A stretch of DNA of 64,000 bases from Haloferula luteola (lineage in GTDB: Bacteria > Verrucomicrobiota > Verrucomicrobiia > Verrucomicrobiales > Akkermansiaceae), in the NCBI RefSeq assembly GCF_014201715.1, contig NZ_JACHFD010000010.1, positions 124,001 through 188,000 on the forward strand, given 5' to 3'. A program made the translations under genes and the position numbers. This document shows positions 1-64,000 of the stretch, in pieces (the first letter of the stretch is position 1; every line of letters starts with the position of its first letter). The notes beneath the pieces are model-generated. The model did no database searches. It was not told the origin of the DNA and worked only from the letters and a program-made list of their open reading frames with translations.

Positions 1-1985
1 TCTATGAGCACCGCGAGCGGTTGCTGCCGTTCATCGCCCACATGCCCCAAGAGGAGGCCCTGAATCCTCAACTCACGGTGCGCGAGCACCTCCGCCATGC
101 CACGGCCATTCGCCGCGCTTCCCTGCCGGCGAATGAAATCGAGCGCCGTGCCGACAGCATCCTCGCCGAACTCGGCCTCCAGGGATTGGCACGGCGGCGG
201 GTCGGGGCCCCCGGAGAAAAAACCCTCAGCGGAGGTGAACGCAGTCGCCTCAACCTCGGCCTCGATCTCGGCAGCGCCGCCGAATTGTTTCTCTTCGACG
301 AACCGATTTCCGGTCTTTCGTCCAAAGACAGCGAACACGTCGCCGAAACCCTCCGCTCCCTCGCACGAGACAAAATCGTCATCGCTTCCCTTCACCGCCC
401 GGGGGCGAACGTGCTCCGCCTCTGTGATAAAGTTCTGCTTCTCGATACCGGCGGTCGCCTCGCCTACTTCGGCTCCCCGCGGGAAATGATCCAGTATTTC
501 CGTCGCGCCTGCGATGAACTGGCCATCCAGCATCCATCGATCGAGGCCCGGATTCCCCTCGGGGCCGATTTCGTCTTCGATGTTCTCGAAACCCCCCTCG
601 CCCAGATCGGAGGTGGCCAGAATCCCACCGGCGCCCGCCGCTTTCCTCCCACCTTCTGGCAGGAACGCTTTGAAAGTCGGGTCCTGGTCCGCTCGCTCGG
701 CTCCAAAGGCACCCCACCATCGCGCATCGAATCGCTTCCCGATCTGTCGGGAAAGGGTGTCACCACTTTCCGCCGCGGCCGCAGCACTCTCAGCGCCAAC
801 CTCCGCGTCTTCCGTACCCAATTCCACCGCGCCATTTGGTCAAAACTGCGAAATCGCGGGACTCTCTACGCCACCCTTATCGAATCGCCGCTTCTCGCCG
901 CGCTCATCGCCATCACCCTGCGGTCGTCGCCTCAAGGGGCCTACGAATTCTCCACCGCGCTGCACATCCCCGCCTACCTGTTCCTCTCGGCAACGGTGGC
1001 CATGTTCCTGGGACTGACGAACTCAGCCACCGAAATTCTCCGCGATCGACCCATTCTCCGCCGCGAACGCAACACGCGCCGTAGCATGATTCTCTACGTG
1101 TTCGCCAAGTTTGCCGCGCTGTCACTGGTCGCCGCCGTTCAATGTTTCATCTACACCTTCCTTGGACACCATTTGCTCGAGATCCACGGCACCCTCATCG
1201 ACCAATGGCAGTGGATGACGCTGACGGCCTGCACCGGCACCGCCCTGGCCCTCCTCGTTTCCGCTGTCGCCAAAACGGAACGTGGCGCGCTCACCGCCGT
1301 TCCACTGTTGCTGGTGCCTCAGATGCTGCTTGCGGGAGCTCTTGTCCCCTTTCGGGAAATGAACCGAGGCCTGTTCACCGACGCCTCGATCGAGCGAGAA
1401 CGCGGCGGCATCCCGGTTCCTGCCCGCTACATTCCCCTGCGTTTCGCCTATGAAGGCATGGTCGTGACCCAAGCCACTCGCAACCCCTTTGACCTCGAAC
1501 GCATCCGCATTCAGCGCCGCATCGACACCTTCAAGGAACTCCCCCCACCCCTCGAACCCGGCATTGAAGAGCGCTTCGACATCATGAAGGGCGCCCTTCA
1601 ATCCTTGGTCGGAGCCGATGCCATCAACCCCACCGACGCGATGCGCCGGGCATCCAGCCTGACCGAAATTGCCCGCTCAGGAACCCGCTTGGAACTCGAT
1701 GCCTTCCCCGTCCGTCCCGACCACCCCGGCGCCCGCCCGCTTTCCGACTACTTCGTCAACAAACGGGTCGAATTGATGATTGAGGAAGCTCGCGCCTTCC
1801 GCACCGACTACCGCAACGCGGAAATCGGCCGCGAAACCGACATTTTCCTCTCCGACAAAAAACCGTGGTTTGGACGTCAGGTTTCCACCATTCAGTTCTC
1901 CGCTTTGGTTCTCTTTGTCACCATCAACGCCTCCTGCGGCCTCGCCACCTTGGCCCTGATCATCCAGAATCGGCGAACCTCCTGA
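1..1985 (+). CDS. ABCG-like ABC transporter, fused ATPase-permease, 5' truncated
   Basis: The reading frame is open to the first base of the window, so the true start and the Walker A motif lie outside it. What remains is the end of the nucleotide-binding domain, with an LSGGE signature near residue 69 (counting from the TTG at 21), a Walker B LFLFDEP and an H-loop SLHRP. A permease domain of the ABC2/ABCG type follows, with hydrophobic segments around residues 284-300, 318-338, 353-380, 398-418, 425-445 and 628-650. About 180 mostly polar residues separate the last two segments, which suggests a large periplasmic loop. The NBD-before-TMD order is that of the ABCG/White half-transporters. The substrate cannot be told. 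The gene converges on the gene ending at 2005. Confidence 0.85.
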   Translation, partial: YEHRERLLPFIAHMPQEEALNPQLTVREHLRHATAIRRASLPANEIERRADSILAELGLQGLARRRVGAPGEKTLSGGERSRLNLGLDLGSAAELFLFDEPISGLSSKDSEHVAETLRSLARDKIVIASLHRPGANVLRLCDKVLLLDTGGRLAYFGSPREMIQYFRRACDELAIQHPSIEARIPLGADFVFDVLETPLAQIGGGQNPTGARRFPPTFWQERFESRVLVRSLGSKGTPPSRIESLPDLSGKGVTTFRRGRSTLSANLRVFRTQFHRAIWSKLRNRGTLYATLIESPLLAALIAITLRSSPQGAYEFSTALHIPAYLFLSATVAMFLGLTNSATEILRDRPILRRERNTRRSMILYVFAKFAALSLVAAVQCFIYTFLGHHLLEIHGTLIDQWQWMTLTACTGTALALLVSAVAKTERGALTAVPLLLVPQMLLAGALVPFREMNRGLFTDASIERERGGIPVPARYIPLRFAYEGMVVTQATRNPFDLERIRIQRRIDTFKELPPPLEPGIEERFDIMKGALQSLVGADAINPTDAMRRASSLTEIARSGTRLELDAFPVRPDHPGARPLSDYFVNKRVELMIEEARAFRTDYRNAEIGRETDIFLSDKKPWFGRQVSTIQFSALVLFVTINASCGLATLALIIQNRRTS

Positions 1986-2004
1986 CCTTTCCCCTCGGTC
2001 GCCC

Positions 2005-2757
2005 TCACCGGACGACCGGAGTCGCCACCTGCGACAGCGCCTCCGCCACCACCCGAACCCGTGCGGCATCCAGAGGGACTGGCAGCACCACGCCGAGCAC
2101 CAGGCAACCGAATGCGGTGTCCACAGGGACGACCGACAGAAACGCATCCGCACCGATTTTGACGTGGACGTTCCCGGCCTCCCCTTTCACCGGGCGATAC
2201 GCTTGAGCCAGACTTCGTGCGAGGAAATGCAGCTTCACATACGCCGGATCGTCGATCACCGGATTGCCTTCGCGGTCCAAAACAAATGCACCGCGGGCTT
2301 CGTAACGCTCCTCCAGCCACTGCCGAAAACGCTGCATCCGCCGCGCGAGATTCGCTGGTTCATCCCCCTCCATCTCCCGCTCCACCGGGAGGTCGGCCTC
2401 CTCACCTTCCCCGCCGTCGTCAGCGATTTCCGGTTCGGACTCTCCCTTGAATTCGGGCTCCACGGACGAATCCGACGACTCGTGCGTCGTCGCATGCAAG
2501 AAGGGTCGCGCCGGGGCTTCCGCAGCCTGGGAAGCCACGGGCTCTGATTCAGGAGTGACCTCGGATTGAACCGCGGACTCAGGCATCACCGCCGCCTGTT
2601 CACGCTCCCTCGACGGCCCCACCACGAAGCCTTCAAACATCGCCCCGAAGCCTGCATCATCAGGGGTGCCCACCTCAGGTCGCGGCACCGGTGTCATCAA
2701 CTGGCTCGCCAATTGCCGAACCTCATCGGCATCCATCCATGACACAATCGGATCCAT
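2005..2757 (-). CDS. acidic protein with C-terminal Roadblock/LC7-like domain
   Basis: The 250-residue product has two parts. Residues 1-135 are low-complexity and rich in Glu, Pro and Ala, and probably disordered. Residues about 140-250 have the pattern of a Roadblock/LC7 fold: a helix, GAFVLDREGNPV, a helix, VHVKIG, AFLSVVPV, CLVLGVVLP and a final amphipathic helix. Proteins of this fold often act as partners or activating proteins of small GTPases or ATPases. The gene lies 8 nt downstream of the parA-like gene on the same strand, so the two are probably co-transcribed and may work together. The fold is assigned from the residue pattern only, so the function is inference. Confidence 0.7.
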   Translation of the reverse strand: MDPIVSWMDADEVRQLASQLMTPVPRPEVGTPDDAGFGAMFEGFVVGPSREREQAAVMPESAVQSEVTPESEPVASQAAEAPARPFLHATTHESSDSSVEPEFKGESEPEIADDGGEGEEADLPVEREMEGDEPANLARRMQRFRQWLEERYEARGAFVLDREGNPVIDDPAYVKLHFLARSLAQAYRPVKGEAGNVHVKIGADAFLSVVPVDTAFGCLVLGVVLPVPLDAARVRVVAEALSQVATPVVR

Positions 2758-2765
2758 CTCAGGGA

Positions 2766-3551
2766 TTACAGGTCTCCACGGGGTTGTCCCAAAGGCAATT
2801 TCGCTTCGATTTCCGCCCGCATGGAATCAAAGACCGCCAGAGCCCCCACTCCGTCCTCCATGACTCCCACCGGCAGGCCGCGGGCGCTGGCTTTCACAAA
2901 AAGAGCATCGCGCGGAACCAAGGTTCCGAGCACCAGTTCCGCGGGCAATAGACTCCGCAACGCCGCCACGGAATCACGGCTTTCCTCCATATCCTTTTGC
3001 ACCATCGTCAATGCAACCCCGAGCACCTTCAGGCCGGGGTGGATGACTCGAAGCCGATTCAATCCCTCCAGCATTTTCGGCAGCGAACGGATTCCCAATG
3101 GCTCTGCCTGCTGGGGAATCAACACCCCATGGCTCGAACAAATCACATCCGCGGTCAGCCCAAAAAGTCCCGCTGGGGTATCAATCAAACAGACTTCAAA
3201 ACCCCGGGCTTCGACCGATCGCAGAAAACTCCTGACTCGCGACAAATGCACGCCCGTCGGGCTGCCACCGATTTCGTAGTCCCCTCCTTGCCCCGCCGTC
3301 ACCAGACTGAAGGTCTCCATCCGCGTGGGCACGATGATCCGCTCCAGAGGGATCCCAGGATCCGAAAGAAAATCGTAGAATCCAGAAAGCAGCCTCGATT
3401 GTCGCGTCAACGAAAGACCCACCGAGCCCTGCGGATCGGCATCGACCAGCAACGTCCGGAATCCCGCCCGCGCCAAGGAGTGTGCCAGGTTGATGGCCAC
3501 TGTGGTTTTTCCAACCCCGCCCTTCTGACTTGATATCGCTATACTAATCAC
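2766..3551 (-). CDS. ParA/MinD-family P-loop ATPase (Soj-like)
   Basis: Starting at the GTG at 3551, the 261-residue product opens directly into a beta strand and the deviant Walker A motif QKGGVGKTT (residues 9-17). This is followed by the Walker A' LLVDADPQGS and a Walker B-like LIDTPAG. A GGAAGG ribosome binding site sits 9 nt upstream of the GTG, which supports this start over longer options. The family forms ATP-dependent dimers on DNA or membrane and positions chromosomes, plasmids or protein complexes. No parB gene or obvious parS site is nearby, so this may be an orphan ParA that positions something else. It is followed at 8 nt by the Roadblock-like gene. It diverges from the lipoprotein gene at 3661. 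Confidence 0.92.
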   Translation of the reverse strand: MISIAISSQKGGVGKTTVAINLAHSLARAGFRTLLVDADPQGSVGLSLTRQSRLLSGFYDFLSDPGIPLERIIVPTRMETFSLVTAGQGGDYEIGGSPTGVHLSRVRSFLRSVEARGFEVCLIDTPAGLFGLTADVICSSHGVLIPQQAEPLGIRSLPKMLEGLNRLRVIHPGLKVLGVALTMVQKDMEESRDSVAALRSLLPAELVLGTLVPRDALFVKASARGLPVGVMEDGVGALAVFDSMRAEIEAKLPLGQPRGDL

Positions 3552-3660
3552 GCTGCTATCCTTCCGAAACCGCGGCCGAGAGTAGCTCGCGCAGAAGGGT
3601 GAGAAAGCCTTTTCTACGCGTGGTCCCACCCCGACGCGCTCCCCTCAACCGACTGTCTTC

Positions 3661-5802
3661 ATGATTCCCTTTGCTCGCTCTCTCTCTCTTCTCGCTTTCG
3701 CCTTCGCTGTTTCATCGTGCAGCAAGAAAACTTCGGAGCAGGAGAACGCGCGCGTCGCTCCCGTGGTCCCCACCGTTCTGAAGTCCAATCAGTTGGCAGG
3801 AACCCCTTCCACTTTCCTCTCCAGCCAAGCCCAAAGCCCCGTGCATTGGCAACAATGGCGACCCTCCCTGCTTGAAGATGCCCAACAAAGCCAGCGACTG
3901 ATCGTCGCTCTCGTCGGTTCCGCCCGCTTCCCCGGTAGCACGGAGACCCTGCAAGCCATCAGCAACGCCACCAACCTCGTCAAACGCCTCAACAACGACT
4001 TCATCCCGGTGCTCATCGACGGCGAAATCAGCCGCGATTCGATGCTCCTCAGCGCCGCTCTCTCGGCCGAATTGAACGAACCCATCGGCTTCCCGTTCCT
4101 CGTCATCATCTCTCCGGATGGAGCCCCCGTTACCTGGAAAGTCATCAATTACCGCGACGATCAGGAAGTCACCGACCTTTTCAATCAGGCCCTTGAGGTC
4201 ATCGAGCGCCTCTGGCACGACGATCCGACCTACGTCAAAAAAGACAGCCTCGGCAAACTCAACACCCGGCGCGAGAACCCACCCCAGCCTGAGGAAGAAA
4301 TCAAAGATCCCGCAGAACGAGCCGCCCGACTGACCATCGCCGTTCAGAAAATCTGCCACTTGTGGGACGAAAGCACTGGCACTCTCGATTCCCTGGGTGG
4401 CCTCTTCCCCAGCGAGGCTCTCTCTCTCCTGTCTCGCGCTTCGGTCGCTCCAAGCTTACCCGAAACCCTGCGTTCCGATTGCCGCGATGCGGCCAAAGGT
4501 TTGGCCGGGATCCTCCTCAAAAGCGCGATGATCGATCCGCTCGATGGCGGCATCTACCCTGCTCGGGTCGGACCCTCCTGGAACTTCACACTCTCCAATC
4601 GCGACTGCATCACCCAAGCGGAAGCCATTCTCGCTCTCGTCGATCTCCACCAGTTCACCCAACAAGACGGTGCTCTCTCGACAGCACTCGATGCCGCCGC
4701 TTTCGCCGAAAACGACTTTCTTACTCGCGACGGACTCTTTTCCATCACCCGTCAGCCCAAGCCATCCAGCCCCTCGCGGCTGATGTGGAGCATCGGCGAC
4801 ATCTCCATGGCGCTGAAAGACACCGAATTCGAAGTCTGGAAGGCCGCTTCGGATCTCCGCACGCTCGGCAACTTGCCCCCCGAAGCCGACCCCCAACGTC
4901 GCACCTTTCGCAAAAACGCCCTCCATCGGGGCCGCTCCATGGAGGAAGTCGCCGCCAAGCTCGGCATTCCCGTCGACGAGACGACCGCCCTCTACGCATC
5001 CGGACGCCAGAAACTCCTCGAAACTCGCGAGAAGCTCATGCCGTCTCCACCCAAAGACGACACGCCTTCGGCCCTGGCGAGTTTCATGATGATCCGCGCC
5101 TATGCCCAGCTCTTCACCGCCACCGGTGATGCCAGCTGGAAAGAAAAGGCCGCCCAACTCGGCGAGCGCTGCCGCACCGCCTTCGGTCAGGCCCGCTTCC
5201 TCAACGAACGGCCCGGAGCCACTCCTGACCCCATGAGCGATAGCCGCGCCTACACCTATGCCATGGCCGCTCGCGCCTCCCTCGATCTCGCCGCCATCAC
5301 CCTCGATGACCAGTGGAACCGCTGGGCAGTCGACCTCATGACCCTCCTCGGAGAAAACTTCGTCAATCAAGAGGGCGACCGACTTTCAGAAAGCCGCGAA
5401 GGCTTCGCCATCGTTCCTTTCCCCTTCGAAGATCGCTCCATGATCTTCGGTCCCTCCACCGCAGGGACCCTCCGCCAAAACCTCCAATCCCTCATCAAAA
5501 CCGGCCAAGCCATCCCACCTGGCCTCCGCCACTGGACCTTGGCACTCCCACCCATCGACAAGCTCCCGGTGATTTTCATGGACTCCATCAACGCCCTGAT
5601 CGCCGAGGAAAACTCCTCCACCCTCCTTTTGGCGGAAAGTGCCGATGCGGACACCCAAGCCGCGGCCACCCGCCTGCCTCTCCGCAAGATCGAGAGAAAA
5701 ATCGACCCTTCCGCCTCCGACCCGATCAAATTCATTGCGCCCGGAGGCGAGGAACGCATCTTGACGTCCGCCGGACAGGTGCAAGCCCTCCCTGGCGAAT
5801 GA
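3661..5802 (+). CDS. thioredoxin-fold (DUF255/YyaL-like) lipoprotein
   Basis: The 713-residue product has a type II signal peptide ending in VSSC, with the lipidated Cys at residue 20. Residues about 50-190 resemble the DUF255 thioredoxin domain of the YyaL/SSP411 family (a SPVHWQQW segment, then GFPFLVIISPDG with the cis-Pro). The C-terminal part, about 220-640, resembles the helical toroid that follows in that family. The catalytic CxxC of thioredoxins is absent: the position after the first strand reads GSARFPGS. It is therefore probably not a disulfide reductase. The stop overlaps an ATG of the next gene (ATGA at 5799), so translational coupling is possible. Its function is unknown. Confidence 0.8.
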   Translation: MIPFARSLSLLAFAFAVSSCSKKTSEQENARVAPVVPTVLKSNQLAGTPSTFLSSQAQSPVHWQQWRPSLLEDAQQSQRLIVALVGSARFPGSTETLQAISNATNLVKRLNNDFIPVLIDGEISRDSMLLSAALSAELNEPIGFPFLVIISPDGAPVTWKVINYRDDQEVTDLFNQALEVIERLWHDDPTYVKKDSLGKLNTRRENPPQPEEEIKDPAERAARLTIAVQKICHLWDESTGTLDSLGGLFPSEALSLLSRASVAPSLPETLRSDCRDAAKGLAGILLKSAMIDPLDGGIYPARVGPSWNFTLSNRDCITQAEAILALVDLHQFTQQDGALSTALDAAAFAENDFLTRDGLFSITRQPKPSSPSRLMWSIGDISMALKDTEFEVWKAASDLRTLGNLPPEADPQRRTFRKNALHRGRSMEEVAAKLGIPVDETTALYASGRQKLLETREKLMPSPPKDDTPSALASFMMIRAYAQLFTATGDASWKEKAAQLGERCRTAFGQARFLNERPGATPDPMSDSRAYTYAMAARASLDLAAITLDDQWNRWAVDLMTLLGENFVNQEGDRLSESREGFAIVPFPFEDRSMIFGPSTAGTLRQNLQSLIKTGQAIPPGLRHWTLALPPIDKLPVIFMDSINALIAEENSSTLLLAESADADTQAAATRLPLRKIERKIDPSASDPIKFIAPGGEERILTSAGQVQALPGE

Positions 5803-5813
5803 CCCAAAATCTC

Positions 5814-6872
5814 ATGAAAAAAACGCCCATCGTTTTTCTACTCCCTTTCCTCATCGGCCTCAGCCAGGCGGACACCTTCAAAATGAAGGACGGCACCAAA
5901 CTGGAGGGCACGATCATTTCGGAGACCAGCGAATCCTACGTCGCCCTCATCCAGGTCACCGAATCCATTCGTGACCAACGGACTCTGCTCAAGTCCGACG
6001 TCGTTTCGGTGATTCGGGAATCCGCTGACGAAAAAGCCTTCCCGGCCGTCAAGGAGCTCGTTCCCACCCCCGACCTCCTCCCTGCCGAAGACTACGAAGC
6101 GCGCATCAAAGAAGCCGAAGCCTTCCTCAGCTCCTACCCCGACAGCATCCACGAATTCGCCGCCAAAAAGGTCCTAAAGACCCTTCAGGAAGAATACGAA
6201 TCCGTCAAAAAGGGTGCCAAAAAAATCGACGGCAAGTGGGTCACCGCCGCCGAACGCGAAGGCAATGCCTACGGCCTGGATGCCGAAATGGCCTTCAATC
6301 AGTTCAAGGAACTGGCCGACTCCAACCAATACGTTCTCGCCCTCCGCGATTGGGACAAGCTCGCCAAGAACTTCCCCACCACCCAAGGCTACAAGGACTC
6401 GGTGCCGGTCGCGCAGAAACTCATCAAAGATCTCCACAAACGCCTCGGCGATGAAGTTCGCAGCTTCGATGAACGCAAAGTGAAGCGCAACGAGGACTTC
6501 AAAAAGATCCCCACTCAGGACAAGCCGCGCACCAAAAAAGCCATTCAAGATGAAATGGCCGCTTACGAAACCAAGCTCGCAGCCGAGAAAAAGGCTGGTG
6601 AACGCTGGATCTCCGTCAACGTCTGGCACCTCGAAGGCATGCGCGAAATGCGCAATACCCTCGCCCAGGAATTCCAAAAATTGAAGGACTTCAAAGCCTC
6701 CGACATCCCCGATGGCGACAAGGCCTATGCCGAAGCTTGGAAGACCCTCAAAGGCAATCCCGAGCCGGAAACCGCCGCCGCGGCGCTCAAGTCCGCCAAA
6801 GATGCCGGCGTCCCTGCGTCCTACATGAAGACGCTCGAAGGCCTCGCTCCGGCCGGCACTCCCGCTCCCTGA
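5814..6872 (+). CDS. exported PTPDL-motif family protein
   Basis: The 352-residue product has a clean signal peptide (MKKTPIVFLLPFLIGLSQA). An alternative ATG five codons upstream at 5799 overlaps the stop of the preceding gene. Residues 20-80 form a small domain (DTFKMKDGTKLEGTII...) that resembles the SH3-like repeat of bacterial proteins that sense or bind surfaces. The sequence VPTPDLLP follows at about residue 87; I recall a PTPDL family in Verrucomicrobiota. The rest is helical, Lys/Glu-rich and probably TPR-like. It forms an operon with the thioredoxin-fold lipoprotein. Its role is unknown; a periplasmic scaffold is one guess. Confidence 0.75.
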   Translation: MKKTPIVFLLPFLIGLSQADTFKMKDGTKLEGTIISETSESYVALIQVTESIRDQRTLLKSDVVSVIRESADEKAFPAVKELVPTPDLLPAEDYEARIKEAEAFLSSYPDSIHEFAAKKVLKTLQEEYESVKKGAKKIDGKWVTAAEREGNAYGLDAEMAFNQFKELADSNQYVLALRDWDKLAKNFPTTQGYKDSVPVAQKLIKDLHKRLGDEVRSFDERKVKRNEDFKKIPTQDKPRTKKAIQDEMAAYETKLAAEKKAGERWISVNVWHLEGMREMRNTLAQEFQKLKDFKASDIPDGDKAYAEAWKTLKGNPEPETAAAALKSAKDAGVPASYMKTLEGLAPAGTPAP

Positions 6873-6898
6873 TTCCCAACATCAGGACCACACTCGCG

Positions 6899-6926
6899 TT
6901 GACAGTCGGGCCACTCCGGCTGTCAA
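6899..6926. promoter_or_regulatory. inverted repeat upstream of hisB
   Basis: Two 11-base arms, TTGACAGTCGG and CCGGCTGTCAA, pair with a single mismatch around a 6-base loop. The repeat lies 26 bases after the upstream stop codon and 12 bases before the hisB ATG. No T-run follows, so it is a poor intrinsic terminator. An operator or an RNA hairpin affecting hisB translation fits better. Confidence 0.5.
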
Positions 6927-6938
6927 TGCACGGCAGTC

Positions 6939-7529
6939 ATGCCCCGTCGCACCGCCAGCCGCTCCCGCGCCACGGCCGAAACCCGCATCGAGCTCACCAT
7001 CGACCTCGACGGCTCCGGCACCTCGAAGATCGCAACCGGCGTTCCGTTCTTCGATCACATGCTCACGCTGTTCTCTCGGCACGGCCTGTTCGATCTGGAA
7101 CTCACCTGTGACGGCGATATCGAGGTCGATTCCCACCACACTGTCGAAGACGTGGGGATCGTGCTTGGCGACGCCATCCGCGAAGCCCTCGGAGACAAAC
7201 GCGGCATCCAACGCTACGGCTGCGCCTATTTGCCCATGGACGAGACTCTCTCCCGCGTCGTCGTCGACCTCAGCAACCGTCCTCATCTCGAATTCCGGGC
7301 CCGCGAGAACACGCCGTCCGCCCCGAACTTCCCCTTCTCGCTCGTGGAAGAATTCTGCCGCGCCATCGCATCGAATCTGCGCTGCAACCTTCACGTCGAA
7401 CTCCTCTATGGCCGCGATGGACACCACATCGCCGAAGCCATCTTCAAGGGCCTCGCCCGCTCGCTCCGTGACGCTTGCAGCATCGATCCCCGCGTCACCG
7501 GCATTCCCAGCACCAAAGAAGCCCTCTAA
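6939..7529 (+). CDS. hisB: imidazoleglycerol-phosphate dehydratase
   Basis: The 196-residue protein catalyses the dehydration of imidazole glycerol phosphate to imidazole acetol phosphate in histidine biosynthesis. It has the full set of family motifs: FFDHM near residue 27, the metal-binding DSHHTVED around 64-71, DGHHIAEA around 166-173 and a closing IPSTKEAL. It is the monofunctional type, without the phosphatase domain of the E. coli fusion. hisH follows after 7 nt, so the two are co-transcribed. Other his genes are not in the window, so the pathway is dispersed. Confidence 0.97.
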   Translation: MPRRTASRSRATAETRIELTIDLDGSGTSKIATGVPFFDHMLTLFSRHGLFDLELTCDGDIEVDSHHTVEDVGIVLGDAIREALGDKRGIQRYGCAYLPMDETLSRVVVDLSNRPHLEFRARENTPSAPNFPFSLVEEFCRAIASNLRCNLHVELLYGRDGHHIAEAIFKGLARSLRDACSIDPRVTGIPSTKEAL

Positions 7530-7536
7530 ACCGCTC

Positions 7537-8148
7537 GTGAACGTCGGAATCATCGACTACGGCGCCGGCAATCTCCGCAGCGCCGCCAATGCCGTCCAAT
7601 CGCTTGGGGTCACCCCTCGAATCCTTTCCGATTCCCGCGGGTTCGAAGAACTCACTCACCTGATCCTTCCAGGAGTCGGCGCTTTTGGCGATTCCATGGA
7701 AGAACTCCAGCGTCGCGGCCTCGCCGAGCCGGTCCGCCAATGGATCGCACAAGATCGACCCTTCTTCGGCATTTGCGTTGGCTACCAGATGCTCTTCGAA
7801 GCCGGTCAAGAAAGCCCCGGCATCGCCGGCCTGTCGGTCTTTCCCGGCCAAGTCGTCCGCTTTCCGGAAGACGGACGCAAAATCCCCCACATGGGCTGGA
7901 ATGCCGCTCGCCCCACCGACCTCGCCGACCCCCTATGGCAGGGGCTCGGCGAACTGCCCTACTTCTATTTCGTCCACTCCTACTTCCCAGAACCGACCGA
8001 CCCCTCCCTGGTCGCGATGGAGTGCGAATACGAAGGCACACGCTTCGCCGCCGCCATCCGCCGCGGAAACTTGATCGCCACCCAGTTTCACCCGGAGAAA
8101 AGCCAGCAAGCCGGTATTCGCCTGCTGAAAAACTTCCTCGACCTCTAA
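7537..8148 (+). CDS. hisH: imidazole glycerol phosphate synthase, glutamine amidotransferase subunit
   Basis: The 203-residue class I glutamine amidotransferase supplies ammonia to HisF in histidine biosynthesis. The nucleophile Cys80 sits in FFGICVGYQML, the His/Glu pair in QFHPEKS near the C terminus, and the glycine-rich oxyanion segment in LPGVGAFGD. The start is the GTG at 7537, seven bases after the hisB stop, and it places the first beta strand (NVGIIDYGAGN) at the N terminus as in the family. The partner hisF is not in the window. Confidence 0.96.
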   Translation: MNVGIIDYGAGNLRSAANAVQSLGVTPRILSDSRGFEELTHLILPGVGAFGDSMEELQRRGLAEPVRQWIAQDRPFFGICVGYQMLFEAGQESPGIAGLSVFPGQVVRFPEDGRKIPHMGWNAARPTDLADPLWQGLGELPYFYFVHSYFPEPTDPSLVAMECEYEGTRFAAAIRRGNLIATQFHPEKSQQAGIRLLKNFLDL

Positions 8149-9108
8149 GCTACGCCTCAAGGCATCACCGCTTCCGGATGGCATTGTGAATAACTCGTGG
8201 ATAATTCCCACGGAGATCTCGGTTCTTTTCCCAATCGGCTGAGAATTCATCGCTTTCGGCGCCTGATCGGCCTCTTCCGGGCGGAATGGGCCACGGTGAC
8301 CTCGGGAGATCATTTGTTGCCGAAAAGCCACCCAAACCTCCTCATTTGGAGCCTTTTGTGGAGAAATTCGGGGTCATTCACAGCTTATCCCCAGCTTATT
8401 CCCAATCGCACCGACAGGCCAGGTGACGAATTCGCCCGAATCCTTGCTCTTCCCGGAATCCAGCCGAGTTCTTCCACAGAGTCCATTCCCCCTGTGAATA
8501 ACTTGGGAATGACGATTTCGGCCCGCTTTTAGGCCTCGCATTCATTTCCCGCTCCATCCCCAGATCTCCTCGCTCATCCGGGCCTCCATCACCTCAGGGG
8601 CCGCCCATTCCCGGGGACCTCAGCCCCAGGCTTCGCCGGGGGAATCCGCGTGGGGCCGAGGTCGATTTGGGACAAACCATGAAGCAGAATCCGGATCCAA
8701 CCGGTCTCCTTCACTGCGAACATTCTTCCAACCGTCTCGCCCCCTGTGAATTACGGGATCACGTCTCCTTCCCGACCCCACCCACGGGAATGAAAAAGTC
8801 GGGTGTTTTCCCCGTTTCAGCACGCTTTTTGCCACCGCTCTGCCCTCAGGCCGCAGCTCCCGCTCTCCAGGGGATCCGCTCATCCTGCCCCGTTCTGCCC
8901 TTATCGATCTCCTCCAGACCGACTCAAATCGCCCCCCATTTCCGCGGCAAGCGCAACCAGCCGAACCCGCGCCAAGAGCCTGAGGATGGGCGCCCTCCGT
9001 CATCACGTAACCCCAAATGGGGGCAATCAGGCTCGCCAATTTCAACCAAGCTGTCACCGTTCAGTTGAAATCACCCCTACCCTTAAAGTCAGCGCACCCC
9101 AACTGACG
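8149..9108. other. 960-base stretch without a supported gene; DnaA-box-like cluster in its first part
   Basis: No open frame in this stretch has recognisable protein features. Between 8185 and 8501 it carries two exact matches to TGTGNATAA (8185-8193 and 8493-8501) and five 9-mers one base away from a DnaA box: 8196-8204, 8357-8365, 8374-8382, 8385-8393 and 8396-8404. A further one-mismatch copy is at 8745-8753. The DnaA consensus TTATNCACA is established for many bacteria. Seven near or exact matches in 320 bases of GC-rich DNA is notable. The stretch could be a replication origin, a DnaA-titration site or a DnaA-regulated region. The remaining 600 bases show nothing I recognise. Confidence 0.5.
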
Positions 9109-9348
9109 ATGAAATACAACTCGAAGAAATTCTGGAGAGAAGCCGAAGACGAGGTTGCAAAAAAGAAATCTTGGAGCGTTACCAGCCGAGAAATTGCCCG
9201 AATCATCGGAGTCGACACCATCAGCTACTCAGAACTCAAAGCGAGCTTTGAACCCGGAATTGGAAGAAGCTACTTCGTCTATTCCGGACGCCCTGATGAA
9301 AAAGGAGCCTTCACGCTCCATTTCGTTCAGAGGCCTGTAGGAGCCTGA
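9109..9348 (+). CDS. small protein of unknown function
   Basis: The 79-residue product starts at an ATG at 9109 and is rich in Lys, Glu and Ser. It is less GC-rich in codon use than its neighbours. Residues 20-45 (SWSVTSREIARIIGVDTISYSELKAS) could form a short helix-turn-helix, but this is weak. A TTGAAA hexamer lies about 40 bases upstream. It has no close neighbour on its strand. I do not recognise a family. Confidence 0.4.
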   Translation: MKYNSKKFWREAEDEVAKKKSWSVTSREIARIIGVDTISYSELKASFEPGIGRSYFVYSGRPDEKGAFTLHFVQRPVGA

Positions 9349-9834
9349 TGCCAACATAGGCACCGCCCGTCCCACACGAGTGCCACCGTGACCCCGCGCG
9401 ATTCGGCCCGTCCCACAGGTCGAAAGGCAAGCTGGCGGCCAACCTGGACCCGCCCACGCCTCAGCACACCCGAATCTCCAGCCTCTCGCAGGCTCATGGA
9501 GTCTCGCAATCAAACGCGCACACCTCGGCACCGACCCATTTGTCGGTCCTCTTGCCATCGCCCCACCTCACCGAGACCTTCGGTTGGAGGAACTTCGCGA
9601 CGCATCGAAGCCTGGCTCTCCGCCATGGATGCCGATCACAGTCATCCCATCGAGAAGCAGAAGCGGATCCCCCGTCATCCTTCTTGAGTGATCCGCGCAT
9701 TGCAGTGCCCCCTTGGAATTTGACACCTCCCATCCACGAATCTCAGACTGGTGGAACCTCCCCCCTTTCGCTCCGCGGATCGTCCATCATGCCAGTGGAA
9801 AGAGGGAGTTCCACTCTGATGCTCCGGCGATCGC
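9349..9834. other. 486-base intergenic stretch, nothing recognised
   Basis: Open frames exist on both strands but none has protein-like composition, a signal peptide or a convincing start. There are no clear hairpins with T-runs. The promoter of the downstream cardiolipin synthase probably lies at its right end. Confidence 0.4.
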
Positions 9835-11292
9835 ATGAACGAATCCCATTTTTTCACCCTCCTCTGGACCGGTCTTATTTTCGTTCTCCACCTCGCCGTC
9901 GCCGCTCGCGCAGTGCTGCGGCCCCACCGGGAACCCGCCTCTCGGATGGCTTGGATCGTGGTCATCCTCAGCGTTCCACTCCTGGGCGTCATCGCCTACC
10001 TCCTCCTCGGGGAAACCAACATCGGCAAACGCCGGGCCCACGCCGCTCTTCAAGCCATCGCCCAAATCCCCCCCATCACCGAAACCCCCGGCTGGGACGC
10101 CGTCGCAGCCCTTTCCTCCGTTCCCGATGACTACGATCACCTCTTCCGCGTCGGCCACTCCGTCAATGGCTTCGCCCCGGTCGGAGGAAACCTCGCCACC
10201 TTGACGAAGGATTCCGACGCCGCCATCGATGCCATCATCGCCGATATCGACGCCGCCACTTCCACCGTCCACCTCCTCTATTACATCTGGTTGGCCGACC
10301 ACAACGGCCTCAAAATGGTCGAAGCACTCCGCCGCGCCGCTTCTCGCGGAGTGACCTGCCGCGCCATGGCCGATGGCCTCGGCTCACGAGCCATGATCGA
10401 CTCCCCGCATTGGCAGTCGATGAAGGAAGCCGGAGTGCACCTCGCGGTCGCCCTTCCTATCGGCAACCTCTTCGTGCGTGCCCTCAAAGGCCGCATCGAT
10501 CTCCGCAATCACCGCAAGATCACCGTCATCGACAACCGCATCACCTACTGTGGAAGTCAAAACTGCGCCGACCCCGCCTTCCTCGTGAAGGCCCGTTACG
10601 CTCCTTGGGTCGATATTCTCCTGCGTTTTGAAGGACCGATCGTGCGCCAAAATCAGCGCCTGTTTGCCGCCGATTGGATGGCCGAAGTCGATGAAGATCT
10701 CAGCGACCTCCTCCTCGCCCCTATCGATCCCCCATCGTCGCATGGATTCCCAGCTCAAGTCATCGGCACGGGCCCGACCATCCGCAACTCTGCCATGCCC
10801 GAGGTCTTCGAATCCCTGATCTACGGTGCCCGGAAACACCTCTTCATCACCACCCCCTACTACGTTCCCGACGAGTCGATGCAGGAGGCACTCTGCGCCT
10901 GCGCCCGCCGCGGCGTCGAAACCACCATCATCTTCCCGGCTCGCAACGATTCCTTCGTCGTCGGTGCCGCCAGCCGCAGCTACTACCGGGACCTCCTGGA
11001 GGCCGGAGTTCGGATTCATGAATATCACGGCGGCCTTCTCCACGCCAAAACCCTCACCTTGGACGGAGAAGTAACCCTGATCGGTTCTGCCAACATGGAC
11101 CGTCGCAGTTTCGACCTGAACTACGAAAACAACATCCTCCTTCACGACCCCTCCACCACTGCCGCTCTGCGTGCCCGCCAAGAGGCATTCCTCGCCGAAA
11201 GTCGTCCCGTCACCCTCGAAGCCGTCAACACCTGGCCCATCGGCATTCGCTTTCGCAACAACCTCATCGCCATGATCGGTCCCGTGCTTTGA
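9835..11292 (+). CDS. cls: cardiolipin synthase (phospholipase D family)
   Basis: The 485-residue membrane enzyme joins two phosphatidylglycerol molecules to give cardiolipin and glycerol. Two hydrophobic segments (residues about 5-27 and 38-58) form the PLDc_N membrane anchor. Two HKD active-site motifs follow: H226-K228-D233 in NHRKITVID and H403-K405-D410 in LHAKTLTLD, each trailed by the usual GSQN or GSANMD. Length and order match bacterial ClsA-type enzymes. It stands alone, with no obvious operon partner. Confidence 0.95.
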   Translation: MNESHFFTLLWTGLIFVLHLAVAARAVLRPHREPASRMAWIVVILSVPLLGVIAYLLLGETNIGKRRAHAALQAIAQIPPITETPGWDAVAALSSVPDDYDHLFRVGHSVNGFAPVGGNLATLTKDSDAAIDAIIADIDAATSTVHLLYYIWLADHNGLKMVEALRRAASRGVTCRAMADGLGSRAMIDSPHWQSMKEAGVHLAVALPIGNLFVRALKGRIDLRNHRKITVIDNRITYCGSQNCADPAFLVKARYAPWVDILLRFEGPIVRQNQRLFAADWMAEVDEDLSDLLLAPIDPPSSHGFPAQVIGTGPTIRNSAMPEVFESLIYGARKHLFITTPYYVPDESMQEALCACARRGVETTIIFPARNDSFVVGAASRSYYRDLLEAGVRIHEYHGGLLHAKTLTLDGEVTLIGSANMDRRSFDLNYENNILLHDPSTTAALRARQEAFLAESRPVTLEAVNTWPIGIRFRNNLIAMIGPVL

Positions 11293-11578
11293 GGCCTCCG
11301 AACGATGCAAAAATCAGCGAGCCCACTCTTCCACGGCGGCTGACATTTCCGCCGCGAACCACTCAGGCTCGGAGCCAATAAGGTCCCGCGAAAATCAGAG
11401 ATTCAAAATCGCCGGGATGCTCCGAATTCAGTGTCTTTTCCCTTTCCCAGCGGCTTCGCGGGGCGGCTTGACCCACGAGGAATCGCCAACTTCACGACGG
11501 CCATGGCTCCCGAGCAGCAAGCATCCCAAGCCGCCGCCTCTGCACGGGTCTACCTGTCCGCGCCCGCTCCCCACTGAG

Positions 11579-11797
11579 ATGCTCCACTTCGAACTGGTCC
11601 GGATCCTCGACAAGACGTGCCTCGAAGGTGCACTCAACCTCTTTGAGCGCAAGTACTCCAACACCGACCGCTTCGTGGCGATTCGCAGGCTGGCATGGTT
11701 CGGGAACGCCGAGGGCGAACCTGATCCGGTGGCATCGGAGGGACCGCCTTGGGTGGAGGTGAAGGGGCGGATCACCCGAGCAATTGCCGCCTTGTGA
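11579..11797 (+). CDS. short hypothetical protein
   Basis: From the ATG at 11579 the frame encodes 72 residues (MLHFELVRILDKTCLEG...). The frame is open further upstream, to 11417, but that part is Pro/Ser/Arg-rich and looks non-coding. There is one possible amphipathic helix at the start and no recognisable domain. It precedes the SWIM-associated family gene by 94 bases and may belong to the same accessory segment. The 286 bases before it hold no supported feature. Confidence 0.35.
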   Translation: MLHFELVRILDKTCLEGALNLFERKYSNTDRFVAIRRLAWFGNAEGEPDPVASEGPPWVEVKGRITRAIAAL

Positions 11798-11890
11798 CGT
11801 TTCCGTTCTCCCCGGCTGCGGGTGTCACGGATCCCCTCATCCCCGCTGCGGGATTGCGCACTGGGTCCGGAGCGTGGATCCTCCGTCGTC

Positions 11891-13114
11891 GTGAGTGAGT
11901 TTCAACGCTACCAGTGGAAGGTCGTCGGGAGGAGTTTGAGCGCGAAGCAACGTGGCGATATCTCGGAGCTGTCCTCCCACATCTCTGTGAGGTCGGACTC
12001 GGCGGAAGTCAGCTACCACTGGAGCGGATTCAAGCACGACCCGATCGCCGTCCTGAAGCGCTACTTCGACATCCATCTCTACGAGGCAAACTGGGGGACG
12101 CAGGATGTTGCGTTCCGCTTCGATGCGGACACCGTCGAAGTGGCGGACTTGTCCTTGTTCGCCATGGGGGAGACGCTCACCGTGGTCGAGGCAGACGGCA
12201 GCGTGCTGGTCGATGCGTGGTTCGAGGAGAACTGGATCGAGTCGGCGCATGGTTACTACGACGAGTATGACGAAGCCGATTGGCGGCTCGATGCCTTCGA
12301 GGCGATTCACCGGCAATTGATGGACGGTGACTACCGGGGGATCTTCCTCCTTTGGCTGAACGCCTGCGAGTTGAACCTCGAGGAGAATGCCGACTCCACC
12401 GTTCCCCTGCCGATGGGTATGGGGCAGCTCAAAGACGAGCACAAGACCCTCGCGGACTTTGTGGGAGTGTGTGGAGGATTGATGAAGGCCGCCGCGGAAC
12501 GCAGCGATCCCCTGCCCGCGGAAACAGCGCCACAGGAAGACTTGGCGCACCACCTCGGCAAGCTGTCGAAGGCGAGGAAGGAGGAGTATCTTCAACAGCT
12601 GTTGGACGGGGATGCGACGGCCGTGCAGAGCGCGCTCAGGAGGGAGCTGCGAAGTCTCGGCAAACAGCCCCGCCGATCCCGATCCGTGAAGAACATCTCC
12701 TATAGGGAGTTGGCCGATGCGGCCCGCTGCGCGGCGGAACAGGAGGCACGGCGCATCAAGGAGGAAAAGGAGAAGAGGCGTCGCGACTATCTCGCGGAGC
12801 TGGAGCGGCGGGAGGATGAGATTTGGGACCGTGTGAATGAGCGGGTGGCAAAAAAGGAGACGAAGGCCTACGACGAGGCCGTGCTGCTCCTTCGCGCTCT
12901 TGAGGACCTCTGGACGACACGGGGGGATCGGGAATATTTTCTCAATGCCGTGCGGTTGATCGCCGAGGAGTTCCCTCGCCTCACCGGTTTCCGCGGACGG
13001 CTTGAGGAAGCGGGCTGGCTAAATCCGAAAAGGGAGCATCTTTTGCTGCCGATAAAACGGGAGCGGTGGAGCGAAAAAAATCCGCTGCAGCGGGAGATCG
13101 ACCTGAAGTGGTGA
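11891..13114 (+). CDS. uncharacterised protein of a family usually found beside SWIM zinc-finger genes
   Basis: The GTG at 11891 gives a 407-residue product beginning SEFQRYQWKVVGRSLS, which fits my memory of how members of this family begin. Conserved-looking segments are YHWSGFKHDPIAVLKRYFD and NWGTQDVAFRFD in the first 80 residues. The middle is acidic, and residues about 280-330 form a highly charged Arg/Lys/Glu helix, probably coiled coil. I recall relatives encoded next to SWIM zinc-finger proteins and SNF2 helicases; no SWIM gene is present here, so this copy appears to be orphaned. Its function is unknown. The 3' end lies only about 150 bases from the IS3 element. Confidence 0.65.
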   Translation: MSEFQRYQWKVVGRSLSAKQRGDISELSSHISVRSDSAEVSYHWSGFKHDPIAVLKRYFDIHLYEANWGTQDVAFRFDADTVEVADLSLFAMGETLTVVEADGSVLVDAWFEENWIESAHGYYDEYDEADWRLDAFEAIHRQLMDGDYRGIFLLWLNACELNLEENADSTVPLPMGMGQLKDEHKTLADFVGVCGGLMKAAAERSDPLPAETAPQEDLAHHLGKLSKARKEEYLQQLLDGDATAVQSALRRELRSLGKQPRRSRSVKNISYRELADAARCAAEQEARRIKEEKEKRRRDYLAELERREDEIWDRVNERVAKKETKAYDEAVLLLRALEDLWTTRGDREYFLNAVRLIAEEFPRLTGFRGRLEEAGWLNPKREHLLLPIKRERWSEKNPLQREIDLKW

Positions 13115-13372
13115 TGCGAGCGAACAAGGACGCTGATTGGGAGGACCGGATCCTGATGGGCGCGGTGGTCCCCTGAGCGGAGCCAGATCGGGTCGAATGA
13201 TCGTTATGGTGGGGTGGGTCGGTTGGCTGTGTTTTTCGTATCGCTTGCTTCCGCCCTTGGAGGAAAGTGGTCCATCGGGTTCCGGCGCGAGAAAGGGGCG
13301 AATGGGCCAGTAAGTCGCTCGTCGGAGCGACGGGTTCCTGTGGGCAACTTCCCGGAGCGGGTTGCCAGCAGA

Positions 13373-14239
13373 TCAGGCCGCCTCGGCAAGCCCGGGTTGC
13401 GGCCGGTAGACCGACCATGGTGTGGCGTAGTCGTGGTGCTGATGGATTCGCTCACGGTTGTAGTCGGTGATCCAGCGTGACACTCCGGCCTCCAGCTCCA
13501 CGAGGTTGCAATAGTCCTTCAGGTAGATGTCTTCGCATTTGAGGCTACGCCACAGCCGCTCGATGAAGATGTTGTCCATCCAACGGCCCTTGCCGTCCAT
13601 GCTAACGCGTGCGCCTGTTTCCTCGACCGCGGCGACCCATTCACGGCTGGTGAACTGACAGCCTTGGTCGTTGTTGAAGATGTCCGGTGCGCGACCGGCT
13701 ACCTTCACCGCTTCGCCAAGTGCCTCCAGGCAGAACCGGGTGTCGGCCGTGTTGGAGATCCGCCACGAAAGGACTGCTCGGCTGTGCCAGTCCATGATCG
13801 CCACCAGGTAGGCGAAGCCGCGGCCCATCGGGATGTAAGTGATGTCGGCGCACCCGACTTCGTCCGGCGTGGTGACCTCGCGGTCCCGTAGCAAGTAGGG
13901 ATACTTGCGGTGGTTCTTGTCCGGCACACTCGTGCGCGGCTTCGGCACCACGGCGGCGAGCCCCATGATCCGCATGAGCTGGCGCACCCGCTTGCGGCCA
14001 ACCTTCCAGCCGCGCTTGCGCAGCTCCACGACCAGCTTGCGGGCGCCGTAAACGGGCCAGCGGACGTGCAACTCATCGAGAGCACGCATGATCGCACGGT
14101 CCTCTTCGCTGATACGTTCCGCCGTTTCGAGGCGGTTGCGGTTGATGCCGAGCATGGCGGACTGCTTGCGGATGCTGAGCTGAGGATGGTTCTTTTCGAT
14201 CATGGCTTTTCGTTGAGATCGATCCCCAGCTCCCCGCAC
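13373..14239 (-). CDS. IS3-family transposase OrfB (DDE integrase core)
   Basis: The 288-residue frame begins at a GTG at 14239 but is probably expressed as an OrfAB fusion by -1 frameshifting. It contains the HTH_21-like region (GARKLVVELRKRGWKVGRKRV) and the rve integrase core. The catalytic triad is D132 (CADITYIP), D191 (FNNDQGCQFTS) and E227 (NIFIERLWRS), with the D-35-E spacing of the family. The frame is intact, so the element may still be active. Confidence 0.95.
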   Translation of the reverse strand: MRGAGDRSQRKAMIEKNHPQLSIRKQSAMLGINRNRLETAERISEEDRAIMRALDELHVRWPVYGARKLVVELRKRGWKVGRKRVRQLMRIMGLAAVVPKPRTSVPDKNHRKYPYLLRDREVTTPDEVGCADITYIPMGRGFAYLVAIMDWHSRAVLSWRISNTADTRFCLEALGEAVKVAGRAPDIFNNDQGCQFTSREWVAAVEETGARVSMDGKGRWMDNIFIERLWRSLKCEDIYLKDYCNLVELEAGVSRWITDYNRERIHQHHDYATPWSVYRPQPGLAEAA

Positions 14240-14517
14240 TTTTTTTCGAGGAACTCCTTTTCGATGACCAGCTGGCCAACCTTACGCTCGATGCGCGACA
14301 GGTTGCGCTCGGATTTTTCCTTCTCGTCGCGACCGGACTTGGCCGAGGCAAAGACTTCCGGCAGGCGCTCCTGGAGTTCCTTCTTCCACTGGCTAACCTG
14401 CACTGGATGAATGCCCTCGTCCTGCGCGATTTGATTGATGGTCTTGATGCCCTTGAGTGCCTCAAGGGCCACCCGCGCCTTGAACTCGGCGCTGTGCGTT
14501 CTTCTTTTTCGTTTCAC
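14200..14517 (-). CDS. IS3-family transposase OrfA (helix-turn-helix)
   Basis: The 105-residue product is the DNA-binding half of the IS3 transposase. Residues 1-55 form the HTH_Tnp_1 domain (FKARVALEALKG, INQIAQDEGIHPVQVSQWKKEL). Residues about 70-98 form a leucine-zipper-like helix used for dimerisation. It starts at a GTG and ends 40 bases inside orfB. Confidence 0.93.
   Translation of the reverse strand: MKRKRRTHSAEFKARVALEALKGIKTINQIAQDEGIHPVQVSQWKKELQERLPEVFASAKSGRDEKEKSERNLSRIERKVGQLVIEKEFLEKKCGELGIDLNEKP
14238..14246 (-). promoter_or_regulatory. probable -1 ribosomal frameshift site of the IS3 element
   Basis: The minus strand reads GAAAAAAAGTG across the orfA/orfB overlap, which in the OrfA frame is a canonical A_AAA_AAG slippery heptamer. 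A -1 slip here enters the orfB frame directly. IS3-family elements generally make OrfAB this way. Confidence 0.75.
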
Positions 14518-14591
14518 GGTGGTTCGGTTGGCTGCGCCACCCGAACCCTATCCCATCATAACAAGCTCTCTGGCTCCGTCTTGACGGACCA

Positions 14592-14654
14592 CTTCAGCTT
14601 CGGCCGGTTCTCCTTTCCGATCCAGGTGAGTTCGAGTTTCTGTTTTTTGCTCAT
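14592..14654 (-). pseudogene. 5' remnant of a type III-like (Mod) DNA methyltransferase gene
   Basis: The ATG at 14654 overlaps the stop of the PIN-domain gene (ATGA) and encodes MSKKQKLELTWIGKENRPKL before the frame runs into the IS3 end and soon stops. This opening closely resembles the N terminus I recall for bacterial site-specific DNA methyltransferases of the Mod type (..LELTWIGKE.RP.LEPRIL..). Only about 20 codons remain. DNA on the far side of the IS (left of 13268) shows no continuation in any frame, so the rest of the gene was lost. Confidence 0.6.
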
Positions 14655-15055
14655 CGGAAGGGGTTGACGACTTGGACTCCATCGTAGTCCTGGCCGTGGT
14701 TGAAATCTTCGGAGTAAAGAGTTTGGCAGCCGAGTTCCTGGGCGGCGGCGAGGATCGTGGAATCCCAATGGGAGAGCTGGAACCGACGGCGGAGAATGAT
14801 CGCCCGCCGGATCAGATCGAGAGTCACGGGGACCACCTGCTTCTCTGAGAGAGAAGCGATCAGCGCGGTGATGTTGGATTCGCCGAGGCCGAGAGATTTC
14901 TTGCCGAGGGCATTCGAAATGAATTCCTGAAGCACCTGCGAAGAAATCGAGAAATCAAGCGCAGAGATCAGATCGGAGGCTACGACCTTCTTTTCCTGGT
15001 CCTTGGGATCATTGGAGCCGGCGTAAAGCAGGATGTTGGTATCGAAGAAGACCAT
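14651..15055 (-). CDS. PIN-domain toxin-like ribonuclease (VapC-like)
   Basis: The 134-residue product starts at the ATG at 15055, preferred over an upstream TTG. It has the PIN-domain metal site: D5 in VFFDTNILLY, E45-like in LQEFISN, D in WDSTILAAAQ and D in LYSEDFNHG. The family cleaves RNA in a Mg-dependent way. The gene is 7 nt downstream of a ribbon-helix-helix antitoxin gene and overlaps the methyltransferase remnant by 4 bases, so the toxin pair sits inside the larger operon. Confidence 0.88.
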   Translation of the reverse strand: MVFFDTNILLYAGSNDPKDQEKKVVASDLISALDFSISSQVLQEFISNALGKKSLGLGESNITALIASLSEKQVVPVTLDLIRRAIILRRRFQLSHWDSTILAAAQELGCQTLYSEDFNHGQDYDGVQVVNPFR

Positions 15056-15062
15056 TCCCAAC

Positions 15063-15320
15063 TCAGTCTTTCATGTGGCGGTCATAGATTTCCTCTCTGG
15101 CAAGAGGAACCATGGGTTCGGTATTCGTGGCCTGGAGTGCCTCGAGGATGTTCCGAACTCTCTCTTTTCTCGCGGACTCGGTGCTTTCCTTGTGACTCTC
15201 GGTTTCCAGAGCCTGTTCAAGCCCCTTCACAGCAAGTTCGCGCAAAGTCGTCCGGCGCTGTGCCGCCACCACTTTCGCCCGGTGCAGAAGCTCGTCAGGG
15301 AAATCAATGGTCGTTTTCAT
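15063..15320 (-). CDS. ribbon-helix-helix antitoxin-like protein (VapB-like)
   Basis: The 85-residue product from the ATG at 15320 begins MKTTIDFPDELLHRAKVVAAQRRTTLRELAVKGLE, the strand-helix-helix pattern of MetJ/Arc DNA-binding antitoxins. A polar acidic tail of about 45 residues follows, which would wrap its toxin. It precedes the PIN gene by 7 nt. It probably represses its own promoter, and one such promoter may lie in the 40-base gap after the ATPase gene. Confidence 0.85.
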   Translation of the reverse strand: MKTTIDFPDELLHRAKVVAAQRRTTLRELAVKGLEQALETESHKESTESARKERVRNILEALQATNTEPMVPLAREEIYDRHMKD

Positions 15321-15360
15321 GAGCAATATTTACAGGGATATGGTTTTATTGTCAACGGGC

Positions 15361-17709
15361 TCACTCGGGCTTGTGAAGCGGATAAAGACGGCGGGTCACG
15401 GTCCCGCCGCGGTTGTGCCAGCTGCAGCCATCTTTCTTCCGGTCGGGCAGGGTGTCGCGCTCGTCGCAGAGGGCTTCGGCAAGAGCGAGGGTGGCGTTGC
15501 CGAGGGCGAGGGCTTCGGCGAGTTCATCGAAATGCCCGGCGAGTTCCTTGAAATGGCAGCCGATCGCGTTGCGGATCTGGAGGCGGGAGAAGACGTCTTC
15601 GAGGAGAGGGGCGAGTGGGATGGGTCTCGTGACGGTTCCTTGTTCGTCGAGATGCTCGCAACGAAGCGCGGGGAGGAGTTTTTTCTCTCCCGCCAGTCCG
15701 CTGCGGTAGTCATTCAGGGTCCAGCGTTGCTCGGCTCCGGGGGAACGAGGCAGGCGGCACTGGTAGATGCCGGTGAGGAAATCGAGGATGTTTTCAAGGA
15801 CCAGACCGGCGGTGTTGGCGATGGCGGACGGGTGTTCGGCCTCCCGCACGTAGCGGCGGAGGAAACTCACTTCCGAGCTCGGCCCTCTTTTCAGGGAGAG
15901 TCCGCTGTCGAGCGTCCAGCGGCCCAGCTCGAGGAACTCGACCTTGTTTTGGGTCAGGATGCCCCAGCGGAACTTGAAGCGCAGCGGCTGGTAATGGCTA
16001 CTGATGACGACATGATGGAAGTGGGCGGATTCCTCCAGGAGAAGCTCGTAGAGCCGCTCCATGTGGGCGTCATCGACCGAGGCGATGGCGTCATCCAGAA
16101 AGAGGATCGTATTGCCCGGGTTCTCCCGTTTCTCAAGCGCGAGGAAGAGGCAAAGGCCGAGGGTATCGAGATGGGACTCGGACAACAAGGCCACCGGGCT
16201 GGCCTCTTTCTTCCCGAAGAGCGTGCCGTCGAACTGCGCGGAGGACTTCTTGTTCGGATGAAGGTAAAGCTGGATGGTCTCGATTTTCTCGCCGTCGTGA
16301 ATTCTCGCGTAGAGCTGGGCGAAATCCCCTGAGATCGCCTTCAATGTCTCGTTGGCATGGCGGATCCTCTCGTCGTGGAGGACTTTCTTGATCGCCTCTC
16401 CGCGCGTGATGGAAAACTCCATGCGCTTGCCATCGCCCTTCGCACTCTTGATTCGATTGAGAGCTCCGCGAACGTCCGACTGCAGCTTGCGCCGGATCTG
16501 GAGGGCGGCATGCTCCCTTTCAACGGTCTCCGAGAGAGGTTTGAGCTGGGGAGCCTCGGCCTTGAGTCCGGCGAACCATCCTTCGGTGAGATCCTCCGCG
16601 TTCTCCATCCCGAGGACCGAGGGGACTAGATCGGGAAGCTGCCATTGCTCGGAATCGACGGCGGCCTGATGAACTTCCCTCAGCTTGATGAGAATCGAGA
16701 GAAAGGATTGCTGGAGCGTTTTCTGCGAGGTTTGCGCGGCGTGGAGAGCCTCTTTGGTATTCTTGGCTTTCTGGCTCTGGTCTTTGACCGCCTTGAGGGC
16801 TTCGAGTTTCTGATCGACCTTTTCGACGAGGGCGGCATGGCCAATTTCCGAATCGCATACCGGGCAGATGCCGGTCCCGCTTTCCCGAAGGAATCCCCGG
16901 GCCTGCTGCAGCGTTTCGAATGCCTTGGCTAGATCGTCGCTGTGGTCGGCGATGAGTTTCGCCAGCGCCGCCTCCTCCTTCTTCACCGCCTCCTGCGCCT
17001 TGGCGACCGCCGGGTAGCTGTCCGCGAGCGGCTTGAAGTCATCGCGGAGCCGTTTGATCTGCTGGTTCAGATCGTCGAGCATCTGGAAGTTCTCAGCGAT
17101 CGTTTCGGCGCTGTCCTGCAAAAGATCCCTTTGCCACTGGTCCTGGCGGCTCCCGTATTTTGCCTTGTCGGCGTGTTCCTCGAACAAAGCACTGAGCATC
17201 TCGCCTGCCTGGGCAATGAGCTTCGACTGGCTTTCCAGATTCCGCTGTTCGGAAAGCACCAGCTCGTTGAGTGCGGCCTCCTCGCGGTCTAGGGCCGGGA
17301 TGGAGACGAAATCCTGAATCCGCTTGAAACGATTCGCTGGGGTTTCTTCTACGAGCTTGGTGATGTTTTTTCGGCTCAGGACCTTGAGCCGATAAGCGAG
17401 CCGCCCGTCAAGCTGGACTTTTTGGCGGGCCAGTCTGGCAGACCGCGTTTGGCCCGCGACTTCGAGCGAGACCCTGAGGTCGACCGCTTTCCTGCACGCG
17501 TTGACCAACTGCCCGAGCTTTGATTTCCCGTCGAGCGACTTTTCCTCGAGGGATCCTGCGGTACCATCGATGACGAACTCGAAGGCATCGGAGATGGTCG
17601 TCTTGCCACTGCCGTTCTCGCCGTAGAGCACGGTGAGGTTCTGTTTCGTGTCGAAACGGATCTCGAAAGGGGAATCCACCCCACGGAAGGCCTCAAGACT
17701 CAGCTTCAT
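15361..17709 (-). CDS. SMC/RecF-like ATPase with CxxC hook and C-terminal extension
   Basis: The 782-residue product has a split ABC-type ATPase. Walker A is GENGSGKTT (30-38), the signature-like segment is LLSESHLDTLGL (509-518) and Walker B is ILFLDDAIASVD (535-546). Long helices, about 145-275 and 290-420, flank a CPVC (C282, C285) that could form a zinc hook as in Rad50, SbcC or RloC. Residues 610-782 are a separate helical domain containing R713-x5-H719 (RNAIGCH), which matches the HEPN nuclease pattern Rx4-6H. A Cys/His/Trp-containing tail (CSWHN, LYPL) closes it. The gene overlaps the 65-aa gene by 17 bases. The ATPase is clear; a nuclease role is inference. Confidence 0.85.
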   Translation of the reverse strand: MKLSLEAFRGVDSPFEIRFDTKQNLTVLYGENGSGKTTISDAFEFVIDGTAGSLEEKSLDGKSKLGQLVNACRKAVDLRVSLEVAGQTRSARLARQKVQLDGRLAYRLKVLSRKNITKLVEETPANRFKRIQDFVSIPALDREEAALNELVLSEQRNLESQSKLIAQAGEMLSALFEEHADKAKYGSRQDQWQRDLLQDSAETIAENFQMLDDLNQQIKRLRDDFKPLADSYPAVAKAQEAVKKEEAALAKLIADHSDDLAKAFETLQQARGFLRESGTGICPVCDSEIGHAALVEKVDQKLEALKAVKDQSQKAKNTKEALHAAQTSQKTLQQSFLSILIKLREVHQAAVDSEQWQLPDLVPSVLGMENAEDLTEGWFAGLKAEAPQLKPLSETVEREHAALQIRRKLQSDVRGALNRIKSAKGDGKRMEFSITRGEAIKKVLHDERIRHANETLKAISGDFAQLYARIHDGEKIETIQLYLHPNKKSSAQFDGTLFGKKEASPVALLSESHLDTLGLCLFLALEKRENPGNTILFLDDAIASVDDAHMERLYELLLEESAHFHHVVISSHYQPLRFKFRWGILTQNKVEFLELGRWTLDSGLSLKRGPSSEVSFLRRYVREAEHPSAIANTAGLVLENILDFLTGIYQCRLPRSPGAEQRWTLNDYRSGLAGEKKLLPALRCEHLDEQGTVTRPIPLAPLLEDVFSRLQIRNAIGCHFKELAGHFDELAEALALGNATLALAEALCDERDTLPDRKKDGCSWHNRGGTVTRRLYPLHKPE

Positions 17710-17890
17710 CGCGGCCTCCCTGTTCGGATTCGAATTGCTTGGTGAGGACGAGATTCCAGTTCACCGGCTTTCCTGTCTTGAGCGCATCGATCACCTCCGC
17801 CGCCGCCGACTTCTCAAGCAGTGGTTTCGTGGAAATGGCGGTCAAGAGCCGCTCTGCGGTCTTGTCGGGGAGCTTTATGGCGGGTGTCAT
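17693..17890 (-). CDS. 65-residue protein between helicase and ATPase genes
   Basis: The ATG at 17890 overlaps the helicase stop (ATGA), and the stop lies inside the start of the ATPase gene. This overlap on both sides strongly suggests a real, coupled gene. The sequence (MTPAIKLPDKTAERLLTAIS...) looks like two or three short helices with an acidic end. I do not recognise a family. It may be an adaptor between the helicase and ATPase. Confidence 0.65.
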   Translation of the reverse strand: MTPAIKLPDKTAERLLTAISTKPLLEKSAAAEVIDALKTGKPVNWNLVLTKQFESEQGGRDEAES

Positions 17891-20748
17891 GGGATCTTCC
17901 AGCGGATGGTGAAGAGCTCTTCCTCAGAGGAATCCGATTTCAGCTTCCCTTCGATTTTCTCGATGAGTCGCTCGCGATTGTTGTCGATTTCGTCCTGAGC
18001 ATCGAAGAGCGAGCGGCGGCGTTCCTTTCGGTGGGACTCGAGGGCTTTGATGTGCTTCTGTCCGGCCAGTTTCTCCTCAAGGGTGAGAGCCGCAGAGGCA
18101 GCGCGCCGGGCCTCCTTGATCTGGCGGTCGATGTCCTTGATTTCCCTTTCGAGGCCGACCTTCAAGTCGTCGGCCCAATTGTCGAGTTTGGTTGCCTCGT
18201 CCTCAAAGAATCTGGCGTTCCGCTCCGAGATGTCGCGTCCGATCCGGGCCTGCTCTCTACGACTGAGTTCATCGAGACTGGACGGCGGGGACTCGGCGAG
18301 CGTACGCAACTGATCACCCGGCAGGGAGAGAAGACGGCGGGCGGTTTCCTCGTCGAGTGTTTGCCCGGCATCCGTATGGGCGGCCAAGATCAGATAGTCC
18401 TCGGTCTGGTCGAGCGATTCAACCGTGTAGCGGGAAGCCGTTAGCCACCCGGATTGGCCGATGAAGGGTTCCAGGATAGAAACCTTTCCCTCGTGAGTCT
18501 CGTAGCTGAACGAGATCTCGGCGGGTTCGAGGGAACGCTCTTTGGCAGCGCCAACCACGGCCTCAGCGAGAGGATGACCCAGGCGGTACAGGTGCGCTTC
18601 CCCGGAACGGCGAGGAAGCTCGTAGCGACCAAGGGGAGTCTTTTCGGCGATCTCCGGAAAGGGCGGCGTTAGGAGCCGAAAGGTGCCTTCGCCCTGAAAC
18701 TCCGCGTGGCCGTTCAATTCGTGACGGGTCAGCCGCATGAGCTGCCGCTCGAACTGGCCAAGAATGGCCTTCGAGTCTTCGTCGCGGATCTTGAGCTTTT
18801 CGCGAACCTCGTCATCGAAGTGCTCCAGGAGCTTCTTCCGAGTGGAGGTCATCGCTTCGTTGATCTCGAAGCTCAGCTCCAACTGAAGGGCGTCGAAGGC
18901 CTCCTGAATCTGCTCCGGCTGCCGACACTGCTGATAGATGGTCGCGATGCGCTTTTCGAAATCCACCCCGGAGCCGATGGCACCGAGGACTTCGTCGCTG
19001 GCCCCGAACACGCCCTCGAAGAGATTGAACTTCTCGGCGAGGAGCTGGTAAACGCGCTGATCGGCAGCGTTCTTCTTATTGAGGAAGTTGACGACAACCA
19101 CGTCATGCTTCTGCCCGTAGCGGTGGCAGCGTCCGATGCGCTGCTCCACTCGCTGGGGATTCCAGGGGAGATCATAGTTGATGACGAGCGAGCAGAACTG
19201 GAGGTTGATGCCCTCGGCTCCCGCCTCGGTCGCGATCATGATGCGACCCTCTTCGCGGAAATAGTCGACGAGTGCCGAACGCATGTCGGCGGTCCGTGAG
19301 CCGGTCACCCGATCGCTGCCTTCGTGGCGGACTTTCCAAGACTCGTAGATCTCCTTCGAGCGCTCGTCGTTGTTCACGCCATTGAAGAGCACAATACCGT
19401 CACTCCATTCGCTCTCCGAGAGAAGCCGGAGGAGGTAATCTTGAGTTCGGCGGGACTCGGTGAAAATGATGGCCTTCTCGGCAGCCTTGAGTCCGGCAAT
19501 CCTGTTGAAGGCGACTTTCAGTGCCCGGAGGAGAGCTTGTCCCTTGGCATTGATGGTGATTGAGGTGGCCAGATCCGCAAAAGCTTTCAGTTCGGCGATT
19601 TCCGAGGCGAGAGCCTGGCGGTCGGCTTCGGACAATGGCTCGGTGGCGTCTTCGTCTTCGCTCCACTCCTCGGCGGTTTCATCCAAGGACTCGTAGTCTT
19701 CGTCGAGTTCATCGACCAGCGAGAGCTTCTCCTGATCCGCCAGATCCCGACGCAGCCGTCGAGCCATGGTTTGCAGCGCTCCGGCAATGGCGAAGGTGGA
19801 GGACGCGAGCAACTTCCGCAGGACCAAGGTCATGAGGGTGCGCTGTTGCGGAGGCAGCGCGAAGAGGTTGTCTCTGCCAAGATAGTCGGAAACCAATTGA
19901 TACAATTGGGACTCGCTCTGCTCAGGAGTGAACTCCTCGACGATGGCGTGCCGTGCCGTGTAGGGCACATATTGGGTCACCTGTCGGCGAAGGGTGCGGT
20001 GACAAAGCGGTGCCAGACGCGCCTTGAGCGAATCAAAGGTATCGCTCTGGCTGAGGTTGGCGAATTGCTGCCGGAAGCTCTTGAGATCACCGAATGCATG
20101 CTCGTCGATGAACGAGACGAGACCGTAGAGCTCGAGAAGGGAATTCTGAAGCGGAGTGGCGGTGAGAAGAACCTTCGGCCGACCTTCGAGCGCGTTCTTC
20201 AAGGTATTCGCAATGACGTTGCCGGTCTTGTAGACATTGCGGAGCCGGTGGGCTTCGTCGATCACCACCAGATCCCACGGCGTCGAGACGACATCCTCCG
20301 CCTTGTTCCGGGCGAAGTGGTAGGAGCAGATGACGAGACTTGGCTCGTCCGGCTGGAAGGGGTTGTCGTTTCCGGCTTTGGCCGCCTGATTGTAGGACTG
20401 GGCTTCAAGGATGGTGGCAGGCAGGAAGAACTTCTCCGCCAACTCCTGGTGCCACTGCTTCCGGAGATTTGAGGGGGTAATGATCAGGATCCGGCGCTTC
20501 CGTTCGGCCCACCGCTGCGAAAGCAGAATTCCGGCTTCGATGGTCTTACCCAAGCCGACTTCATCGGCCAAGAGCGCCCCGTTCGAGAACGGGGACTTGA
20601 ACGCAAAGAGCGCGGCATCGACCTGATGGGGATTCAGATCCACCTGTGCCCCCGCCACGGCAGCCGCGAGCTTGCCCACGCTGTCCGACGACCAGCGTCG
20701 AGTCAGCTCGTATGCGAGGTATTTGGCTTGGTGGCCGGTCAAAGACAT
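17887..20748 (-). CDS. SNF2-family helicase/translocase, RapA-like architecture
   Basis: The 953-residue protein has all SF2 motifs: DEVGLGKT (62-69, motif I), DEAH (164-167, motif II), LLTATPLQNS (about 194-203, motif III), IATEAGAEGINLQ (motif V) and QRIGRCHRYGQ (motif VI). An acidic insertion lies between the two RecA lobes (EDEDATEPLSEAD). After about residue 600 come a middle domain and a charged coiled coil (about 820-920). Proteins of this family move along double-stranded DNA and occur in several anti-phage systems (e.g. DISARM DrmD). It is the first gene of the accessory operon. Confidence 0.92.
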   Translation of the reverse strand: MSLTGHQAKYLAYELTRRWSSDSVGKLAAAVAGAQVDLNPHQVDAALFAFKSPFSNGALLADEVGLGKTIEAGILLSQRWAERKRRILIITPSNLRKQWHQELAEKFFLPATILEAQSYNQAAKAGNDNPFQPDEPSLVICSYHFARNKAEDVVSTPWDLVVIDEAHRLRNVYKTGNVIANTLKNALEGRPKVLLTATPLQNSLLELYGLVSFIDEHAFGDLKSFRQQFANLSQSDTFDSLKARLAPLCHRTLRRQVTQYVPYTARHAIVEEFTPEQSESQLYQLVSDYLGRDNLFALPPQQRTLMTLVLRKLLASSTFAIAGALQTMARRLRRDLADQEKLSLVDELDEDYESLDETAEEWSEDEDATEPLSEADRQALASEIAELKAFADLATSITINAKGQALLRALKVAFNRIAGLKAAEKAIIFTESRRTQDYLLRLLSESEWSDGIVLFNGVNNDERSKEIYESWKVRHEGSDRVTGSRTADMRSALVDYFREEGRIMIATEAGAEGINLQFCSLVINYDLPWNPQRVEQRIGRCHRYGQKHDVVVVNFLNKKNAADQRVYQLLAEKFNLFEGVFGASDEVLGAIGSGVDFEKRIATIYQQCRQPEQIQEAFDALQLELSFEINEAMTSTRKKLLEHFDDEVREKLKIRDEDSKAILGQFERQLMRLTRHELNGHAEFQGEGTFRLLTPPFPEIAEKTPLGRYELPRRSGEAHLYRLGHPLAEAVVGAAKERSLEPAEISFSYETHEGKVSILEPFIGQSGWLTASRYTVESLDQTEDYLILAAHTDAGQTLDEETARRLLSLPGDQLRTLAESPPSSLDELSRREQARIGRDISERNARFFEDEATKLDNWADDLKVGLEREIKDIDRQIKEARRAASAALTLEEKLAGQKHIKALESHRKERRRSLFDAQDEIDNNRERLIEKIEGKLKSDSSEEELFTIRWKIP

Positions 20749-20831
20749 TCAGAGGGAGAGGCTCCGATCGTCACGGATGGAAGGACGCTAGAGTCATTAT
20801 TCTGATGAGGGAACTCTGAAACCTCGGTCCT

Positions 20832-21110
20832 CTAAACATTCGCGGCGATGCCGAACCAGCTCTTGGCCGCCTTCTCCGGCGGCGGCCGCTTGTAGTTCAT
20901 CCGGATAATCTCCGGGCTGTTTCCGGCCAGCTTTGCTGGCCCAGTCCCGGGCCACGCCAGGAGCCAGCATCGAGCTGATCCAGGTATGGCGCAGGCCGTC
21001 CTTCGGCAAGCTCTCGATCAATTCGGCCTCGCGTAGCTCGGGGCTGACCAAGCGCTGGCACTTGCGGAAGTAAACGGGGCCGGAGACTTTCCGGTAATGC
21101 TCGATCTAAG
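20832..21110 (-). pseudogene. remnant of a tyrosine recombinase/integrase, frameshifted
   Basis: One frame encodes KVSGPVYFRKCQRL... and LPKDGLRHTWISSMLA, which includes an R-H-x-x-W/H box-like motif of tyrosine recombinases. A second frame continues with NSPEIIRMNYKRPPPEKAAK and ends at a TAG at 20832-20834. The second frame carries the MNY segment expected around the catalytic Tyr. The two frames join only if a frameshift is assumed near 20930. The N-terminal two thirds of an integrase are missing. Position next to ssrA, a common integrase target, supports the reading. Confidence 0.6.
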
Positions 21111-21140
21111 TGCAAAGCGTCGCCCACACGGTGCCCGGCA

Positions 21141-21177
21141 GCCTTCGCCAAGGCCCCGGCTTGCCAGCTGAAGCCTT
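21141..21177. repeat. copy A of a 37-base repeat
   Basis: This copy matches the first 37 bases of the palindrome at 21505-21550 with a single mismatch. It lies immediately after the GIY-YIG remnant. It lacks the second arm, so it cannot form the long hairpin. Confidence 0.75.
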
Positions 21178-21434
21178 ACCAGAGGCGCTTTTTCGCAAAG
21201 GCACGGCCGGAAACGGTTTTTGAGGTAGGCCTCGAATTCAGCAGCCCGCATGTGATCGATGAAGGCGAAGTAAGTGACGAGCCTCCATGGTCGGTATTTC
21301 GCGGTGTGTGGGGAGCCGCCTTCGTTGTGTTTGGCAAGGCGGAGTTTCAAACTGAAGGTCAGTCCGATGGAGGTCAGTCCGATGGAGGTCTGCCCGGGGT
21401 GGTCGACGCCGCGGAGGAGATCGACGTCATGCAT
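21176..21434 (-). pseudogene. GIY-YIG-family nuclease, frameshifted
   Basis: From the ATG at 21434 the frame reads MHDVDLLRGVD... TSIGLT ... LAKHNEGGSPHTAKYRPWRLVTY, the pattern of small standalone GIY-YIG (UvrC-N-like) proteins. Where the family continues with YLKsGSGrAFAKKRL, the frame shifts after YLK: dropping one A from a five-A run restores TVSGRAFAKKRLW and a stop at 21176-21178. An in-frame 15-bp tandem duplication (21358-21387) repeats SIGLT. Both changes point to a degraded gene; a sequencing error could explain the A-run. Confidence 0.65.
21358..21387. repeat. 15-bp tandem duplication
   Basis: Two perfect adjacent copies of GTCAGTCCGATGGAG. The duplication is a multiple of three and adds five residues to the GIY-YIG remnant at its strand-1/turn region. 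Confidence 0.9.
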
Positions 21435-21504
21435 CGAATCTGGCGATGTGGAGGAGCGCTGGGAGAAGACGGAGTTTTTCATCGGTCTTCAGGCTGAAAT
21501 GCCC

Positions 21505-21550
21505 GCCTTCGCCAAGGCCCCGGCTTGCCAGCCGAAGCCTTGGCGAAGGC
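21505..21550. repeat. 46-base palindromic repeat abutting the tmRNA 3' end
   Basis: Perfect 14-base arms GCCTTCGCCAAGGC (21505-21518) and GCCTTGGCGAAGGC (21537-21550) enclose an 18-base loop that itself contains a CGGCT/AGCCG pair. The right arm ends one base before the CCA end of ssrA. It may serve as a transcription terminator or processing signal for tmRNA, or be a REP-like mobile palindrome. A partial copy lies at 21141. Confidence 0.8.
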
Positions 21551-21909
21551 TGGTGGAGGCGAGGGGAGTCGAACCCCTGTCCGAAACGCCTTCAGCGCAG
21601 GCATCTACACGTTTAGCAAACGATCAGGTATTTTCGGAGAAGAGCGGCCCGTCTGCAGCGTTCCTTTTCCTAGCGACCTGTTGAATCTCGCCCCCGCGCC
21701 CGGTCGCCCGGCTTGGAGGCCAGCCTATTAAGTAGTCGCCGTCCCCCTCAATAGGCGTCGGGGTTCAGGCGTTGCTGTCAATTAAGCAGCAAGTGCGAGC
21801 TCGTTAGAGTCTGCAATTATTTGTTTTGAGCGGCTTTTTAGGAGGCCAGCCGATCAACCTCCACGTGCAGCCAGCGCGTCGAACATCCCGTCGAAACCAG
21901 AACGCCCCC
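21551..21909 (-). ncRNA. ssrA: transfer-messenger RNA
   Basis: On the minus strand the 359-base sequence opens with GGGGGCG then TTCTGGTTTCGACGGGAT, the conserved tmRNA 5' end. It closes with GGACAGGGGTTCGACTCCCC and GCCTCCACCA, giving a T-arm and encoded CCA. The acceptor arms GGGGGCG and CGCCTCC pair with one G-U. The reading frame GCA GAC TCT AAC GAG CTC GCA CTT GCT GCT TAA gives the tag ADSNELALAA. tmRNA frees stalled ribosomes and tags the unfinished protein for proteolysis. Its 3' end is the boundary of the accessory region. Confidence 0.97.
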
Positions 21910-21973
21910 GTTTGCTGAACGGCGGTATGATGGAACCGCTCCCCGGTTTGTTCAACCGGGAAAATCCAGTTTG

Positions 21974-22573
21974 TCACCGTGGGCCAAGAATCGCCTTGTC
22001 GACCGGAGAAATAAGCCCGCTGTCGAGTCGGTAAATCCAACTGTGGATGTCCACACTCTGGCCCCGCGACCACGCATCCTCAATGATCGTCGTCCGCGAG
22101 AGGTTGAAAGCATTGGCCATGACATTCAGCTCGCAAAGTCGATCCAGTTGCTGAGGCCCTTCCAAGCTATCGAGTTCGTCACGATTGAGCCGGGCAATCG
22201 TTTTAATGTGCCGCAACCAGTTGTCGATCAATCCATGACGCTGACCTTCCAAGGCGGCCTTCACGCCCCCGCAGCCGTAGTGACCACAGACGATGACATG
22301 CTTCACCTTCAGGACGTCGACCGCATACTGGAGCACCGACAACAGATTGAAATCGGTCTGCACCACGACGTTGGCGACATTGCGGTGAACAAACACCTCT
22401 CCGGGATCAAGGCCGGTGATTTGGTTGGCTGGCACCCGGCTGTCCGAACAACCGATCCAAAGGTATTCCGGGGCCTGTTGCTCCGCGAGCCGAGTGAAAA
22501 AACCCGGATCTTCGGCCACTTTCGCAGCCGCCCACGACTTGTTGTTTTCCAGCAGGACCTTGAGGCTCTCCAT
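21974..22573 (-). CDS. can: beta-class carbonic anhydrase
   Basis: The 199-residue enzyme interconverts CO2 and bicarbonate. Zinc ligands are C42 (in GCSDSR), H98 and C101 (in CGHYGCGG), with the D44-R46 dyad next to the first Cys. Length and motif spacing match the Can/CynT type. It is cytoplasmic, since there is no signal peptide. The gene is divergent from rarA with a 56-base gap that must hold both promoters. Confidence 0.96.
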   Translation of the reverse strand: MESLKVLLENNKSWAAAKVAEDPGFFTRLAEQQAPEYLWIGCSDSRVPANQITGLDPGEVFVHRNVANVVVQTDFNLLSVLQYAVDVLKVKHVIVCGHYGCGGVKAALEGQRHGLIDNWLRHIKTIARLNRDELDSLEGPQQLDRLCELNVMANAFNLSRTTIIEDAWSRGQSVDIHSWIYRLDSGLISPVDKAILGPR

Positions 22574-22629
22574 GCCCCAAGCTGAAATCCGAAATCGTCA
22601 ATTCGCAATCCCCAATCTTCACTCCCTGC

Positions 22630-23979
22630 GTGGCCGATCTTTTCTTCAATGCCCCCGAGCCTGGAAATGCTCCCGATTCAGCGACCGACGGGCCCCTCGC
22701 CGCTCGGATGCGGCCGCAGTCGGTGAACGAGATCGCCGGCCAACACCACATTCTGGCGGAAGGGAAACTCCTGCGTCGCGCCATCGAGTCGGATCGCTTC
22801 ACTTCGCTCATTTTCTACGGCCCTCCCGGCACCGGCAAAACCACCCTTGCCCACGTGATTGCCCGCACCACAGGCTCCCGCTTTGAGGCCCTGAATGGTG
22901 TCGAGTCGAACGTCGCAGAAATTCGCGCCAAGATCGACCAAGCCCGGACGTTCAGGGATCTGCGTGGCCAAACAACGATTCTCTTCATCGACGAGATTCA
23001 CCGTTTCAACAAAGCGCAGCAGGATGTGCTGCTGCCGCATATCGAGCGCGGCACGGTGCGATTCATCGGCGCCACCACCCACAATCCCTACTTCTACGTC
23101 AATTCTCCGCTGGTTTCCCGGTCGCAGATCTTCCAGCTCGAAGCGGTCGCGACCAACGACCTGATCCCGGTCCTCGAAAGAGCTCTGACGGATCCCCAAC
23201 GCGGGCTGGGTCACCTCTCTTTGCGCTGCGAAGCGGGTGCCCTGCGTCATTTGGCTGAAATGTCCGATGGCGACGTGCGCAAGGCGCTGACGGCGCTTGA
23301 ACTCGCGGTGTTGACGACCCCACCTGACGACGATGGCGTCATTCACCTCGACCTCGCCGTCGCCGAGGAGAGCATTCAGCGCAAAGCGATCGCCTACGAT
23401 GCCGATGGGGATGCCCACTATGACACCGCCTCTGCGTTCATCAAATCGATCCGCGGATCCGATCCCGACGCGGCACTCTATTGGCTCGCCAAGATGCTCC
23501 ACGCCGGTGAGGACCCACGTTTCATCGCCCGCAGACTGGTGATTTCGGCCAGTGAGGACATTGGCTTGGCCGACTCCAATGCCTTGCGCGTCGCCGTTGC
23601 CGCCCAGCAGGCATTTGAGTTCGTCGGACTCCCCGAGGGCCGCATCCCGCTCGCGCATGCCACGGTCTATTTGGCGACGGCGCCGAAGTCGAACAGCGCT
23701 TACGCCGCCCTCGGAGCAGCCATTCAGGATGTGGAAAAAGGCCGCACCCTAGCCGTTCCTGAGCACTTGCGGACCCAGACGCGCAAGAAGCTCGCCTCCG
23801 CGAGTGGCACCGAGGACGAGAAACTTCAGTACCACTACGCCCACGACTACGAAGGCGGCTACGTCCCGCAGGCGTATCTGCCGGAAGGACGCCGATACTA
23901 CTCCCCCACCGAAAACGGCCTTGAGAAAAGGATCAAGGAGCGCCTGGACTACTGGCGCAGCCAGATGGGGACTGGCTGA
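22630..23979 (+). CDS. rarA: replication-associated recombination protein A (AAA+ ATPase)
   Basis: The 449-residue protein belongs to the RarA/MgsA/WRNIP1 family, which acts at stalled replication forks. It has Walker A GPPGTGKTT (64-72), Walker B FIDEIHRFNKAQQD, sensor GATTHNPYF and arginine finger region, and the C-terminal tetramerisation domain ending with YVPQAYLPEG and YYSP. The start is a GTG at 22630. It converges on the cyclodeaminase-like gene with a 14-base gap. Confidence 0.96.
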   Translation: MADLFFNAPEPGNAPDSATDGPLAARMRPQSVNEIAGQHHILAEGKLLRRAIESDRFTSLIFYGPPGTGKTTLAHVIARTTGSRFEALNGVESNVAEIRAKIDQARTFRDLRGQTTILFIDEIHRFNKAQQDVLLPHIERGTVRFIGATTHNPYFYVNSPLVSRSQIFQLEAVATNDLIPVLERALTDPQRGLGHLSLRCEAGALRHLAEMSDGDVRKALTALELAVLTTPPDDDGVIHLDLAVAEESIQRKAIAYDADGDAHYDTASAFIKSIRGSDPDAALYWLAKMLHAGEDPRFIARRLVISASEDIGLADSNALRVAVAAQQAFEFVGLPEGRIPLAHATVYLATAPKSNSAYAALGAAIQDVEKGRTLAVPEHLRTQTRKKLASASGTEDEKLQYHYAHDYEGGYVPQAYLPEGRRYYSPTENGLEKRIKERLDYWRSQMGTG

Positions 23980-23993
23980 GGGCGAAGGGGTCT

Positions 23994-24929
23994 TCAGCCT
24001 GCTCGGTGAACCGCCAATGCCCCGCAAAGATCGCCGAGCGCGCAACCGACCGATTTGAAGAGAGTGATCTCCTCATCGCTTTGCCGTCCTGGCGCGCGGC
24101 CTCGACACAATTCCGCCAGTTCTCCGATGACGAGGTCCTTGGAGAACGCCCCTTCCTGAATGGGCACGAGGATTTCCCCCGCCTCGCGGAAGCAATTGAT
24201 CCGGGTGTCGACGTAGACGCGCGACCGCGTGACCAATTCCGTATCGCACTCACGTTTGTCCGCGTGGTGATTGCCCAGGAAATCGGTATGGGTCCCCGGC
24301 TTCACCCAAGCTCCACGCACCAAAATCTCGCTGCTCCCCGTCGCGGAAACGATCACATCGGCTTCGCCGCAAGCGGTCGGAAGCTCGCTCGCCACTTGGA
24401 AATCGATTTCCGGAAATTCGGACTTCACCGTTTCCACGACCTCTTGGGCTTTCTCGGGTCGACGGCCCCAGACAGCGATTCTTTTCAAAGGGCGCACACT
24501 CGCATGGGCCCGGATCAAATAGGGCGCCAGACGCCCCGTTCCGAGCAACAGCAAGGACTCGGCATCCTTCCGCGCCAGCACATCGGCCGCCAGTGCGGAA
24601 ACGCCGGCAGTTCGCCAGTATGTCACGCTGGCCCCATCGACCAGAGCCAAAGGCACCCCGTGCCGACGGTCGAAAACCAGGATCTTGGAATACAGAGAGC
24701 GATAGGGTTCCGGATTCTCCGGGAAATAGGTGAAGGCTTTCAGCGCAATCACCTCGTCGTTCCACGAGGGCAGCATGGCAAACGCATCGTGATGCTCGGA
24801 GTTCGGATCGAGCTTCATGACCTGCCGGGCAGGCATGGTGAAGTCACCGGCAAATGCTTCGCGCAGCGAACCGATGAATGCCGGATAGCTCAGCGCAGCG
24901 TGGACGTGGTCTTCTTCGAAGATCTTCAT
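23994..24929 (-). CDS. ornithine cyclodeaminase/mu-crystallin family protein
   Basis: The 311-residue protein has the N-terminal substrate lobe (MPARQVMKLDP, LKAFTYFPENP, LALVDGASVTYWRTAGVSALAADVLAR). A Rossmann NAD-binding lobe with LLLLGTGRLAPYLIRA and VSATGSSEIL follows. The lysine/arginine substrate contacts resemble those of the family. The family includes ornithine cyclodeaminase, alanine dehydrogenase and ketimine reductases, so the substrate is unknown. It is 11 nt downstream of the MscS gene and may be the last gene of that operon. Confidence 0.9.
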   Translation of the reverse strand: MKIFEEDHVHAALSYPAFIGSLREAFAGDFTMPARQVMKLDPNSEHHDAFAMLPSWNDEVIALKAFTYFPENPEPYRSLYSKILVFDRRHGVPLALVDGASVTYWRTAGVSALAADVLARKDAESLLLLGTGRLAPYLIRAHASVRPLKRIAVWGRRPEKAQEVVETVKSEFPEIDFQVASELPTACGEADVIVSATGSSEILVRGAWVKPGTHTDFLGNHHADKRECDTELVTRSRVYVDTRINCFREAGEILVPIQEGAFSKDLVIGELAELCRGRAPGRQSDEEITLFKSVGCALGDLCGALAVHRAG

Positions 24930-24940
24930 GGATAAAAAAA

Positions 24941-25813
24941 CTACTCGGCCTCGGTTTTGAGAACCCCGCCCATGTCGACGGGGATTGCCTGCATCGCTTT
25001 CCCCGAGGCCAAAACCAAATGGGGAAAGGGAATCTCGATTCCTTCCCGATCAAACGCCTCCTTGATCTTCAGCGGGATCTCATTTTTGACCGTCAGGTAG
25101 TCCTCTTTCACTCCCCATGTCCCGAGCAAGAAGTTGAGCGAGGAGTCGCCGAAGCCGGTAAAGACCACCAGAGGCGCGGGCTCATCCAACACATGCGGAT
25201 GGTCCTCCGCCACCTTGCGCAGCACCTCCATCACCTTGGCGATGGATTCATCGTAGGCCACGCCAACCTCCGTATCCACCCGACGGATCGGGTAACGGGT
25301 GACCGTGGTGACGTTGGTTTTCACCAAGGTTTCATTGGGGATACGGACGGATCGATTGTCAAAGGTCCGCACCGTCAACGCCATCAGACCGATCTCTTCC
25401 ACAATTCCCGTAATGCCCGCGATCTCGACGACGTCTCCTTTTTCAAAAGGGCGCTCACCCACAATGAACAGGCCCGAAATCAAATTCGACAGCGAGGTCT
25501 GCGAGGCAAAACCGATCGCGACCCCTGCCACGCCGGCCGCGCCGAGCACTGCCGCGAGATTGAATCCGAACTGCTGAAGAATCGTGACGCACACAATGAT
25601 GAATCCGGCATAACGGAGGATGCGTGCCAGCAAGCGCCCGCCCTGATCGCCGAAGCGAGCTCTCAGAATGCGGGCCAGCACCCGCGATCCCAGGGCCACC
25701 AAAGGCAAACCCACCAGCGCAATGAACACGGCGCGCATCAGGTGCCCGGGAGTATCGCTCTCCATGAACGAAATCCAGAGGTCTTTGGGATCGAGCTTGG
25801 GAATCATGGTCAT
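24941..25813 (-). CDS. MscS-family mechanosensitive channel
   Basis: The 290-residue membrane protein has transmembrane segments at about 25-45, 65-85 and the pore helix VLGAAGVAGVAIGFASQTSLSNLISG (about 90-116). The MscS beta domain (RPFEKGDVVEIAGITGIVEEIGLMALTVRTFDNR...) and C-terminal alpha/beta domain follow. The pore glycine/alanine pattern is that of MscS. It relieves hypo-osmotic stress. The ATG overlaps the stop of the DUF432 gene as TGATG, so the two are translationally coupled. Confidence 0.94.
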   Translation of the reverse strand: MTMIPKLDPKDLWISFMESDTPGHLMRAVFIALVGLPLVALGSRVLARILRARFGDQGGRLLARILRYAGFIIVCVTILQQFGFNLAAVLGAAGVAGVAIGFASQTSLSNLISGLFIVGERPFEKGDVVEIAGITGIVEEIGLMALTVRTFDNRSVRIPNETLVKTNVTTVTRYPIRRVDTEVGVAYDESIAKVMEVLRKVAEDHPHVLDEPAPLVVFTGFGDSSLNFLLGTWGVKEDYLTVKNEIPLKIKEAFDREGIEIPFPHLVLASGKAMQAIPVDMGGVLKTEAE

Positions 25814-26604
25814 CAATCGTCCTGAAAAGTTCCGAGCACCGTGGAGAATGCCGCGCGCAGGAAACTGCGCCGAACGATGCCTCGACGCGCGGCGCTGAGC
25901 AGGCCCGCATCCGACGCATCCCCGTAGGGTTTCGCGGAAAACACCACCCCATTCAGTTCTTCGTCCGCTTCGGTGATGCGGATTCGGGCGTGATTCGACC
26001 ACAGCTTCGAGCCATGTAGAAAGATCGCCAGGTGATCGGTCTCAAAGAACAAGCGCTCAAAGGGCAGCGTTTTCTCCGATTGATTCGAGATCTCCACGGT
26101 CGTGGCGATGTCGAAGGCCTTCCACTCATCGGTCACATACCGGCGCCGCGCCTGTGTCCGTGAGGCATAGCAAAGCTGCCCCGCGGTCGGCAGCCCATGC
26201 CAACTGTTGGAGAGCCGGACGCTCGGCCACGATGACAGCACCCGACGGGTTCCCTCCAGATCGGCCGAGAGTTCAATGCGCGCAGGAATGCCGACATAGA
26301 ACAATGCTTTGGCTCGCGGCGACAGATGCAAGGGAGACCGTGGCCGCACAATCACCGGGCGGTCGGGGAAAACCGGTCGAAATGCGAGCTTGCGATCTTT
26401 GACCCCTCGATCCCAACGCTCCCATTCCAGATCCTCAGGGAGCCTTCCGGTCGACTTGATGCGCTGTCCTCGTTCTCCGTCCACGGTGGCGACCCGCCAC
26501 TCCTCCATGGTGGAATGCACCACCATGCAAAGATCTGCGAAATCGGCACACAGCCACTCGCCATCCTCGAGGGTGCGCTCGTGCCACGGAGACGGAAAAG
26601 ACAT
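25813..26604 (-). CDS. DUF432-like protein
   Basis: The 263-residue product from the ATG at 26604 (MSFPSPWHERTL...) resembles the DUF432 family: a beta-rich protein with PVVVRPRSPLHLSPRA-like and IPARIEL segments. It has no signal peptide. The MscS gene starts inside its stop codon, and in my recollection DUF432 genes often neighbour MscS channels, so a role in channel control is plausible but unproven. An upstream ATG at 26673 would add 23 residues; the chosen start gives the better N terminus. Confidence 0.7.
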   Translation of the reverse strand: MSFPSPWHERTLEDGEWLCADFADLCMVVHSTMEEWRVATVDGERGQRIKSTGRLPEDLEWERWDRGVKDRKLAFRPVFPDRPVIVRPRSPLHLSPRAKALFYVGIPARIELSADLEGTRRVLSSWPSVRLSNSWHGLPTAGQLCYASRTQARRRYVTDEWKAFDIATTVEISNQSEKTLPFERLFFETDHLAIFLHGSKLWSNHARIRITEADEELNGVVFSAKPYGDASDAGLLSAARRGIVRRSFLRAAFSTVLGTFQDD

Positions 26605-26764
26605 GCCCCGAATGTGCTCGCAAGGGCGCGACAGGCAAGGGCGGATGTCTTTTCCCATCCCCTTGCTATCCAACAGGAATGCCGCTGGAAGCCTGATAAA
26701 TCAAGGTTTCCAGCTTGTTCCACCGATCCAAAATGACTATCGCGGGTTCACCAAAGCCTCTCCC

Positions 26765-28483
26765 ATGTCCTCTGTTCGTTCTCTCCCCTCCTCTGCCTCC
26801 CTTGGGTCCCTGGCCGCCCTCATGATGGGCCTTTTCTCGCCCCTTGGTCAGGCAGCAACTCTTTCGGGAAAAGCCACCCGTGCAGACAATGGAAGTCCCC
26901 TCGCGGGGGTCTCCATCTACCTCTTAAGTTGGGTCGAAGAAGACGAAAGCTGGGATTTCACGTTCGCTCCCGTCACCTCCGACGCCCAAGGCGATTTCCG
27001 CCTCGAAGGAATTCCGGCAGGCGAATTTCGACTCGCGTTCATCCTCGAAGAAGATGCCGAATGGACACCCTGCTATTGGGGCGGTGGCCTTGATGATCAG
27101 AACTCCCTCCCTGTGATCGTCAGCGAAGGCTCCAGCGAGATCTCCGGCATCCACCAAGCACTGCAGCGCAGTCGGCTCGAATCCTATGCCATCTCCAAAG
27201 ATGACGGCAGCCACTTCCAGTTCTTCGGCAACGTCCTGGTTCCTTACCAACTTGAATCGAGTACGAACCTGCTCGATTGGAAACCTGTCGGGGATCCTGA
27301 GTTCCCTGGCGATGACGGCCGCATTTCCTGGGCACCTCCCGCCCTCGATTCCCCCACCCAGGCCTTCTGGCGAGTCGCTGGCCCGAAGAACCTGCAGCTC
27401 GCACCCGATCCTCATGTCGACGCCACCAGCTCCTACACCCGCTGGTCCCAGGACTACCGGTGGGAGAACCGCGACGAGGTTTGGTACCCCTACAGTTCGG
27501 GAGGAAACTTTCTGCATGCCTTTGGCTACGGTGATTTCAATGGCGATGGAGAACTCGACTACCTCGCCTTTCCTGGCACGGGGCTGTCGACCGAGGAAAC
27601 CCCTGGCATCCTCCGGCTTTCCATCGACACCGCCTCATCTGCCGATGGCGCTTCGATTTTCCACGATGGCATGCCCGGGAGCACGCATGCGCGAAAACTG
27701 CTGATTGGGGATCTCAATGGCGATGGCGTCGACGATGCCGTCATCATCGATCACGGATACGATGCCGATCCCTTCCCCGGAGCTCCGCTCAAGGTCTTGC
27801 TATCTGATGGTGAGGGAGGCATCTCGGTCGAAACCTATCCGGAGTGGACCGCCTTCCACCATGGGGGCTGCCTCGGCGACGTGGATGGTGATGGCGATCT
27901 CGACCTGTTCCTGGCCAATACCCCCTGGCAAGGCCTGCGCCATTTCATCGCGCTCAACGATGGGCAGGGACATTTCTCCATTTCGCGCCAAGTCGTCGGG
28001 TTGCCGTGGGACGAGAACATATGGACCAGCGAGTTTTTCGATCTCGATGGTGATGGTTACCTCGACCTCGCGTTTGGCGGCGATACCCAAGCTACCGGAG
28101 GCATCATCGCCTGGGGAAATCCGCGTGGCACCTATGGTGCGGAGCGCCTCATCCTCCCCTTCGCCGAAGACCTGGCCATCTACGACATGGACGCCGAAGA
28201 TCTGGATGGCGACGGCGATCGCGACCTGCTCGTCACCTTGGCGGATTCCCTCAACGATCGCGCCGAACTCCGCCTCTTCATCAACCATGGCCATCGTGAA
28301 TTCGTCGATGAAACCGAACAACGCTTCGCCTCCTCGAGCTACTCCGTCCACTGGATCGACTACCTCTTCGTCAGGGACCTCGATGGCGACGAAGATCTCG
28401 ACTTGGCCGCCGATGTGCGTGGGGCTCTGATCTATTGGGAGAATGAAGGCGATGGTCATTTTGGCACGTCCCAGACCTACTGA
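26765..28483 (+). CDS. secreted VCBS/FG-GAP repeat protein
   Basis: The 572-residue product has a signal peptide ending near SPLGQAA. Residues about 27-110 form a carboxypeptidase-regulatory-like beta domain (LSGKATRADNGSPLAGVSIYLL). The C-terminal half carries repeated calcium-binding DxDGDGxxD blades (DFNGDGELD, DLNGDGVDD, DVDGDGDLD, DLDGDGYLD, DLDGDGDRD, DLDGDEDLD) of a beta propeller. Such proteins are surface or extracellular adhesion or scaffold proteins. The start was set at the ATG preceding the signal peptide; the frame is open further upstream but runs opposite the DUF432 gene. Confidence 0.85.
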   Translation: MSSVRSLPSSASLGSLAALMMGLFSPLGQAATLSGKATRADNGSPLAGVSIYLLSWVEEDESWDFTFAPVTSDAQGDFRLEGIPAGEFRLAFILEEDAEWTPCYWGGGLDDQNSLPVIVSEGSSEISGIHQALQRSRLESYAISKDDGSHFQFFGNVLVPYQLESSTNLLDWKPVGDPEFPGDDGRISWAPPALDSPTQAFWRVAGPKNLQLAPDPHVDATSSYTRWSQDYRWENRDEVWYPYSSGGNFLHAFGYGDFNGDGELDYLAFPGTGLSTEETPGILRLSIDTASSADGASIFHDGMPGSTHARKLLIGDLNGDGVDDAVIIDHGYDADPFPGAPLKVLLSDGEGGISVETYPEWTAFHHGGCLGDVDGDGDLDLFLANTPWQGLRHFIALNDGQGHFSISRQVVGLPWDENIWTSEFFDLDGDGYLDLAFGGDTQATGGIIAWGNPRGTYGAERLILPFAEDLAIYDMDAEDLDGDGDRDLLVTLADSLNDRAELRLFINHGHREFVDETEQRFASSSYSVHWIDYLFVRDLDGDEDLDLAADVRGALIYWENEGDGHFGTSQTY

Positions 28484-28539
28484 GAGGTTTGCGCTCTGGA
28501 GGATTCCGGCATTTCATGGGCGGACATCTCCTCCAACCC

Positions 28540-29022
28540 ATGTTTGCCTTCATTCGACGGGTGGTTCAGCGCCCATGGAAGCGTCTCAAGGAAGTGCGTG
28601 ACACCCCGCACGCCATCGCCCTGGGATTGGCGACGGGTTTGTACATCGGCTTCCTGCCTCTTATCGGCCTCAAAACCCTTCTGGCACTTGGCCTCGCCTG
28701 GTTGCTGCGCGGCAACAAGATCGCGGCCGTGATCGGGGTGACTCTCCACGACCTCAGCCTTCCCCTTGCTCCCATTTTACTGCGACTCGAGTACGACCTT
28801 GGTCATCGCCTGACCTCCGCCCGCTTCGAAGTCCCCGCCCATCATCCAGCGCAGATGCTCTTCAATTGGCACGCCATGCTCACCACAGGAGGCCCCATTC
28901 TCCTCGGTTCTGCCCTGCTGGGTATTCCCTTCGCGGTGGTCACTTATGGACTCACCCTCCGCGCCTTACGATCCCGAACCGCCCCACCTCCCCCCCCAAA
29001 TGGCAGGGGCGAATCCGTTTGA
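28540..29022 (+). CDS. DUF2062 membrane protein
   Basis: The 160-residue product has the DUF2062 pattern: an N-terminal basic helix, TPHAIALGLATGLYIGFLPLIGLKTLLALGLAWLLR-type hydrophobic helices, NKIAAVIG, a long loop, and a last membrane segment (about 125-145). The family has no firmly assigned function but often accompanies envelope or lipid genes. The start could also be an in-frame ATG 24 bases upstream. A short Pro-rich tail closes it. Confidence 0.8.
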   Translation: MFAFIRRVVQRPWKRLKEVRDTPHAIALGLATGLYIGFLPLIGLKTLLALGLAWLLRGNKIAAVIGVTLHDLSLPLAPILLRLEYDLGHRLTSARFEVPAHHPAQMLFNWHAMLTTGGPILLGSALLGIPFAVVTYGLTLRALRSRTAPPPPPNGRGESV

Positions 29023-29057
29023 CTCTTCCCGTCAGCGACAGGTTTTTTCAGGTCTTC

Positions 29058-30188
29058 ATGATCTCTCGATTCCTGCTCCCCGCCCTGCTCGGCCTCGGTC
29101 TGACTTCGCTGACTACGGCGGCCGAAAAAATTCGCTCCCATGAGGAGGTTCTCAAGGTGCTGGAAAGGGTGAACGATCACTGGCAGGAAACTCATCCTGA
29201 TCACGGCAACGCTTTCTGGAATCGCGCCGTCTACCACGTGGGCAACATGGAAGCCTATGAGGTGACCCAAAATCCCGCCTACCGCAGCTTCTCCGAAGCC
29301 TGGGCCCGCAAAAACGATTGGCAGGGGGCGCGTTCCGAAAATCCCGCTGAGTGGCGCTACGACTACGGCGAAAATGACCGCCATGTCCTCTTTGGAGATT
29401 GGCAAGTGTGCTTTCAAGTCTACTTCGACCTCTACGGCCTCGAGCCCCAGGAAAACAAAATCAAGAGAGCCAAGGAGGTTTTCGCCTACCAGATCACCAC
29501 GGAACCTCGGGACTACATCTGGTGGTCCGACGGCCTGTTCATGATCATGCCCACCATGAGTGAGCTTTACCAAATCACTGGCGACCCAGCTTACCTCACC
29601 CACCTTCGCACCTACTTCGACTACGCTCGCGACCTGATGCTGGACGAAGACACCGGCTTATTTTTTCGCGATGCCAAATACGTCTATCCCAAGCACAAGT
29701 CCGCTCATGGCAAGAAAGACTTCTGGGCCCGGGGCAATGGCTGGGTCTTCGCCGCATTGCCGAAGGTGATCGATGACTTGCCTGCCGATCATCCCGACCG
29801 TCCCCACTATCTTGCCATCTACCAGGCGATGGCGAGCGCCCTCGCCAGCTCCCAGCAGGACGCAGGCTACTGGACCCGCAGTATCCTCGATCCTGACCAC
29901 GCTCCTGGCCCGGAAACCAGCGGCACGGCATTCTTCACTTACGGCTTCCTTTGGGGACTTCGTCACGGCGTCCTCGACGCTGCAACCTATGAGCCCGTCG
30001 CCATGAAAGCCTGGGATTTCCTCATGGAGACCTCCCTTCAGGAAAATGGTGCCGTCGGCTACATCCAGCCGATTGGCGAAAAGGCCATTCCTGGCCAAGT
30101 CGTCGATGCCGCCTCCACCGCCGACTTTGGTGTGGGCGCCTTCCTGATGGCTGCGGCCGAAATGGCCCGCTACGCCGAAGCCCACTGA
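29058..30188 (+). CDS. GH105 unsaturated rhamnogalacturonyl hydrolase, exported
   Basis: The 376-residue product has a signal peptide (to about residue 22) and the alpha/alpha-barrel of GH105 (YteR/YesR). The general acid Asp158 lies in YIWWSDGLFMIMPTM, and FWARGNGW and ETSGTAFFTYG form the conserved substrate site. The enzymes hydrate and release the unsaturated galacturonyl residue from oligosaccharides made by rhamnogalacturonan lyases. It is separated from the main pectin cluster by 13 kb; a second GH105 lies at 42126. Confidence 0.9.
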   Translation: MISRFLLPALLGLGLTSLTTAAEKIRSHEEVLKVLERVNDHWQETHPDHGNAFWNRAVYHVGNMEAYEVTQNPAYRSFSEAWARKNDWQGARSENPAEWRYDYGENDRHVLFGDWQVCFQVYFDLYGLEPQENKIKRAKEVFAYQITTEPRDYIWWSDGLFMIMPTMSELYQITGDPAYLTHLRTYFDYARDLMLDEDTGLFFRDAKYVYPKHKSAHGKKDFWARGNGWVFAALPKVIDDLPADHPDRPHYLAIYQAMASALASSQQDAGYWTRSILDPDHAPGPETSGTAFFTYGFLWGLRHGVLDAATYEPVAMKAWDFLMETSLQENGAVGYIQPIGEKAIPGQVVDAASTADFGVGAFLMAAAEMARYAEAH

Positions 30189-30252
30189 TGGCCGAACCCA
30201 CTCGGATCCGCTGCCCGATTGCCTTTCGGTACGCGATCCGCTTGGATGGGTC

Positions 30253-31275
30253 ATGCACGACCTTCACATCCACCTCGGCGGAGCGGTTCCCTCCGCCGTG
30301 CTGTGGGAAATCCTCTGCGACAATGGTCTGCGGACCCGCTACCACGACTTCACGACCTTCCACCAATCCCTGACCGCGAAGACTTCGGAGGTGAAGTCCC
30401 TCGACGATTTCCTTTCCCGATACTTTCGCGTCACCGAGGAGATTCAATCGTCTCCATCCGCGGCCAGCGTCTCGGCCTACCAAGTGGTGGCGAAAGCCCA
30501 TCGCCGTGCACAAGTCGATGGCTTGGAACTTCGCTTCAATCCCTACAAGCGTGTTCGCGGCGGATTGCACACGATGGATGCCATCATCCTGGCCGTCATT
30601 CAGGGTTTGGAACGCGCTTCGCTGCACTACGGCGTGACCACGGGCATTATTTTGTCTTTGGGCCGAGACCTCTCCATCGAGGCCAATTGGCAGATCATCG
30701 AGGCGGCCATCAAATGGCGTAGCCGAGGCGCCATCAATCGCGCCAATGGCGTCGTCGGGATCGACATGGCGGGCCCAGAATCCTCGGCTCTCGAACTGGA
30801 TGCCGACTGGATGAAAGAAATCGCGGCCATGATGAATCAGGCCCGCGCTGCCGGCCTAAAAATCACCTATCACGTGGGAGAAAGTGAAGGCACCGGCCCC
30901 GAGGGCATCCTTCGCGTCCTCGAAACCGTACGTCCTCACCGCATCGGACACGGCATCGAATTGCGGCGAGCCGAGGGGAGCCTGCGAGACGTCCTCCTGG
31001 CTCTCCTCTATCGAGATCAGGTCTGCCTGGAAATCTGTCCAACGGTCAATCGCGTGACTCAGGTGATTCCTGATTTCACCTGCCTCGGTTCATTCACTCA
31101 GGACCTCGCACGCAGGGACATCCCATTCTGCATCAATACCGACAACCCCTACCTCGTTCATACCAATCTCAAGAAAGAACACGAGCTGATTGCCGCAGAG
31201 TGGGAAGGCGACGCCGAACCGCTGCTCGCCCTCAGCCACGACTGTGCTTTGCGGCACCGCTTTATCTCCGAATAG
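30253..31275 (+). CDS. adenosine deaminase-like amidohydrolase
   Basis: The 340-residue product has the metal ligands and catalytic residues of the ADA family: H5 and H7 (DLHIHLGG), HVGE (His and catalytic Glu about residues 213-216), HRIGHGIEL, and NTDNP for the last Asp. It is cytoplasmic, with no signal peptide. The family deaminates adenosine or related bases such as adenine, or acts on other substrates, so the exact substrate is open. A purine permease lies at 39339 but is not linked. Confidence 0.9.
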   Translation: MHDLHIHLGGAVPSAVLWEILCDNGLRTRYHDFTTFHQSLTAKTSEVKSLDDFLSRYFRVTEEIQSSPSAASVSAYQVVAKAHRRAQVDGLELRFNPYKRVRGGLHTMDAIILAVIQGLERASLHYGVTTGIILSLGRDLSIEANWQIIEAAIKWRSRGAINRANGVVGIDMAGPESSALELDADWMKEIAAMMNQARAAGLKITYHVGESEGTGPEGILRVLETVRPHRIGHGIELRRAEGSLRDVLLALLYRDQVCLEICPTVNRVTQVIPDFTCLGSFTQDLARRDIPFCINTDNPYLVHTNLKKEHELIAAEWEGDAEPLLALSHDCALRHRFISE

Positions 31276-31281
31276 CTCCAC

Positions 31282-32103
31282 TCAATCGCCCCCACAGCCG
31301 CCTCCGCACCCACTGCCACAGCCGGAAGAGCCGCATCCCGACGAGCCACAGCCCGAGGAATCGTCCGACGCGTCCGAGCCGCACGAAGAACCACATCCCA
31401 TGAATGGCCATCCACCCCCGCCATCTTTGTCATTGCGCCGGCGCCTCCTTTTTCGGCGCTTCCCTTTCTTCTTCTTGGATTGGCTCACTTGAACCACGAT
31501 GCACAGAATGAAGACGATCACGATGACCCACCCCAAATCGGCGTGCAGGGTCGTCCCCATCGCTCCCATGCAGCTGGCCAAAACCACCGCCATCCCCGTG
31601 AGCCCGATCACTCCCAGCGCAAGACGCGCCTGACGGCGGGAAATCACCCAGTGCTCCGTCAAATCCACTCGACGCAGGGGTCGCCGACGAAAACGTTCAT
31701 CTACCGATGGCCATAGATCCGCCGGGGGCTCTTCGCAAAAATGGTGGCGATAGCTCTCCAAAGTCCGCTGATACCAGTCGGCGAACTTGTCATCTTCCTT
31801 GTCACCTCCGCGGGTCGGACCGTGGTGAAGCGGCCTCCCGAGAATTTCTCCACACATCTCATCCCAATAGGATCGGGTGTAGCACAAATGAAGATGCCAC
31901 ACTTCATCCACCTCCTCGGAGGGCGTCACCGGATGCCCGGCGCGCATCGCCAACCACACAAATCGTTTGTACTCGCGAATGGCCCTCTTCGCGAAAGGCC
32001 TCGACCACCCGGCATCCCGCGCCAATCGGGCACTGAACGGAAATGACGCATCCGCATCATCCATTTCAAAAGCTTCCAGCTGACCCTCCAATTCATCGAT
32101 CAT
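31282..32103 (-). CDS. membrane protein with GRDP-like domain and Cys/Gly-rich tail
   Basis: The 273-residue product has an N-terminal helical domain with EYKRFVWLA and EVDEVWHLHLCYTRSYW, resembling the glycine-rich-domain protein (DUF1399) family. Two membrane segments (about 163-181 and 190-208) follow, then a Lys/Arg block and a tail of about 40 residues rich in Gly, Ser and Cys (GCGSSGCGSSGCGSGCGGGCGG). The tail resembles that of TIGR04222-type membrane proteins. Its role is unknown; metal binding by the tail is only a guess. It converges on the deaminase gene with a 6-base gap. Confidence 0.65.
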   Translation of the reverse strand: MIDELEGQLEAFEMDDADASFPFSARLARDAGWSRPFAKRAIREYKRFVWLAMRAGHPVTPSEEVDEVWHLHLCYTRSYWDEMCGEILGRPLHHGPTRGGDKEDDKFADWYQRTLESYRHHFCEEPPADLWPSVDERFRRRPLRRVDLTEHWVISRRQARLALGVIGLTGMAVVLASCMGAMGTTLHADLGWVIVIVFILCIVVQVSQSKKKKGKRRKRRRRRNDKDGGGGWPFMGCGSSCGSDASDDSSGCGSSGCGSSGCGSGCGGGCGGD

Positions 32104-32217
32104 CGGTCACGCTTCTAACCATCTTTCTCCACCGAGTCTTCCGGAAAATGGCGAAACTGTTCCCGTCATTGTTCAACTTTTCCGAAAGACATCGGCTCCG
32201 TCATCGTATGGGCGTGG

Positions 32218-33366
32218 GTGAAGGTCTTTCCCATGTCATCCATGGCCGTGGTGCTGGTGGCGGCATCCGGCTGCGTTCAGCAGCGCGTCGAAGAGTCGGT
32301 GACCGAACATGCGCGCGTCGAGGGCAACCGCTATGCCCAGGAGGTGAAGGCACAATCGCCCTTCCAAACAGTCGAAATGCGTTGGAGCGAGGCCGACAAA
32401 CTGATGGAGAAGCGCAATCCCAGCTTTGTCGCCGCGCGCTCGAAATACCAAGAAGCGAAGAAGAAGAAACCCGTCGTCCGCGAGATGACCGAGGAGATCA
32501 AAGGAGCCGTCGACCTCTCCATCGGAGATGTCTTCAAGCCCGACGCGCTCCTTGAATCCATCCGCACGCCCGCGACCCAACTGCCCAAACAATTGGCTTC
32601 GCTCGGCAAAATTAAGAATCTTTCCCACGAAATCGAAGGCAATGTCTGGGAAGATACGGTGACCTCCGTCGATGCGGAGATTGAGATGCGGCAAGAACGA
32701 GTGAAGCTCCACCAGATGCTTCGCATGGGAGAGTTGATCGATCGCGAACTCTCCCGGGTCAATTCCACTTCTCCGCCCGAAGGTTCGGATCCCAAGCTCG
32801 TTTCTGCCTTCGATGCCTGGCGTGGCCAACTTCGCAACGAACGCGAGAAGTGGTTGGGGGAAATCCGCAACTTCTTTGATGCCGAGTATCACGACGTCCA
32901 CTTCGTCAAAGACAAGTCGAGCTTCCCCACCTACGACAATGTCCGTCAACCCGACCTCACCGAGTGGCAGCGCTGGTGCCACCTGAACCGGTCCAAGGAA
33001 CTTGTGGCCCTGCTCCGTAAAGGTCACGACTCGAGCGCTCCCGCGATTCCGGGAACTCGGATCGTTCAGGAAAAAATCAACGACCTTGTCCGATCCGACA
33101 AGCAAGCACCTGCCGCCACCCTCCAGACCTCCTCCATTCGCAATGAAGTCCGATCGCTCATCCAGCATTGGCGCGAGATGAAAGATGCCCAGGCCCAGGC
33201 CGAGGGTCTTGAAAACCAAGATTCCACACCGTGCTTTGAGGACCTCGATCGCATCAATCGCCGGCAACAGATCTTCAAGCTCCGCCAGCAGGAAATTCAA
33301 CATGCGAGCGCCGTTTGGCTGATGGATGAAGACTGCTGGTCCGCTGGCGCAGTGTGTCGCCGATAA
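32218..33366 (+). CDS. putative lipoprotein, helical, unknown function
   Basis: The 382-residue product starts at a GTG; an internal ATG at codon 6 is an alternative. A lipobox-like AASGC ends the signal sequence near residue 19. The rest is mostly helical and rich in Glu, Arg, Lys and Gln, with possible coiled coils (about 130-160 and 300-350) and four Cys near the C terminus and middle. I do not recognise a family. Confidence 0.65.
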   Translation: MKVFPMSSMAVVLVAASGCVQQRVEESVTEHARVEGNRYAQEVKAQSPFQTVEMRWSEADKLMEKRNPSFVAARSKYQEAKKKKPVVREMTEEIKGAVDLSIGDVFKPDALLESIRTPATQLPKQLASLGKIKNLSHEIEGNVWEDTVTSVDAEIEMRQERVKLHQMLRMGELIDRELSRVNSTSPPEGSDPKLVSAFDAWRGQLRNEREKWLGEIRNFFDAEYHDVHFVKDKSSFPTYDNVRQPDLTEWQRWCHLNRSKELVALLRKGHDSSAPAIPGTRIVQEKINDLVRSDKQAPAATLQTSSIRNEVRSLIQHWREMKDAQAQAEGLENQDSTPCFEDLDRINRRQQIFKLRQQEIQHASAVWLMDEDCWSAGAVCRR

Positions 33367-33419
33367 GATTTCTCTACCGCCCTCATCTTCCCGTCATCTT
33401 CACGGGGTAGATCGAGGGC

Positions 33420-34400
33420 ATGAAACGGTTTCACCTTCCCCTCGCCGCCGCGCTCACGGTCGCCGCCGCCTCCGCTTCAGGATTCCGCATGGAGATCCTC
33501 GATGAACCGTGGCATCTGGCAGGCTTCGAAAATCCACTCGACCTCAGCGCCCTCGCCGCGGCCACCCCGACCCAATTGCTCGTCGGCAGCGACGAGATGT
33601 ATCATGTCCAGCCGGGCGTGATCGATGCGGCTGCCTATCGGATCGAATCTCGACGCCCGGTGGCCTTGCCCGTCCCCACTCCCGACGACAAAACGGAAGT
33701 CGACATTGAAGGCATTGCCTGGAGCCCTACCACCTCCGCCTACTACGTCACCGGCTCCCATGGAGTGGGAAAGAAAAAGGGAGATCTTCAACCCGACCGA
33801 CTCTCGATTTTCCGCATCCCAGCCGACTCCTCGAACGGCACCCTCCAGCTCGATGCCATGCAGCGTGCCTCGCTCCAACCATGGATTCGGCAAACCGCTC
33901 TGCTCCGCCCCTTTCTTCACCAACCTCTCCAGCACAACGGGCTCAACATTGAGGGGCTCACCGCTCGTGAAGGCCAGCTATTCATCGGCCTCCGAGCTCC
34001 CAACCTGGATGGCGACGGGCTCGTTCTTGAGCTACCGGCCGATGCCGCTTTCACCCAGAAAGCAACGGCTTTGACGGTGCACCGTGTGCCTCTCGGCGCC
34101 GGTCGAGGCATTCGTGAAATCGTGGCCGTCGAAGGAGGCTTCATCCTCGTTTCAGGAAACGCCAGTGCTCCCCCGAGCAAAAAGATCCCAGAGAGCGCCA
34201 TCTCCCTACCCGACACGCGTTTTGATCTGCTCTTCTGGGATGGCCGTGATTCCACCACCACCCTCGGGACCCTCCCGGAAAATGGCGGAAAAGCAGAAGG
34301 CTTGCTGGTCCTCGAAGATACCCCTGAGCACATCAAGATCCTCGTCATCTTTGACAGTCTTCTCGCGGGCGAGCCTCTCGCCCTTCTCGTCCATCGTTAG
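33420..34400 (+). CDS. exported DUF3616-like protein
   Basis: The 326-residue product has a signal peptide (MKRFHLPLAAALTVAAASAS). DVDIEGIAW-like and YYVTGSHG segments, then LNIEGLTAREGQLFIGLRAP and KAEGLLVLED, match the DUF3616 beta-propeller pattern. The family resembles esterase-like or phytase-like propellers, but no catalytic function is established. It probably folds in the periplasm or outside the cell. Confidence 0.75.
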   Translation: MKRFHLPLAAALTVAAASASGFRMEILDEPWHLAGFENPLDLSALAAATPTQLLVGSDEMYHVQPGVIDAAAYRIESRRPVALPVPTPDDKTEVDIEGIAWSPTTSAYYVTGSHGVGKKKGDLQPDRLSIFRIPADSSNGTLQLDAMQRASLQPWIRQTALLRPFLHQPLQHNGLNIEGLTAREGQLFIGLRAPNLDGDGLVLELPADAAFTQKATALTVHRVPLGAGRGIREIVAVEGGFILVSGNASAPPSKKIPESAISLPDTRFDLLFWDGRDSTTTLGTLPENGGKAEGLLVLEDTPEHIKILVIFDSLLAGEPLALLVHR

Positions 34401-34467
34401 AACGCACTCTTTCCCACCCCCCATCTTTCACCCTCCAACAACAAACAACATACAATCCATTGATCCC

Positions 34468-34938
34468 ATGAAACTCCATCTTATCCTCACTTCCGCTCTT
34501 CTCATCCCAGTTCTTGCTCGTGCCGATGATCATGGCCACGAACTTCGTCTCGATGCCTGCCCGGCACCAGTTCGGGCCACCATCGAAGCCCACGCCCGTG
34601 AGGGCATCATCGAAGAGGTCGAACACATCGCCATTGGCGACCGCGAAATCTACATCGCCGAAGTCGAACTGCCCCGTGATCTCGACCTCGCCATCCACGT
34701 CCTGGGCAATGGAACCCTCGTCAAAACTCGCGAGGATCTGCCCAAAGACCAGCTCCCTGCCTTCGCCACCTCTCTGGCAGCAGAACGCGAGGGCCACCTC
34801 GACGACGTCGACATGGAAACTGCCGACGGCAAAGTGACCTATCATCTGGAGATCGATCGACGCGGCCGTCCCGACCTTGAATTGATCACCGATTCCACCG
34901 GTCGCGTCCTGCGAGAAACCGAGGAACACGACGATTGA
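34468..34938 (+). CDS. exported PepSY-like small protein
   Basis: The 156-residue product has a signal peptide (MKLHLILTSALLIPVLARA). After it come two related alpha/beta segments (ACPAPVRATIEAHAREGIIEEVE... then the ITDSTGRVLRETEE end), in line with PepSY-type inhibitory or sensing domains. Such proteins often sit next to two-component systems and modulate them. This gene lies 73 bases before the response-regulator gene at 35012. Confidence 0.7.
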   Translation: MKLHLILTSALLIPVLARADDHGHELRLDACPAPVRATIEAHAREGIIEEVEHIAIGDREIYIAEVELPRDLDLAIHVLGNGTLVKTREDLPKDQLPAFATSLAAEREGHLDDVDMETADGKVTYHLEIDRRGRPDLELITDSTGRVLRETEEHDD

Positions 34939-35011
34939 TTTTCCTCCTGAATTTCTCCCTTCGCCAGAGGTGGACGCCGTCCGCCTCCGGCCTATGTTCG
35001 CCCCGATCTCC

Positions 35012-35677
35012 ATGAAATTGCTCATCGTCGAAGACGCGCCGCGCCTCCGTGAAACCTTGGAAAAGGCCCTCACGCGCATGGGTCATGCCGTCGATGTTGC
35101 TGCCGATGGCTTGGAGGGCGAATCGATGGCGCGCTTCACCTCCTACGATGCCGTGGTGCTCGATCGCATGCTCCCCGGAAAGGACGGACTTTCCGTCCTC
35201 CGCGACTGGCGTCGCGATCAAATCAAGGTGCCTGTGCTCTTGCTCACGGCTCTCGACGACCTCGAAGACAAAGTTCAGGGCCTCCGGCATGGAGCCGACG
35301 ATTACCTCACCAAACCCTTTGCCCTCGAAGAACTGGTCGCCCGCCTCGAGGCCCTCGTTCGACGTCGCTATGACCAGCCCGATCCTGTCCTCGAAGTTGG
35401 ACCCCTGGTCTTTGACACGGGCTCCCGCACCGTGAAACGCGATGGGGTTCCCTTAAGCCTCACTGCCCGCGAACTTTCGTTGTTGGAGCTCCTCGTTCGA
35501 CGCCCCGGACAAATTTTCAGCCGCGAACAAATCGAACACCACCTCTATGGCGAGATGAGTGGCCCGCTCAGTAACGCCGTCGACGCAGCGATCTACTCGC
35601 TCCGTAAAAAACTTTCTCCGCCCGGCACCCCTCCCTTGATTCACACCCGGCGGGGTCTCGGCTACGTTCTCGAATGA
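35012..35677 (+). CDS. OmpR/PhoB-family response regulator
   Basis: The 221-residue product has a receiver domain with the acidic pair E7-D8, phospho-acceptor D51 (VVLDRMLPG) and K about 101 (YLTKPFA). A winged-helix DNA-binding domain (LTARELSLLELL, SREQIEHHLYG, VDAAIYSLRKKL, IHTRRGLGYVLE) follows. The start at 35012 gives the standard N terminus (MKLLIVED). The stop overlaps the kinase ATG (ATGA), so the pair is coupled. Confidence 0.95.
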   Translation: MKLLIVEDAPRLRETLEKALTRMGHAVDVAADGLEGESMARFTSYDAVVLDRMLPGKDGLSVLRDWRRDQIKVPVLLLTALDDLEDKVQGLRHGADDYLTKPFALEELVARLEALVRRRYDQPDPVLEVGPLVFDTGSRTVKRDGVPLSLTARELSLLELLVRRPGQIFSREQIEHHLYGEMSGPLSNAVDAAIYSLRKKLSPPGTPPLIHTRRGLGYVLE

Positions 35678-37113
35678 TGATTTCCATCCGCCGCCGGCTC
35701 ACCCTCCTCCTCTGCCTCGCCGTCGGCTCGCTACTCGTGGGCACGGGTCTCGGCGTCTTCATCGCCATGCATGGCTTACTGGAGCATCAATTCGACGAAA
35801 CGCTCCGCGCCAAGGCCAGCGCCCTCATCACCGCCTCGGAAATCGACGACGGTGATTTCGAAATCGACCTCACCGTGCAGAACTTCGCCGGATTCGGCAC
35901 CGGCGGTGAAGATTACTTCGAGATCCGCCGACTGAGCGATCAGCTCTTTCTCCGCTCTCCATCCTTGGAGAATGGGGCGTTTCGCATTTCCTCCGATTCG
36001 CGAGTCGCGCCTCCCCATGATGACCTTGCCCGCATCTTCGCGGCTCGGCTGGGTGACGGTCGGCGGGCGCGCTTCTACGTCCAAACCTTCTACCCAAAAG
36101 ACGACAAAAAGAAGCGCTTCCAAAACCTTTACCTCATTGTCGCGAGTCCCACCTCCGGCATGCATTTCCAGCTCGCGCTCCTGGCCACGGTCCTCACCAT
36201 TGCCGGCGCCGCGGCCCTCATCCTCATGGTGCCGCTGATTCGGCTCGGACTCCGCCGTGGGCTCAAACCTCTCCATCAGCTCGCCGACGACGTCGAAGCC
36301 ATTCACCCCGGCAACCTCCACCAGCGCCTATCCCTTTCTCAAATGCCCAGCGAGCTCGCCCCTGTTGCTCACGGGCTCAACGACTGGCTCACCCGTCTCG
36401 AAAGCTCCTTTGATCGCGAGCGCCGCTTCAGCAGCCACGCTGCCCACGAACTCCGTACTCCCCTAGCTGAGATCCGCAGCCTCGCCGAACTGGGCACCCT
36501 ATTTCCCGAAGAGGCCACCCCCCAGCGCTGTGCCGAGATCGTCAAGGTGAGCGATGAAATGCAAGCCCTGCTCGAAAAGCTTTCCCTGCTTGCCCGTGCC
36601 GATTCCGGACGCCAGCCCATCCATCGTGAAATCCTGCCTCTGGGCCCCTCCATTCAAGCCCAACTCCAGCGCTTCCAGCCGCTCGCCGAAAAACGGGAAA
36701 TGAGCCTCGCCACACGCATCACCGAGGGCCCTTTCAACACGGACCCCGTGCTCTGGTCCACGATCCTTCAAAACCTGATCGGCAACGCGCTTGCCCACGC
36801 TCCTCAAGGCACGGACCTCCAGATCGACGCCAGCCCCCACCACTTCCGAATTTCCAATCCCGCACCCGGATGGGATGCCACCGATTTCGAGCATGTCTTC
36901 GAGCGCTTTTGGCAGAAAGACGCAGCGCACACCCGCACCGGACACTCCGGCCTCGGCATGTCCATCGTCCGGGCTTGCGTCCACCTCCTCGGCGGCACGG
37001 TTTCAGCACGCCCTTCCCCGGATGGCAGGTTTGAAACGGAAATTCTCTGGCCATCTGAGGCCCCTGAAACTCGATCGGAGATGTCCATCGACAGCCCGCG
37101 CCCTGGACAGTAG
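35674..37113 (+). CDS. sensor histidine kinase
   Basis: The 479-residue membrane kinase has TM1 (about 10-33), a periplasmic domain of about 130 residues, TM2 (about 166-190), a HAMP-like linker (LADDVEAIHPGNL), HisKA with H258 (AAHELRTPLAEI), and the ATPase boxes N (LIGNALAHAP) and G (TGHSGLGMSIV). It should phosphorylate D51 of the preceding regulator. Its signal may be relayed by the small exported protein upstream; this is inference. Confidence 0.94.
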   Translation: MMISIRRRLTLLLCLAVGSLLVGTGLGVFIAMHGLLEHQFDETLRAKASALITASEIDDGDFEIDLTVQNFAGFGTGGEDYFEIRRLSDQLFLRSPSLENGAFRISSDSRVAPPHDDLARIFAARLGDGRRARFYVQTFYPKDDKKKRFQNLYLIVASPTSGMHFQLALLATVLTIAGAAALILMVPLIRLGLRRGLKPLHQLADDVEAIHPGNLHQRLSLSQMPSELAPVAHGLNDWLTRLESSFDRERRFSSHAAHELRTPLAEIRSLAELGTLFPEEATPQRCAEIVKVSDEMQALLEKLSLLARADSGRQPIHREILPLGPSIQAQLQRFQPLAEKREMSLATRITEGPFNTDPVLWSTILQNLIGNALAHAPQGTDLQIDASPHHFRISNPAPGWDATDFEHVFERFWQKDAAHTRTGHSGLGMSIVRACVHLLGGTVSARPSPDGRFETEILWPSEAPETRSEMSIDSPRPGQ

Positions 37114-37143
37114 CCCTAAGGCAACCCGATCCCAGAAGCCCAC

Positions 37144-39138
37144 ATGCGCCTCCTCACGTTTCTCTTCGCCCTATTCCTGACTCTGCAGGTCACTGCCGCG
37201 CCGCTCGACCCCACAAAATTCACTGAACCCGTCCGCGTTGCCTGCATCGGCGACAGCATCACTTTCGGCTCTGGCATCACCAATGGTCGCACCTACCCAG
37301 CCCAACTTCAGGACTTGCTGGGGGACAATTGGACCGTTCGCAACTTCGGCCTCAGCGGACGCACTCTGATGCGATCAGGGGATCGTCCCTACTGGAAAGA
37401 ACCCACACTTCAGCAAGCGCGGAACTTCCTTCCCGACGCGGTGATCATCCTCCTCGGAGCCAACGACACCAAGCCGCACAACTGGGTCCACAAAGAGCAA
37501 TTCGAAAAAGACTACCGCGATCTGGTCGCCGTCTTCCAAAAGCTCACATCCCAGCCCCGCATCTTTGTCTGTCGCCCCATCCCTGTCATCGGCGAAGGCA
37601 ACTTCGGCATCAACGAGCCGGCCGTGCAGGAAGAAATCGCCATCATCGACCGCATTGCTCACGACCTCCAGATCGATCTCATCGACCTCCATGCTCCGCT
37701 TGAAGGCAAGGACGACCTCATTCCCGACCGCGTCCACCCCAACAGCGAAGGTGCCGGCATCATGGCGGAAACGGTCGCCCTCTCCCTCAGCGGCGCCGCA
37801 GAACCTTCAGCGACCCTGCTGCGACTTCACCGCTTATTCTCCGACCATGCGGTGCTTCCGCGCGATGTCGCCGTGCCCATCCTAGGAGTCTCCACACCGG
37901 GCGATTCCATCACCGTCCGCTTTGCAGGCCAGAGTCACACCACCACCGCCCAAGCCGACGGGCATTGGCAAGTCGATCTCCGCCCCCTCACGGCCAACGC
38001 CGAGGGCCAAACGCTCGAAGTCTCCGGCAACCGTCATCTCGCCGTCCACGACCTTCTTGTCGGAGACGTCTGGCTGGCCAGCGGGCAATCGAACATGGAA
38101 CGCCAACTCGGCCCCCGCGGTGGGCAAAAACCCATCCTCGGCTGGCGTGAAGCTGCGGCGACCGCCGAACTCCCTCAGTTTCGAGAATTTCACCTCGGCC
38201 ACCGCCTCAGTGACCGTCCGCTGGACGATGTCGAGATCGGAGAATGGGCCGTTTGTTCCCCCTCCTCCGCGCCACAATTCGGAGCGGTCAGCTTCTTCTT
38301 CGGTCGCAGCCTACTTTCCGCCATCGACGTCCCCGTGGGCATCATCCACTCCGCCTGGGGCGGCACCCTTGCCGAAGCCTGGACCAGCCAAGAGGCCATC
38401 CAACGCCTTCAGAAAATGGAAGGCTCGACCGACATCCCGGCAGCGCGTCGTGAAATCGACCGCCCTTCGGTTCTTTTCAACGGGATGATCGCACCTCTCC
38501 CTCCCTTCCCCATCAAGGGAGTCCTTTGGTATCAGGGAGAATCCAACAACCCTCATCCCGCGCTCTATCGCCAACTCCTCCCCAACCTCATCGCCGATTG
38601 GCGCGACCAGTGGAAACAGCCCGACATGCCCTTTCTCGTCGTCCAAATCGCACCCAACGAGCGCATGTCTCCTGAACTCCGAGAAGCGCAGTACCAAACC
38701 GTTCAGGAAACCCCCTTCACCGCCCTCATCGTCACCACCGACGTTGGCGATGCCAAAGACATCCACCCCGCGGCCAAAGCCCCGGTGGGTGAGCGCCTCG
38801 CCCTCGCCGCACGAGCCCTCGCCTACAACGATCCCCTCGAATACTCAGGCCCCGTTGCCAAGACTCTCAAGGCGGATGGCTCGCAACTCGTGCTCCAGTT
38901 TGACCACGCTGCCGGTCTCAAGGCCCTAGGCGGACCCCTGAAGGGATTCGAACTTGCCGGATCCGACGGGAGCTTTCACCCGGCCACGGGATCCATTGAC
39001 GGTAATCAACTTCGCCTTTCCAGCCCTGAAGTGGCGAACCCCGTCTCGGTTCGCTACGGCTGGGCGGCAGTTCCGGACGCAAACCTCATCAATGGCGCTG
39101 GCCTCCCGGCATCGCCCTTTCGCATGACTCTCCCCTGA
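37144..39138 (+). CDS. GDSL/SGNH esterase fused to a sialate O-acetylesterase-like (SASA) domain
   Basis: The 664-residue secreted product has a signal peptide (to about residue 19). Residues about 30-215 form an SGNH esterase: S38 in CIGDSIT, GAND (105-108) and D195/H198 in DRVHP. A beta domain follows, then a second SGNH-type unit of the SASA family with S316 (LASGQSNME) and VLWYQGESNN. Both halves would remove O-acetyl groups from polysaccharides such as acetylated pectin. Combined with PL4, GH105, GH78 and GH43 enzymes nearby, acetylated rhamnogalacturonan is a likely substrate. Confidence 0.88.
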   Translation: MRLLTFLFALFLTLQVTAAPLDPTKFTEPVRVACIGDSITFGSGITNGRTYPAQLQDLLGDNWTVRNFGLSGRTLMRSGDRPYWKEPTLQQARNFLPDAVIILLGANDTKPHNWVHKEQFEKDYRDLVAVFQKLTSQPRIFVCRPIPVIGEGNFGINEPAVQEEIAIIDRIAHDLQIDLIDLHAPLEGKDDLIPDRVHPNSEGAGIMAETVALSLSGAAEPSATLLRLHRLFSDHAVLPRDVAVPILGVSTPGDSITVRFAGQSHTTTAQADGHWQVDLRPLTANAEGQTLEVSGNRHLAVHDLLVGDVWLASGQSNMERQLGPRGGQKPILGWREAAATAELPQFREFHLGHRLSDRPLDDVEIGEWAVCSPSSAPQFGAVSFFFGRSLLSAIDVPVGIIHSAWGGTLAEAWTSQEAIQRLQKMEGSTDIPAARREIDRPSVLFNGMIAPLPPFPIKGVLWYQGESNNPHPALYRQLLPNLIADWRDQWKQPDMPFLVVQIAPNERMSPELREAQYQTVQETPFTALIVTTDVGDAKDIHPAAKAPVGERLALAARALAYNDPLEYSGPVAKTLKADGSQLVLQFDHAAGLKALGGPLKGFELAGSDGSFHPATGSIDGNQLRLSSPEVANPVSVRYGWAAVPDANLINGAGLPASPFRMTLP

Positions 39139-39338
39139 AGCCCAGAGGGCTTGCCCCATGACTTGCTCCCCTCGTGACCCCGACCATGAGGACTGCTGTC
39201 ATCGAGCCCATGAGCCCCGCCATCTGGATCGGCCTCGGCGCCACTTTGATCGTGGTGCTCACTCATCTTGGCTTGTTCCTCCTGTTCGTTCGACCCTCCA
39301 AGGACGAACAGGATCCACCGCACGACGACGGACTTTTT

Positions 39339-40679
39339 TCACCCACCGTGCCGCAACCACCACGGCTCGAGAAAATGGAGCAGGAACACCCCTGCCAACC
39401 CGCAGGTGAAGGGCGTCAGGTTTTCCCGTCCCCGACCACTGACCAGCGAAACCACCACGGCGGCGATCAGCCCCATTCCCATCCCGGTGCTGATGCTGAA
39501 GGTAAAGGGCATGCCGATCACCGTCAGAACCGCCGGAGCGGCGAGTTCGAACCGCTTCAGGTCGATCTCCCCCATGCTTTCAAACATCAGGATTCCCACC
39601 ACCACCAACGCGGGCGCCACCGCCACCCCGGGGATGGCCAGCAAAATGGGCGTTAGGAACAAGGCCAGGAGAAACAAAACGGCTACGGTGACCCCGGTCA
39701 GCCCCGTCCGTCCCCCCGCCTGCACTCCTGTGGCGCTCTCGATGTAGCTCACCACGGTCGACGTGCCGAGCAGCGACGAAAGGATCGCCGCCAAGGAGTC
39801 CGCCGTCAGAGCCCGTTGCAATCGCGGCACTTCCCCCTGCGCATTCATCAATCCGGCACGCTTGGTCACCCCGATCAACGTTCCGATATTGTCGAACAAA
39901 TCGACCAGCAACAGCGTGAGAATCACCGGAAGAGCCCGAAGCGGTTCTCGGAGCACGTATCCAAAATCCAATTTCAGGAACACGGGCTCGATCGAAGCCG
40001 GCAGGGAAACCCAGGTCTCCGGCAGCTGAGTCACCCGGCCCCCTTGACCATTCGGAACCCACAGGCCGATCACCGCGAGCACACCCACAGAAATCAAAAT
40101 CGCGGCAGGAGTCCGGCGCGCCACCAAGCCGCAAGTCAGCAAAACCCCCACTGCAAACAATGCCACGGGAGGCGACGTCAAATCCCCAAGGCTCACAAAA
40201 GTGGCTGGATTCGCCACCACCAAACCGCCGTTTTTCAAACCGATGAAGGCAATGAACAACCCGATCCCAGCAGCAATTGCCGCCTTCAATGGCAGAGGAA
40301 TCGCCTCGACGATCTTCCTCCGCACCCCTCCCACCGACAACGCTAGGAAGATCACCCCATTCAGGCACACAAAACCAAGCGCACTCTGCCAGGGGATGCC
40401 CATTCCCACACATACCGCATAGGCAAAGAAGGCGTTGATCCCCATTCCCGGCGCCATCGCGAGAGGCAAATTTGCCAGCAGGGCCATCAATAAAGTCGCC
40501 ATCGCAGCGCCCACCGCCGTTGCCGTCACCAGCGCCGCCCTCGGCATGCCCGCATCCGCCAGGATCGCCGGGTTCACCACCAAAATGTAAGCCATCGCGG
40601 CAAAGGTCGTGCATCCCGCTAACACCTCCCGAGCCGGTGTCGATCCGTGCTCCCGCAGCCTGAAAAGTCGCTCGATCAT
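39339..40679 (-). CDS. NCS2-family purine permease (AzgA-like)
   Basis: The 446-residue integral membrane protein has 12 or more hydrophobic helices and the AzgA-type motifs GCTTFAAMAYILVVNPAIL, MGINAFFAYAVC and FVDLFDNIGTLIGV-like VDLFDNIGTL. It should take up guanine, hypoxanthine or adenine with protons. The start at 40679 gives the conserved MIERLFRL; an ATG 6 codons earlier is possible. A 200-base gap separates it from the divergent DUF2891 gene at 40880. Confidence 0.92.
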   Translation of the reverse strand: MIERLFRLREHGSTPAREVLAGCTTFAAMAYILVVNPAILADAGMPRAALVTATAVGAAMATLLMALLANLPLAMAPGMGINAFFAYAVCVGMGIPWQSALGFVCLNGVIFLALSVGGVRRKIVEAIPLPLKAAIAAGIGLFIAFIGLKNGGLVVANPATFVSLGDLTSPPVALFAVGVLLTCGLVARRTPAAILISVGVLAVIGLWVPNGQGGRVTQLPETWVSLPASIEPVFLKLDFGYVLREPLRALPVILTLLLVDLFDNIGTLIGVTKRAGLMNAQGEVPRLQRALTADSLAAILSSLLGTSTVVSYIESATGVQAGGRTGLTGVTVAVLFLLALFLTPILLAIPGVAVAPALVVVGILMFESMGEIDLKRFELAAPAVLTVIGMPFTFSISTGMGMGLIAAVVVSLVSGRGRENLTPFTCGLAGVFLLHFLEPWWLRHGG

Positions 40680-40879
40680 GCAAGCGCTCTCTAACACGCC
40701 TCACGGAAGCTGACGATCTTCATCCGTCCATTTTGAAACGGGGCTCACCCCCTTTCCGGAGGGGACTTCGAATCCAACGGCTTTGAGGCTCAGCACCTCG
40801 ACCCGCCCTCATGCTCGGGCCCGAAATGGCGGCATTTTCCGGCTTTCCTCCCTCCCCCTCCGCAGGATTGGTTGCTCCC

Positions 40880-41965
40880 ATGATCCGTCAAATCGCCCTC
40901 GCGGCTGTCGTCGCAGGCACCACCCTGGCCCAGGAAACGCCCATGACCCTCGAGCAAGCCAACGGTTTCGTGGAACTCGCCCGCTCAGGCATCGACCGCG
41001 AATTCCCCAACAAAACCAGTCACGTCACCACCGGACCTGAGGACCTGCGGACTCCCCGCCAAATGCATCCTGTGTTCTACGGCCACTTCGATTGGCATTC
41101 TTCCGTGCACGGCCACTGGACCTTGGTTCGACTTCTCAAGCTCTTCCCCGATGCCGACTTCGCCCCCACCGTTCGAGACCTGCTCGATCATCGATTCACT
41201 GCCGATGCCCTGGCCGCAGAGGCGGCTTACTTCGAAGAGAAGGACAATCGGAGCTTCGAGCGCATGTATGGGTGGGCATGGGCCCTCCGGCTTGCTGCCG
41301 AACTCCGCACTTGGGACGATCCACTCGCCCAATCATGGGCCCAACGCTACGCCCCGCTTGAGAAAGTCATCGTCCGCAATGCCAAAGACTACCTGCCCAA
41401 ACTGGATTGGCCGGTTCGCTGTGGCTTCCATCCCGAGTCGTCCTTTCCCCTCGCTCAAATGTGGGATTACGCCCAACTGACCGAAGATTCCGAACTGGCG
41501 GAGTTGGTACGGACCCGCGCTCTTCAGTTTTATGGCAAAGACCGGGACTACCCCGTGGCCTACGAACCGTCGGGCAACGACTTCTTTTCACCAGGGCTCA
41601 ACGTTGCCGACCTGATGCGTCGTGTCCTACCTCCCGAGACCTTCAGCTCCTGGCTCCAGGATTACTTTCCTCATCTCGCCGAAGGGCAGGCCGGAAATCT
41701 TCTGACTCCCGTCACCGTCAGCGACCCCTCCGATGGACACCTCATCCACCTCGCTGGTCTCAATCTCAGTCGGGCCTGGACCATGCGAGGGATCGTATCG
41801 GCCCTTGATGACACCGATCCTCGACGAAACGTTCTCGAAGCCGCCGCGAAAGCTCACACCGAGGCAGGACTCCGCTGGATCGGAAGCGGCCACTACGAAG
41901 GGGATCACTGGCTCGGTTCGTTCGCAGTCTACCTGCTCACCGGGGTCGGCAAGGCCGAGCCTTGA
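40880..41965 (+). CDS. exported DUF2891-like protein
   Basis: The 361-residue product from the ATG at 40880 has a signal peptide (MIRQIALAAVVAGTTLA). The DUF2891 pattern is clear: HPVFYGHFDWHSSVHGHW, YGWAWALRLAAEL, RCGFHPESSFPL and YEPSGNDFFSPGLN. The fold is probably an alpha/alpha toroid, which suggests a glycan-active protein, but no activity is known to me. It precedes the GH105 gene. Confidence 0.82.
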   Translation: MIRQIALAAVVAGTTLAQETPMTLEQANGFVELARSGIDREFPNKTSHVTTGPEDLRTPRQMHPVFYGHFDWHSSVHGHWTLVRLLKLFPDADFAPTVRDLLDHRFTADALAAEAAYFEEKDNRSFERMYGWAWALRLAAELRTWDDPLAQSWAQRYAPLEKVIVRNAKDYLPKLDWPVRCGFHPESSFPLAQMWDYAQLTEDSELAELVRTRALQFYGKDRDYPVAYEPSGNDFFSPGLNVADLMRRVLPPETFSSWLQDYFPHLAEGQAGNLLTPVTVSDPSDGHLIHLAGLNLSRAWTMRGIVSALDDTDPRRNVLEAAAKAHTEAGLRWIGSGHYEGDHWLGSFAVYLLTGVGKAEP

Positions 41966-42125
41966 TTGGCCGGTTCGAGTAGAATTCAGAGTCTCTCCCG
42001 CGAGCCCCTCGTTCACGCTCCAGCCTTCCGACCGGAAGGCTCGCCCATGGGCCCGTCACTGAGGCTTCAACTGCCCCGTTCGAGGGATTGAGCAAGAACG
42101 GTGGCTGAATCTTCAATACGGGCAG

Positions 42126-43214
42126 ATGAGATGCTTGTCATGGATGGTGCTCGCTTGGACCGGATGGATGCTGGGTATCGGGAAAGCTGGACCACTCGAC
42201 CATTGGCCTCAAGGAGCCGAGCCATCCAAAGTTGGTAAGACCCTGGCCGAAGATTTCCTCACGCGAGAATTCCGCTACCAAACGCAGCCCGCCAAGGCCC
42301 ACCTCGGAGTGATTTACCCGGAAATCTGTGCCTGGTATGGCGCCCTGGCCTTGGCACATGAAGCGGAAGATCCCGAACTCTCCGCAGCCTTGATTGCCAA
42401 GTTCGAACCCTACGTGTCGGGAGATCTCGCACAGCATATCAATCGCAGCGCGCATGTGGACTACCGCATGTTCGGCACCTTGCCCTTGGAGATTTTCACG
42501 ATGAATGGCGATCCCCGCTGTTTGGAGTTGGGACTGAGCTTCGCCAATGCCCAATGGGAGACGACCACCGAAGATGGCATCACGACCGAGGCTCGTTACT
42601 GGATCGACGACATGTACATGATCCCGATTCTCCAGGTTCAAGCTTACCGAGCGAGCGGCAAGATCGACTACCTCCACCACGCGAGCCGGGCATTGCGGGC
42701 CTATCTTGCTAAGCTCCAACAGCCAAACGGACTATTTTATCACGGTCCGGATTCGCGTTTCTACTGGGGCCGCGGCAATGGATGGGTGGCCGTGGGCTTG
42801 GCGGAAGTGCTGCGTTCGATGCCTCAGAACGACCCCGATCGGGCGGAGTTGCTCCTCGGCTACCGAACCATGATGGCGGCTCTGCTCGCCTGCCAGGCGG
42901 AGAGCGGACGGTGGCGACAATTGCTCGACGATCCCGAATCCTGGGAGGAAACCTCCGGAACGGGCATGTTCACCTTTGCTTTCGCGACAGGTGTGAAAAA
43001 CCAATGGCTCGATGCGGAAGTTTACGGTCCAGCCGCGCGCAAGGCGTGGTTGGCTCTCGTGGAAGACCTTGAACCCAATGGTCAGTTGCGAGGCGTCTGT
43101 ATCGGCACCGACAAGGGCCCAAGCCGAGAGTTTTACCTTGAGCGCCCGAGAGCGACTGGCGACCTCCACGGACAGGCCGCCATGCTATGGGCTGCGGCCG
43201 AATTGACTCGATAG
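42126..43214 (+). CDS. GH105 unsaturated rhamnogalacturonyl hydrolase
   Basis: The 362-residue product has a probable signal peptide (MRCLSWMVLAWTGWMLGIGKA). The GH105 active site includes D161/D162 (YWIDDMYMIPILQ), the conserved FYWGRGNGWVAVGL and EETSGTGMFTFA. It differs clearly from the GH105 at 29058, so the two are distant paralogues that may prefer different oligosaccharide lengths. It is followed after 70 bases by the rhamnosidase gene on the same strand. Confidence 0.92.
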   Translation: MRCLSWMVLAWTGWMLGIGKAGPLDHWPQGAEPSKVGKTLAEDFLTREFRYQTQPAKAHLGVIYPEICAWYGALALAHEAEDPELSAALIAKFEPYVSGDLAQHINRSAHVDYRMFGTLPLEIFTMNGDPRCLELGLSFANAQWETTTEDGITTEARYWIDDMYMIPILQVQAYRASGKIDYLHHASRALRAYLAKLQQPNGLFYHGPDSRFYWGRGNGWVAVGLAEVLRSMPQNDPDRAELLLGYRTMMAALLACQAESGRWRQLLDDPESWEETSGTGMFTFAFATGVKNQWLDAEVYGPAARKAWLALVEDLEPNGQLRGVCIGTDKGPSREFYLERPRATGDLHGQAAMLWAAAELTR

Positions 43215-43284
43215 GCTGACAGAATTCATCTGACAGCATGGGCGCCGAGCGGCGTATGCTGGGGAAAGAAAACCCAGTTCCTTC

Positions 43285-46272
43285 ATGCGTTCCCTTTTTC
43301 TGACTTTTGCCAGTACCACGTGGGCCCTGCTGGCCGCCGACCCTGCCTATGACCTTCGCGTCAGCGAAGGCTTCGTGGAACCCATCGGCTTCTACGACGC
43401 CACACCTCGATTTTCATGGAAAGTCCCTGCCAGTGCGGCCGAAGGCATGCAGGCGGCCTACCGGATCGTGGCCGCCAGTTCCCCAGAAAAACTGCCGAAT
43501 GACGCGGATTTGTGGGACAGCGGAAAGGTCGATTCCTCCACCAATGCTTGGGTGGCCTATGCGGGAAAACCGCTCGGCTCCCGGCAGAAAGTTTACTGGC
43601 AGGTACAATTATGGGACGGTGCGGATGCCGTCTCCGCATGGAGTGCCCCCACCGGTTTTGAACTCGGCCTCCTCCACCCTTCGGATTGGCAGGCACAATG
43701 GATTCGCATGGCTCCTCCCGCCGCCGCCGAATTACCCAAAATCACGATCCGTTCCGCGCGCTACGAGCCCGACGGCCATCCTGATCAAGCGGTCGATGTG
43801 ACCGACAAACTCCGTCAAAACCTCGCCGCCGGCCAGACATCTGTTCGTTCCGGCAACGAGTTGGCGGGAGGCGATCCATTGTATGGAGTGGTGAAGCAGC
43901 TGCATCTGGAATACGCTCGGAATGGAGAAACCATCGAGGTTCGAGTCCCGGAAAACCAAGCCTATGATTTGGCGACCGGTGCCCCGCCAGCTCCCGTTCC
44001 CCCCTTTGTTCCGGAGTATCTCCGGAAAGAATTTGGCGTCGCCGGGAAGATCGCCGAAGCCCGCCTCCACGTGACCGCCCGCGGGTTGTTCGAGGTGCAC
44101 TTGAATGGTGCCAAAATTGGCAATGACTACCTCGCCCCCGGCTGGACGCCTTACACGGAAAAACTCGAATCCCTCACCTATGATGTGACCGCGCAAATTC
44201 GCGAGGGCACCAATGCCCTGGGAGTCATCCTCGGCGAAGGCTGGTATGCAGGAAGACTCGGCTGGAGAGATCAACACGCCTCCGGGCTGCACAATCCCGA
44301 GTTGCTCCTGCAACTCGAGATCACGGATGAGAATGGCAAGCGCACCACTTTGGTAACCGATGATAGCTGGATGGCCACTGCCGATGGCCCCCTTCGCTTC
44401 TCCGGCATCTATGATGGCGAAACCTATGATGCCCGCAAGGAACTGACAGGTTGGGACCAACCCGGATACGACAGCGCCCAATGGCGGGGAGTCACCACAT
44501 CCCCCGTCGGCGATTCGATCACGATCGCTCCCAAGCGTCACCAAGCCGTGCGCATCGACCGGGAACTGCCCGCCGTGTCGGTGAATGAGCCCACCCCAGG
44601 CCGGTTTGTTTTCGATTTCGGCCAGAACCTCGTAGGATGGCCGAAACTGCGTCTCCCGGTGAAGGCCGGAGAAACCGTGACCATTCGCTTCGCGGAAATG
44701 CTGCAGAAGGATGGAACACTTTACACCGATAACTACCGCAGTGCGAAATCGACGGATACCTACACCGCAGCCATCGATGGCACCGTCGAATGGCATCCAC
44801 GTTTGACTTTTCACGGCTTCCGATATGTCGAGCTGAGTGGCTTGCCTGAAGGGGCCCATCCTGAAACATCATGGGTCAAAGCGGAGGTGCTGCACTCCGA
44901 CTTCAGCTGGAAAGGAAGCTTCGAGAGCTCCCACGCCCTGTTGAAGCAACTGCAGAGCAACATTCAATGGGGACTCCGCGGCAACTTTGTCGACATCCCG
45001 ACCGACTGCCCGCAACGCGATGAACGGCTTGGCTGGACCGGTGATGCTCAGGTTTTCGCTCCTGCCGCGATCTTCAATGCAGACGTCCACGCATTCTTCG
45101 CCAGCTGGCTGGAAAGCATGCGACTCGACCAACACGAAGATGGATCGATCCCCAATGTGATTCCGAACATTCTCGAAGATCACTGTGGCGGCCCCGGCTG
45201 GTCGGATGCCGCAACGGTGATTCCGTGGGAGCTGTATGTGCGCACGGGCGACCCCACGCTCCTGGAGGAGAATTTCGACATGATGCGCCGCTGGGTCGGC
45301 TACTATGCGAATCAGGCTCATGATGGCATCGTCGACATCACGGCTTACGGCGACTGGTTGCAACCCTATCCGCTCAATCAGGACTCGAAGGCGGATACGC
45401 CCAAGGATCTCTTAGGCACGGCGTACTTTGCCCGCTCCGCTGATTTCACCGCCAAAGCGGCGCGGGTACTCGGGAAAGATGATGAGGCGAAGCGGCTGGA
45501 GCAGTTGAGAGATGAAATCGCCCAGGCCTTCACCGCGAAGTTCTTCGACGCCCAAGGCAAATTGACCACCCCGGTGGAAACGCAAACCGGCTACCTGGTG
45601 GCCCTCGGGTTCGACCTCCTCCCTGAAGAAGTTCGCCCTCTAGCCGTCACTCATTTGGCGAAGTTGTTGGAAATCTCCGAGGGGCACCTGCGCACCGGCT
45701 TCCTCGGCACTCCCCTGCTGGCACCGGTGCTCGACCGCTTTGGGCGCACCGATCTCGCCTATGCCGCCTTGTTCAAGGAAACCTATCCTTCATGGTTCTA
45801 CTCGATCCACCAAGGGGCCACCACCATGTGGGAACGTTGGAACAGCTATAGCCACGAAGATGGCTTCGGGGATGCCGGAATGAATTCCTTCAACCACTAC
45901 GCCTACGGAGCCATCGGCCAATGGATGTATGAACGCATCGCGGGTTTGGCTCCGGATCCCGAGCACCCGGGATACCAGCATTTCTTTGTGCGCCCGCGCC
46001 CCGGTGGCCCCCTTGAGCACGCCTCCGCCCAACTGGAAACCCCCCAAGGCATGGCCCGCAGTGGGTGGCGGAAGACGGCTCAGGGCATCGAAATCTTCGC
46101 CAGCGTGCCCGCGAATTGCACGGCGACCTTGTGCCTGCCAGCCAGCGAAGGATTGCAGGTGACTCGTTACGATCAACGGGTCGAATTGGGCACCTCTGGA
46201 AACGAGCGCACTCTCTTGCTGAAACCGGGTGAGCATCGCTTTCAGGTGAAGCACCTTCCCTGGGTCAAGTAA
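43285..46272 (+). CDS. GH78 alpha-L-rhamnosidase, exported
   Basis: The 995-residue product has a signal peptide and the GH78 domain order: N-terminal beta domain (LRVSEGFVEPIGFYDATPRFSWKVP-type opening), Bac_rhamnosid_N with GKIAEARLHVTARGLFEVHLNG, the concanavalin-like domain with FDFGQNLVGW, the (alpha/alpha)6 catalytic domain, and a C-terminal beta sandwich. The catalytic domain shows DCPQRDERLGWTGDAQ (about 574-589), which carries the general acid region, and TTMWERWNSY. It releases terminal rhamnose from rhamnogalacturonan oligosaccharides. Confidence 0.95.
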   Translation: MRSLFLTFASTTWALLAADPAYDLRVSEGFVEPIGFYDATPRFSWKVPASAAEGMQAAYRIVAASSPEKLPNDADLWDSGKVDSSTNAWVAYAGKPLGSRQKVYWQVQLWDGADAVSAWSAPTGFELGLLHPSDWQAQWIRMAPPAAAELPKITIRSARYEPDGHPDQAVDVTDKLRQNLAAGQTSVRSGNELAGGDPLYGVVKQLHLEYARNGETIEVRVPENQAYDLATGAPPAPVPPFVPEYLRKEFGVAGKIAEARLHVTARGLFEVHLNGAKIGNDYLAPGWTPYTEKLESLTYDVTAQIREGTNALGVILGEGWYAGRLGWRDQHASGLHNPELLLQLEITDENGKRTTLVTDDSWMATADGPLRFSGIYDGETYDARKELTGWDQPGYDSAQWRGVTTSPVGDSITIAPKRHQAVRIDRELPAVSVNEPTPGRFVFDFGQNLVGWPKLRLPVKAGETVTIRFAEMLQKDGTLYTDNYRSAKSTDTYTAAIDGTVEWHPRLTFHGFRYVELSGLPEGAHPETSWVKAEVLHSDFSWKGSFESSHALLKQLQSNIQWGLRGNFVDIPTDCPQRDERLGWTGDAQVFAPAAIFNADVHAFFASWLESMRLDQHEDGSIPNVIPNILEDHCGGPGWSDAATVIPWELYVRTGDPTLLEENFDMMRRWVGYYANQAHDGIVDITAYGDWLQPYPLNQDSKADTPKDLLGTAYFARSADFTAKAARVLGKDDEAKRLEQLRDEIAQAFTAKFFDAQGKLTTPVETQTGYLVALGFDLLPEEVRPLAVTHLAKLLEISEGHLRTGFLGTPLLAPVLDRFGRTDLAYAALFKETYPSWFYSIHQGATTMWERWNSYSHEDGFGDAGMNSFNHYAYGAIGQWMYERIAGLAPDPEHPGYQHFFVRPRPGGPLEHASAQLETPQGMARSGWRKTAQGIEIFASVPANCTATLCLPASEGLQVTRYDQRVELGTSGNERTLLLKPGEHRFQVKHLPWVK

Positions 46273-46478
46273 GAGGAGGCGTCGGCTCCCTCCCCTAAAC
46301 AGCCAGTGAAGATCACCCCGTAAATCCCCACGGATCCCATGGGAGGGTCGAGGATGTCCGGACACCGGGGACGCATCGAGATTCTCGACCGAAACGCCAA
46401 AACAACGGGGGCTCCATGGATGCTGTCCACGCCCCCCTGGCCATCCCCCGATCACGGCTCGTCGAGATCCAGCGGCAG

Positions 46479-48317
46479 TTAGGGGAGTTCCAAAGCGACG
46501 TAATCGTACATCACATGGCAGGCAGCACCGTTGGTCCGGGCCTGGACCAACTCCAATCGGTTGGTGCCACGCTTGAGATGCTCCACCGGAAAGTCGATCA
46601 GGTCGTATCCATACTTGGCGTGGATGCCCTCCCGGAGCAACGCGTTGCCACCCGAGACCTTCGGGTAGAAACGGGCGATTCGCTGCCCGTTCATGGCAAC
46701 CTCCATCCGCGCCGCATCCGTGGACGCCCACGCGAACACCAACCTCGCGGTCCCTTCCTTGGGAACCTCATCCAGCTGAAACCTCACCTCCCACGGCCAG
46801 CGCTGGCACTCGTCACCCTTGAGGTAGGCCCCTTGCGCAAAATTCCAGTCGGTGTCCGGGCGGGATTTTCCAATCGTGTAGACCAACGGATTCTTCCATT
46901 TCTCAGAAAAAGAAGACCAAACGTAGCCGTGGAAATAGTCATCACCGCCTCGGAATTCGTCGGCACGGCGATTGGGCACTCCAATTTCCCAGGCGAGCTT
47001 CCGGCCGAGATGGGGCACCTCCCATTCCAAGGTTCCAGTCTGGTTCTCTCCGGCTTGGACCTTCGCCCCACGGATCTCGAATTCTTCGACGACGCCATCG
47101 ACGAAAGCACTGAAAGTGTAATCCCCTGGGCGGACGTGAGGGATGGAGAATGACCCATCGGATCCGGCTTTGGTCCAATACTGATAGTGGTTCGACTCAT
47201 TCTGCCAGTTTCCTCCCGGCTCGGGCTGAGCGAGTCCGACCCATGCCCCTGCTGCCGTGAGATTCGGGTGGAGGGCATCCCGCAAGACCAAGCGTCCGCT
47301 CACGCTCCCCCGCGCATCCGCAGGCGGGTAGAGCTCCGCATCCTTCACCCAGGCATAGGGCCACTTGGCTCGCTCCGCGGCGGCCTTGTTCCGGGCGTCA
47401 TCCCATAGCTGATCCGCATTGCCCCCTTCATTGCCGTAAAGAAGATAGGGGCCGTAGATCTTTCTCCACGCTTCCCCTTGTTTCAACTGGGTCCCAGACC
47501 CGCCGTAGTGATTGCGGCCGAAGTGGATGTGGATGATCCCCGAAGCGGAGGAAAGATCCTGCTTGGTAGGGCCATCATTGAAGAATTCATGACTCCCTAA
47601 AACCACCCATGCTCCCACCCGGTTTTTGTCACTGGCATGGCCCCAGCAACCCACCGTGTGGTATTCGAGATTGAAGTCGTATTTGCAATCGAAGGTGCCG
47701 GCACGTGGACCTCGAAGGATCTGGATGATCTCCTTGATGCCGGTGGGCTTGGCTTTCTCAAGGTCCACCGGCGAGGGCATTTCCCAGGCACGAAGTTCGT
47801 CCACCCGGATTTTCTCCATCAGCCACTCCCGATCATTCTTCTTGGGCATCCCCCAAACCATCCTCCACTCGCCCACCCCGCTGTCCGGATAATCGGCTGG
47901 ATGACTCAAAATCCCGTAGGTGTACACACCGGATTCATCGGGGGTGAGAGCGTAGTGCACTTCAATATCCACCGCCTGGGGCGTCCCCGGTTTCCATTTC
48001 TGGAGAAACGCGACGTGAGCCACCTCAGACGATTCCTCCACGATTCGAAACGCCGCTCCGCCGGGCTGACGATACGAGCGCCCACCCCCCATGCTGTAAT
48101 AGATCGGTTTCCCACCGACCAATTCATGCCGCCCCAACCGCATGGAAGTGATCGTCGACTGCCTTTTGTCGATCGTCACCTCCACCTTGGAGTTCTCCAA
48201 AATCACCTCGTCGCCGCGTTCGCTCAGCGTCACGCTACCGTCGTCCACCGCCGCGAACGCGGATAGGGAAAACCCCACCAGTCCGAGGATCTGCCACTGC
48301 CCAGTCATGGGGACCAT
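46479..48317 (-). CDS. PL4-like rhamnogalacturonan endolyase, exported
   Basis: The 612-residue product has a signal peptide (to about residue 23). It shows the three-domain PL4 layout: an N-terminal catalytic beta domain (VDIEVHYALTPDESGVYTYGI, EWRMVWGMP), a middle fibronectin-like domain (about 340-430, AWVGLAQP, FSIPHVRPGDYTFSAFVDG) and a C-terminal jelly-roll CBM-like domain (about 440-610). Lyases of this family split the rhamnose-galacturonate backbone by beta-elimination, giving the unsaturated ends used by GH105. The start at 48317 is favoured by a GGGGAC ribosome site; 48308 is an alternative. Confidence 0.85.
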   Translation of the reverse strand: MVPMTGQWQILGLVGFSLSAFAAVDDGSVTLSERGDEVILENSKVEVTIDKRQSTITSMRLGRHELVGGKPIYYSMGGGRSYRQPGGAAFRIVEESSEVAHVAFLQKWKPGTPQAVDIEVHYALTPDESGVYTYGILSHPADYPDSGVGEWRMVWGMPKKNDREWLMEKIRVDELRAWEMPSPVDLEKAKPTGIKEIIQILRGPRAGTFDCKYDFNLEYHTVGCWGHASDKNRVGAWVVLGSHEFFNDGPTKQDLSSASGIIHIHFGRNHYGGSGTQLKQGEAWRKIYGPYLLYGNEGGNADQLWDDARNKAAAERAKWPYAWVKDAELYPPADARGSVSGRLVLRDALHPNLTAAGAWVGLAQPEPGGNWQNESNHYQYWTKAGSDGSFSIPHVRPGDYTFSAFVDGVVEEFEIRGAKVQAGENQTGTLEWEVPHLGRKLAWEIGVPNRRADEFRGGDDYFHGYVWSSFSEKWKNPLVYTIGKSRPDTDWNFAQGAYLKGDECQRWPWEVRFQLDEVPKEGTARLVFAWASTDAARMEVAMNGQRIARFYPKVSGGNALLREGIHAKYGYDLIDFPVEHLKRGTNRLELVQARTNGAACHVMYDYVALELP

Positions 48318-48387
48318 TCAAACGTCCCCATCCACTCGTGACAGTTCAAGAAAGCTCCCCCAACTGGGTAACCTCCAGCTTGGGGTT

Positions 48388-51919
<3,532 letters not shown>

Positions 51920-51952
51920 AGGGGCCCTCTCCTTCCGATCACGACCTCCTTC

Positions 51953-51988
51953 AGCGGCCACGGGATCTTTCCTGTGGCCGCTTTTTTT
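51953..51988 (+). terminator. intrinsic terminator of icd
   Basis: A 9-bp GC-rich stem (AGCGGCCAC at 51953-51961 with GTGGCCGCT at 51974-51982) is followed by a run of seven T. This is a textbook rho-independent terminator 34 bases after the icd stop. Confidence 0.9.
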
Positions 51989-52030
51989 GCGACTCCCACT
52001 CTTCCAAACTCATCCATCCTCGAAAACAAA

Positions 52031-52060
52031 ATCGCCCGGAGGGACATCCCTCCGGGCGAT
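52031..52060 (-). terminator. intrinsic terminator of the rpoA-rplQ operon
   Basis: A perfect 13-bp stem (ATCGCCCGGAGGG at 52031-52043 and its complement at 52048-52060) with a 4-base loop precedes a T-rich tract on the minus strand (TTTTGTTTT). It lies 31 bases past the rplQ stop. Confidence 0.88.
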
Positions 52061-52090
52061 TCAAATCTTGGACGATCGCTCGCTTTCCGA

Positions 52091-52519
52091 TTACTCGGAC
52101 TTGGCCTCGGCCGTTTCCTCAGCAGCAGCCTCCGGAGCGTCCGCAAGGACTTCCTCGGCTTCCGGCACGTCGACCCACTCGATCACAGCCATCTGCGCGG
52201 AGTCGGTCATGCGCGCACCCAACTTGGTGATGCGGCAGTAACCACCCGGACGATCCTTGGCGAGGGGGGCAACTTCTTCGAACAGCTTCTTCGCGACGTC
52301 CTTATGACGCAGGAAGGCGACGGCCTGGCGGCGGGCATGCAGGTCGCCCCGCTTGCCGAGCGTCACCAGCTTTTCCGCCACAGGGCGGAGAGCCTTGGCT
52401 TTCGCAAGGGTCGTGCGGATGCGCCCATGCTCGATCAGGCTGCAGGCCAGGTTGGCGAGGAGCGCACGACGGTGGTCGGCGGTGCGCTTCAGTTTGACGG
52501 TTTTGCTACGGTGTCTCAT
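52091..52519 (-). CDS. rplQ: large ribosomal subunit protein bL17
   Basis: The 142-residue product starts with [21 protein letters not shown] and contains the family core ([36 protein letters not shown]...). An acidic Ala/Glu-rich tail of about 30 residues extends beyond the usual end. It lies 23 bases downstream of rpoA in the standard order. Confidence 0.98.
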
Positions 52520-52542
52520 CGGGTTGGTCCCTTCCTAAATGA

Positions 52543-53625
52543 TTAGTCGTCGAGGTTCTGGGCGATCAAGTCGGCAAGGCCGACCGGTGCTTCGTCCTCC
52601 ACACCGAGGCGCGGTGCCGGAGACGCACCCACCGGACCGGTGAGGAGCGACGGATCCAGCGACATGCCCAGGCCGAGGCCGAGTTCGGACAGCTTGTCCT
52701 TGATTTCGTTGAGCGACTTCTTGCCGAAGTTGCGGTACTTGAGCATTTCCGCCTCGGTCTTCATCGCGAGCTGACCCACGGTCGTGATGTTCGCGTTGTT
52801 GAGGCAGTTGGCGGCACGAACCGAAAGTTCGATTTCGTTGACCGACATATTGAGAAGCTTCTTGAGAGCGGCGTTTTCTTCGCTGGCTTCGGCGGGGGCT
52901 TCCTCGAAGGAAACCGCGTTTTCGTCGTAGTTGACGAACACGTCGAGGTGGTGACGAAGGATTGCCGAGGCTTGCAGCAAGGAATCTTGAGGAGTGATGC
53001 GGCCGTCGGTCCAGATATCCAGGACCAGCTTGTCAAAGTCGGTCATTTGACCGACACGGGTGGCGTCCACCGCATACTTCACACGGGTCACGGGCGAGAA
53101 GATCGAATCGATGGCGATGACACCGATCGGTTGATCCTTGCGCTTGTTTTCGTCGCCGGTTGAGAAACCGCGGCCGACACGCACTTCAAATTCGCAGTCA
53201 AACTTCACCTTCTTATCGAGGTGGCAGATGACCTGATCCTTGTTGACCACTTCGTAGTGGTTGTCCTCCTGGATATCACCCGCGGTGACCACGCCTTCCT
53301 TCTCGACCTTCAGGTTGAGAATGCGGGGCTCCTTATTGTGGTGTTTGAACTTCACCTTCTTGAGGTTGAGGATGATGTCAGTGACATCTTCCACCACGCC
53401 TGGAAGGCTGGAGAACTCATGCTGAACGCCCGCGATGCGGACCGAAGTGATGGCCGCTCCTTCCAAAGAGCCGAGCAAAACGCGGCGCAGAGAGTTGCCA
53501 AGCGTATGGCCGTAGCCACGCTCGAAGGGTTCCGCCACGAATTGGGCGTAAACATCAGTAGCGGTTTCCTCGTTGCGAACGAGGCGGTTCGGGATCTCGA
53601 AGCGAGACAGTGTAGTCGTAGACAT
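52543..53625 (-). CDS. rpoA: DNA-directed RNA polymerase subunit alpha
   Basis: The 360-residue product has the N-terminal dimerisation domain (EPFERGYGHTLGNSLRRVLL, SSLPGVVEDVTDIILNLK) and the C-terminal domain that contacts promoter UP elements and activators (LSVRAANCLNNANITTVGQLA, RNFGKKSLNEIKDKLSELGLGLGM). It is slightly longer than E. coli RpoA (329), mostly through the linker and the final tail. It is not next to rpsM, rpsK or rpsD here, so the alpha operon is split. Confidence 0.98.
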   Translation of the reverse strand: MSTTTLSRFEIPNRLVRNEETATDVYAQFVAEPFERGYGHTLGNSLRRVLLGSLEGAAITSVRIAGVQHEFSSLPGVVEDVTDIILNLKKVKFKHHNKEPRILNLKVEKEGVVTAGDIQEDNHYEVVNKDQVICHLDKKVKFDCEFEVRVGRGFSTGDENKRKDQPIGVIAIDSIFSPVTRVKYAVDATRVGQMTDFDKLVLDIWTDGRITPQDSLLQASAILRHHLDVFVNYDENAVSFEEAPAEASEENAALKKLLNMSVNEIELSVRAANCLNNANITTVGQLAMKTEAEMLKYRNFGKKSLNEIKDKLSELGLGLGMSLDPSLLTGPVGASPAPRLGVEDEAPVGLADLIAQNLDD

Positions 53626-53889
53626 GTTGGATTCGATGTGCCGGGTTTCCCTTCGGCGCGCAGGACATGACAGCAGCCATGAACTTTCCGAAGGACCAAC
53701 GGCGGTTCGTTGGGATCGCGCGGGCGGGGACTAAAGGGGAAGCCCTCCATCTTGGCAAAGCAAATTTTCCAACAACCGGCACCGTATTTTACCGGGCCTC
53801 CCCCACCCCAATCCGAAAAAATGTTGGAAATCTCTCATCTCCCCCTGAAAATCCTGTCGCGTTCTTTAAGTCGGGTGTTACTTTAAAGC

Positions 53890-54183
53890 GTGAAATCCGC
53901 GACATCTACCCAAACTTCCGCGATGAAATCGAAGCGGAACCTCACCCGGTTCACCTATGAGAATACGGCCTTCCAAGGTTGGCGACTCTGCATCAGCCGT
54001 GGTGGAGCCACCTTCACGAAGTACTTTTCCGACAAGCAATACGGCAGCGGCAAGGATGCCCTGGTCGCCGCTGAAGCTGCCTTGGAGGAAATCAAGGACG
54101 TCATCTCCCGCTCCCGTCGGGTGCAGGGGAAATTGAGTGACTCGACGGTCAGGAAAGTGGAGAAAATTCTCTCCCGAGCCTGA
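53890..54183 (+). CDS. small AP2-like DNA-binding protein
   Basis: The 97-residue product (shorter from an ATG at 53926) has FQGWRLCISRGGATFTKYFSDKQYGS followed by a helix DALVAAEAALEEIKD. This is the three-strand-plus-helix pattern of AP2/ERF-type domains (W-x-V, F-x-x-x-YG, A-rich helix). A basic tail closes it. Bacterial AP2 domains are mainly found with homing endonucleases or alone. The fold is by pattern only; the function is unknown. It precedes the photolyase gene by 6 bases. Confidence 0.55.
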   Translation: MKSATSTQTSAMKSKRNLTRFTYENTAFQGWRLCISRGGATFTKYFSDKQYGSGKDALVAAEAALEEIKDVISRSRRVQGKLSDSTVRKVEKILSRA

Positions 54184-54189
54184 TCGCCC

Positions 54190-55611
54190 ATGTCGAGTCC
54201 CCCCCATCCTGTCATTCATTGGTTCCGCCGCGACCTTCGCATTTCCGATAATCCCGCCCTTCTCGCGGCGGCACGCGCCACCCCGTGCGTGGTGCCAGTG
54301 TACATTCCAAGCACTTGGAATCACTCCCACGCATGGACGGGACCCAATCGGCAATCCTTCCTCTGCCAATCTCTCGGATCCCTAAGCCGCAATCTGGAAA
54401 CCCGCGGAGGTCGACTGATTTTCCGGTCCGGGAAAGCCGTTGAGATTCTCATGGCCCTGGCGCAAGAGGTTGGCGCTCAGGCGATTTACTACAATCAGGA
54501 TCCGGATCCGTTTGGAAAATCCGTCGAGATCGAACTCGAAAAGGCCTGCATCCAACACGGTATCGAGTGCCATGGCTTCCACGAAGTCACCCTTCATGGG
54601 CCCTCCGAAGTGCTGACTCAGGCAGGAGATCCCTACCGAGTTTTTACGCCTTATTCGAAAAATTGGCTCTCTCTGGAGAAGCCATTGCCTGAGGGCTTGC
54701 CCGCTTCTCTTGATACTCCCCAACATCTGCGTTCGGAGTCAGCCCCTCAACTGAAGCACTGGTCGCTTCAGGCGGCAGCATCCGGCGTTCTTGAGGGTGG
54801 AGAACGAGCGGCTCACGATCGGCTCAAAACCGCCCTCGCCGAACGCCTTTCACTTTACCAAGGACAACGAGACACCCCTTCGGTCGCCGGCACCAGCCGA
54901 CTGTCCCAAGACCTTCGCTTCGGATTGATCTCGATTCGAAAAGTCTACGCCGAGGCCGCCAAAGCCCTCTCCCGCGCTCGATCGAAGACCTCGACGGGCA
55001 GCATCGAAACCTTCATCAAGGAACTTGCTTGGCGGGAATTCTACATGGCCATCCTCCATCATTTTCCCCACGTGCTTGAGGAAGAGTTCAATCCAGACTG
55101 GAGAGGGCTACCTTGGGACGAACCCGGGGAAAAGTTCGAAGCCTGGAAGGCAGGGCGGACCGGCTTTCCCATCGTCGATGCGGGCATGCGGGAGCTCCGG
55201 GAAACCGGTTTCATGCACAACCGACTGCGCATGATCACCGCCATGTTTCTCACCAAGGACCTCCACCATGATTGGCGATGGGGCGAGAGCTATTTCATGC
55301 AGCTCCTCACCGATGGCGAGATCGCTTCCAACAATGGGGGGTGGCAATGGTCAGCCGGCACTGGCGCCGATGCCGCTCCCTACTTCCGCATCCAGAACCC
55401 TTGGTCTCAATCGGCCCGCCACGATCCCCGTGGCGAATACATTCGGCGCTGGATTCCGGAACTGAAGGAGGTTCCCACGGCCCGCCTCCACGAACCTCCG
55501 AGCGATGGACGGCCGTTGGCCGCAGATTATCCACTGCCCTGCGTTGAGCATTCCAAGGAGCGCGATCGCACCCTCGCGATCTTCAAAAAGCACAAGGAAT
55601 CTCGCCGCTAG
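54190..55611 (+). CDS. phrB: deoxyribodipyrimidine photolyase
   Basis: The 473-residue product has the photolyase N-terminal antenna domain (VIHWFRRDLRISDNPAL) and the FAD-binding helical domain with ELAWREFYMAIL, WKAGRTGFPIVDAGMRELRETGFMHNRLRMI, FLTKDLHHDWRWGE and NNGGWQWSAGTGADAAPYFRIQNP. It repairs cyclobutane pyrimidine dimers using light. The pattern matches class I CPD photolyases; the cofactor of the antenna cannot be told. Confidence 0.96.
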   Translation: MSSPPHPVIHWFRRDLRISDNPALLAAARATPCVVPVYIPSTWNHSHAWTGPNRQSFLCQSLGSLSRNLETRGGRLIFRSGKAVEILMALAQEVGAQAIYYNQDPDPFGKSVEIELEKACIQHGIECHGFHEVTLHGPSEVLTQAGDPYRVFTPYSKNWLSLEKPLPEGLPASLDTPQHLRSESAPQLKHWSLQAAASGVLEGGERAAHDRLKTALAERLSLYQGQRDTPSVAGTSRLSQDLRFGLISIRKVYAEAAKALSRARSKTSTGSIETFIKELAWREFYMAILHHFPHVLEEEFNPDWRGLPWDEPGEKFEAWKAGRTGFPIVDAGMRELRETGFMHNRLRMITAMFLTKDLHHDWRWGESYFMQLLTDGEIASNNGGWQWSAGTGADAAPYFRIQNPWSQSARHDPRGEYIRRWIPELKEVPTARLHEPPSDGRPLAADYPLPCVEHSKERDRTLAIFKKHKESRR

Positions 55612-55667
55612 GCGCATGACTCCGCTTCGCATTTGATCATTCCCTCGCCACCCCCCAGCCTCGCTTT

Positions 55668-56471
55668 GTGTCCACCGCCTATGATCGCTTGTCCGGCATG
55701 GTCCGCCTCTATGGGCGGCGTGCGTTCGAGAATTTCCTCTCCTCCACCGTCCTCATTGCTGGCATTGGAGGCGTCGGCTCCTGGACCGCAGAAAGCCTGG
55801 CTCGGAGCGGTATCGGACACCTGATCCTCGTCGATCCCGACGACCTGTGCCTCACCAATACCAACCGCCAGATCCATGCACTGGACGGGAACTACGGCCG
55901 TCCCAAGGTCGATGCGATGGCGGAGCGCCTGCGCGCCATCCACCCGGAAATTCGAATCACCTGCCTCCCGGCCTTTTATTCCGAGCGCAGTGCCGAAGAG
56001 ATCTTCAGCCATGGCCCTATGGCGGTCGTGGATGCCATCGACTCCCTTCGCGCCAAATGTCACCTCCTCGCGGAATGCCGCCAGCGCGGATTGCCCACCG
56101 TCACCTCGGGAGCTGCCGGTGGCCGAGTCGACCCCACCCGCATTCGGGTCGATGATCTCAGCCGCAGTGGCCGTGATCCCCTCCTCTCATCCGTTCGGCG
56201 CCAGTTGCGCACCGACTTTGATTTCCCCCCTGGTTCTGCCAAGGGGGACATCGAGCCCTTCGGCATCGAAGCGGTTTTTTCCGATGAACCCGCCGTTTAT
56301 CCAACTTGTGAGGGCGAAATCAGTCACGAACGCCCCTCCAACCTCGCTGGAGCCATCGGCTGCGATGCCGGGTACGGTTCCGCCACTCACGTCACCGCGG
56401 CCTTCGGTCTCACCTGCGCTGCGCGCATCCTTGAAGCCCTGAAGGCCCGGACCTCTTCCACAGACGGTTGA
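55668..56471 (+). CDS. tcdA: tRNA threonylcarbamoyladenosine dehydratase
   Basis: The 267-residue product is a ThiF/MoeB-type E1-like enzyme of the TcdA (CsdL/YgdL) subgroup. It has the ATP-binding GIGGVGSWTAESLARSGIG, DPDDLCLTNTNRQIHAL, AIDSLRAKCHLL and the C-terminal GCDAGYGSATHVTAAFGL. TcdA cyclises t6A37 in tRNAs to ct6A. The start is a GTG at 55668. It ends shortly before the rpmJ terminator on the other strand. Confidence 0.92.
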   Translation: MSTAYDRLSGMVRLYGRRAFENFLSSTVLIAGIGGVGSWTAESLARSGIGHLILVDPDDLCLTNTNRQIHALDGNYGRPKVDAMAERLRAIHPEIRITCLPAFYSERSAEEIFSHGPMAVVDAIDSLRAKCHLLAECRQRGLPTVTSGAAGGRVDPTRIRVDDLSRSGRDPLLSSVRRQLRTDFDFPPGSAKGDIEPFGIEAVFSDEPAVYPTCEGEISHERPSNLAGAIGCDAGYGSATHVTAAFGLTCAARILEALKARTSSTDG

Positions 56472-56504
56472 AAACCGCGGCTTCGCAGAGGGCCGTCCAT
56501 TCCA

Positions 56505-56533
56505 CAAAAAAAAGCGACCCGTAGGCCGCTTTC
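56505..56533 (-). terminator. probable terminator of rpmJ
   Basis: On the minus strand AGCGGCC and GGTCGCT form an imperfect stem with a 4-base loop, followed by a run of eight or more T. It lies about 40 bases after the rpmJ stop. Confidence 0.75.
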
Positions 56534-56571
56534 TTGATGAATGGGTAAATCGGAGGCCGTGCCTCACGAAA

Positions 56572-56736
56572 TCACTTCACTCCCTTCTTCGAAAGACGAG
56601 TGCCCTTGGTCGCACCTTGGCGGGCCTTGAACTTCGGGTTCGACTTGCAGATCACATAGGTCGTGCCCTTGCGCGAGACCACCTGGCAGTCGGCGTGACG
56701 ACGCTTGGCCGAGGAGAGCGAGGAAAGAACTTTCAT
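56572..56736 (-). CDS. rpmJ: large ribosomal subunit protein bL36, long form
   Basis: The 54-residue product starts at an ATG at 56736 and reads [20 protein letters not shown]..., with [12 protein letters not shown] near its end. It matches bL36 but keeps only two Cys and lacks the full zinc ribbon, so it is the C-minus type. A 13-residue basic tail ([13 protein letters not shown]) follows where E. coli bL36 stops. It is monocistronic, away from the ribosomal clusters. Confidence 0.93.
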
Positions 56737-56905
56737 GGTAGGGAAAAAGCGAATGTGCGAAAACCTGCCGGACACCAAATCCGGAGCGGGGCCGCGGAAG
56801 GTAGGAATTCCCTCTCCCTTGTAAAGCCCATTCTTCAGGAAAGGCGAGGAAACCGCAGGAAACGCCTTGGCAGCTCGACCCCATCCAGAGAATGCTCGCT
56901 GCGAG

Positions 56906-58015
56906 ATGATGGAAAGTGCCCCGCCGACCCTCCCTGAGCAAATCCGCCCGTTCGGCTCCCTGCCCGATGGCCGCGAGGCCCAGTTGATCACCCTGACCAA
57001 CGCCCAAGGACTCACCGCCTCCGTCACCAACTTTGGGGCCGCGCTCGTCAGCGTTCTCACACCGGATCGCAACGGCACCCTTGCCGATATCACGCTCGGC
57101 TACGACTCAGTCGCCGGGTATGCCTCTTCAGCGAATCCCTATTTCGGCGCCACCGTCGGTCGCTTCGGCAATCGGATCGCCAGCGGCACCCTCACCATCG
57201 GCGACGAATTTCTCCAGCTCGCGACCAACAATGAACCCGGAGGCAAACCCTGCCATCTTCACGGCGGAACCGTTGGGTTCACCCGAAAGCTCTGGGAAAT
57301 CGTCTCGGTCGATTCCACGCGCGTCGAACTTCGGTACCTTTCGCCCGATGGCGACGATGGCTACCCCGGGGCACTCGATACCCGCGTCACCTACCACCTC
57401 ACCGACGACAATGAACTGATCTGGGAGGCCACCGCGACCACCGATCGCACCACCGTGGTCAATTTGGTTCACCACAGCTATTGGAATCTCTCAGGCGATC
57501 CTCAGCGGGACATCCACGACCACCTCCTGCGCCTTCATGCCTCCCACTACCTGCCCACCGATGCCGGTCTGATCCCCACGGGTGAAATCCGCCCGGTCCG
57601 CGGTACGCCTCTCGATTTCACGCAAACCACCGCAATCGGTGACCGCATCGACGACGACTTCACCTGCCTGCAATTCGCTAACGGCTACGACCACGCCTGG
57701 GTTCTGGACGGAGATGAAACTGCTGACGTGTTTCCTGCGGCCGTTCTCCACCACCCTGAAACCGGACGAACGATCGAGGTCTTCACCAATCAACCTGCCG
57801 TTCAGGTTTACTGCGGGAATTTCCTTTCTCCCGAATGCTTCCAGCCTCCCCATCAAACCGGAAAAGGTGGGGTGTCCTACCCCTTCCGCAGCGGCGTTTG
57901 CTTGGAAACGGAGAACTTCCCGGATGCCCCCAACCAACCGGACTTCCCCTCGCCTTTCCTCCACCCTGGGGAAACCTATCGGCATATTGAGGTCCATCGC
58001 TTTTCTACCCGCTGA
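56906..58015 (+). CDS. galM: aldose 1-epimerase (mutarotase)
   Basis: The 369-residue product has the galactose mutarotase beta-sandwich motifs: [58 protein letters not shown] (His), [12 protein letters not shown] (catalytic His) and [18 protein letters not shown] (catalytic Glu). It interconverts alpha and beta anomers of sugars such as galactose. No signal peptide is evident. Two adjacent ATGs at 56906 and 56909 could both start it. Confidence 0.94.
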
Positions 58016-58054
58016 TCCATTCGGCAGGTCAGGAGCGCGCCCCCAAGCCACCCC

Positions 58055-58720
58055 TCACGGCATTCGATAGCCCGCACCCCGTACCGTCAGAAGCCACTGC
58101 GGATGCGCTGGCTCCGGCTCCAGCTTCTTGCGCAAATTGAGGACATGCTGATCAAGGGTCCGCGACTCCGGATAGTATTCCAAGCCCCAGCAAACATTCA
58201 AAATCTCATCTCGGCTCACGACCTCACCACGCCGGGAATAGAGAAGCTGCAGCAACTTCACCTCGCGCAGGGAGAGCTCGACCGCATGCGGACCCTCCGC
58301 GCGTAGGCTTTTGGGAAAAACCCGCCAGGGACCCACTTCGAACGACTCCGTGGCCCCCGACCGCGTGCGCCGCAGCACGGCATTCACCCGCGCCAACAAC
58401 TCGCGGCCTCCGAAGGGTTTGCGAATGAACTCATCCGCGCCGAGTTCCAATCCGAGCACGACATCGATTTCCTCCGACTTCGCCGATAGGAAAACCACCG
58501 GCACTTGTCGATCCACCTGGCGAATCCGACGACACACCTCGTAGCCACTCAGCTCCGGCATCATGATGTCCAACAGCACCAACTCCGCACCTTCGGACAT
58601 CCATGCCTCCCAAGCCTCGCCGCCATGCTGGGAGCTCACCACCCGGAATCCCTCATCCTCCAACAATCGCGTCACCGCTTCCCGCGTCACCGCATCATCT
58701 TCAGCCAACAGAACCTTCAT
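58055..58720 (-). CDS. OmpR/PhoB-family response regulator
   Basis: The 221-residue product starts at the ATG at 58720 (MKVLLAEDDA). It has D8/D9, phospho-acceptor D51 (LVLLDIMMPE), K about 101 (FIRKPFG) and a winged-helix domain ending VRGAGYRMP. Its ATG overlaps the stop of the kinase gene (ATGA). It is a different paralogue from the regulator at 35012. Confidence 0.94.
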   Translation of the reverse strand: MKVLLAEDDAVTREAVTRLLEDEGFRVVSSQHGGEAWEAWMSEGAELVLLDIMMPELSGYEVCRRIRQVDRQVPVVFLSAKSEEIDVVLGLELGADEFIRKPFGGRELLARVNAVLRRTRSGATESFEVGPWRVFPKSLRAEGPHAVELSLREVKLLQLLYSRRGEVVSRDEILNVCWGLEYYPESRTLDQHVLNLRKKLEPEPAHPQWLLTVRGAGYRMP

Positions 58721-60191
58721 CCCACCCTCCTCTCCGCCGCTGGCAACTGCAGCCGGAAGCAAGCCCCGCTGGCAACTTCCACCCACTCCAAAGTTCCACC
58801 CATCCGACCAGCCAGAGATCGACTGATCGACAAACCCAACCCCGTGCCACTGACCCCTTCCGTCGTCGAACATCCACCTCTGGCAAAGGGCTTGAAGATC
58901 CGCCGCGCCTGCCCGCGTGGAACTCCAGGACCATTGTCCACCACCTCCACCTCCCCGCGCCCACCTCTCTCGCGCACCGTCACCACCACCGTTGCCCCCT
59001 CACCCGCGTACTTCTCCGCGTTGGACAAAAGATTCACCAAAATTCTCTCCACGGCCGCCGCATCCGCCATCACCTCACACGCCTGCGGCCTCTGCCACTC
59101 CAGCACCATGCCTTTCCGCGCATAGGAAAACCGGAATCCCTCCACCACTCGTCGACTCTTTCCACAAGGTCGCAGGATTTCACCTCCACTTCCCGTCGCT
59201 CCGCCCGGGAAAACTCCAGCACATTCTCCACCACCCGCGACAAACGCTCCATCTCCTCACGCATCACCCCCAATCGCGGGAAGCCGCTCCCCATCCTCTC
59301 GATCTCGATCTGCGCCAAGTCCGCATTCAGCATCAGATTCGTGATCGGAGTGCGCAATTCGTGCGAAACCTGATTGGCAAAGCTCACCTGCCGTGCCGCC
59401 AAATTCAGCGCTCTCCGTTGGACTGCCACCAGCCATCCTCCTGCCAGCAACACACCGCCTGCCAAAACAAATCCTCCCAGCAACACCGGAACATCGTAAC
59501 TCACCTCCGCCACCACCCGATTCCACACTTTAAGCGTCCATGGTCCAAAGACCGAAAGATGCCGAACACTTTCATCCGCCGGCCGCTCACGACCTGCCAA
59601 GTCGACCGCCCCCGGGATTTGCCACTCCCATTCGCCGCCCTCCTCGGTATTTCCTTGCCGATCATCCAGCTCCTGCGCGGCGATTTCCGCCGCGGCGGCT
59701 CGATCGAGAATCAATAAAATCGCCTGCCGACCATTGCCGTATCGATACGCCAATCGCCCCTGACCTCCCTCGAGAAATCCAGATCCTTCCAAACTGCTGT
59801 CAGGCAACACCCACCCGGACTCCTGCTTCGCGAATCGACCCAGCACTGGTGCTGGATCCATCCGCTCTCCCTCCAACCATAAAGCCTCAGGCCTCTGGGC
59901 ATCGATCCGATACACACACTTCACCCCCGCGACCTCGGCAGTTCCCGGCTGACCCACCCGATGCCCCTCCGCCACACCCGCCAACGCCCTCTCCCATGCA
60001 TCTTCCAAAGCATCCAGTTGGGCGACCCCTCGGCCAAATCGAGATTCCCACCACTCCGTGGAGTTCGTGACCGGCACCCAAGCGACTCGTCGAGACATCT
60101 GCCACCCGGCGCTGGCGATCAGCGCCGCCATGACTCCGACGATGCCCAAGGTCCCCAGAGTGACCGCCGTTCCTGACTTGATACCCTTCAT
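58717..60191 (-). pseudogene. sensor histidine kinase gene with a frameshift
   Basis: Frame one (60191 to 59070) encodes TM1 (about 8-30), a periplasmic domain of about 200 residues, TM2 (about 234-258) and the dimerisation helix with H277 (VSHELRTPITNL). Frame two (about 59148 to 58717) encodes the ATPase domain (ILVNLLSNAEKYA, VDNGPGVP, SGTGLGLSISRSL). The frames are offset by -1 and join near 59148 if one base is added. No slippery sequence is visible there. Either the gene is broken, or the sequence has an error. It lies directly upstream of its regulator. Confidence 0.85.
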
Positions 60192-60213
60192 CCGTGAAAC
60201 CGGGGCGAAACTG

Positions 60214-61623
60214 TCATTCCAGCTTTAAGAAATAAAGCAGTCGATGCTCCTGATCCGGCTCTCCTCCCAGAAGAAACTCCCCCCCCACACCAATCAACTT
60301 CCAATCACAACTCACCGCTGGAAGCAGGGTCTCCACCCTCGAGTGACCGAAAACCGGCATGGTGACGTCCGCAATCCACTCCTCGCCGTCCTGCACCCGG
60401 TGGTGAACGGAATCACCCAGCTTCACCACCCGGTCCACCTCCAAATCATACATCTCTCCCTTCACCTCCAGGTTGAGATAGAATCCCACATTCCGAGTTT
60501 CGAAAGAAGTCGGCGTCGCCGCCATCATTTCGCCCACAGCAGGTTCGACGACTCGCTGGGTAGCGCGGGATGCCACCCCTTCCTTGCCACCTCGCTTCGA
60601 CAGTTCCTCCCATCTCTCCGTGACTTCCCACTTCATCCCGGGCACCCACTCGGTCGGATAGGTGCACTCCTGAACCGCCTCGATCCCAAGCTTGTCTTCC
60701 CTAGGCAACCATCCCATCAGATCGGCGACCATCTCCTGAGGAACATTTGCGAATGCGGACCAGGCAGAATCCTGAATCCACGCTCCCGGAGCCTTTAGCA
60801 GGGACCACAACTCACCATGGTCCACCCTTACCACCCGCAGAGAGATCCGTCTCGGCCTCTCCGACTCGTCACTGACTCCTGAGACGGCATCCCTCATCAA
60901 GCTGCGCGCAAAAACCAGCCGAGTCCGAGCCGAATCCTCTCCAGTCTCAAATCGGCCCCAAAGATATCTCTTTCCCTCCTCGAACACCAACGCCTGATGC
61001 CGAGGTTCCTCGACTTGAGGCGTGAACGGGTCATCCTCCGCTGGAACACCTCCCGCGGAGGCCCTCAGTTGACGAAACTGCGGGAGGAAAAGATCCCCCG
61101 GGTGCTGCGTGCGGGCCACTAAGGGGTGATAGGGACGCCCAGGGGTAACCATTTGGCAGAGATCGATCCCCCATTCCGTCTTCCGCTTCTCCCCTTCCGG
61201 CGTCACACGGGAGATAAAACTATAGCCCAGATTTCGTGTCTCGAACGAAGTCGGATACGGCCACGCTCCCTTCCCCCCAGGGATCACCTCCGTGGCATAG
61301 ATCTGCTCAAGAGTCTGCTCGGAATTCAGCCAGACACCCATTGGGCCCGTCACCCATGCCGTATGATCCAACACCGCCCTGCCCCCTGCCACCCACTGCT
61401 CCACCGCAGCGTGGAGTTCGTCGTCGCTTCCCCCGCCTTGCGACTCCCACTCCCTCAATACCTCAGGATCCACCAAAATGTGCTCCAGCGTGAACTCACA
61501 TGCAGGAGCATTCGCTTCGATCACGGGCTCCTTCTCCGCTCTCCGGTGCGACACGAAGGGATTCACCTCCTCTGCCGCTCCGGCCACGACTCCCATCCAG
61601 CAAATTAACAAAATTCGTTTCAT
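60214..61623 (-). CDS. exported protein of unknown function with two related halves
   Basis: The 469-residue product starts at the ATG at 61623 with a signal peptide (MKRILLICWMGVVAGAA). It contains PTSFETRNLGYSF near residue 125 and PTSFETRNVGFYL near residue 395, each followed by a comparable segment (LCQMVTPG... and VDRVVKLG...), as if a module were repeated. The rest is mixed alpha/beta with many charged residues. I do not recognise a family. It lies 22 bases upstream of the kinase gene on the same strand, so it may supply or modulate the signal. Confidence 0.7.
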   Translation of the reverse strand: MKRILLICWMGVVAGAAEEVNPFVSHRRAEKEPVIEANAPACEFTLEHILVDPEVLREWESQGGGSDDELHAAVEQWVAGGRAVLDHTAWVTGPMGVWLNSEQTLEQIYATEVIPGGKGAWPYPTSFETRNLGYSFISRVTPEGEKRKTEWGIDLCQMVTPGRPYHPLVARTQHPGDLFLPQFRQLRASAGGVPAEDDPFTPQVEEPRHQALVFEEGKRYLWGRFETGEDSARTRLVFARSLMRDAVSGVSDESERPRRISLRVVRVDHGELWSLLKAPGAWIQDSAWSAFANVPQEMVADLMGWLPREDKLGIEAVQECTYPTEWVPGMKWEVTERWEELSKRGGKEGVASRATQRVVEPAVGEMMAATPTSFETRNVGFYLNLEVKGEMYDLEVDRVVKLGDSVHHRVQDGEEWIADVTMPVFGHSRVETLLPAVSCDWKLIGVGGEFLLGGEPDQEHRLLYFLKLE

Positions 61624-61709
61624 CGCGATGATTCCCTCACATTCCGCCATCGCTTGCGCCAAAGGTCTGCAAACCTTCTGCAAAATCTCTGCAAAATCTC
61701 TGCAAAAAC

Positions 61710-62681
61710 TTAGCGCATCAACCGGACTTCTTCAGCAACCCGCTCTTTCAGTTCCAAAGGCTCGATCACCTTGGCTTTGCTGCCAAAGCTCAAAACCCAT
61801 CGCACCACCTCCGGAAGCGAGCCGACCTCGAACCGCACCTCCACTTCCTCTCCCTTCTCGTCGATGACCTCCACCTCCTGCGTGGGATGCCACCGCCGTT
61901 CTTGGGCCATCCGAGCTGCATATCCTGACAACCGAACCCTGACTTGCTCCACGCCTTCCCCACTCCACACACCAAAGCTCTTCCGCAAATAGGCCGCGCC
62001 GTCGAAATCAGAAGGCCGCTCGAAAGTCTCCGAAAGCACCCTTACTCGCGACATCCTCACCAGAGAAAAAGTCCGGAGCGCTCCCCGCAGCGGATCGTGA
62101 GCGATCAGATACCAGCCTCCGTCCACCTCGCCCAGATGCAGGGGCTGCACCTTGCGCGCTTCAGACTGATCTGCTCCCAACTTCCGATAATGAAAGCTCA
62201 CCCAACGCGCTTTCACCACCGCATCCGCCAATCGACCGAATCGCTGCACGTCGTGCCCACGGACCTCTGGGGCCTTCCGTGAAAAAGCCACATCCAAATC
62301 CTCCCACTCCAGCTCCACCCGCTCGCTCAACGAACCCGTCAGTCGAGCAAACACTCCCCTCAACTTGTCGGCAACCTCGGTGCCACGAATCGACGTCAGG
62401 GCGTGCCTCGCCAGAAAAAGCGCAGCCAATTCCCCTTCGCCCACCTCAAAGGCGGGAAAATCTCCCACCTCGCCCACATAGCGATATCCGTGCGCCCTCT
62501 CATCATACTCCAGAGGCACCCGGAAATGATCACGCATAAAAGTGATGTCGCGCAGCACCGTCTTCGGGGTCACCTCCAACTCCTCAGCAAGCTGGCGACA
62601 GTTCGGCAAGCGCCCTGCCAAAATCGCCTGGTGAATCCGGTGCATGCGCTCAAAGGGGCGCCGGGTTTGCTTTTCCTTCAC
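61710..62681 (-). CDS. WYL-domain transcriptional regulator
   Basis: The 323-residue product has an N-terminal winged HTH (FERMHRIHQAILAGRLPNCRQLAEELEVTPKTVLRDITFMR). The WYL domain around residues 140-230 follows (ARWVSFHYRKLGADQSEARKVQPLHL, GWYLIAHDPL), then a C-terminal extension. WYL regulators bind nucleotides or nucleic acids, and many control defence or DNA-damage genes. The GTG at 62681 is chosen because it places the HTH at the usual distance; longer starts reach 62765. The gene is divergent from the small WYL-like gene at 62764. Confidence 0.88.
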   Translation of the reverse strand: MKEKQTRRPFERMHRIHQAILAGRLPNCRQLAEELEVTPKTVLRDITFMRDHFRVPLEYDERAHGYRYVGEVGDFPAFEVGEGELAALFLARHALTSIRGTEVADKLRGVFARLTGSLSERVELEWEDLDVAFSRKAPEVRGHDVQRFGRLADAVVKARWVSFHYRKLGADQSEARKVQPLHLGEVDGGWYLIAHDPLRGALRTFSLVRMSRVRVLSETFERPSDFDGAAYLRKSFGVWSGEGVEQVRVRLSGYAARMAQERRWHPTQEVEVIDEKGEEVEVRFEVGSLPEVVRWVLSFGSKAKVIEPLELKERVAEEVRLMR

Positions 62682-62763
62682 AAAAGCAATTTTACCTGCC
62701 CCTCGAAACTTTGGCGAGGCCTCACCCCACCGATGTCCCACCCCCTCGGCGAGACTCTTGCAC

Positions 62764-63126
62764 ATGTTCTTCTATTCCCGCCACCCCTTCGCTCTGCTTC
62801 TCGGAACCTGCCTTGCCACCAAGCCCGCATTCACGCTCAACCCCGCCATCCCAGCAACCGTCGGCTGCACTGCCCGCAAAATTGCCCCAGTTTTGCCGCT
62901 CACTTTGGCCGATGACGAAGCCACTCGCCACCTGCTGGACGCCATCCATCGCAGCACTCCCATCGCGCTCTACTACCAGGGAGGCAGCCATCCCGGCGTC
63001 CTGCGCAAATTTCAACCCATTTGCCTCTACCGCCTGGACCCTGGGGGGGTCGTCTATGCCCACGGGCACTGCCTGCGACATCGAGAACCCCGCACCCTGC
63101 GTCTCGATCGCATCCGCTTTGCCTAA
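62764..63126 (+). CDS. small WYL-like protein with signal-like N terminus
   Basis: The 120-residue product starts at an ATG at 62764. Its N terminus (MFFYSRHPFALLLGTCLATKP) looks like a short signal peptide or membrane anchor. The remainder (PIALYYQGGSHPGVLRKFQP, VYAHGHCLRHREPRTLRLDRIRFA) follows the strand pattern of a WYL domain: a Y in the first strand, the R-x-x-P turn, H-x-C-x-x-R and the final LDRI. There is no DNA-binding domain. It is divergent from a full WYL regulator, so the two may interact or be related by duplication. Confidence 0.6.
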   Translation: MFFYSRHPFALLLGTCLATKPAFTLNPAIPATVGCTARKIAPVLPLTLADDEATRHLLDAIHRSTPIALYYQGGSHPGVLRKFQPICLYRLDPGGVVYAHGHCLRHREPRTLRLDRIRFA

Positions 63127-63228
63127 CCGCTTTGCCTAACGACGCAATCCGTCTCCCTGATCTCGCTCGATGCCCCCCGAATGGAGTAGCATCATCGGCC
63201 ACTCCCATGCCGTATTCACCGCTGCGCC

Positions 63229-64000
63229 ATGCTTCGCTGCCTCACCCTCACTCTGCTCAGTTTCATTTCCTGCCTGTTCGGCACGGAATCCCTGTCGCTC
63301 GCAGGTTCTTGGCGATTTGCCATGGATCGAAATGATCAGGGAATCACCCAGAATTGGCCCTCTCAAACCCTCAAGGACTCCATCGAACTCCCCGGCATTC
63401 TCCAAGCACAAGGCTTTGGCGACGAGATCAGCCCAGACACCCCATGGGTTTTGGGCCTCGGTGGCGAGTGGTGGAAACAGCAGCCGGATGAATTGCGAGC
63501 CCACTTTTCTCAACCCGGCCAGGTCGAAGTGCCCTTCCTTTCCCAACCCCGGCGTCACTACCTCGGCGTCGCCTGGTACCAACGGGACCTCGAAATCCCC
63601 CAAGACTGGGCTCACCAACGAATCGAACTCTTCCTCGAACGGCCACGTTGGGAATCCACGGTTTGGATCGACGATCAGAACGCTGGCTCCGCCCGCAGCC
63701 TCGTTGCCCCCCACTCATTCGACCTGGGTCCTCTCCCGCCCGGGAAACATACACTGACGATCCGTCTCGACAATCGCATGATCGTTCGCGATCCCGCAGG
63801 CAACGAAGGCCACATGCCCGACGCCCATGCCGTGTCGGATGCACTGGGCCAAACTTGGAACGGGATCGCAGGAAAAATCGAACTCCGCGTCACTCCCCAA
63901 GTCTGGATCAAAGACCTCCAGGCATTTCCCTCGATCCAACCTCCCTCCGCACGCATCGTCGCCACCCTGGGCAATGCCACCTCCTCACCAGGAAAAGGCA
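63229..64000 (+). CDS. GH2-family glycosidase-like protein, 3' truncated by the window
   Basis: The frame is open from an ATG at 63229 to the window end (257 codons). A signal peptide (MLRCLTLTLLSFISCLFG) is followed by the sugar-binding domain of GH2: LAGSWRFAMD, the LPGILQAQGFG segment, VAWYQRDLEIP, FLERPRWESTVWIDDQNAGS and GKHTLTIRLDNRM. This opening is typical of beta-galactosidases, beta-glucuronidases and related exo-enzymes. The catalytic domain lies beyond the window, so the exact activity is unknown. Confidence 0.85.
   Translation, partial: MLRCLTLTLLSFISCLFGTESLSLAGSWRFAMDRNDQGITQNWPSQTLKDSIELPGILQAQGFGDEISPDTPWVLGLGGEWWKQQPDELRAHFSQPGQVEVPFLSQPRRHYLGVAWYQRDLEIPQDWAHQRIELFLERPRWESTVWIDDQNAGSARSLVAPHSFDLGPLPPGKHTLTIRLDNRMIVRDPAGNEGHMPDAHAVSDALGQTWNGIAGKIELRVTPQVWIKDLQAFPSIQPPSARIVATLGNATSSPGKG

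Follow-up and report, generated by a model that had tools for sequence, protein, structure and literature searches.

The trans-acting elements datA and DARS have been worked out mainly in Escherichia coli and related proteobacteria. The former promotes the hydrolysis of ATP bound to DnaA, the latter the release of ADP from DnaA. The excerpts on which we draw describe both as DnaA-control elements from these organisms (PMC5742627, PMC4585315). In those excerpts, datA consists of five DnaA boxes and an IHF site, and its minimal form comprises boxes 2, 3, and 7 with the IHF site; the spacing between its binding sites matters, and its organization and relative distance from oriC are conserved among E. 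coli strains (PMC4585315, PMC5742627). For DARS, the available text places box I opposite boxes II and III at distances that DARS1 and DARS2 share, and gives DARS1 a total length of 101 bp (PMC5742627). DnaA boxes outside oriC are also reported for several chromosomal regions of Bacillus subtilis, where the accessible part of the study presents four promoter-containing intergenic regions and a table with intragenic sites (PMC4447404). In titles and the beginnings of abstracts from open-licence PMC, the literature on DnaA boxes and replication in Verrucomicrobia, Akkermansia, and Luteolibacter and on datA-like elements contained no element of the kind described below.

The DNA analyzed here, which we call the window, is a stretch of 64,000 nucleotides (C10:124001-188000) from the draft genome of Haloferula luteola (G000; 84 contigs, 4.90 Mb, 95.5% complete). 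NCBI taxonomy places Haloferula in the Verrucomicrobiales, family Verrucomicrobiaceae; we take the GTDB family name for this organism to be Akkermansiaceae. A first-pass annotation had reported two exact TGTGNATAA 9-mers, five one-mismatch copies, and an eighth box in this stretch, and all are present: the exact boxes at 8185 and 8493, the one-mismatch copies at 8196 and 8357 on the plus strand and at 8374, 8385, and 8396 on the minus strand, and a further plus-strand one-mismatch copy at 8745. New relative to that annotation is the arrangement of these boxes in same-strand tandems with an 11-bp step (8185/8196, 8374/8385/8396, and 8493/8504). The tandem pattern YGKGRATRANNYGKGRATRA has 5 matches in the 4.9-Mb genome, 4 of them inside the cluster, and 0 in the reversed control; since it was built from sites already seen, these counts measure its rarity elsewhere and are not an independent match (Table 1).

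Table 1. Boxes of the DnaA-box module in the window and the genes on its A side. Positions count from the first letter of the window.
Feature	Position	Strand	Description
Site A	8185..8204	+	Strong DnaA box TGTGAATAA followed at 11 bp by a second box CGTGGATAA; site A of relatives aligns here
Site B	8374..8404	-	Three boxes in 11-bp steps, TGGGAATAA, TGGGGATAA, and TGTGAATGA, one mismatch each; at the position of the relatives' minus-strand site B
Site C	8493..8512	+	Strong DnaA box TGTGAATAA and weaker box TGGGAATGA, 11 bp apart
One-mismatch box TGTGGAGAA	8357..8365	+	Between A and B; no conserved counterpart in aligned relatives
One-mismatch box TGTGAATTA	8745..8753	+	Isolated, outside the module; probably incidental
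hisH, imidazole glycerol phosphate synthase subunit HisH	7537..8148	+	NCBIfam TIGR01855 above cut-off; 3' end flanks the module, likewise in four relatives
hisB	6939..7529	+	Pfam IGPD; adjoins hisH in G002 too

The unusual feature is the local clustering of boxes and not their number across the window. Exact TGTGNATAA occurs 16 times in the whole 4.9-Mb genome, and the window as a whole holds 17 boxes versus 12.2 expected, a count reached by 10 of 100 shuffles. The intergenic interval 8149-9109 holds 8 boxes versus a shuffle mean of 0.24 and maximum of 2 (500 shuffles). With up to one mismatch allowed, the maximum density is 7 boxes per 320 bp, at the cluster, versus at most 3 elsewhere in the 445 kb of genome examined, and a Poisson model predicts about 1.6e-8 clusters of 7 boxes per 320 bp per genome. 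Comparing box density with the rest of the genome, as the first-pass annotation had proposed, thus bore the cluster out as a real feature.

Relatives carry this cluster in a fixed design, in which a box pair A on the plus strand is followed after 211-244 bp by B on the minus strand and after a further 87-112 bp by C on the plus strand, a typical site being a strong box with a weaker box 11 bp on. A DNA similarity search with window positions 8140-8800 against 37 relatives found no match. Ten loci oriented alike align essentially at the boxes only, with A(+) and C(+) in all ten and B(-) in nine (G015 is without B). One of these relatives, G002, has three exact boxes directly beyond hisH, and its hisH-side genes match those of the window. 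From nine loci of the genus we drew a composite pattern, TGTGAAYAA N205-235 TTRTTCMCA N76-106 TGTGAAYAA, which demands exact boxes and set gaps (A-B 214-244, B-C 85-115) and cuts off other spacings. It matched 41 of 386 genomes of the order, once in each, and the reversed control matched none of the 386; 7 of the 41 had been used in drawing the pattern and 34 were new. The matches fall under six genus labels within one family (g19, 23; g1, 12; g26, 3; g21, g23, and g25, 1 each), and there was no match in the other families of the order that were listed. The strict pattern is missing from 345 of the 386 genomes, including genomes of g3 and g24 in the same family, so the element is either not universal or more divergent there.

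Within the window's own genus, 12 of the 16 genomes searched match the composite pattern. Recognizable copies outside it occur in G000, G015, and G017, and no copy was seen in G008. The window's A-B distance of 211 bp is below the 214-244 bp of the pattern, which is why the composite search misses this genome; its copy also has no site D (see below) and no exact B box. Across the 41 modules, A and C both read TGTGAAYAACTTG(G/T)G with an A-rich tail, B has the reverse-complement sequence, and little else is held in common; the motif with this tail is readable as a strong box with a weaker box at 11 bp. Boxes and spacing are therefore what is conserved, the DNA between them mostly not. A k-mer count of the spacers, which searched for further conserved motifs, brought out a fourth site, D, on the minus strand of 22 of the 41 modules; it precedes B by 105-107 bp in 20 of them and by 98 bp in the other 2. 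At 49% GC, the A-B spacer is richer in AT than its flanks (59% GC).

The distances between sites are not spread evenly over their range. B-C spacing in the 41 modules falls into three groups, 87-94 bp (9 modules), 98-102 bp (12), and 107-112 bp (20), with nothing between them and about 10.5 bp from one group to the next. A period of 10-11 bp is supported at p<1/20000 for all 41, p=0.0009 for the window's genus, and p=0.005 for the rest, although on distinct spacing values alone p=0.12; shared ancestry thus inflates the significance of the phasing, related genomes not being independent. A-B spacing is 219-224, 228-236, or 244 bp, and here a jitter test at 10.5 bp gave p=0.00025, yet periods above 12 bp fit better than 10.5 bp. 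The B and C sites look, from their spacing, as if they were helically phased.

We lean toward reading 8185-8512 as a non-coding, non-origin DnaA-binding element functionally resembling datA and under selection in part of one Verrucomicrobiales family. A non-coding array of fixed geometry that lies away from the probable origin and is indifferent to its neighbors makes a datA-like action the most plausible. In the mechanism that we envisage, three tandem strong/weak sites (four in some relatives), oriented A+, B-, C+ and in roughly helical phase, would be bound by DnaA, which would nucleate on each strong box and then extend onto the weak one. The sites could meet by looping on one face of the DNA to form a large complex, and by analogy with E. 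coli datA this complex would remove or inactivate DnaA, restraining initiation at a distant oriC. DnaA binding, looping, and the sign of the effect (a sink or inactivation over a DARS-like reactivation) are what we infer here. Comparing only the general features of datA that the excerpts describe, both are non-coding, lie outside oriC, and group several DnaA boxes at conserved distances, whereas the present module has three tandem pairs over about 330 bp, belongs to another phylum, and lies at a variable distance from parS.

It is possible, and we suggest it with less confidence, that this single-copy phased array of three to four tandem DnaA-box pairs represents an undescribed replication-control element of Verrucomicrobiota, with changing neighbors, an off-origin position, and a looped control of DnaA unlike that of datA or DARS. 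The pattern, which many related bacteria carry in a single copy, may act in the control of chromosome replication. Such a once-per-genome DnaA-box module in several Verrucomicrobiota genera would suggest a wider origin or persistence of elements of this kind, and it would offer a comparative system in which a conserved geometry with natural steps of one helical turn occurs in the same genomes as a separately recognizable probable oriC.

The main alternative, ranked below a datA-like element and in our estimate unlikely, is a DARS-like element that would reactivate ADP-DnaA to ATP-DnaA. The module has three principal sites of mixed orientation, is non-coding, and lies far from the probable origin, and the DARS1 and DARS2 cores of E. 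coli, as the excerpt presents them, likewise have three boxes, one opposed to the other two, at non-coding positions outside oriC (PMC5742627). The arrangement of the sites is different, however: it is the middle site that opposes both outer ones here, in the order A+, B-, C+ over about 310-370 bp with gaps of 87-112 and 211-244 bp, while in DARS box I opposes II and III, and the core described for DARS is not found in the module.

A DnaA-regulated promoter or transcription control region of a neighboring gene has a similarly low probability in our judgment. According to the B. subtilis study (PMC4447404), DnaA regulates transcription at certain regions away from the origin, and in some relatives, such as G310, a gene start seems to face site C about 180 bp away. 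The genes around the module argue otherwise. Of the 17 genus genomes with hisH, five (G000, G014, G002, G017, and G015) have the cluster no more than 1.5 kb from this gene, which is on its A side; we therefore rejected the hisH neighborhood as a defining context, as it is not general. A small ORF without a Pfam match, whose product begins MP(E/D)TIEAEV and has a hydrophobic stretch, adjoins the cluster in G002, G014, G017, and G015 and in other relatives and was not found beside the window's copy. Across 44 loci (the 41 plus G000, G015, and G017) it occupies the C side of 16, its 3' end facing the module; another C-side gene is common to 11 of the 44, and A-side genes vary as well. Luteolibacter marinus and Haloferula rosea are among the named relatives with a neighbor gene of the element. 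In G002, G014, G017, and G015 the module lies between two facing 3' ends, those of hisH and the small ORF, and is not obviously a promoter, and it stays in place while its neighbors change between lineages. The likeness to B. subtilis is that DnaA boxes occur outside oriC, whereas that study presents promoter-containing intergenic regions and a table with intragenic sites (PMC4447404), and here there is one stereotyped module per matching genome, tied to no single gene.

The sites might instead belong to a regulator other than DnaA that recognizes TGTGAATAAC(TTGG), a possibility to which we give still less weight. The conserved motif is longer than a 9-mer, and the A and C boxes read TGTGAATAA or TGTGAACAA and not TGTGGATAA, the search pattern having admitted these alone. 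The DnaA of the window's genome has the three domains expected (N-terminal, AAA+, and HTH). Its HTH can be aligned to DnaA chains of known structure, reading GGRDHGTVIHA versus GGRDHTTVLHA in chain 1j1v, which we take to be E. coli DnaA. In the window's genome the recognition helix (L004:7060-8661) reads RDHGTV where 1j1v has RDHTTV, whose threonine presumably touches DNA bases; this difference might be related to a preference for TGTGAATAA over TGTGGATAA. Against another regulator, the boxes of the element, TGTGAATAA included, fit the DnaA consensus TTATnCACA as given in the excerpt (PMC5742627), similar boxes occur at the probable oriC, and the extension of the motif is readable as a second box at 11 bp.

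The first-pass annotation had left open whether the cluster is oriC or a DnaA-binding regulatory region; the second of these is supported, boxes and spacing being conserved in part of the family, and the first is not. It had claimed no skew switch, and the 193-kb contig C10 is indeed C-rich in all 4-kb bins but two (136-144 kb): for about 130 kb before the cluster and, past those two bins, on to the contig end. Replication therefore most likely passes this locus in one direction, and the skew check that had been proposed came out against an origin here. Its statement that no dnaA, dnaN, or gidA is nearby also holds, with dnaA-dnaN on contig C5 and mnmG/gidA on C27 of the draft assembly. The dnaA-dnaN locus was rejected as an origin candidate, with at most 2 boxes per 320 bp in the 18 kb read.

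We searched for parS with a 16-mer pattern allowing up to 1 mismatch and found parS-like sites in 18 of 18 genus genomes. In 16 of these, two or three sites lie close together on one contig; G017 and G005 carry only one, and G011, G014, and G016 have a further site on another contig. The reversed pattern gave one match per strand in 4 of the 18 genus genomes and 2 of 14 others, so single matches are weak and pairs were used instead. In the window's genome, three parS-like sites lie in and just before mnmG/gidA on C27. Skew along this 50-kb contig is mixed at 0-20 kb, minus at 20-34 kb, plus at 34-42 kb, and then near zero, the minus-to-plus switch being local. At the switch, C27:35690-35902 holds three one-mismatch boxes about 5 kb away from parS; on one side is pdhC (dihydrolipoamide acetyltransferase; NCBIfam score just below the cut-off), on the other the conserved portion of a threonylcarbamoyladenylate synthase gene. 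This interval, near pdhC and gidA/parS and away from dnaA-dnaN, is the probable oriC. It is not strongly AT-rich, there being no 200-bp window below 47% GC in C27:30-46 kb, so a test of AT-richness counts little.

G002 is a single contig of 5.68 Mb. Within 2.30-2.56 Mb its cumulative skew minimum is at 2.48 Mb, about 64 kb from parS; sampled skew is plus at 2.48-5.04 Mb and minus on either side of this range (below 2.48 Mb, other than at 0.72 and 2.38 Mb, and from 5.12 Mb upward). The sole group of at least 3 boxes in these 260 kb (2424713-2424925) is downstream of pdhC. In 8 of 9 genus genomes the 600 bp that follow pdhC contain boxes (one box in G008), with the first two boxes 60 bp apart in 6 of the 9 and a plus/minus pair 144-146 bp apart in 4 of the 9; a like pair, 145-146 bp apart, lies near pdhC in all three further genomes (G123, G218, and G262). 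The ninth genus genome, G012 (C2 parS region), has none in these 600 bp, so it may have a different origin.

Skew and parS agree in G002 and, locally, on C27 of G000; in G010, apart from exceptions at 3.2 and 4.4 Mb, and in G123 the agreement is rough. In G262 they disagree: parS is at 1.59 Mb, and sampled skew is minus at 0.08 Mb and 0.3 Mb, plus over 0.7-1.45 Mb, and minus over 2.1-3.2 Mb. The use of parS to mark the origin is therefore not established for every genome. For five relatives, the contig with the module is close to the full genome in length; taking it as circular, we place the module at 0.35 (G002), 0.32 (G010), 0.48 (G123), 0.25 (G218), and 0.26 (G262) of the genome from parS. 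If five places were drawn at random, all would be this distant or more in about 1 of 32 cases, by a threshold set after the values were seen, and the distance is not constant between relatives; parS may not mark the origin in G262.

That the cluster itself is oriC is very improbable: its dense DnaA boxes in a stretch without recognized genes, and the sampled skew of G262, which turns from minus to plus at 0.32-0.70 Mb, closer to the module (0.09 Mb) than to parS, speak for it, but we reject it because of the skew, with no lasting switch on C10 and the G002 module (4.42 Mb) in an arm of plus skew, as sampled at 4.20, 4.41, and 4.68 Mb, because of the position of parS on another contig or, in the five relatives, far from the module, and because the region downstream of pdhC is a better candidate; the cluster also has no AT-rich unwinding element, with 54% GC overall and 46% in its lowest 100 bp in a window of 60% GC.

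A second cluster in the same genome, at G000:C11:136550-136780 (L003:8551-8781), has three exact DnaA boxes in 231 bp with 40% GC in a locus of 58.5% GC. Further clusters of 36-58% GC occur in relatives (G010 at 4.61 Mb, G003:C4, G012:C12 and C13, G013:C173, G009:C1 and C9, and G007:C8). We rejected these as copies of the same element, since they share no flanking genes except G009:C9 with G010 and there is no skew switch at the C11 cluster.

Several other features of the window were recorded. A gene for a ParA/MinD-type ATPase (2766-3629, minus strand), about 4.6 kb from the box cluster, is conserved in G002, and the adjacent ORF at 2005-2757 has no Pfam match. An IS3 family transposase (13373-14517, minus strand) scores above the cut-off of NCBIfam NF033516, and a small ORF upstream of it, without an NCBIfam match, resembles by eye the first ORF of an IS3 pair. 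The region 15361-20748 on the minus strand, which lies inside a G-rich stretch at 11-22 kb, is a probable defence island. It encodes an SNF2-type helicase with a strong match (E 9e-212) to a DrmD model and an AAA ATPase whose matches, of LmuB-like type, are weaker.
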